Below are positions 1 through 32,978 of a DNA stretch of 32,978 nt, one piece after another. The translations under genes were made by a program, and so were the position numbers. Within the stretch, counting starts at the first letter, position 1. Each line of letters begins with the position of its first letter. The stretch is taken from positions 1 through 32,978 of the forward strand of contig JAJRZL010000292.1 in the NCBI GenBank assembly GCA_024275255.1. Direction: 5' to 3'. Origin of the DNA: Candidatus Zixiibacteriota bacterium (lineage in GTDB: Bacteria > Zixibacteria > MSB-5A5 > GN15 > FEB-12). The notes beneath the pieces were generated by a model. It worked only from the letters and a program-made list of their open reading frames with translations. It was not told the DNA's origin and searched no databases.

Positions 1-1091
1 GGAAAAGTAAAACTCACATCTTTCAGTACCAGGTTGCCTTCTACCTCTTCGAAATGATTGCCGGTTCCGGTATCGGTAACCATTGGCGGTACTCGCTCAA
101 GTTCCTGCAACCGCTCAACCGAGACCCCCGACTGACGAGATTTGACCAAGAACTGCCCGATATCAAACATTGGGAAGATCAGCCATGTCACGTAGTAGAT
201 AAAGGTCACCATGTCACCTATCGAAAGATTGGCATACATGACACGGTAGCCACCGGCAAAAAGAACAATAACAATACCAAACTGCCAGATATAATCATAC
301 ATGGAATTGATAACCACGGTAACTTTGACAGCATCAATTTCAGCCTGTCGTCGTTCTGTGGCTGCCCTGGTAAACTTCGCTTTCTGTGCTTTTTCCCGCA
401 CGTATGCTTTTACCACCCGAATACCGGAAAAACAGGCTTCCATCACATCGTTAAATGTTGATATTTTCTTTTGCAGGTAGTCGTAACGCTTCTCAAGCAG
501 CGATGAACTGACAAAGAAAATAACAATAAGTATCGGCAATGGCACTGCTGTCCAGAGAGTCAGAATCGGGTCAATACTGGTCATCATGATAATAATAAAT
601 ATGACTGCCAGCAAAGCTTCATAAAGACGAAAAATCCCGGAACAGGCAAACCATGAAAGTTTTTCCGCAACGTCATCTGTCAGGCGAGTGACCAAATCGC
701 CGGTCCGAAACCGATTGAAAAAATCCGGTCCTTTGCAGGTGATGCCGTCAAACGCATTCTGTCGGAACAGCCACTCAAGACGCAGGTTCATCCATGCCCG
801 CCATGACTGGAAATACGCATACAACGTGTGTGAAATCAATCCAAGAAAAATAAATCCTATTGCAAATGATTCCATCGTACCCAGTCCCATTCGGGAACCG
901 ATACTGTTGATGACCTGTGCCAACCAATACGTTGATACCTTGCCGGTATTCAATAATTCAATGGTAAAGCCAATCAGCCGGGGAGTGAGCACCTGCAAGG
1001 CTACTTGTATCGGTGTTAAAAGTAACAATATCGCCAGTACATGGGGATATTTTCGATAATGTTTCAGAATCCAGACTAATTTATCGTACAT
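1..1091 (-). CDS. ABC transporter, permease plus start of ATPase domain (second half-transporter of a heterodimeric exporter), truncated at window start
   Basis: Manual reverse-complement translation from ATG at 1091 gives an open frame to the window edge: MYDKLVWILKHYRKYPHVLAILLLLTPIQVALQVLTPRLIG...NHFEEVEGNLVLKDVSFTF, an ABC exporter TMD running into the NBD start. Overlaps the end of the upstream ABC gene by 11 nt. Confidence 0.88.
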   Translation of the reverse strand, partial: MYDKLVWILKHYRKYPHVLAILLLLTPIQVALQVLTPRLIGFTIELLNTGKVSTYWLAQVINSIGSRMGLGTMESFAIGFIFLGLISHTLYAYFQSWRAWMNLRLEWLFRQNAFDGITCKGPDFFNRFRTGDLVTRLTDDVAEKLSWFACSGIFRLYEALLAVIFIIIMMTSIDPILTLWTAVPLPILIVIFFVSSSLLEKRYDYLQKKISTFNDVMEACFSGIRVVKAYVREKAQKAKFTRAATERRQAEIDAVKVTVVINSMYDYIWQFGIVIVLFAGGYRVMYANLSIGDMVTFIYYVTWLIFPMFDIGQFLVKSRQSGVSVERLQELERVPPMVTDTGTGNHFEEVEGNLVLKDVSFTF

Positions 1092-2904
1092 TGGCCATAA
1101 CTCCGTTTTTGGTATTGAACTGCAAATCGAACAGTCGGGCATAATATCCCTTCCCGGCGAGAAGTTCTCTATGCGTGCCACGTTCAATAATCTCACCATC
1201 CCGAATCACCAAAATCATATCTACATCGAGAATCGTTGACAGACGGTGCGCAATTATCAGTGAGGTTCTGCCTGCCATAAGCTTTTTCAGGGCAGTTTGT
1301 ATGCTCCGTTCTGTTTCCGGATCAACTGAGCTGGTGGCTTCATCGAGAATAAGTAAATCAGGATTGACCACCAGTGCCCTTGCAAACGAAAGCAATTGCC
1401 GTTCACCGCGGCTGAAATTGGAACCTTTTTCGGAAACTTCAGTTCGATAGCCTTCAGGTAGTTTCCGTACTATCGAGTCAGCTTCCACCGTTTTGCAGGC
1501 ATTCCGTATTTGTTCCTCTGACACAGAATCCGCTTCCAAGCCAATATTGGAGTTGATATCTCCCGGAAAGAGGATAATATCCTGCAATACGAGCCCAAAC
1601 CGCTTGCGCAGGTCGTCCCGGGTAATGGTCCGTATGTCGATACCATCAACGGTAATCCGTCCCTTTTGCGGGTCATACAAACGTAAGAGAAGCGATATCA
1701 CAGTTGTTTTTCCACCGCCGGTCACTCCTACCAGAGCAATACGTTTCCCGACCGGAATCGTGAACGAAACATCTTTGAGAACCCAGTTATCGTCATCGGT
1801 ATATGAAAACCAGACATGCTCAAAACGAATTTCTCTTGTCAGGTGTTTCCACGGTACTGGTTTCTTCGAGTCGGTTATCCGGGGAGCAACTGATAAAAGA
1901 GCGAATATCCTTCTTGCACCCGCAACACCTTTTTGCAGGATACCAAGTTGATCAGCAGTGCGCCCGATAGGCTCGAACTCTTTCCATACCAGCACAATAA
2001 ACATCACGATTGTCCCGGCTGTTATTCCCCACAGGGCCCCGGCAAGTAATACCAATCCGATTTTCACCCACTCGAAATAAAACAGGGTATTAAAGAAAAT
2101 ACATACGGCAATATTGACATACGCATCTTCGCTGAACTTTCGCTCGTTAGCATGATATACTTTCCGGCGGGCATAATCTCCTCGATTGAATATCTGAACA
2201 ATTGACATCCCTTGCAGGAACTCCGCCAATGTTGCAGTTACTTCCGCCATTCGTTTCCGAACTTCCAAAAAACGGTGGGTTGTTACTTTGTGGAATATCC
2301 AGATTAATAGAATCAGGATCGGTACTATTGAAATCAACGTCAATGCCAGTTGCCAATGGACAGAGAACATGACGGCATATATTCCCGCCATTAATATCAA
2401 GTCACCGATAACTAAGACCACCGTATTGGTAAACAACATACGGAGTGATTCGGTATCGGATTCCACTCGAGCCATTAACCGTCCCACTGGATGTCTGTCG
2501 AAAAAAGAGACATCGAGAGAAAGGATATGGTCAAACAGCTTTTGCTTTAATTCAAGCATGATATCCTGTCCCACTGTTTCCAGTTTGACACGGAGAATAT
2601 ATTGAAGTACCAGTATAATTATCTGAATCGCAGCTACTGCCAGGCTTATCCATAGTAATATTGTCAGGGGAGACCCTTCAGCGTTTCCGGTCAGCTGTTC
2701 TGTCAGTGGTCCATCCACTGCTTGTTTCAGCAGCCAGGGCCATACCAGGGAAAGACCGGAAACAGTAATGAGAAATATCAGGCATATAGCCAGTTGCGAA
2801 CGATGCTTTTTAAGGAAAGGTATCAGTAAGCTGAATGCTTTTCGGATACTTATTTCCTCTTCTTCTTGTGTATTTTTTTCGTCTTCATAAAATGCTGAAG
2901 TCAT
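1081..2904 (-). CDS. ABC transporter ATP-binding protein/permease (multidrug/lipid exporter type, MsbA/BmrA-like)
   Basis: 607 aa; N-terminal TM region, Walker A GVTGGGKTT, signature SRGERQLLSFARAL, Walker B LLILDEATSSVD, H-loop IIAHRLST. SD AGAGGA upstream of the ATG. Confidence 0.93.
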   Translation of the reverse strand: MTSAFYEDEKNTQEEEEISIRKAFSLLIPFLKKHRSQLAICLIFLITVSGLSLVWPWLLKQAVDGPLTEQLTGNAEGSPLTILLWISLAVAAIQIIILVLQYILRVKLETVGQDIMLELKQKLFDHILSLDVSFFDRHPVGRLMARVESDTESLRMLFTNTVVLVIGDLILMAGIYAVMFSVHWQLALTLISIVPILILLIWIFHKVTTHRFLEVRKRMAEVTATLAEFLQGMSIVQIFNRGDYARRKVYHANERKFSEDAYVNIAVCIFFNTLFYFEWVKIGLVLLAGALWGITAGTIVMFIVLVWKEFEPIGRTADQLGILQKGVAGARRIFALLSVAPRITDSKKPVPWKHLTREIRFEHVWFSYTDDDNWVLKDVSFTIPVGKRIALVGVTGGGKTTVISLLLRLYDPQKGRITVDGIDIRTITRDDLRKRFGLVLQDIILFPGDINSNIGLEADSVSEEQIRNACKTVEADSIVRKLPEGYRTEVSEKGSNFSRGERQLLSFARALVVNPDLLILDEATSSVDPETERSIQTALKKLMAGRTSLIIAHRLSTILDVDMILVIRDGEIIERGTHRELLAGKGYYARLFDLQFNTKNGVMANVR

Positions 2905-2961
2905 TTTTTATCCTCTTACCTGGGACTATCGGGTTTTGCCGTGACCGTTTGTCCGAAGCAG

Positions 2962-2997
2962 AAAAAACCCGCCGAACTTTCAAAGTCACGGCGGGTT
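2962..2997 (-). terminator. Intrinsic terminator between the leader ORF and the ABC exporter genes (candidate attenuator)
   Basis: On - strand: AACCCGCCG-tgactttgaaagtt-CGGCGGGTT followed by a T-run (TTTTTT). 9-bp stem. Confidence 0.85.
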
Positions 2998-3019
2998 GAC
3001 AACTTACTGCGTATGTTTT

Positions 3020-3097
3020 CTACAATAGCAGATACACTACTCCCGCCGCAAAGGGATACCCTTGAGGAGAAATCAAATTAAGCCTGGTATTTGCCAT
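3020..3097 (-). CDS. 25-aa candidate leader peptide MANTRLNLISPQGYPFAAGVVYLLL
   Basis: - strand ATG at 3097 preceded by AAAGGAGG with a 7-nt spacer, TAG at 3020-3022. Lies directly between a near-consensus promoter and an intrinsic terminator. Below the length cutoff of the supplied ORF track. Confidence 0.7.
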   Translation of the reverse strand: MANTRLNLISPQGYPFAAGVVYLLL

Positions 3098-3152
3098 GTT
3101 ATGTCCTCCTTTGCAAACGGTTTAATTCTACGTTCTTTGGTTAAGTACGACA

Positions 3153-3180
3153 ATGATAGTAATAAGATTCATCATGTCAA
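3153..3180 (-). promoter_or_regulatory. Sigma-70-type promoter for the leader ORF/ABC exporter transcript
   Basis: - strand TTGACA (3180-3175), 16-nt spacer, TATCAT (3158-3153). About 50 nt of predicted 5'UTR before the ATG at 3097. Confidence 0.65.
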
Positions 3181-3544
3181 ACACTTTTTGAAAAAAAAGA
3201 ATAAAAGATTTATCAATCTACTAATTAGTTGTAACTTGCCTGATGAAGCTGTTGCAATTTAGAAAACACACCCTGGCATATTTACCATTTGAATATTTCA
3301 AGCCCTGATTCTCATATTTTTTATAATGGCAAGAGAGGGGAACTATCATCATCACACAGAACCCGCATGGTTTTCCCGGATAAGTAGGAAAAGATTTCTT
3401 TTTTACTCGTACCTGATATTAACAGATAACAGGGGTTGGTTTGTTTAACGCATTGTACAATAGTGGGTTATGAGATTGTCGCTGGTGATGGCATGGCTGT
3501 TGCTCAACTGGATGTCGGAAAAGTAGCTTTTTATGGAGTAATGT

Positions 3545-4354
3545 GTGTCTGAAGCTGAAGAAAAAAACGAGAAACAGGAACAAGCTGAGACCAAATCAGA
3601 GGAAAAAGCTCCTGCTAAAAAGAGTGGTCTTCTGAAATACATTATCATCGGTGTCGGTGCTATTGTTCTTATTGCCGGTGTGGCGTTTGGGGTGCTGATG
3701 TTTACCGGTAGTCCAGAACCTGCACCTGAAAATCAGACCGAACAAACAGCCCAGGCGGATGACAATACCGATCACCAAACCGATGCCACTCACCCTGAAG
3801 AAGAGTCGGCTCACGACGGTGATACTGAACATGGTGATATGATTCCTCAGGATGACGGAGAAATGCCGGAAAGCCTTCTTGCTGCTGCCGCTGAAGAGAT
3901 GGATAAAAAAATGCTTGATGTCATCAATGAAAACCTTGCCGCCCTTGACTGGCAGCCGGATCCGAGTGAGCTGGAAGGGGCAGATATTGGTATGTCGGTA
4001 GAAGATTCTCTTAAAGAAGTAAACTGGCTGGAAGAAGAAAAAGCAAAAATAGAAAAACGGAAAAAAGAACTGGATAAACGCGAAAAAGAGCTCAACAAGC
4101 TCAACCGCGAGGTAACCCAAAAGTTACTTCGTCTTGAACAGGCAGAATCGACCCGGGTCAACAATTTAGCAAAGTTATATGATAGTATGGACCCGCGATC
4201 GGTTGCCCGTTTGATGGCTAATCTTGATGATGCAACTGTTGTTTCGATAATCCCGAGGATGAAAACCAAGAATGCCTCGGCAGTGCTGCAACTGCTGCCG
4301 GCAAAGCGGGCTGCCCGTTTGTCCAAGCAAATGATTACGATTGCTGAAAAATAA
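3545..4354 (+). CDS. MotE-like/MgtE-N-domain flagellar protein with one N-terminal TM helix
   Basis: Charged N-terminus, TM helix LLKYIIIGVGAIVLIAGVAFGVLMF, coiled coil, C-terminal RLMANLDDATVVSIIPRMKTKNASAVLQLLPAKRAARLSKQM typical of MgtE_N/FliG-like folds. First gene before fliK. GTG start with GGAG SD. Confidence 0.75.
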   Translation: MSEAEEKNEKQEQAETKSEEKAPAKKSGLLKYIIIGVGAIVLIAGVAFGVLMFTGSPEPAPENQTEQTAQADDNTDHQTDATHPEEESAHDGDTEHGDMIPQDDGEMPESLLAAAAEEMDKKMLDVINENLAALDWQPDPSELEGADIGMSVEDSLKEVNWLEEEKAKIEKRKKELDKREKELNKLNREVTQKLLRLEQAESTRVNNLAKLYDSMDPRSVARLMANLDDATVVSIIPRMKTKNASAVLQLLPAKRAARLSKQMITIAEK

Positions 4355-4356
4355 GT

Positions 4357-5865
4357 ATGAACACAGGTACGGCACAGATAGCTGATTTATTACTGGGTAT
4401 TGCTCCTCCATCAGGAGGAGTGCCATCCGGTGCTGGTGGGGGGGAGAAAGGAGCCTCACTTTTCGGCGATGTTATAAGCGGCATGATGCGTTCCTCTCAG
4501 CTGCAGGGTCTCAATGTAGATAATCTGCTTATGGCTGGTGATTCTGTTCTGGAGAAGAACGATAATCCCATATTGAATGAATTACTGCAGCAGATTATAC
4601 ATGCTGGTGAGAACGAGGGGCTGTTGGCTGTTCAGGATGATGTGTCAACTGTCTATCCTGCGGATAATCAGCAATCCGTACAAGGGAAAACTCCCCACCC
4701 GACTCAACCGGGTGCTGTTGCTCTTATGCCATTACAGGCTCCATTGTCATCAATGCCGGTAAACGAGTTTGTGCGTGATATTATCGATGGCAACATAACC
4801 GAATTACAACCCGGCAGGTACGAAGTACAGAATATTACTTTCCAGGGCGACACGGTTCAGCTTGACGTATCGCCACTTGATAAAACCGGTACGGCTATTC
4901 GCATTTCTCTTCCTTCGGACAAACTGATTTCGGGTATGGCGAACTCCCAACAGGTTGCTGTTGCCGGGCAGGAACGAGCAGTGCTTGAGAATTATTTGGC
5001 GAAGCTTGATGTCAAAGAGCTTGTCATCACGATTAACAATACTACATCGCATCAAACGGCAATATCGCCGGATAGTGAAGTCGGGGTGGAAATAATCGCA
5101 GTTAATGCTGGGCAGTTGGTTTCGTTAAAAGCCCGCATGACACAGCGTGACATCAATGCCCGTACGCAGCTCATGACAACCAAAAATGTCAGTGCTGATA
5201 ACACAGAAAATACTCTTCTATCCGTTCCGTCGTTCAAACCGATACAAAAACTTGAATCGACCACACAAAGTGAACTGGATTGGTTTAACAAGCAAAATAC
5301 CTGGGATAACAAGAGTAAACATACTCAACTAATGGAAGTTGATGCTGGCAGTAGTCAGTCAGGAGTGATTAATGCCCAACTAACAGGTCACAATACCGAA
5401 TCGACTGTATCCAGTCGCATGATTCCACAGACAGTACGGTTTACTCTGCCGGATAACCTGGCAACCACATTGCGTCCCAACGGCCATTCAATCCAGCTTC
5501 GTATTGAACCGGAACATCTCGGACCGGCTCGACTGAGCCTGACATTACAGCATAATCGTCTCAGGGCGGTTGTAACTGTGGAAACACATCAGGCACAGGC
5601 GATATTGGAGAGGTCGTTGGATAAACTGCATAACACGCTAAGTCAAGCGGGAGTGCAGGTTGATTATATAGATGTCAATGTGGACCCCAGACAGAGCGGT
5701 GATCAGCTATTCAGGCAAGATGCCCGTCCCGATTACAAACGGGTTCCGTTGTCGTCGTTGTCGATGATTGATGGTGAATCGGATATGGTACAAAATACCA
5801 TATCAGTAAGCAGGTATTCACCAGCATCATATATAAATACAAATGGACTGAATATATTAGCATAG
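4357..5865 (+). CDS. fliK: Flagellar hook-length control protein FliK
   Basis: Low-complexity N-terminus; C-terminal Flg_hook signature LRIEPEHLGPARLSLTLQHNRLRAVVTVETHQAQAILERSLDKLHNTLSQAGVQVDYIDVNV; position before flgD. Confidence 0.88.
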   Translation: MNTGTAQIADLLLGIAPPSGGVPSGAGGGEKGASLFGDVISGMMRSSQLQGLNVDNLLMAGDSVLEKNDNPILNELLQQIIHAGENEGLLAVQDDVSTVYPADNQQSVQGKTPHPTQPGAVALMPLQAPLSSMPVNEFVRDIIDGNITELQPGRYEVQNITFQGDTVQLDVSPLDKTGTAIRISLPSDKLISGMANSQQVAVAGQERAVLENYLAKLDVKELVITINNTTSHQTAISPDSEVGVEIIAVNAGQLVSLKARMTQRDINARTQLMTTKNVSADNTENTLLSVPSFKPIQKLESTTQSELDWFNKQNTWDNKSKHTQLMEVDAGSSQSGVINAQLTGHNTESTVSSRMIPQTVRFTLPDNLATTLRPNGHSIQLRIEPEHLGPARLSLTLQHNRLRAVVTVETHQAQAILERSLDKLHNTLSQAGVQVDYIDVNVDPRQSGDQLFRQDARPDYKRVPLSSLSMIDGESDMVQNTISVSRYSPASYINTNGLNILA

Positions 5866-5874
5866 GAGAATAGT

Positions 5875-6573
5875 ATGGATCCCATCACCGGAACAGGAAA
5901 CGGTTTAGTACCATCAACCAATAATTCCCCTCTTTCGAGCGGTGTAAACAGTACTTTGGGGAAAGATGATTTCCTCCAGTTACTGGTAACAAAACTGCAA
6001 AATCAGGATCCGCTGAATCCGATGCAGGATGAGGATTTCATTGCGCAATTGGCACAATTTTCATCGTTGGAGCAGATGACCAATATAGCGGATGGTATTG
6101 CCAAGTCGAATCAATGGGATTACCTGCAGATGCAGTCCATCAACAATGTCATGGCGGCGAGTTTGATTGGGAAGAATGTCGAAGCTGACTTTGGCGGGTT
6201 GTATTATGACGGCAAATCCTCACCTGAGATAACGTTCTCTCTCGATAAATATGCCGACGAATTACAAATAACAATCAAGGACTCCAGTGGCAATGTGGTC
6301 TCAACCCTGACCGAGAAAAACCTCGATCCGGGGAAACATACATTTGAATGGGACGGGCGTGACCTCCAGTCGAATATGGTTGATCCCGGATTGTATTCGG
6401 TTGAAATATCGGCGGTTGATGGCTCCGGTAACTCTTTCAATCCAAGTCAAAAAATGACCGGGACTGTTGAAGCTGTTACGTACCGTGATGGCTCAGCGTA
6501 CTTCATGGTCAATGGCATGGAGATACCGTTTGGTGATGTCCGGGCGATTATCGATCCGGAAGATACAAATTAA
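5875..6573 (+). CDS. flgD: Flagellar hook assembly protein FlgD
   Basis: LGKDDFLQLLVTKLQNQDPLNPMQDEDFIAQLAQFSSLEQM signature; FlgD Ig-like/tudor C-terminus. Confidence 0.95.
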   Translation: MDPITGTGNGLVPSTNNSPLSSGVNSTLGKDDFLQLLVTKLQNQDPLNPMQDEDFIAQLAQFSSLEQMTNIADGIAKSNQWDYLQMQSINNVMAASLIGKNVEADFGGLYYDGKSSPEITFSLDKYADELQITIKDSSGNVVSTLTEKNLDPGKHTFEWDGRDLQSNMVDPGLYSVEISAVDGSGNSFNPSQKMTGTVEAVTYRDGSAYFMVNGMEIPFGDVRAIIDPEDTN

Positions 6574-6605
6574 GTGGGAACTATTAAAACACGGTAGATA
6601 GGATT

Positions 6606-7007
6606 ATGAAGGTTCAACAATCAATATCGATAGCACAGCGTCAGCAGCCGGTAAATCTACTGGATGTTGTTCAACGAGGGAAAGCCCAGTCGGGAAATAT
6701 TGAACGGGGTATATCGTTTAAGGATATGTTCTCCCGGGAATTGGCGAACAACCGGAAACTTGTGTTTTCCAAACATGCCGAACAGCGGTTATTTTCCCGT
6801 GGTATATCTCTCTCTGACGATATGATACATCGTATTGCTGATGCTGTAGATCAGGCAAATATAAAAGGTTCGCGGCAGACATTGATTCTCACCGATGATT
6901 CTGCGCTGGTCGTATCGGTAAAGAACCGGACAGTCATTACTGCTTTCGATAAAAATAACCTTCGAGAGGGAGTGGTCACCTCGATTGATTCAGCGGTGAT
7001 ACTTTAA
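6606..7007 (+). CDS. Flagellar operon protein of the TIGR02530 type
   Basis: 133 aa; FSKHAEQRLFSRGISLSD...LILTDDSALVVSVKNRTVITAF; located between flgD and flgE as in other flagellar operons. Confidence 0.8.
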   Translation: MKVQQSISIAQRQQPVNLLDVVQRGKAQSGNIERGISFKDMFSRELANNRKLVFSKHAEQRLFSRGISLSDDMIHRIADAVDQANIKGSRQTLILTDDSALVVSVKNRTVITAFDKNNLREGVVTSIDSAVIL

Positions 7008-7022
7008 CGTGGAAAATGAGAA

Positions 7023-7121
7023 ATGAATATACAGCGAAATAATAACAACCATGACAGAAGGCCGGACTTCATTATGATGGAGAGGCTTATCTGTGAACGT
7101 ATGGAGGAAACTACATCATGA
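7023..7121 (+). CDS. Possible 32-aa small ORF overlapping the flgE start (ATGA overlap)
   Basis: MNIQRNNNNHDRRPDFIMMERLICERMEETTS*; its TGA overlaps the flgE ATG at 7118. SD for this ORF is weak. Confidence 0.25.
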   Translation: MNIQRNNNNHDRRPDFIMMERLICERMEETTS

Positions 7122-9064
7122 TGGCGTCATTGTATGCAGGTGTATCTGGTCTGAAAAACCACCAGGTGAAAATGAATGTGATAGGTAACAATATCGCAAA
7201 CATCAACACTATTGGTTTTCAGGCGAGTCGTGTAAATTTTCAGGAAGCATTGGTACAGACATTCCGTGGAGCCGGCAGGCCATCGTCAGTGAGTGGTGGT
7301 ACCAACCCGGTACAGCTTGGTTTGGGAATGGAAGTCGGTGCGATTGATACCTTGTTCAAACAGGGTGGTTTGGAAACAACAGGACAAATCACCGACCTTG
7401 CTATTCAGGGTTCGGGATTCTTTGTCCTTGGTGATGCGAATGATAACAAATTTTACACTCGTGCCGGGGCGTTTGGGTTTGATGCAGATGCAACCCTCGT
7501 GGACCCGGCAACCGGGTTGTACGTATTGGGGAAAATGGCTGATTCTTCAGGGGAAATTCCTGCATTGGCAACAACCGGGAAGATAACCCTGCCGTTTGGT
7601 CAACAGGACCCGGCGCGTGCAACGGAAACAGTGTGGCTGTCCAATAACCTTGATGCCTCGGCTACGGATGCCGTTGCAAGACTTTCCGATCCGGACGGCT
7701 CGAGTGTTATTCTCGTTTCGGGAACGGCTGTTGATGGAGTTGGGGGCACGCACTCTGTACGGATTACCGGGAATCAGGCAACCAATGATTCTTTCACCAG
7801 CTCAACCTCGGGGTTATCCGGGAACCAAACCCTGGGAAGCCTGGCAACACCGGTGACGGATTTCTCTGATTTTACCATTACTGTTGATGGTACGAATACT
7901 GAAACAATCTCAGGTCTTTCTGCGGATACCACAATTGATGAGCTCATCTCGGCGATTAACCAAACTGACGGTATTACCGCGCGTTTGACAACAGCCGGTG
8001 CCATAGAAATTGTTCGTGATCGTGCAGGTGCCAGCACTTCGTATAACTTCGTATCTTCGAATGCAACAGCCGGTGATGTACTGAATGTCATCTTCGGGGT
8101 TGCTGACGGCAGCCAGATGCAGTCAAGTGGTGGTACGGCAACAACGCTTGTCGCTGTTGATACCTTTACTCCCGATGTCGGCACCGGTTCAGCAGCCGGT
8201 CCGGTAGTAACTAATCTTGACCTCGTGTTTGATGAAAACACCGGTATCGTTACCGGGCTCAGTGGACTTGGCGGTGGTGGAGTACAGATTTCAGCCGGTG
8301 CTTCCGGTATTACTTCTACCGGCGCCGATACACTGGATATTGTGACCGAATCGACTGTTCATACGACGTCAATTAGTGTCTTTGATTCTCAGGGTGGAAA
8401 GCATACGATTTCGATACAATTTTTCAAATCTATTATCCCCAACCGCTGGGAATGGAAAGTTTCCACTCTTGGAAATGAGATTATCAATTCCGGCGGTAAC
8501 GGGTATGTACAGTTCAACGGTGATGGTTCCCTGAGTGCGTTTGAATATAACGGGAGCGCTGACACACTTACCATTGATCCGAATAATGGTGCCGACAGCA
8601 TGCGTATTTCATTCAATGCCGGAACAGCGCTTAACTTTGATGGTCTGACCGGTTTTGCATCCGGGCAGCACACGGCATCGCTGGTTCGACAGGATGGCTA
8701 TGGTGTCGGTATTCTGCAGAAGATAGCCATTGATAAAGCTGGAAATATATCGGGTATCTTTACCAATGGTGTGACCCGTTTGCTGGCTCAAATTGTGCTG
8801 GCGGACTTCTTCAATGAAGCCGGGTTGCGGAAAGCCGGAAAATCCATGTACCAGGAATCGGCAAACTCCGGGAATGCAGTTGAGGGCACAGCAGGGAATA
8901 CAGTGTCTGGTGAGATATTCTCAGGTGCGCTCGAATCTTCATCGGTGGATGTAGCTGAAGAGTTTACCAGCATGATTACCGCTCAACGTGGATTCCAGGC
9001 TAATGCAAGGATTATTACAACATCGGACAGTATGCTCGATGAATTGGTAAATATTAAACGATAG
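7118..9064 (+). CDS. flgE: Flagellar hook protein FlgE
   Basis: N-term MASLYAGVSGLKNHQVKMNVIGNNIANINTIGFQASRVNFQEAL; C-term SSVDVAEEFTSMITAQRGFQANARIITTSDSMLDELVNIKR. SD GGAGG upstream. Confidence 0.96.
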   Translation: MMASLYAGVSGLKNHQVKMNVIGNNIANINTIGFQASRVNFQEALVQTFRGAGRPSSVSGGTNPVQLGLGMEVGAIDTLFKQGGLETTGQITDLAIQGSGFFVLGDANDNKFYTRAGAFGFDADATLVDPATGLYVLGKMADSSGEIPALATTGKITLPFGQQDPARATETVWLSNNLDASATDAVARLSDPDGSSVILVSGTAVDGVGGTHSVRITGNQATNDSFTSSTSGLSGNQTLGSLATPVTDFSDFTITVDGTNTETISGLSADTTIDELISAINQTDGITARLTTAGAIEIVRDRAGASTSYNFVSSNATAGDVLNVIFGVADGSQMQSSGGTATTLVAVDTFTPDVGTGSAAGPVVTNLDLVFDENTGIVTGLSGLGGGGVQISAGASGITSTGADTLDIVTESTVHTTSISVFDSQGGKHTISIQFFKSIIPNRWEWKVSTLGNEIINSGGNGYVQFNGDGSLSAFEYNGSADTLTIDPNNGADSMRISFNAGTALNFDGLTGFASGQHTASLVRQDGYGVGILQKIAIDKAGNISGIFTNGVTRLLAQIVLADFFNEAGLRKAGKSMYQESANSGNAVEGTAGNTVSGEIFSGALESSSVDVAEEFTSMITAQRGFQANARIITTSDSMLDELVNIKR

Positions 9065-9112
9065 AGGTAAGAAAATAACAACTCAGGTTTCGAAGCACCT
9101 TCATACAGAACA

Positions 9113-9141
9113 GCGGTACTCAAAATAATTTTGGGTACCGC
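9113..9141 (+). repeat. Strong inverted repeat/hairpin between flgE and fliL
   Basis: GCGGTACTCAAAA-taa-TTTTGGGTACCGC: 13 consecutive pairs (one G-T) with a 3-nt loop; no T-run follows. Confidence 0.85.
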
Positions 9142-9163
9142 CCGGGTATAACGGGAGAATGAT

Positions 9164-9778
9164 ATGGCAAACGATGAAGAAAAAACCACTGTTGAGACCA
9201 ACGACTCCGGTGGAAATGATGGTGATAAGGCAAAGAAGTCCGGTGGTTCCAAAAAACTTATCCTGTTCGGCGGCATTGGTGTTGTCGCTGTAATTATTGG
9301 AATTGCTCTGGCATTATTTGTACTGCGTCCTATGATGGCTGGTTCGGGTGAGGGGGGAGATACAACTTCCGAAGTGTCATCCGCCGATCACGGTAAGGAC
9401 AGCGCTAAGGCTGAAAAAGCGAAGAAAGAGAAAAAGAAAAAAGAGAAGAAAAAACGTGGTGGGGAAGGTGAGGGTGAAAGCCTTATCTGTACCATTAAAG
9501 ATATTGTTATCAATCCGGCAGGGACCGGTGGTTCGCGTTTTCTCTCTGTTTCGTTTGGCTTCGAGTTGGATTCTCCGGAAGCAAAGGCGGAATTTGAAGC
9601 ACGGGAACCGGCTATTCGTGATGCCCTGATAACGATTCTTTCATCAAAGACAGTTGCCCAGTTGACGGATGTCAAGCAGAAGGAAATCATGCGGTATCAG
9701 ATAAAAAGGCGTGTTGAAAAACTGCTGGATTCCGAAGAGCTGGCAGGAGTCTATTACACTGATTTTGTATTGCAGTAG
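9164..9778 (+). CDS. fliL: Flagellar basal body-associated protein FliL
   Basis: Single TM, Lys-rich linker, FliL C-terminal domain (IRDALITILSSKTVAQLTDVKQKEIMRYQIKRRVEKLL); immediately before fliM. Confidence 0.9.
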   Translation: MANDEEKTTVETNDSGGNDGDKAKKSGGSKKLILFGGIGVVAVIIGIALALFVLRPMMAGSGEGGDTTSEVSSADHGKDSAKAEKAKKEKKKKEKKKRGGEGEGESLICTIKDIVINPAGTGGSRFLSVSFGFELDSPEAKAEFEAREPAIRDALITILSSKTVAQLTDVKQKEIMRYQIKRRVEKLLDSEELAGVYYTDFVLQ

Positions 9779-9787
9779 AGGTATATA

Positions 9788-10789
9788 GTGGCGGCGAAGA
9801 TTCTTTCCCAGGATGAAATTGATGCCCTGTTAACAACGGTATCTGCCGGAGAACAGGAGCAGGAGGAACAGCAATACGAGGATGACAGGTTGCGGTCTGT
9901 CATTGCGTATGACTTCAAACATCCGAATCGTGTTTCCAAGGACCAGATTCGTACCCTGGAGAATTTGCATGATAATTTAGCCGGGCATTTTGGTTCATCG
10001 TTATCGACTATTATGCGTATGATTGTCGATATTGACCTTGTCTCGGTCGATCAGATTACCTATTCCGAATTTATCATGTCCCTGGTAACGCCGTCATGTA
10101 CTTATACCTTTAGTGCGGAACCGCTCGATGCGGTTTGTTTGGTTGATTTCAACCCCACCCTTACGTTTGCATTTATCGACCGTATGTTTGGCGGTAACGG
10201 AAAGATTCTTGAAACCGAGCGGGAGCTGACCCCCATTGAACGAACGGTTATGGGACGGCTGTCTCAACGGCTGTATACCGATCTTGAGGAATCGTGGGAA
10301 AATATTACCAAGATAAATATTGAACAAAAAAGCTTTGAAACAAACCCGCAGTTTATCCAGATAGTACCTCCCGGTGAAACGGTAGTTGTGATATCGTTCC
10401 AGATAAAACTATTTCAATCAACCGGGTTATTAACCATTTGCTATCCGTATGTCTCCCTGGAACCGATAATCTCGAAACTGTCAGCGCAGAACTGGATCGA
10501 TGCTACAAAGAAGAAGAATCTTGAAATTGATCGGGAAACAAACCTTGAAAATCTGAAGCATGTTAATGTTGAGGTAAGTGCCAATCTTCTGGATACGTCA
10601 ATAAAGATGAGAGATTTCCTTCAACTCAAGGTTGGAGATGTTGTCCCCTCTGAGAAGAAAATTAACTTACCTGTCGATGTGTATATCAATAAAAGGAAAA
10701 AATTTCTGGCACGACCCGGCTTATCCGGAAAAAAACGTGCCATTCAAGTAGTGGAAATAATAGAAAATCCTTTAGAGGCGAGTAAATAA
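9788..10789 (+). CDS. fliM: Flagellar motor switch protein FliM
   Basis: ILSQDEIDALLTTV N-terminal CheY-binding motif; FliM core; GTG start with GAGG SD. Confidence 0.97.
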   Translation: MAAKILSQDEIDALLTTVSAGEQEQEEQQYEDDRLRSVIAYDFKHPNRVSKDQIRTLENLHDNLAGHFGSSLSTIMRMIVDIDLVSVDQITYSEFIMSLVTPSCTYTFSAEPLDAVCLVDFNPTLTFAFIDRMFGGNGKILETERELTPIERTVMGRLSQRLYTDLEESWENITKINIEQKSFETNPQFIQIVPPGETVVVISFQIKLFQSTGLLTICYPYVSLEPIISKLSAQNWIDATKKKNLEIDRETNLENLKHVNVEVSANLLDTSIKMRDFLQLKVGDVVPSEKKINLPVDVYINKRKKFLARPGLSGKKRAIQVVEIIENPLEASK

Positions 10790-10790
10790 T

Positions 10791-11429
10791 ATGGCAGAAG
10801 AGCAAAACAAAGAAAATCAGCCGGAAGTTCAGGATACCGGAAATGCTGATGTTTCTGCTCCTGCGGCGGATGAAGCTGCTGCAGACAATGCGGAAGCTGC
10901 CGAAAGTCCACCGGCAGAGGATGCCGCGGGACCACCGGAATCAGGTGAAGACAGCAAAGACGCACCACCGGCGGATGACTTTAAGGTTGTCAATGAGAGT
11001 GATGTCTCGGAAGAGGATGCCGAGGCGGCCATGATGGCAATGCTCGAGGATTTGCCCCCGGAAGAAAAAACAATTACCCCTGATGATATTGATTTTGGGG
11101 CGCAGTCCGTATCCCGTGCGGAGTTTCAGCATCTCTCAGAACCTGCCGGCAAGCAGGAACCACGTAATATTGATATCCTGATGGATGTCAACCTGCCGGT
11201 TTCTATCGAACTGGGCAGAACAAAGATGTCTATATCTGATATTCTTGGTTTGGGTCCGGGTTCGGTTGTTGAGCTCAACAAACTGGCTGGTGAGCCGGTT
11301 GATGTGTTGGTGAATTATAAAATTGTCGCCAAGGGTGAAGTGGTTGTTGTCGATGAAAACTTCGGTGTGCGTATTACTCAATTGATGACACCGGAAGAAA
11401 GGTTGAAACTGCTCAGTGATGACAACTAA
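10791..11429 (+). CDS. fliN: Flagellar motor switch protein FliN
   Basis: Acidic/Ala-rich N-terminus; SpoA domain ILMDVNLPVSIELGRTKMSISDILGLGPGSVVELNKLAGEPVDVLVNYKIVAKGEVVVVDENFGVRIT. Confidence 0.97.
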   Translation: MAEEQNKENQPEVQDTGNADVSAPAADEAAADNAEAAESPPAEDAAGPPESGEDSKDAPPADDFKVVNESDVSEEDAEAAMMAMLEDLPPEEKTITPDDIDFGAQSVSRAEFQHLSEPAGKQEPRNIDILMDVNLPVSIELGRTKMSISDILGLGPGSVVELNKLAGEPVDVLVNYKIVAKGEVVVVDENFGVRITQLMTPEERLKLLSDDN

Positions 11430-11985
11430 ACTGCAAAGAAGAAATATCATCATGGTCGTGGTGATAATAGGACTGGCAATAACCGGTCTGTTGGTAATCA
11501 ATACTGATACGGTTACGGCTGACAGGATAGGAACTTCCGTCACGGATAACAATTCGGAATCACTGCATGATGTCCCGACACTGGGAACGTCGATGACAGT
11601 CTTGCCATCATTGCTTCGTCTGTTCAGCGCTTTGATTATCGTGATAGGCTGTATTTACGGTGGCATTTACCTGTTGAAACGGGTGATGAATCGTCGGTTT
11701 CATGGCAATGGCAGTTTTCATGCCCTGGAGGTGCTGGAAACAACGCATATCGGTCCGAAAAAAATGGTTTCACTGGTGCGGGTAGGTAACAAAGCGGTGT
11801 TGGTTGGGATGACCGAAACAACAATATCACCCCTGGCGGAACTTGATACCGAGCAGACACATGAAATACTTTCACAGCAACAAGCGACAATACCGGAACA
11901 TGATTTTAAGAAAGTATTGAAATCTGCAACCGGCAGGTTTCGTACTGTTCGTCTGAAACGACATCAGGCAGCATTGGATACATAA
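11416..11985 (+). CDS. fliO: Flagellar biosynthetic protein FliO
   Basis: TM segment, then MVSLVRVGNKAVLVGMTETTISPLAEL typical of FliO; between fliN and fliP. Start uncertain (GTG 11416 overlaps fliN; internal ATGs possible). Confidence 0.85.
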   Translation: MMTTKLQRRNIIMVVVIIGLAITGLLVINTDTVTADRIGTSVTDNNSESLHDVPTLGTSMTVLPSLLRLFSALIIVIGCIYGGIYLLKRVMNRRFHGNGSFHALEVLETTHIGPKKMVSLVRVGNKAVLVGMTETTISPLAELDTEQTHEILSQQQATIPEHDFKKVLKSATGRFRTVRLKRHQAALDT

Positions 11986-12005
11986 CAGGAAAAAGAGAAC
12001 GTACC

Positions 12006-12022
12006 TGCAACAGGATGTTGCA
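12006..12022 (+). repeat. Inverted repeat TGCAAC-aggat-GTTGCA upstream of fliP
   Basis: 6-bp perfect stem, read directly. Confidence 0.6.
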
Positions 12023-12024
12023 AA

Positions 12025-12048
12025 ACGTGTGATATGGATGTCACACGT
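12025..12048 (+). repeat. Inverted repeat ACGTGTGA-tatggatg-TCACACGT upstream of fliP
   Basis: 8-bp perfect arms, 8-nt spacer, read directly. Confidence 0.75.
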
Positions 12049-12066
12049 CAAAAAGAAATATAGGAC

Positions 12067-12819
12067 ATGAACAAAAAAGCCCTGATAATTATTTTCGCTG
12101 CAATCGCAGTGGTGCTTTGCTCGGCGAATCTATCTGCTCAGACATTGCCGAAAGTGTCGTTGCAGGTAGGGCAGTCCGACAACCCCTCTGATCTCTCCAC
12201 CACCCTTCAGATTGTTATTCTTCTTACTGTGCTGGCATTGGCGCCGTCAATACTCATCATGGTGACATCGTTTATCCGGTTTGTGGTTGTAATGTCATTT
12301 TTACGCAATGCGATTGGTATCCAGCAAATGCCTCCCAGCCAACTGCTTATCGGGTTGGCATTGATATTGACTTTCTTTGTCATGGCGCCTGTTATCAATC
12401 AATCATATTCCGAGGGAATAAAACCATACCTTGATAAACAAATCGATTCCGATGAAGCGTATGATAAAGCAATAGGACCGTTTCGTAAATTCATGCTGGC
12501 GCAAACCCGCGAGAAAGACCTCGCGTTGTTTGTCAATATTGCAAAACTGGACCAGCCGGACAACGAGGAAGATATTCCGCTCCATGTGCTGGTGCCGGGG
12601 TTTGTTATCTCGGAACTGCGGACTGCTTTTCAGATTGCGTTTGTGCTGTTTGTACCTTTCCTGGTAATAGATATGGTCGTGGCATCGGTACTGATGTCAA
12701 TGGGTATGATGATGCTGCCGCCGGTTATTGTTTCTTTGCCGTTTAAGATATTGCTGTTTGTTCTTGTTGATGGCTGGTATTTGCTGGTGAAGTCACTGGT
12801 CGAATCATTTCATATGTGA
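12067..12819 (+). CDS. fliP: Flagellar type III export protein FliP
   Basis: Signal-like N-terminus; TSFIRFVVVMSFLRNAIGIQQMPPSQLLIGLALILTFFVMAPV; MGMMMLPPVIVSLPFKILLFVLVDGWYLLVKSLVESF. Confidence 0.98.
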   Translation: MNKKALIIIFAAIAVVLCSANLSAQTLPKVSLQVGQSDNPSDLSTTLQIVILLTVLALAPSILIMVTSFIRFVVVMSFLRNAIGIQQMPPSQLLIGLALILTFFVMAPVINQSYSEGIKPYLDKQIDSDEAYDKAIGPFRKFMLAQTREKDLALFVNIAKLDQPDNEEDIPLHVLVPGFVISELRTAFQIAFVLFVPFLVIDMVVASVLMSMGMMMLPPVIVSLPFKILLFVLVDGWYLLVKSLVESFHM

Positions 12820-12832
12820 GGATTGAGTAGGT

Positions 12833-13102
12833 ATGACACCACAAATGGTTGTTGCAATTGGCAGGGAAGCTTTATCGGTTACTATCATGGTTGCCGGTCC
12901 AATGCTTTTGTTTGCCCTGATTGTCGGATTGGCTATTTCCATTTTTCAAGCCATTACCCAAATAAATGAAATGACGTTAACTTTTGTCCCGAAAATCCTG
13001 GCAATCGCTCTGGCACTGCTCGTTTTCTTACCATGGATGATCAATTTATTAACAGACTTCGCCTACCACATGTTCGAGCTGATTCCCACGCTGGCAGGGT
13101 GA
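12833..13102 (+). CDS. fliQ: Flagellar type III export protein FliQ
   Basis: 89 aa; IGREALSVTIMVAGPMLLFALIVGLAISIFQAITQINEMTLTFVPKILAIALAL. Confidence 0.97.
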   Translation: MTPQMVVAIGREALSVTIMVAGPMLLFALIVGLAISIFQAITQINEMTLTFVPKILAIALALLVFLPWMINLLTDFAYHMFELIPTLAG

Positions 13103-13105
13103 AAA

Positions 13106-13122
13106 CGGACACCTTCGGTGTC
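13106..13122 (+). repeat. Hairpin GGACACC-ttc-GGTGTCC just after the fliQ stop; possible weak terminator (T-run about 8 nt further on)
   Basis: 7-bp perfect stem followed by tcagcacTTTTTT. Coordinates read by hand, accurate to within about 1 nt. Confidence 0.5.
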
Positions 13123-13203
13123 CTCAGCACTTTTTTCCAACACAACTGGTAAGTTTTTCCGCAGTCACTATATAACAACTGCTTAAAATAATTTACCGGA
13201 ATT

Positions 13204-13230
13204 GTATCGCATTGATATTCAATACGATAC
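13204..13230 (+). repeat. Long inverted repeat in the fliQ-fliR gap
   Basis: GTATCGCATTGA-tat-TCAATACGATAC: 12-nt arms with one mismatch. Confidence 0.8.
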
Positions 13231-13279
13231 AGGCTCAACTCCTCATGTTTCAGTTCGGCACATCATTTGAATAAGTATT

Positions 13280-14101
13280 ATGTCGATTAACCAGAAGTGT
13301 GGGAAAAAAGATTTGTTTGATTTTGTACAATATGGCTCTGAGACTATTCAAGTCTTTCTGTTAATCCTGTTGCGGATAACGGGATTGTTTCTCATGGCTC
13401 CTGTTTTCAGCAGTAAGTCTTCACCTGTCCCGATACGGGTAGGGCTGGTAATTCTTATGTCTATAATCCTGGTTTCGGTCCTTAATCAACCCGAATTGCC
13501 GTTGGTGGAATCTATCTGGCAGCTTGTCGGAATGGCGGCAAAAGAGCTGCTGGTCGGGGTGGTTATCGGGCTGATGTTTCGCCTTCTATTTATGGGGGTA
13601 AAAACCGGCGGAGCAATTCTTGGGTATCAGATCGGGTTTGCGATGGTGAGTGTGCCTGATGTTGATTCTGCGGACCAGGTATCAATTATTGCCCGTTTTT
13701 GGTTTTTACTTGCCACCTTGATTTTCCTTTCGATAAACGGGCATCACCTTGTAATCACTGCTCTGGCTGACAGTTTTCAGGCTATTCCTCCCGGTATGGT
13801 AACAATGCCGTCATCGGTTGGTGAGCTTATCATCAAGTACACCGGGTATGTCTTTGTTATTGCCGTAAAAGTTGCCGCTCCGGTGATGGTCACTCTCTTT
13901 TTGACGGATGTCTCTCTGGGCATAATCGCCAAGATGATGCCAACCATGAATGTGTTCTTTGTCGGTTTTCCCATAAAAATCGGGGTGGGACTGGTCGTAT
14001 TGGCAATGTCATTACCACTGTTCTCATACATCCTGGGAAAATCTCTCCATGTACTGGACAATGAACTCCGGGTGCTGTTTGCCGTTTGGGGTGAGGTGTA
14101 A
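13280..14101 (+). CDS. fliR: Flagellar type III export protein FliR
   Basis: ETIQVFLLILLRITGLFLMAPVFSSKSSPVPIRVGLVILMSIIL...; between fliQ and flhB. No good SD at ATG 13280, so the exact start is uncertain. Confidence 0.93.
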   Translation: MSINQKCGKKDLFDFVQYGSETIQVFLLILLRITGLFLMAPVFSSKSSPVPIRVGLVILMSIILVSVLNQPELPLVESIWQLVGMAAKELLVGVVIGLMFRLLFMGVKTGGAILGYQIGFAMVSVPDVDSADQVSIIARFWFLLATLIFLSINGHHLVITALADSFQAIPPGMVTMPSSVGELIIKYTGYVFVIAVKVAAPVMVTLFLTDVSLGIIAKMMPTMNVFFVGFPIKIGVGLVVLAMSLPLFSYILGKSLHVLDNELRVLFAVWGEV

Positions 14102-14107
14102 GGATAA

Positions 14108-15178
14108 ATGGCGGATCAGGATTTTCAAGAACGGACAGAGAAAGCGACATCGCGGCGACGGGAAAAAGCCCGTGAGCGCGGACAGGTCGCAAAATCAATG
14201 GAGCTCAATTCAGCAGCAGTTATCGGGCTTGGCTTTTTAACGCTGTTTATGTTCGGTCCTTACTTCGCCTCTCAGATGCAGTCGCTGGTCCGATACACGA
14301 TGGCAAATGCACCAATGCTGGCATTGGCGGATCAGTCTCATTACAAGCTGTTTACCGATAATATCATCAAGTTTTTTATCATTGTCGGACCGCTCTTTCT
14401 TGTTTTGGCTCTGGTCGCGTTTGGTATCAATGTCGCCCAGATTGGGTTTCGTATTACCCCCAAGGCGATGGAACTGAAACTGGAGAAACTGAATGTTGTC
14501 AGTGGTCTGAAGCGGCTGCTTTCTCTGCGCTCACTGGTTATGCTGGTTCGGGATGTTCTGAAGCTGACGGTTATTGGTTTTGTCGCATACAAGGCGATTG
14601 CCAGTGAATTTGCAGGCTTTTTCAAGTTATCCGATATGACTGTCTCACAGGTAGCAACAACGATGGGAGAACTGGCGCTTCTGCTGGCGTTGAAAGTGGC
14701 TGGGGTCATTTTAGTTATAGCGATTCTTGATTATCTCTACCAGAAATTTGAATTCGAAAAATCAATTCGGATGAGCCGGCAGGAACTCAAGGATGAGAAC
14801 AAGGAAACGGAAGGCTCACCGCAGATAAAATCGCGTATCCGTCAGGTGCAGTTACAAATGGCGCGTTCACGGATGATGCAGGCGGTTCCCCTGGCGGATG
14901 TGGTGGTTACCAACCCGACTCATCTGGCAGTAGCACTCAAGTATGACCCGGATAAATCCGAAGCTCCGTTTGTGGTTGCCAAGGGACAAAGAAAGATTGC
15001 TGAACAAATCAAGGCGGTTGCCAGGGAACATGATATCCCGATAGTCGAGAATAAACCTCTCGCCCAGGCATTATTCAAGATGTGTGATATTGGTCAGGTG
15101 GTGCCGGCGAACCTGTACCGGGTTGTCGCTGAGGTTCTTGCCTATGTCTATCGCTTAAAAGGAAAGGTGATGAACTGA
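14108..15178 (+). CDS. flhB: Flagellar type III export protein FlhB
   Basis: DQDFQERTEKATSRRREKARERGQVAKSMELNSA; autocleavage NPTH motif (VVVTNPTHLAVALKY). Confidence 0.98.
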   Translation: MADQDFQERTEKATSRRREKARERGQVAKSMELNSAAVIGLGFLTLFMFGPYFASQMQSLVRYTMANAPMLALADQSHYKLFTDNIIKFFIIVGPLFLVLALVAFGINVAQIGFRITPKAMELKLEKLNVVSGLKRLLSLRSLVMLVRDVLKLTVIGFVAYKAIASEFAGFFKLSDMTVSQVATTMGELALLLALKVAGVILVIAILDYLYQKFEFEKSIRMSRQELKDENKETEGSPQIKSRIRQVQLQMARSRMMQAVPLADVVVTNPTHLAVALKYDPDKSEAPFVVAKGQRKIAEQIKAVAREHDIPIVENKPLAQALFKMCDIGQVVPANLYRVVAEVLAYVYRLKGKVMN

Positions 15179-15179
15179 T

Positions 15180-17273
15180 ATGGCAGCAGCACCGGGACAA
15201 AAACAAGCCAGTCTCATTGAGCTGATTACCTCCCGTTCAGACATTGCTCTGGCGTTCGGAGTTGTGGGTATTATCGGCGTATTGGTAATTCCCATTCCGA
15301 CAATGCTGCTGGATTTTGCCCTGGCGTTTAATATCACCTTTTCACTGGTCGTACTGCTGACCACGTTGTATGTCACACGTCCCCTTGACCTTTCGGTATT
15401 CCCCGGAATGCTGCTCATGGTCACCCTGATGCGGTTAGCACTCAATGTTGCCTCGACCCGTTTGATTCTCGGTCAGGCGTATGCCGGTGAGGTTATCAAT
15501 TCGTTTGGTGATTTCGTCGTGCAGGGTAACTACGTGGTCGGGTTTATCGTGTTTGTCATATTGGTTATTATTCAATTTGTCGTTATTACCAAAGGTGCAG
15601 GGCGTATTTCCGAGGTTGCGGCACGGTTTACCCTCGATGCCATGCCCGGTAAACAAATGGCTATCGATGCCGATTTGAATGCCGGTATTATCTCGGAACA
15701 GGAAGCCAAGCAACGCCGACAGGATATAGCACGGGAAGCAGATTTTTATGGCGCTATGGATGGTGCCTCGAAGTTCGTGCGCGGTGATGCCATTGCCGGT
15801 ATTCTCATCACATTGATAAATATCATCGGTGGGTTTGTCATAGGTATTGCTATCAACAATATGACCATCACCGAAGCAATGCGCACGTATTCGCTGCTTT
15901 CCATCGGTGATGGTTTGGTGACTCAAATTCCTGCCCTGTTAGTTTCAACTGCATCGGGTGTTATTGTGACTCGCGCCGCCGCAACGGAAAATATGGGGCG
16001 TGATTTGACCAAGCAGCTTACCAACCAGCCCCGTGCTATCATGGTTGCTGCAGTGGTCCTGTTCATTTTCAGTTTCCTGCCGGGTATGCCGACATTCACC
16101 TTCATGACCCTTGGGGTTATTGCCGGTGGAATCGGATACATGACCCGTGAAGTGCAGAATAAGAAGATACGGGAAGCACGGGAAGCGGAACTCAAGAAAG
16201 CAGCACAAAGCCAGGTTACGGAGGAGCGGACGGAAGACCTGATCAAGGTTGATACCCTCGGTCTGGAAATCGGGTATGGCCTTATCCCGCTGGTCGATCC
16301 CAAGCAGAACGGGGATTTGTTGAACCGTATCTCCACAATACGCAAGCAGCTTGCCGGTGAACTCGGTATCATGGTTCCTCCGATACGTATTCGGGACAAT
16401 ATCCGGTTAAAACCGAATGAATATCAGATAAAAGTTAAAGGCATCAGGGTTGATGGCTATGAATTGATGATAGATAGGGTGTTAGCTATCAATCCGGGTT
16501 TTGTTGAAGAAGAGCTCGATGGGTTCAAGACCAAGGATCCGGCATTCGGATTATCAGCCACCTGGATATTGCCGAATCTTCGTGAAGTTGCCGAAGCGAA
16601 GAAGTTTACCGTTGTAGAACCTTCAGCAGTGCTGGCAACACATTTAACAGAAATCATCCGTCGTTCGGCAGCGGAAATTCTTACCCGGCAGGATGTCCAG
16701 CATCTTGTTGATACTCTCAAAGAAGATTCCCCGGCATTGGTTGATTCCGTGATACCGGAGATTGTTCCTCTGGGGTTGTTGCAAAAAGTATTACAGACTC
16801 TCTTGCGGGAACGTATTCCTATCCGAGACCTGGGTGGTATTCTCGAAACTGTTTCTGACTATGCGACTATCACCAAGGAAGCCGATGTGCTTGCGGAATA
16901 TGCCCGTATGGGGTTGAAACGGCAGATAACGGAACTCTATCGAGAGCAGGATGGCAAAATACATGTCTTTACTCTCGACCCGGCCGTAGAGCAGTCTCTC
17001 GCCGAATCGGTACAGAATACCAAGCAGGGTTTAATGCTGACTATCGATCCTGCGATGGCGGAAACATTATTGAAAAAAATCGGAGAACAGGTAGAAGCGA
17101 TGCAAAACAATGGCTTCATACCTGTGTGTCTCTGTTCCCCGAATATCCGACTGGCATTGCGTCGGTTAGTTGAAGCAAAATACCCCGGTATGGCAGTGGT
17201 CTCGTACAACGAGATTGTCCCTGATGTGGAAGTCATTTCAACCGGGATGGTGAGGTTACAGGATGATAATTAA
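15180..17273 (+). CDS. flhA: Flagellar type III export protein FlhA
   Basis: 697 aa; FHIPEP-type protein (LDLSVFPGMLLMVTLMRLALNVASTRLIL; AARFTLDAMPGKQMAIDADLNAGIISEQEAKQRR). Confidence 0.98.
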   Translation: MAAAPGQKQASLIELITSRSDIALAFGVVGIIGVLVIPIPTMLLDFALAFNITFSLVVLLTTLYVTRPLDLSVFPGMLLMVTLMRLALNVASTRLILGQAYAGEVINSFGDFVVQGNYVVGFIVFVILVIIQFVVITKGAGRISEVAARFTLDAMPGKQMAIDADLNAGIISEQEAKQRRQDIAREADFYGAMDGASKFVRGDAIAGILITLINIIGGFVIGIAINNMTITEAMRTYSLLSIGDGLVTQIPALLVSTASGVIVTRAAATENMGRDLTKQLTNQPRAIMVAAVVLFIFSFLPGMPTFTFMTLGVIAGGIGYMTREVQNKKIREAREAELKKAAQSQVTEERTEDLIKVDTLGLEIGYGLIPLVDPKQNGDLLNRISTIRKQLAGELGIMVPPIRIRDNIRLKPNEYQIKVKGIRVDGYELMIDRVLAINPGFVEEELDGFKTKDPAFGLSATWILPNLREVAEAKKFTVVEPSAVLATHLTEIIRRSAAEILTRQDVQHLVDTLKEDSPALVDSVIPEIVPLGLLQKVLQTLLRERIPIRDLGGILETVSDYATITKEADVLAEYARMGLKRQITELYREQDGKIHVFTLDPAVEQSLAESVQNTKQGLMLTIDPAMAETLLKKIGEQVEAMQNNGFIPVCLCSPNIRLALRRLVEAKYPGMAVVSYNEIVPDVEVISTGMVRLQDDN

Positions 17274-18483
17274 ATCGTTTATAGCAGAATCAAGTGCCGC
17301 CGCTTTGAAACGGGTGCGCGAAGAAATGGGCGGAGATGCCATTGTTTTGAAGACCCGGCAGATTACCGGTCGTGGCAGAACATCGAAAGTCGAAGTTACG
17401 GCTTGTATCGAAAGTCCGACAATAGCCCAGGCATCGGCAATTATCGATTCACCGGCAACAGAATCTTCCCCGGTAGTTCCCTCGGTAACGGAAACATCGG
17501 AAACAGACTTGTTGGCTGAAAGCCCGACACCATCTGAGATGCAGTTGATGGACAGTGAAGGCAATCACGAACCGTCAACAGTAAACCAATCCCGTATCAT
17601 CGATACAAAATTGCGTCCCGAAGAAGAGCGTTTGGACCTTATTGAACAAAAACTGGATAGCTTGTTACAACTGACATCCAGACTTCGGCTACATACCACG
17701 TTACCTGATTATATGAATGACATTGCCAATGCACTTCGGACATCAGATATCCCCGAATCATTGATTCAGGATTTGATTACAAGTGATGATGACACCATCA
17801 ACAATTCACCGGAAGACTATGCTATACACGCTCGCAACACCTTGGCGGAACAGTTGGCATCGCTGGTCTGTGACGGTATCACCCTACAAAAGGGAGACAG
17901 TGTTGTCTTTGTCGGTCCGGCTGGAGCAGGGAAAACCTCCGTGATGGGAAAACTGGCTGCTCAATTGGTATCGGAACAAAAACAAAAAGTAACCCTTGCC
18001 GGGTTGGATTATCAGAAAGTGGCTGCCTACGAAGAACTGGCGGTATATGCTGATTTACTGGATATCGAACTCAATTCTTTACAGGACAAAAAGTCAGGCG
18101 TCAAGTTTGAAGCAGATGCTATTACGCTGGTTGATACCCCGGCAATGCCTGCCGACATACAAAAACAACAATCATTCATAGAAGCAGTTACGAAACTGGG
18201 AGCAACGCATCGTGTGGTAGTGTTCTCGGCTCTGACCCGGTCATCGGATATTGTCCACTTTGCAGAGATGTACAAGCAGGTTCAACCAACCCAGATAGTG
18301 ATGAGCATGTTTGACCAAACGGGTGCGTATGGCTCTGCTGTTACTGCCGCAAAAGAACTGAATATTCCTATTGCATACATAAGTGATACGCCCGGTGGGA
18401 TTGGCACATTGAAACCGGTGGACCTCGCAGTATTGACACCGGCGTTGTTGAACATGAAGAGGGAGCCCCATGAACAGGCTTAA
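17263..18483 (+). CDS. flhF: Signal recognition particle-like GTPase FlhF
   Basis: N-term MIIKSFIAESSAAALKRVREEMGGDAIVLKTRQ; P-loop VFVGPAGAGKTSVMGKLAAQ; overlaps the flhA end. Confidence 0.95.
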   Translation: MIIKSFIAESSAAALKRVREEMGGDAIVLKTRQITGRGRTSKVEVTACIESPTIAQASAIIDSPATESSPVVPSVTETSETDLLAESPTPSEMQLMDSEGNHEPSTVNQSRIIDTKLRPEEERLDLIEQKLDSLLQLTSRLRLHTTLPDYMNDIANALRTSDIPESLIQDLITSDDDTINNSPEDYAIHARNTLAEQLASLVCDGITLQKGDSVVFVGPAGAGKTSVMGKLAAQLVSEQKQKVTLAGLDYQKVAAYEELAVYADLLDIELNSLQDKKSGVKFEADAITLVDTPAMPADIQKQQSFIEAVTKLGATHRVVVFSALTRSSDIVHFAEMYKQVQPTQIVMSMFDQTGAYGSAVTAAKELNIPIAYISDTPGGIGTLKPVDLAVLTPALLNMKREPHEQA

Positions 18484-19321
18484 CCTGGTACAACATCGTT
18501 CCATGACACCGCAACTGGTATCGGTCATTTCCGGTAAAGGCGGGGTAGGCAAATCAGTCATCGCCTACAACCTTGCGGAACGATTGGTAACTGCCGGTGC
18601 CCGGGTTCTGCTGGTTGATACTGACTTCACCACCGGTAATCTCCATTTACTGGCGAACTGTGCCTGTGATGCCGGTATCGGCGCATATCTTTCCGGTCAG
18701 CTTGGTCTGCGTGAAACTGTCATGGAGCTGCAACCTCGCTTTGCCCTGCTGCCGTCACCTGTGACCCTGTCCAGTGAGGACATGATAAATACGAAATCTG
18801 TCGGGTCGGCTATGAAACGTCTCCGGGCAGATGCTGCTGAATATGATTTTGTCATTATTGATAACAGTTCGGGTGTGCATGAAACAACAGATATTGTCGC
18901 TCATGCTTCCGATATAAATCTCATTGTTATCGTTCCGGAAATCACCTCGATTGCCGATGGGTACGGGCTTTATAAGCATCTGTTGCAGGTAAATAAGAAC
19001 ATCCGCTGCCGGTTATTGATAAATCGAATCGCTGATGATAATGAAATAAAGTTTATTTCCCTGAAATTCAGTGCCGTGACTGAGCGGTTTCTTGCCCGAC
19101 CGATTACCTGTATCGGGATTATTCCGGAAGATGACACTATCCGTAAAGCTGTTGCCGGACAAGCGACTATAGCTTCGGTATCTCCGCTTGCCCCCTCTAT
19201 AACAGCGTTAACCCGGCTGGCTAATGAACTACTACAGGGCAGGGGTGGGATACCACAGCTCATAATTAATAGAGAAAATACAATAAATAACCAACCGGCG
19301 AGAGCCGATATAAGAGGATAA
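18470..19321 (+). CDS. flhG: MinD-like flagellar number regulator FlhG/FleN
   Basis: Deviant Walker A SGKGGVGKSVIAYNLAERL; DFVIIDNSSGV; follows flhF with overlap. Confidence 0.93.
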   Translation: MNRLNLVQHRSMTPQLVSVISGKGGVGKSVIAYNLAERLVTAGARVLLVDTDFTTGNLHLLANCACDAGIGAYLSGQLGLRETVMELQPRFALLPSPVTLSSEDMINTKSVGSAMKRLRADAAEYDFVIIDNSSGVHETTDIVAHASDINLIVIVPEITSIADGYGLYKHLLQVNKNIRCRLLINRIADDNEIKFISLKFSAVTERFLARPITCIGIIPEDDTIRKAVAGQATIASVSPLAPSITALTRLANELLQGRGGIPQLIINRENTINNQPARADIRG

Positions 19322-19328
19322 CAGACAT

Positions 19329-20213
19329 ATGGTTACCAAAACTGTACAAGTCGGTCCGAAAAAAACGGGTAAAAAGCCTGTACGAGTGAGTGTCAGCAAA
19401 GCTGTTCCGCCGACAAACGGAACAACACAACGACGCACAAGAAAGTGGGATGTCACTCAACGTGACTGGGCGCTTTACCATAAACATAAAACACCGGAAC
19501 TCCGGAAGCGGTTGCTTGACAAATATGTTCCGCTGGTTCGGAATGTCGCTTCAAGAATGGCGATGGGGTTTCCCCGTTCAGTGGAACTGCCGGATCTGGT
19601 CAATACAGGTGTCATTGGTTTGATAGAAGCATTCAAAAACTTTGACCCGTCTCGTGGTGTCAAGTTTGAGACCTATGCCGTACCACGTATCCGAGGTGCT
19701 ATCCTTGATGAATTGCGGGCGCTTGACTGGGTTCCGCGTTCAACCCGTGCCAAGTCGCGGGAAATTGATCGGGCGCTTACCAGCCTTGAGAATACACTGG
19801 GACGTCCGCCGAAACATGATGAACTGGCGTCGCATATGCAAATAAGTGAACGGGAACTTAACCTGACTTTGGATGATGTCTCCTGCACGCAGATTCTGTC
19901 GCTTGATGAAGTGATCTATCGAGAGGATGACAACAGACAAGTGCCGCGTATTGAAACAATAGTTGATAAATCATCCAACAATATCCTGGGTGAGATAGAA
20001 AAAGATGAGCTGCGGAGCTTTCTGGAAGTTGCGCTGGATAAATTAACGAAACAGGAGAAGCTCGTTATTGCGCTGTATTACTATGAAGAGCTGACCCTGA
20101 AGGAAATCGGTGAGGTGATGCATATCTCCGAATCACGCGTATCGCAAATTCATACTCGGGCGGTTATCAAGCTGCGGGGCATGGTTCGTGAGCAATTTGC
20201 ACTAACGGGATAG
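19329..20213 (+). CDS. fliA: RNA polymerase sigma factor FliA (sigma-28 family)
   Basis: DLVNTGVIGLIEAFKNFDPSRGVKFETYAVPRIRGAILDELRALDWVPRSTR; region 4 LTKQEKLVIALYYYEELTLKEIGEVMHISESRVSQIHTRAVIKLR. Confidence 0.96.
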   Translation: MVTKTVQVGPKKTGKKPVRVSVSKAVPPTNGTTQRRTRKWDVTQRDWALYHKHKTPELRKRLLDKYVPLVRNVASRMAMGFPRSVELPDLVNTGVIGLIEAFKNFDPSRGVKFETYAVPRIRGAILDELRALDWVPRSTRAKSREIDRALTSLENTLGRPPKHDELASHMQISERELNLTLDDVSCTQILSLDEVIYREDDNRQVPRIETIVDKSSNNILGEIEKDELRSFLEVALDKLTKQEKLVIALYYYEELTLKEIGEVMHISESRVSQIHTRAVIKLRGMVREQFALTG

Positions 20214-20242
20214 TGCCATATTCCCGGTAAGGAGTATTTGAC

Positions 20243-20572
20243 ATGAACGATCGAATTGAGACAGTGGATAACCTGCCCACACTGCCCCAAAACACGAGAT
20301 TGGTTCAGGTTGACAAGTCCAAAAAGGAAAAACAAGAGCCATTTGATAAAACGCTGAAGAAGAAGCTCAAAAAGAAAAAGCACGATGATGATGACAGCGA
20401 ACAGAACGAACAGGTGGACATTGTTTCAATCGGTCAGAATACTCCTGATGATACCAGTAATGATGATACGCAGCCGGAAACGGTTATGGATGTAGATGAA
20501 GATTCTGAGAATGAAACGGACAATAATGGAGAGAGTCAGTCCGATTCAAAGCATATTGATTTGCAAGCATAG
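20243..20572 (+). CDS. Hypothetical charged protein of the flagellar operon
   Basis: 109 aa with a Lys-rich then Asp/Glu-rich block, in series with the operon; SD AAGGAG upstream (ggtaaggagtatttgacATG). Confidence 0.7.
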   Translation: MNDRIETVDNLPTLPQNTRLVQVDKSKKEKQEPFDKTLKKKLKKKKHDDDDSEQNEQVDIVSIGQNTPDDTSNDDTQPETVMDVDEDSENETDNNGESQSDSKHIDLQA

Positions 20573-20592
20573 CTCATGGAGGATTGGTAAAC

Positions 20593-21003
20593 ATGGATAT
20601 ATCACAGGATATGTTGATTAATGTTGGATTGGACATGATAGGTTTTCTTGCTGCCGGGGGATTGCTTTTGGTAATCTACTCGATGTTTCAACGCCGGAAT
20701 CATCAACCGGTACGGCAACAGCAACAACAGACACCAGTACTATCAACTACGTCCAGCTCAACAGTTTCAGCACCTTCCCCTGTTCGTTCACAAATGGAGT
20801 TTGTTCGTTTTGGGGAACCGCAATCGGTCAGTCGACAAGGAAAAGATATCTCGGATAACCAATCCGAAGGTTGGAGCAAGCGGGCATCGGTGATAAAAAC
20901 CGCCCGCAATATGATAACAGCGGGGGCATCGGTTGAAGATGTACGAGCCGCGCTGCCTCTTTCAGATGCTGAATTGGCTGTGCTCATGAGAAAGGCAAAG
21001 TAA
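20593..21003 (+). CDS. Small membrane protein with DUF2802/DUF6115-like C-terminal segment
   Basis: MDISQDMLINVGLDMIGFLAAGGLLLVIYSMFQRRN...TARNMITAGASVEDVRAALPLSDAELAVLMRKAK; ATG 20593 preferred over the upstream TTG. Confidence 0.65.
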   Translation: MDISQDMLINVGLDMIGFLAAGGLLLVIYSMFQRRNHQPVRQQQQQTPVLSTTSSSTVSAPSPVRSQMEFVRFGEPQSVSRQGKDISDNQSEGWSKRASVIKTARNMITAGASVEDVRAALPLSDAELAVLMRKAK

Positions 21004-21021
21004 ACAACAGAGGAGATAAAC

Positions 21022-22206
21022 ATGGTAACAGACAGCCCGTTCTTTCTAACAAATGTAGAGTGCCCGATTTGCAAAACGGTCAACGAATTTGAAACCGTCC
21101 GGATGGGGGCGTATATCGAAGAGGGTCGGGATACGGACTTTTGTCCACAAGATATCAAGTGGCGTTTTCCAAAATACCAGTCATATAACCCACTGGTGTT
21201 TTTCGTGGCGACCTGCAGCAACTGTTTTTATTCTCGCGAGTTTACCAGTTCTTTCAAGGATTGGAAACGTGATAACAATTTCCGGATGTACCGTCTGAAA
21301 GTTGTCAAAGAGAAGCATCTCGATCAGTTGGCAACAGCGGATTCGGTTATCAAGCGTCTGGGAGAAGCTATTGATATCTCCCGGTATCCGAATGAATCCG
21401 CCTTGTTGAAACTGCACCTTGCCGTTTTTGATGAGCTTTTGTGTGATCATTACAATAAACTCGATCTCGGAAGGTTTTACCTTCGCATTGGATGGGTTTT
21501 TCGCGGGCTGGAAAAAAGTGATAACCCTCATGTGATACGGATGCGTGGGCTAATCATGGATATGGAATCGAAACATCATAACCTCGTTTCGACAATCAGC
21601 CATACGCAGGATACGGCAAAGGAATTCAGTGAATATGTGAAGGATCATTTTGAGACCCTGGAACAATCTGGTGACCTTTCTCCCGATAGAGTGCCGTTCC
21701 GTGAACAAATGGAAACAACCGCAAATGAAATAGCAACATTGCAGGGGCAGGTATCCGAGAAGCTGGACACTCTTGAACATCAGCTCCAGGAGTACAAACT
21801 CGCCAGCCTGGGTGGAAATGAAAACGAGAGTGGCTCACGGTTCGGACAGTATTCATCCATTCAGGAATTTTTGCTGGAACTTCAGCAGGCATGGGATGGA
21901 ATCGTGACCAACGAGCGGGAAGCGCTCGAAAAAGCAGCGTATTATTATAAGGCAGCGTATGTCGAGGGGCGCAATATTGCTCCAGGTAATCAGCAGATAC
22001 AGGCCTCGTACTTGATTGCTGAATTGTCTCGTCGGGTTGGTGATTATGAAACGGCGCGTGAATATTTCAATAGCACAATAAAAAATGGTCAGGAGTTTAT
22101 CTATCGTAACCGTAATGATAAAACTCGGACTGCCCTGGCTCGGAAGATTCTTGAGCTTGCGATTGAACAGGGAAAATCGAACATGGCGGAACTGAAAGCA
22201 GTGTAA
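21022..22206 (+). CDS. DUF2225 family protein (N-terminal Zn-ribbon-like Cys motifs, C-terminal TPR-like helices)
   Basis: CPICKTVNEFETVRMGAYIEEGRDTDFCPQDIKWRFPKYQSYNPLVFFVATCSNCFYSREF; SD GAGGAG upstream. Confidence 0.8.
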   Translation: MVTDSPFFLTNVECPICKTVNEFETVRMGAYIEEGRDTDFCPQDIKWRFPKYQSYNPLVFFVATCSNCFYSREFTSSFKDWKRDNNFRMYRLKVVKEKHLDQLATADSVIKRLGEAIDISRYPNESALLKLHLAVFDELLCDHYNKLDLGRFYLRIGWVFRGLEKSDNPHVIRMRGLIMDMESKHHNLVSTISHTQDTAKEFSEYVKDHFETLEQSGDLSPDRVPFREQMETTANEIATLQGQVSEKLDTLEHQLQEYKLASLGGNENESGSRFGQYSSIQEFLLELQQAWDGIVTNEREALEKAAYYYKAAYVEGRNIAPGNQQIQASYLIAELSRRVGDYETAREYFNSTIKNGQEFIYRNRNDKTRTALARKILELAIEQGKSNMAELKAV

Positions 22207-22222
22207 CCTCGAGTAGATAAAC

Positions 22223-22975
22223 ATGCAAACGATTGAACAAAAAAACCCGATTTCCTTAAAGCTGTGGGAACGCATACGGATTATTGTCGGTGAAGAAGGC
22301 TCCGAAGGATTCTATGTCGCCCGGATTGAGGATTTCTCGGGTGATAAAATTATTATCAGCAAGCCGGAACTCTCTGCTGGTGAGACCTTACTGCGGAATG
22401 ATTGCGATTGCGAAGTACAGGTTACCCGTGATGATGCCGTGTATATGTTTCATACCCGGATACATCTTCATGTTGATGATACAGAACGACAGTACTGGTT
22501 GGATAATCCTGATAAGATTACAAGAATCCAGCGTCGCCAGTTTGTTCGTATCGACATGTGGCAGAAGATTCGCTATGCATGTGTAAAATCAGTACGCGAT
22601 CCGCAACATACCTGTATCACTTCCCTGCAATGGCACGATACGGCATCGATTAATGTCAGTGGTGGGGGAATACTTATTAAGACGAACGGTGAGGTCCAGG
22701 TTGACGATCTGGTTATTATCAGAACCCCGCTCTTTGATGAAATCGGTATCCCGGATATCATTGCGGGTATTTGTCGACGCAGTTTTCAGGAGAATGGTGA
22801 GTGTGTCAGCGGTATTGAATTTCTCCTTGACGACCAGATAGATTCCTACCTCGGTTGCGATTGTGCCAGGCTTTTACCTGAAAGTATTTATCAATATTCC
22901 CTTCTGATGCAGAACAGGCTTGTTATTTACATTTTCCGTCAGCAATTGGAATTGCGAAAAAAAGGGTTGTTATGA
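22223..22975 (+). CDS. PilZ domain protein (YcgR/FlgR-like), copy 1
   Basis: RRQFVRID and INVSGGGILI motifs expected of a c-di-GMP-binding PilZ domain, with an N-terminal YcgR-like flanking domain. Confidence 0.82.
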   Translation: MQTIEQKNPISLKLWERIRIIVGEEGSEGFYVARIEDFSGDKIIISKPELSAGETLLRNDCDCEVQVTRDDAVYMFHTRIHLHVDDTERQYWLDNPDKITRIQRRQFVRIDMWQKIRYACVKSVRDPQHTCITSLQWHDTASINVSGGGILIKTNGEVQVDDLVIIRTPLFDEIGIPDIIAGICRRSFQENGECVSGIEFLLDDQIDSYLGCDCARLLPESIYQYSLLMQNRLVIYIFRQQLELRKKGLL

Positions 22976-23754
22976 AAACAGTCGTAGATAACATACACGA
23001 GGAAGAACATGAAGCTATTGATATTTCCCGGTTTGATTTATCCACGGTTGTCGGGCGGAAAGTAACGATTTACTCGAAACAGTTCAAAGGCAAACCGCTG
23101 GAAAGCCGTGTTATCGTTGCCGGCAACAATACTATTACCATTGACCGAAGCGGTGCTGCCGGTCTGGTAGATAGTTTGGTTCATAACCAGCAGGTAACAG
23201 TTAATCTTGAATATCGGGGCGAGCAGATTTCCATTGTCGGGACGTTAAAACGAACCGGTACTTCAGGATGCAAAATCATATTCGATGACAAAGTAGTTCC
23301 ACTCAGCCGTCGCAGGTTTCCCCGGGTCTATGTATCACGACCGGTTCGCCTTGCAGCTTTACCGAGTCAATCTATTTCTCCAAAAGGGTTGTCCCGGTTA
23401 CGTTGGATGGCAACATCGACAATAAACCTGTCCGGCGGTGGTACTCTTATTCGGTTCTCCAGTTACCTTGAACCGCCAACATACCTGTGTATGAGTATTG
23501 ATTTAACTGAGATTCCCTTTCCCCGCCTTGTTGTCGGACAAGTTCGGCACTGCGCTTCCCTGGGGAGTGGCAGCGGGTATCATATCGGTATCAAGTTTAT
23601 TCCACGTGAGGAACGTGTAAAACATCTTTCCAACGGGAGTATCAGAAGTCTTCCCATGAGTGTGTTTGAATACGATGAAGTACAACGTTGTCTGTTGTCA
23701 AAGCGATTATTGACATGGATTGAAAATAATAAAGAAAAAGAAACAAGGATGTAG
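22972..23754 (+). CDS. PilZ domain protein, copy 2
   Basis: SRRRFPRVYVSRPVR and TINLSGGGTLI motifs; ATGA overlap with copy 1. Confidence 0.82.
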   Translation: MKTVVDNIHEEEHEAIDISRFDLSTVVGRKVTIYSKQFKGKPLESRVIVAGNNTITIDRSGAAGLVDSLVHNQQVTVNLEYRGEQISIVGTLKRTGTSGCKIIFDDKVVPLSRRRFPRVYVSRPVRLAALPSQSISPKGLSRLRWMATSTINLSGGGTLIRFSSYLEPPTYLCMSIDLTEIPFPRLVVGQVRHCASLGSGSGYHIGIKFIPREERVKHLSNGSIRSLPMSVFEYDEVQRCLLSKRLLTWIENNKEKETRM

Positions 23755-23756
23755 CC

Positions 23757-24278
23757 ATGAAAGACACATCGAAAATCCGGTTCGTATCCGATGTTGAAAT
23801 TCCGGAGACAAACCTGCGAGCGAAAGCCCCATTTAAGATTAACAAGGAAAATAAACGTCGTTTTGTACGGCTGGAAATCCAGTCCCCAATGGGGATGCGG
23901 AATGTTAAAAACTCGGACGGCTCCATAAATACTTCCGAGAAAGGATATCCTATAACAGGTGAGATTCTCAATATCTCTGCCGGAGGGTTGTTGGTCGAGA
24001 CTGAAAAACCATTATCCGAGCAGGATATTGTTGCCATGCAGTTCGGTTTGCAGGAAGTGGAAAAGCTGGATAATGTACTGGGACTGGTCAAACGGGTTGA
24101 TAAGGATGAGGACATATTTCTGGTAGGTATAGAGTTCATTACTCTGGAAACACTGAAAGATTATCTCACCCAGGCTGAGCTGGACTTACTGAAAGATTCC
24201 TACGGTGATTTTCAGAACCGTGTGCAGGAAGTGTTGAGCAAATACTTGTATCGAAAGACCGCAAGCAGCCATGCGTAA
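23757..24278 (+). CDS. PilZ domain protein, copy 3
   Basis: NKRRFVRLEIQ and ILNISAGGLLVETEKPL motifs. Confidence 0.8.
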   Translation: MKDTSKIRFVSDVEIPETNLRAKAPFKINKENKRRFVRLEIQSPMGMRNVKNSDGSINTSEKGYPITGEILNISAGGLLVETEKPLSEQDIVAMQFGLQEVEKLDNVLGLVKRVDKDEDIFLVGIEFITLETLKDYLTQAELDLLKDSYGDFQNRVQEVLSKYLYRKTASSHA

Positions 24279-24900
24279 GTACATAGTAACAGGAATTATT
24301 ATCGGTTGTTTGTTTTGTCTGTTACCTGGTTTTGCAGAAGCACGACCGAATGGAAACAAAAAGATACTGGTGCATGTGCAAGCTCCCGATATTCCCTGGA
24401 CCACTAATACTGTTGAGCCGACCCTTGTCAGGATGTTAAGTAGAACCGGCAACTTGGTTGTTTATCCTGTAACAGCAAGTACTACGTTTGGACCCCCGTT
24501 CCCACAACATTACTATAATGTTGATTCATTACTCAACTGGGGTATAGAGGCGGGAGGGCAGTATCTACTGGTGGTGGATATTGAACGAGAGGGATTGGAA
24601 CGCCGGAAAAATTTCCACCTGCCGCTTGTTTTTCATAAATACCAAACGTATGGCGTCATTGAAGCGGAAATCAGGCTGCTTGATATTGAGCGGCGACGCT
24701 TTGTCCTGGCAGAGCCGCTGGTTGTTGAGCTCAAGGGTCCACGGGTATTTCAGGCAACAATGGATGATGATATCAATGACCCGGATTTGCATATCACTTC
24801 TCCGGAAAAGGTGAATTTCTTCAAAAAACTGGAGCGGAGATTTTGCGAGAAACTGGTTTCGCGAATGTCTCGTATTCTTCGTATCCGGGTGGAAAAGTAA
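24271..24900 (+). CDS. Secreted/periplasmic hypothetical protein
   Basis: Signal peptide MRKYIVTGIIIGCLFCLLPGFAEA; 209 aa; overlaps the end of the PilZ copy 3 gene; no family recognised with confidence. Confidence 0.75.
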   Translation: MRKYIVTGIIIGCLFCLLPGFAEARPNGNKKILVHVQAPDIPWTTNTVEPTLVRMLSRTGNLVVYPVTASTTFGPPFPQHYYNVDSLLNWGIEAGGQYLLVVDIEREGLERRKNFHLPLVFHKYQTYGVIEAEIRLLDIERRRFVLAEPLVVELKGPRVFQATMDDDINDPDLHITSPEKVNFFKKLERRFCEKLVSRMSRILRIRVEK

Positions 24901-24928
24901 GAATAATATAAAAAAACAGAGTTGAAAT

Positions 24929-25306
24929 ATGGGAACAGAAACAAATCCAAATGTAGCTCCGGAATTGGTTGACCAAGTCGAATTTCTCAACGGTGAGGTC
25001 AGGCTGCTCGCTATGAATCTTGCCATTTATTTGGCACGGGCAAAAAAAGAATCAGACCGGATTAACAAACTGGAGCCGGATTTTATTCGCTTGGTGAACG
25101 GAACAGTAAAAGTTGTGCAGGAACTCACCCGAATTATCCATGCCGCCCGGAATGAAGAATTACATGCACATGCTATGAAGGTTGAGCGGACCGGCTCGGA
25201 TCCGATTGAAATGAAGCTTCAGAGTATTCTTGACCAATGTAATCGGATTATGGTGGCGTTGTCAACCACTCCTGAGAAAAGCGATGAAAACAAAGAAACG
25301 CCATAA
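24929..25306 (+). CDS. Hypothetical helical protein
   Basis: 125 aa, in series with the operon; helical composition; no family recognised. Confidence 0.65.
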   Translation: MGTETNPNVAPELVDQVEFLNGEVRLLAMNLAIYLARAKKESDRINKLEPDFIRLVNGTVKVVQELTRIIHAARNEELHAHAMKVERTGSDPIEMKLQSILDQCNRIMVALSTTPEKSDENKETP

Positions 25307-25384
25307 CCGGATAAAAGTTAATTGGTTGTTGTAAGTGACGATATAGATAGTAAGTAGTACAAATTCGGTCTTATAAAGGATAGG

Positions 25385-25451
25385 ATAGTAACATAAATAC
25401 TATACTGCAAACAGGCGACAGGGATTGTCGAAACTACTTTAAGGGAGTAGT
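25385..25451 (+). promoter_or_regulatory. Leader with three consecutive inverted repeats upstream of a response regulator gene
   Basis: ATAGTA-acataaa-TACTAT (25385-25403), CGACA-gggat-TGTCG (25416-25430), ACTACT-ttaaggg-AGTAGT (25433-25451, overlapping the SD). Confidence 0.55.
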
Positions 25452-25456
25452 GAACT

Positions 25457-25870
25457 ATGATAAGTGAAAATATGGAACGTTTGAATCAGATGGCAAAAGA
25501 ACGGGGACACCCGTTTAAGATTCTCATTGTTGATGATGAAGAATGGGTCGGTGAGGTATTTAGTGAGTTTTGTGATGTCACCAATGCTTTTGAAGTCGAA
25601 CATGCCAGGTCGGGACTGGAAGCGGTTGAAAAGGTCCGTACCAACGAATATGATTTAGTCACCGTGGACCTGATTATGCCGGAAGTTTCGGGTTTGGAAG
25701 TTCTGAGCGCAATCAAAAAGATTTCCCCGAAAATACCAGTCATGGTTATCACAGGAAATGCCACAGACAGGCTGGTAAATGAATCAGGGTTGTTGGGAGC
25801 AAGCCGGGTGCTGTATAAACCGGTTGTATTTGAAGATTTTATCGAAGAATTGACTTCTACACTTAAATAG
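25457..25870 (+). CDS. CheY-like response regulator receiver protein
   Basis: KILIVDDEEWVGEVF..., phospho-Asp in YDLVTVDLIMPEVSG, Lys in VLYKPV. Confidence 0.9.
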   Translation: MISENMERLNQMAKERGHPFKILIVDDEEWVGEVFSEFCDVTNAFEVEHARSGLEAVEKVRTNEYDLVTVDLIMPEVSGLEVLSAIKKISPKIPVMVITGNATDRLVNESGLLGASRVLYKPVVFEDFIEELTSTLK

Positions 25871-25926
25871 GAATCATGAAGTCTGTTTGTAAATGTTGAC
25901 TGACGGTAAAAGGAAGGAGATGTGGG

Positions 25927-26334
25927 GTGAAAAATACCGTTTCTATTCTTGTTGTTGATGATGAAGAAATGATGCGAAACCTGCTTGAGAAGGTTCTTGC
26001 CCGTGAAGGGTATCAAATCGATACTGCCGGTAATGGTGAAGAAGCTCTGGAAGCGCTGAAAAAGCATACATACCATATTATTATATCTGATATGAAAATG
26101 CCCAAGATGAACGGGCTTGAATTACTGAAAATCGTAAAAAGTGAATATCCTCATATCGGCGTTATTATCATGACCGCGTATGGTGATACATATACGGTCA
26201 AGGATGCCTTACTGCTTGGAGCTGATGAATATATTACGAAACCGTTCAAAAGTCATGAAATCTCTCTTATTGTGGAGCGTGCGTACTGGCGTATATTGTC
26301 CGAAAATAACCAACAATCAACAAAATCGGGGTAA
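25927..26334 (+). CDS. CheY-like response regulator receiver protein
   Basis: ILVVDDEEMMRNLLEKVL..., IIISDMKMPKMNGLELL, ITKPFK. Confidence 0.92.
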   Translation: MKNTVSILVVDDEEMMRNLLEKVLAREGYQIDTAGNGEEALEALKKHTYHIIISDMKMPKMNGLELLKIVKSEYPHIGVIIMTAYGDTYTVKDALLLGADEYITKPFKSHEISLIVERAYWRILSENNQQSTKSG

Positions 26335-26337
26335 CGT

Positions 26338-27753
26338 ATGCCATTACGAACGCCCTCAAGTTCACGTTCAGCAATTACCCATCGCATTCGTGTTGTAATT
26401 ACAAAAGATAATATGACAGCCAATCTGGCGTTTAGTGCCCCTGAGCCAAACCAGCCGGATGTTACTTTTGAAGATGTCAGGGAAGCTATTGAGCGGGCTG
26501 GGGTCGTGCATGGAATAGACTGGGAAATTGTCAAAAATGCAGTTGCCAACAAATTATATGATACTCCTATAAAGTTTGCTTTCGGTACACCACCTCGAAA
26601 AGGGCAGGATTCAAAATTCGAATACACATTCGAGATCGGGCAGCATCGTGCCCCGTCAGTTGATGAAAAAGGTCGTCTGGATTACCGGGCAACCAATTTC
26701 ATTCAGAGTGTTGACGAGGGGACGGTGCTGGCACGCAAAATACCACCGACTGATGGTGTGCCCGGTATTGGTGTTGATGGCAAGGAAATACCTGCCCCGA
26801 AAGGAAGGAACTTCCCGTTTGTACATGGGCAGAATACCTATATCTCCGATGACGGCAATGAACTTATCGCCGGGGTTACCGGTGCAGTTGTTTTTTGCCG
26901 CGGGAAAATATCTGTTAATGATGTGGCGACTATTCCGGGTGATGTTGATATGAAAACCGGCAATATCAACTGTAATGGTTCTGTCAAAGTAAGAGGTGAT
27001 GTACAAGCCGGATTCGTTCTGAATATTGGCGGTAACCTTGAGGTTATAGGATGTGCACAGGACTGTACGATTACTTGCAAAGGAAATATTCTTATTCATG
27101 GTGGTTGTTTTGGTGAAGGAAATGGTAAAATACATGCTGACGGTAATGTCACTATAAAATATGCTGAAGGGACTCATATTACAGCCGGGCACGATGTTAT
27201 TGTCGGGGGAGAATTGTTGAATTGCCATGTTGTTGCCCAAAACAGTGTGCTCCTGCGTGGTCAACAGGGTATTATTTTAGGTGGGTATGTTTGTGCCGGT
27301 AAAGAAATAAACTGCCAGACTGCCGGTTCCAGTGCCGGGACAAAAACAACACTTGCTGTTATATATGATGCGGATATCCCGAAACAATATGAAATTATTA
27401 CAGAAGAAATTGAACAATTAGAAGATAATGCTCTCAAGGTAAAAGAAACACTCATCAACTTTTACCGGCAGCCGGTAGGTAAACTCCTTCCCCCGGAACA
27501 GGAAGCAACTATTCAGAAGCTTGAAGAATTCAAGAAAAGCATTACCGAAGAGTTAGAACGTTTGAACGAGGAAAAGAACAGTTTGGAATCTCGTATAAGG
27601 GAATTTGAAAATTCAGGCATTATTGTACGAGGGGAACTTCATGGGGGCGTGGTGGCACAATTTGGTGAATTTTGTCATGAATTTATTGATTCCCGAAACA
27701 GTTGCAAAATTACCTTAGAAAATAATCAAATAGTCATTTCTGAATATAAGTAA
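26338..27753 (+). CDS. FapA family protein (DUF342)
   Basis: Gly-rich beta-helix region GDVDMKTGNINCNGSVKVRGDVQAGFVLNIGGNLEVIGCAQDCTITCKGNILIHGG plus C-terminal coiled coil. Confidence 0.88.
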   Translation: MPLRTPSSSRSAITHRIRVVITKDNMTANLAFSAPEPNQPDVTFEDVREAIERAGVVHGIDWEIVKNAVANKLYDTPIKFAFGTPPRKGQDSKFEYTFEIGQHRAPSVDEKGRLDYRATNFIQSVDEGTVLARKIPPTDGVPGIGVDGKEIPAPKGRNFPFVHGQNTYISDDGNELIAGVTGAVVFCRGKISVNDVATIPGDVDMKTGNINCNGSVKVRGDVQAGFVLNIGGNLEVIGCAQDCTITCKGNILIHGGCFGEGNGKIHADGNVTIKYAEGTHITAGHDVIVGGELLNCHVVAQNSVLLRGQQGIILGGYVCAGKEINCQTAGSSAGTKTTLAVIYDADIPKQYEIITEEIEQLEDNALKVKETLINFYRQPVGKLLPPEQEATIQKLEEFKKSITEELERLNEEKNSLESRIREFENSGIIVRGELHGGVVAQFGEFCHEFIDSRNSCKITLENNQIVISEYK

Positions 27754-27918
27754 TTGTCAAACAGAGTCTTTCAAGCAGACGAATTGTGATACCCTCCATA
27801 ATTTTCATATTATTTTATTTACTGCAATAATGTGTACTGTTTTACCCTTCTTTTATATGCTTTCCCCCAAAAAATCATAAATAAGAGCGTAATATTGTCT
27901 TGTTCGTATAATAATGGT

Positions 27919-27947
27919 TGACAGAATAATATCTCCATGTTATACTT
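27919..27947 (+). promoter_or_regulatory. Near-consensus sigma-70 promoter
   Basis: TTGACA (27919-27924), 17-nt spacer, TATACT (27942-27947). Confidence 0.7.
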
Positions 27948-27999
27948 AATTACAGTTTTGGATGATATGATGTCATAAACAGACTGGGTGAGGAGAATA

Positions 28000-28074
28000 A
28001 TGAAACGTAGGGATGTTGCGGTTTGGGGTTTTTTCATTAATATAAATACATCGTACAAGTCGCTCCATTTTTAG
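28000..28074 (+). CDS. 24-aa small ORF MKRRDVAVWGFFININTSYKSLHF in the leader of the dockerin protein
   Basis: GAGGAG SD 4 nt upstream of ATG, about 45 nt downstream of the predicted start of the promoter above. Confidence 0.4.
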   Translation: MKRRDVAVWGFFININTSYKSLHF

Positions 28075-28169
28075 TTCTTTCATATTGATTACATAAGTAA
28101 GTACACCTTTAGATCTACTTCTTGATAAATGTTCATACATGACTGGCTGTGGTGCTACGGCCGGGAAAC

Positions 28170-28195
28170 GTGTATTAGGTATTCAGCTAATACAC
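28170..28195 (+). repeat. Inverted repeat immediately upstream of the dockerin gene SD
   Basis: GTGTATTAG-gtattcag-CTAATACAC: 9-bp perfect arms. Confidence 0.8.
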
Positions 28196-28218
28196 AATAA
28201 TAGTTAGTGGAGGTTGTT

Positions 28219-31200
28219 ATGGGTAAAGGACGATGGTTGGTGACGGTAGTTGTTGTACCACTGCTTCTCTCTTTTCTTGCCATACCTGTGTTATTGCAGG
28301 CTGGTGATGGCAATGAAAAGCAGTCTCACGTAGTTACTGGTGATCCTTTTTTAGCACCATCAGGTGATGAAGGGGGAAATGCAAATGTCTCGGAGGGGCT
28401 GGAGAATTTTATTCCACCACAGGATGACGAGAATAATATTGAAGTGTTGCCGATGCTTGGTAACAGCGCTGACAATCCCAGGGTTAATGTCATGCCGGGA
28501 AAAGGGGTCGGACGCGGTGCTCCCTATGCCTGGCCCGGTCATTCTCTGATAATTTGGGGGAATGTACACAATGGTACTCCACCATACACCTATACATGGG
28601 ATTTTGGTGACGGGAGTGCCCCGGTTTCCGGTACGGTAAGTAATCCGAAGTACATTAATGTGACACATGCCTATGCTACCATTGGTGATAAGAATGCTGT
28701 ACTCACAGTGACCGATGCGGATGGGAACTTCGATGTGGACACTGTTAAAATTCAAGTGCGTTCGTATGAAAGAGAAGTCGAAGTGAATGCTGCTATCGAG
28801 AATGGTTTGCGGTATTTGTACCTTCATCAGCAAGCCGATGGCAGGTGGGATTATAGCAGCTATGATGTGGCAGCTACGGCTCAGGCAGTCTTATGTTTTG
28901 AAAATCAAGGGTATATACCGACTGATGATTATGACAAGGATATTTATGCCGAATATGTAAAAGCCGGACTTGACTATATCACTGCTCATTTGGGGTCAGT
29001 GAGCATTGGTATGCAAGGTGCCGGTGATCCGGAAGAAGATGCCCCGGGGAATACTGATCACAATGGAATAGGAGTGTATCCTGCAGCATCACAACCAGTT
29101 TATACTGTTGGTATGGTTCTGATGGCAATGGTTAGCTCCAATGCTCCCAATATGGTGGCTCCCAATGGACCAGTTAATGTAGTTGGTCGTACATATTATG
29201 ATATAGTTGTCGATATGGTTGACTGGTGTGCCTGGGCACAGAATGAACCTACCTCTTCATGTCGTCGAGGTGGGTGGAGATATAGTGCTAATTATGGTTC
29301 TTCAGATAATTCTGTTTCCCAGTGGCCCGCTATTGGACTGGAAGCAGCCGAGACCAACTGGGGTATTGAAGCACCACCCTTTGTCAAATCCGAATTATTA
29401 TCCTGGATTAATACTTCACAATTGGGTGATGGTCGATTCTATTATATTTGTTGGAGGTGGGCTGCTGGACCGATGGCGGTTACTGGTGCCGGGGTATGTG
29501 AAATGGCGTATGTGGATATTCAATCATCTGAAGCCCGGTTTCAGAACTCTCTCTCGTATTTAGAAAATCACTTAAATTCAAGTAACGGATTCTATTATGC
29601 CATGTACTCAATTTCCAAAGGGTGTCGTATTGCTGACCCTCCGGTAAATGCCATGCCCGGAGGGTTAGACTGGTACGACTCATACTGCACCTATCTACTG
29701 GCAACCCAAAATGCTGATGGAAGCTGGCCTGTACATTATTGGGGACTTATGGATACCGAATGGGCGATACTTGTATTAGAGCAGAATGTTCATTTGAGTC
29801 CTGTTGCCGTTATTAATGCTCCTGATTCCGTAGCTCCGGGAGTTCCGTTTGATGTTGACGGTTCCGGTTCGTACCACCCTTCCTCTGACCGGGAAATTGT
29901 CGAGTGGTTATGGGATTTTGATAAGGATGATGGTGTTGACTGGGATAATCCTGATACGGATGTTGTTGCGTTTTCACATCCCGGCTATTCGTTACCCGAC
30001 TCGGTCTTTGCCGATACCCATACTATTTCCCTGCGGGTTGCTGATGATGGTGGTCCTACGGGAGATACCTTGTTTGGCACAGCAGAGCACACAGTTATTG
30101 TCAGTCGTGTCAATCATGCTCCTATTGCAGATGCCGGTGGTCCATATTCCGGGAAGGTTGGAGACTTGATTTGTCTGGATGCCACCGGGTCTCATGATGA
30201 TGATTCCGGTGACTATATCGCGGCTTACTTCTGGGATGTTGATGGTAATGGTTGTTTCCCGCCACCGTATGATACCTGTAATGACCCCATGGACTGCACA
30301 GATTCGGTTTGTTGCCGGGTGTGGAGTTATGAATATTCCGGCTATGTCGGGTTAGTTGTTCGGGATAAGTGGGGCGCTTATTCCGATGAAGCGTCTGCCT
30401 ATGTGAAGATAGATATTTCATGGGTTGATGTTGGGGTAGAAGATGCCGACATTTCTTTCTCAGGTGGTGGCGCTATTGATGACACTATCACCGTTACTGC
30501 AGCGATTCATGCCGTTGCTGATGTAGATACGACATTGCCACCAGTACGGGTTCGTTTCTACGATGGTGACCCGAGCATTTCCGGTTGGACCCAGATTGGT
30601 AATGACCAGATTATTTACGATATGGATTCCGGTGATGTGGAGATTGTACAGGCACAGTTTGTCTGTGAGGATACCTCTACGCATGACATCTTTGTTGTTG
30701 TTGATCCCGATGATGAGTTGTCGGAGTTCGATGAACATAACAACGTGGCATCCAAAACATTTGAGTGCGCCGGTTGTGATGATGCTACCCTGATTATCGT
30801 ACCTGACCCGATGTATATTTTCTATGCCAACAATGTTACTGACAAACGAGCATATATCTATTTCGGCGACTGGACCAATGGATACGAACCACATGATATT
30901 GTCGAAAACACTGTTCGGGTCAATGACTCTCTTGTACCCACCATGTTTGAGATTTTACCAACCGAACCACTTTTCCCGGGTGAAAATCTTCGTATCAGAA
31001 TTGATATCAGACCGTTTCTCCTCGGCTATGGTTGGGTGTGGGATACTTCTTATGTCGCATACTCTGTGACCGGTAAATATACTGACAGCACGGAATTTGC
31101 CGCCTGCGGAACGTTCGAATTATTTGGTCATATTACCGGTGATGTAAATATGGATAATGAAGTAAATGTAACTGATATTGGGGTACTGGTTGACTTCCTG

Positions 31201-31308
31201 TTTAATGGTGGTCAACTGCCGGGTGATATCAGGGCTGCCGATGTAGATCATAACGGAATTGTCAATGTCGGTGACCTGTCCGAACTTATCGCAATTATCT
31301 TTATGTAG
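28219..31308 (+). CDS. Large secreted protein: signal peptide, PKD domain, terpenoid-cyclase/prenyltransferase-like alpha-toroid repeats, further PKD domains, CARDB-like domain, C-terminal type I dockerin
   Basis: PYTYTWDFGDGSAPVSG (PKD); AIENGLRYLYLHQQADGRWDYSSYDVAATAQAVLCFENQGY and YDSYCTYLLATQNADGSWPVHYW (toroid repeats); VEDADISFSGGGAIDDTITVTAAIHA...DPDDELSEFDEHNNVA (CARDB-like); GDVNMDNEVNVTDIGVLVDFLFNGGQLPGDIRAADVDHNGIVNVGDLSELIAIIFM (dockerin). ATG 28219 has GGAGG 5 nt upstream. Confidence 0.88.
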   Translation: MGKGRWLVTVVVVPLLLSFLAIPVLLQAGDGNEKQSHVVTGDPFLAPSGDEGGNANVSEGLENFIPPQDDENNIEVLPMLGNSADNPRVNVMPGKGVGRGAPYAWPGHSLIIWGNVHNGTPPYTYTWDFGDGSAPVSGTVSNPKYINVTHAYATIGDKNAVLTVTDADGNFDVDTVKIQVRSYEREVEVNAAIENGLRYLYLHQQADGRWDYSSYDVAATAQAVLCFENQGYIPTDDYDKDIYAEYVKAGLDYITAHLGSVSIGMQGAGDPEEDAPGNTDHNGIGVYPAASQPVYTVGMVLMAMVSSNAPNMVAPNGPVNVVGRTYYDIVVDMVDWCAWAQNEPTSSCRRGGWRYSANYGSSDNSVSQWPAIGLEAAETNWGIEAPPFVKSELLSWINTSQLGDGRFYYICWRWAAGPMAVTGAGVCEMAYVDIQSSEARFQNSLSYLENHLNSSNGFYYAMYSISKGCRIADPPVNAMPGGLDWYDSYCTYLLATQNADGSWPVHYWGLMDTEWAILVLEQNVHLSPVAVINAPDSVAPGVPFDVDGSGSYHPSSDREIVEWLWDFDKDDGVDWDNPDTDVVAFSHPGYSLPDSVFADTHTISLRVADDGGPTGDTLFGTAEHTVIVSRVNHAPIADAGGPYSGKVGDLICLDATGSHDDDSGDYIAAYFWDVDGNGCFPPPYDTCNDPMDCTDSVCCRVWSYEYSGYVGLVVRDKWGAYSDEASAYVKIDISWVDVGVEDADISFSGGGAIDDTITVTAAIHAVADVDTTLPPVRVRFYDGDPSISGWTQIGNDQIIYDMDSGDVEIVQAQFVCEDTSTHDIFVVVDPDDELSEFDEHNNVASKTFECAGCDDATLIIVPDPMYIFYANNVTDKRAYIYFGDWTNGYEPHDIVENTVRVNDSLVPTMFEILPTEPLFPGENLRIRIDIRPFLLGYGWVWDTSYVAYSVTGKYTDSTEFAACGTFELFGHITGDVNMDNEVNVTDIGVLVDFLFNGGQLPGDIRAADVDHNGIVNVGDLSELIAIIFM

Positions 31309-31346
31309 TCGCATGGCTATGCATATGTGATACAAGCGCTTGGAAG

Positions 31347-31381
31347 AAGAGGCTCGTTTGGTGTGAATGAGCCTCTTTTTG
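31347..31381 (+). terminator. Intrinsic terminator after the dockerin protein gene
   Basis: AAGAGGCTC-gtttggtgtgaat-GAGCCTCTT followed by TTT; 9-bp perfect stem plus T-run. Confidence 0.88.
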
Positions 31382-31536
31382 TATATCTCCGAATGAAAAT
31401 CTCACAATGAAGATTTATAAACATCTGTGAAGATACCACTTTATTTTCGGGAACCTATTACAAATCATGTTGTTTCATGTTTTATGGATCGATAATAGAT
31501 TAAATAAACCTATTAATTCTCATTTTGGAGGTACGG

Positions 31537-31968
31537 ATGCGTACAATCACGACAGTGGTCGCTGCCTTGTTATTGGTAATAGCGGGGAGCTCTTTCATCA
31601 ACGCCGGGAATGTTACGAAAACAGTAGAAACGGGGAGAAAGGCTACATTTACCGGTAAGCTTGTATGCCTTGGTTGCGACTTGAAAATGACCGAAGGCGC
31701 TCATGCTGAATGTAAAACATACGGTCACCGCCATGCCCTGAAAACCAGTGATGGCAAGTATATCAATTTCCTGGAAAATAAATATTCGGAAGTATTGCTG
31801 AATGGTGACGAGTACGGTAATAAAACTGTTACCGTGGAGGGTACTTATTATGCCAATGCCGATATGCTTGATGTCCATTCGTTTACTGTGGACGGAAAAC
31901 AAAAAGGATGGTGCGGTAGCTGTAAGAAAATGGATAGCTGTCCGTATAAAAAATCCGGTTTAATGTAA
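31537..31968 (+). CDS. Secreted small Cys-rich protein, possibly metal-binding or redox
   Basis: Signal peptide MRTITTVVAALLLVIAGSSFINAG; LVCLGCDLK, AECKTYGHRHALK and WCGSCKKMDSCPYKK motifs; SD GGAGG upstream of ATG 31537. Confidence 0.75.
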   Translation: MRTITTVVAALLLVIAGSSFINAGNVTKTVETGRKATFTGKLVCLGCDLKMTEGAHAECKTYGHRHALKTSDGKYINFLENKYSEVLLNGDEYGNKTVTVEGTYYANADMLDVHSFTVDGKQKGWCGSCKKMDSCPYKKSGLM

Positions 31969-32037
31969 ATACTGGCCTCAGCAACAGGTCAACCATCATC
32001 AATACGATACGGTGTGATAGGTAATATTATATATGAT

Positions 32038-32081
32038 TGTATCGGGGAGTACTACACAATTGTAGATTATAACCCGATACA
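32038..32081 (+). repeat. Nested inverted repeat upstream of the DUF255 gene
   Basis: Outer TGTATCGGG/CCCGATACA (32038-32046 / 32073-32081), inner CTACA-caat-TGTAG (32052-32065). Confidence 0.65.
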
Positions 32082-32223
32082 TGAGTATATCGATACGGGT
32101 AATGCCAAATTCGATAAGCTTTTCTCTTTATCATACCACAAGTCGAAAGCTCTGTTTATTAGAGCCTTCATATTCGGTTATGGTAGATAACATTATATAA
32201 TAAACTAAGTCTATGAATTATTA

Positions 32224-32978
32224 ATGAGAAATAGTGTGTACAATTATAAGAAAATGATATTCATCATAGTGATTACTTTCCTGTTAAGTCAAAATACATG
32301 CGTGAAGAGTGAAGAAAAGGAAACGAACATGCAACAGACAGATATCGCTGACTCCAAATATACCAATCACCTGATAAATGAAAACTCGCCATACCTGCTC
32401 TCTCATGCCCATAACCCGGTCAATTGGTATCCGTGGGGAGAAGAAGCACTCGCCAAAGCAAAAGCGGAGGATAAGCCGATTTTCCTGTCTATTGGGTATG
32501 CTGCCTGTCACTGGTGTCATGTGATGGAACGAGAATCATTTGAGAACGAAGAAATTGCTGCAATTCTCAACGAACATTTCATCAGTATTAAAGTCGACCG
32601 GGAACAACGCCCTGACCTTGATCATATCTATATGTCATTTACCACTGCTCTTACCGGTCGTGGTGGATGGCCCATGTCAGTTTTTCTCACTCCGGACTTG
32701 AAACCATTCTTTGCCGGAACTTATTTCCCCCCGGATGATCGCTATGGCCGCCCCGGTTTCAAACGGATACTGACCGAGATTGCAGCTACCTACCGGGATA
32801 ATCGACAGGCTATCTATGAGTCATCGGATAAGATTTTTCAGGAAGTGAGTGGTTATCTTACTCGTCAGGCTGTTGCTCCCGGTAATCTTAATTCTGATGT
32901 TCTTGCAAAAAGCGCCAAAGCATTGATGAGCGGGTTTGATAAGGTACATGGCGGATTCGGCGATGCTCCCAAGTTTCC
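32224..32978 (+). CDS. DUF255/YyaL-type thioredoxin-like protein with N-terminal signal/anchor, truncated at window end
   Basis: Manual translation: [31 protein letters not shown]...[59 protein letters not shown]...[42 protein letters not shown]; open to window end. Confidence 0.9.

Follow-up and report, generated by a model that had tools for sequence, protein, structure and literature searches.

To our knowledge, ribosome-sensing attenuators of ABC exporters are known mainly from Firmicutes. The bmrB leader of bmrCD in Bacillus subtilis has 53 codons and carries its terminator inside the ORF; ribosome-targeted antibiotics induce readthrough, and blocking translation lowers expression and readthrough and abolishes the induction (PMC4191407). 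In Streptococcus pneumoniae, patAB is preceded by a terminator with a predicted antiterminator and anti-antiterminator, and mutations in the terminator raise expression (PMC4319486). The toiL uORF of topAI-yjhQ in Escherichia coli senses several classes of inhibitor through stalls at different positions (PMC12121999).

The leader studied here lies in a stretch of 32,978 nucleotides from Candidatus Zixiibacteriota bacterium (contig JAJRZL010000292.1), called the window below. It shares with bmrB a small ORF, alternative stem-loops, a premature terminator and a heterodimeric ABC exporter downstream (PMC4191407). It differs from the Firmicute leader in belonging to the Zixibacteria and in its layout, with an ORF of about 25 codons and a terminator beyond the stop codon rather than inside a 53-codon ORF. 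The two are also predicted to differ in their response to a loss of translation, which lowers readthrough of bmrB and should raise expression here. Like patAB, the locus has an attenuator terminator upstream of a heterodimeric ABC exporter (PMC4319486), but that study describes no leader-peptide mechanism for patAB, and an anti-antiterminator finds no support in the Zixibacteria leader. In the case of toiL a ribosome-binding site is freed and termination is Rho-dependent (PMC12121999), whereas the Zixibacteria leader has an intrinsic terminator.

Comparison of related genomes leads us to conclude, with a probability of about 0.87, that this leader is a ribosome-mediated transcription attenuator of the exporter and is conserved across the class. 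The mechanism class is a textbook one, which limits the surprise, and the family of Zixibacteria exporter leaders is previously undescribed. No Rfam family matches the leader at the gathering scores, nor when E values up to 1 are allowed; literature searches combining Zixibacteria, leader peptide and ribosome returned nothing, and those with attenuation returned the word in unrelated senses only. A class-wide case suggests that efflux induction by translation stress is old and widespread.

Leader and exporter genes in the window

All elements of the leader and the exporter genes are on the minus strand. A sigma-70-type promoter, TTGACA-N16-TATCAT, with 11/12 matches (3180-3153), is followed by a Shine-Dalgarno sequence, AAAGGAGG (3112-3105), whose duplex with the anti-Shine-Dalgarno is estimated at -11.6 kcal/mol, and by a leader ORF (uORF) of 25 codons, MANTRLNLISPQGYPFAAGVVYLLL, ending in a TAG stop (3097-3020). 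An intrinsic terminator with a run of six T (2997-2962) starts downstream of the uORF end at 3020 and is thus outside the leader ORF in the window. It has a folding energy of -19.6 kcal/mol and a z score of -4.6, and none of 200 shuffles was equally good. The first-pass annotation, made from the sequence of the window, had placed these four elements correctly. Between the terminator and the first exporter gene, where a separate promoter could have driven expression, we looked for a promoter-like site in the window and found none.

The 7-mer CGGCGGG occurs within the uORF (3048-3042) and again as region 3, the 3' arm of the terminator (2974-2968), and CCCGCCG (2995-2989) is able to pair with either copy. 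The two helices are mutually exclusive, as had been proposed, and the antiterminator of the window extends to 10 bp: region 1, TTGCGGCGGG (3051-3042), is its 5' arm and pairs with region 2, CCCGCCGTGA (2995-2986), the shared arm that serves as antiterminator 3' arm and terminator 5' arm. An inner hairpin between regions 1 and 2 (3037-3009) spans the uORF stop codon and would close the antiterminator loop. The codon Pro11 (CCT, 3067-3065), a likely stall site, begins 18 nt upstream of the region 1 core. A plain fold of the whole window leader, in which UCUCC pairs with GGGAG, is unremarkable (z -1.7), so the case rests on comparison.

Two overlapping genes for ABC half-transporters follow, in agreement with the first-pass annotation. 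ABC1 (2904-1081) encodes 607 aa with a canonical Walker B glutamate (LLILDE) and a degenerate signature (FSRGE). ABC2 (1091-1) has its probable start at 1091, overlaps ABC1 and is partial, leaving the window at the edge; in relatives, a motif comparison gives it a canonical signature (SGGQ) and a Walker B aspartate (LILDD). Asymmetric ATPase motifs are characteristic of exporters in which one ATP site is degenerate, and such Walker B and signature motifs are found in ABC1 and in the ABC2 of relatives, as in heterodimeric exporters. Matches of ABC1 among solved structures are TM288, YheH chains and entries that we take to be TmrAB-type. By its sequence, ABC1 is a member of the heterodimeric exporter group, the type of exporter that had been assigned to it at the outset. 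None of the curated-family cut-offs searched was met by the exporter genes. A search of genome contigs returned four close relatives, the named ones being Candidatus Zixiibacteriota bacterium metagenome assemblies, and one unrelated ABC match.

Elsewhere in the window, a large flagellar gene cluster (4357-17273, plus strand; FliK, FlgD, FlgE, FliM, FlhA and others) runs divergently from the exporter operon. It is headed by a 269-aa protein (3545-4354, plus strand) with FliL-like similarity at its N-terminus and FlbB/MgtE_N-like similarity at its C-terminus. A 1033-aa protein (28207-31308, plus strand) has PKD, CARDB and C-terminal dockerin type I domains.

Conservation and compensatory changes in relatives

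We assembled 86 leaders, several of them from congeneric genomes. ABC1 orthologues or paralogues are present in 60 of the 61 genomes searched, and in almost all orthologues a terminator lies 50-90 nt upstream of the ABC1 start codon. Upstream of the terminator, relatives have a small ORF with a Shine-Dalgarno sequence that crosses a stretch complementary to the terminator 5' arm. A promoter with at least 10/12 matches occurs at a similar distance in 30 of 51 leaders, compared with 4.6 % of shuffles.

The wider distribution search covered genomes of the phylum. With a covariance model of the leader, matches at E <= 0.01 were obtained in 77 of the order's 81 genomes, and matches at E <= 1e-4 in 84 of the 133 from the phylum. 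Among genomes bearing the exporter at E <= 1e-150, 82 of 97 have a leader match at E <= 1e-4; two genomes (G122 and G132) have a match and no exporter at that threshold. All 14 class-level leaders of A2 are immediately 5' of the same exporter. The diverged orthologues in G082, G083 and G118 still have the ORF and the terminator (the G118 record is partly masked), and on inspection no clear leader was found upstream of the orthologues in G120 and G123. A paralogous second ABC pair in the same genomes, taken as a negative control, is without such a leader and its genes directly follow the partner gene. On this comparison the same leader is conserved 5' of the orthologous exporter across the class of the window, far beyond chance.

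We excluded several weak matches to the model (L097, L101-L105, L128 and L129), which correspond to terminators that are not followed by the exporter. Two genomes have a second copy of the exporter leader (L093 at G027:C1:814800-819000 and L096 at G025:C233). The copy in G027 is followed by an ABC1 frame of only 320 aa and then by an unrelated ORF, as if it were broken.

Alignment of orthologous loci shows that the ORF has been retained and so has the alternate pairing, whose arms carry compensatory changes in two sets of leaders drawn from largely separate genomes. In 44 leaders, the antiterminator helix of regions 1 and 2 has changes on both sides in 7 of 10 pairs, amounting to 37 cells against 14.8 +/- 2.9 in shuffles, and a covariation score of 0.316 against 0.171 +/- 0.013 in shuffles and at most 0.160 in slid controls. 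A further 32 leaders, of which 14 come from beyond the order, show such changes in 7 pairs, with 25 cells against 10.0 +/- 2.6 and a score of 0.249 against 0.132, bearing in mind that relatedness of the genomes inflates all significance based on shuffles. The terminator likewise covaries. The outer-end pairs of A1 (7:78 and 8:77) also covary; the terminator hardly pairs column 77, and column 78 is not counted as paired in it. Since the region 2 bases of these outer pairs sit at the terminus of the terminator stem or past it, the signal does not simply reflect terminator pairing, and the alignments indicate that region 1 covaries with region 2 independently of it. The RNAalifold consensus on the leader alignment contains the terminator only, which is what helices that exclude each other should give. 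Across 46 leaders, the segment between regions 1 and 2 has a more stable fold than its shuffles (mean z -1.28, t -7.3).

Folding states and the proposed switch

The leader was folded in both states, with results that agree with the alternation first suggested for the window; all fold-state figures are thermodynamic rather than kinetic estimates. With region 1 free, the helix of regions 1 and 2 is part of the minimum-energy fold in 63 of 74 leaders, and it is stronger than the terminator in 59 of 74 (mean -23.1 vs -19.9 kcal/mol). In a ribosome-free RNA that ends just after region 2 it is formed in 60 of 74. With a ribosome set on the stop codon, the terminator alone is estimated to remain.

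We propose the following switch. RNA polymerase would start at the leader promoter and transcribe the 25-codon uORF. Free translation to the stop codon would leave a ribosome on or past region 1 at the time region 2 emerges; with region 1 masked, region 2 would pair with region 3 to form the terminator, and the exporter would be off. Under slow, stalled or absent translation, region 1 would be free and would pair with region 2 first, assisted by the inner hairpin, so that transcription would proceed into the exporter genes. The likeliest place for a stall would be a proline codon that lies about 16 nt 5' of region 1. The idea that an early stall frees region 1 is backed by the pairing and folding data; we refine it in that the proline codon, at 16 nt in relatives and 18 nt in the window, would mark the position of the stall.

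Sequence upstream of region 1 occludes it less than it does in shuffles (0.56 vs 0.62, t -3.0), which speaks against a protector (anti-antiterminator) hairpin as a general feature. Since region 1 is not hidden by structure 5' of it, readthrough is predicted for a leader that is not translated. The comparison with bmrB that was made at first thus holds for the logic and the type of target and fails for the state of the untranslated leader, which is predicted to be open.

The same phylum offers a positive control. Two trp attenuators, L094 (G040:C126, MNFSVSHNNIPGSARNWWWWSIPDTGSG) and L095 (G053:C114, WWWW), each with four consecutive Trp codons, are directly 5' of a trpE-like gene, and three leaders rich in Phe/Tyr, L098 (G019:C3), L099 (G071:C81) and L127 (G132:C8), have the same design of regions 1, 2 and 3 upstream of ORFs that resemble chorismate mutase/DAHP synthase and prephenate dehydrogenase (names read from translations). 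These attenuators have in common with the exporter leader a short ORF with region 1 close to its end, a shared region 2 and a terminator past the stop codon. They have runs of Trp or Phe/Tyr codons and serve genes for aromatic amino acids, whereas codon runs of this kind are missing from the exporter leader. The shared design makes it probable that ribosome-mediated attenuation operates in these bacteria.

In cells, the uORF would be translated, ribosomes would stall on it under some conditions, and transcription would accordingly terminate or read through. Since the peptide is unconserved and without a run of a single amino acid, the signal is most likely general translation stress, for instance that caused by ribosome-targeting compounds. 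Translation inhibitors would then be expected to induce the exporter, which may pump out such compounds. It is conceivable that the attenuator serves against natural ribosome-targeting compounds in sediments. We hypothesize further, tentatively and at somewhat less than even odds, that the leader is a class-wide stress sensor with a drifting peptide, a fixed proline stall point flush with the antiterminator arm, an open default state and a drug-type exporter. The leader is a transferable reporter for what these uncultured bacteria sense, and its approximately 90 natural variants could be used to study which ribosome positions switch an attenuator.

Leader peptide, proline codon and other explanations

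Across the 86 leaders, the uORF has a median of 25 codons (range 22-31), starts with ATG in 82 and has a Shine-Dalgarno energy at or below -5 kcal/mol in 75; the ORF calls in G064, G066 and G076 included in these counts are script picks, truncated or frame-shifted. The distance from the end of region 1 to the end of the stop codon is mostly 17-22 nt and that from the stop codon to region 2 mostly 20-28 nt, and the stop codon precedes region 2 in nearly all relatives. The peptide itself is poorly conserved, with a pooled pN/pS of 0.69 from close pairs with small counts. No amino-acid run is common to the 86 peptides, in which the longest homopolymer is 4 and mostly 1-2. The reading frame across region 1 varies (65/8/1 leaders). 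A functional small protein is unsupported, given this fast divergence and the differing frames. The kept feature, as far as the alignments tell, is translation across region 1.

One codon departs from this pattern. In 24 of 63 leaders of frame class 1, the first base of a proline codon lies exactly 16 nt upstream of region 1, compared with 3.3 % elsewhere (p ~1e-19; weighted by genus, 12.9 of 39.6, p ~3e-9), p-values that are descriptive because the motif was spotted by inspecting leaders later used for counting. Each of the four proline codons occurs there. Comparisons within genera place the maximum of amino-acid identity at this codon (0.74 vs mostly 0.3-0.5 at other upstream codons), which also has the highest share of synonymous changes. 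In the minority of frame class 0, to which the window belongs, proline is at -18 in 2 of 7 leaders. A hairpin of the form CC-N4-GG behind the signal is not favoured: out-of-frame CC is not enriched and CCNNNNGG is mainly in-frame (16 vs 3 and 4). Proline is a slow substrate in translation, and a ribosome covers about 15 nt beyond its P-site codon, the established toeprint distance, so one paused with this proline in the P site would extend up to region 1 but not into it. The codon is therefore likely to be a mark for ribosome pausing, and it would serve as such in no more than about one third to 40 % of leaders.

The same codon is the starting point for a narrower form of the main explanation, in which the peptide is a ligand-specific arrest peptide, TnaC-like or Erm-leader-like, and the exporter removes the bound metabolite or drug. 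Here the motif P-[VIN]-[GN], which spans codons -5 to -3 and is conserved as amino acids, would act in the ribosome that halts at the edge of region 1, and XPX motifs are enriched among erythromycin stall sites (PMC13410324). The remaining peptide, however, is unconserved even within genera, and more than half of the leaders have no proline at that position; we regard specific arrest as unlikely, yet well worth keeping in view.

If the codon were instead read as the sensor of a trp-type attenuator, the signal would be a shortage of charged prolyl-tRNA. Its position is near that of the last Trp codon in the trp attenuators of the phylum, where Trp codons are at -27 to -18 from region 1. That is a single codon and not a run, though; an in-frame proline codon anywhere from -22 to -7 is found in 42 of 74 leaders and in 32 there is none in this relevant stretch, and the regulated gene is an exporter rather than one of a proline pathway. 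Sensing of prolyl-tRNA is thus very improbable. Slightly less credit still is due to a riboswitch or a protein-binding antiterminator with an incidental small ORF. A hairpin upstream of region 1 whose stability modestly exceeds the chance level (mean z -0.76, t -4.0) would fit such an element, but the ORF, its Shine-Dalgarno sequence and the spacings from region 1 to the stop codon and on to region 2 have all been kept, the proline signal is at the coding level, and there is neither a conserved aptamer-like sequence nor an Rfam match to E 1. That an ordinary terminator has its arm repeated by chance in an unrelated ORF, as GC-rich 7-mers recur easily and the whole-leader fold is unremarkable, is refuted by conservation in 86 leaders and by compensatory changes in two sets.

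Two features of individual leaders bear on how ribosomes engage the attenuator. Of the 86 leaders, 21 have a short CCG-N(2-6)-CGG inverted repeat that overlaps or abuts the Shine-Dalgarno sequence of the uORF, and control of uORF initiation by this repeat is possible. In one genus (G026 and G069; L042 and L157 at G069:C103) the uORF stops just before region 1, a variant in which a ribosome at the stop codon could possibly mask region 1.
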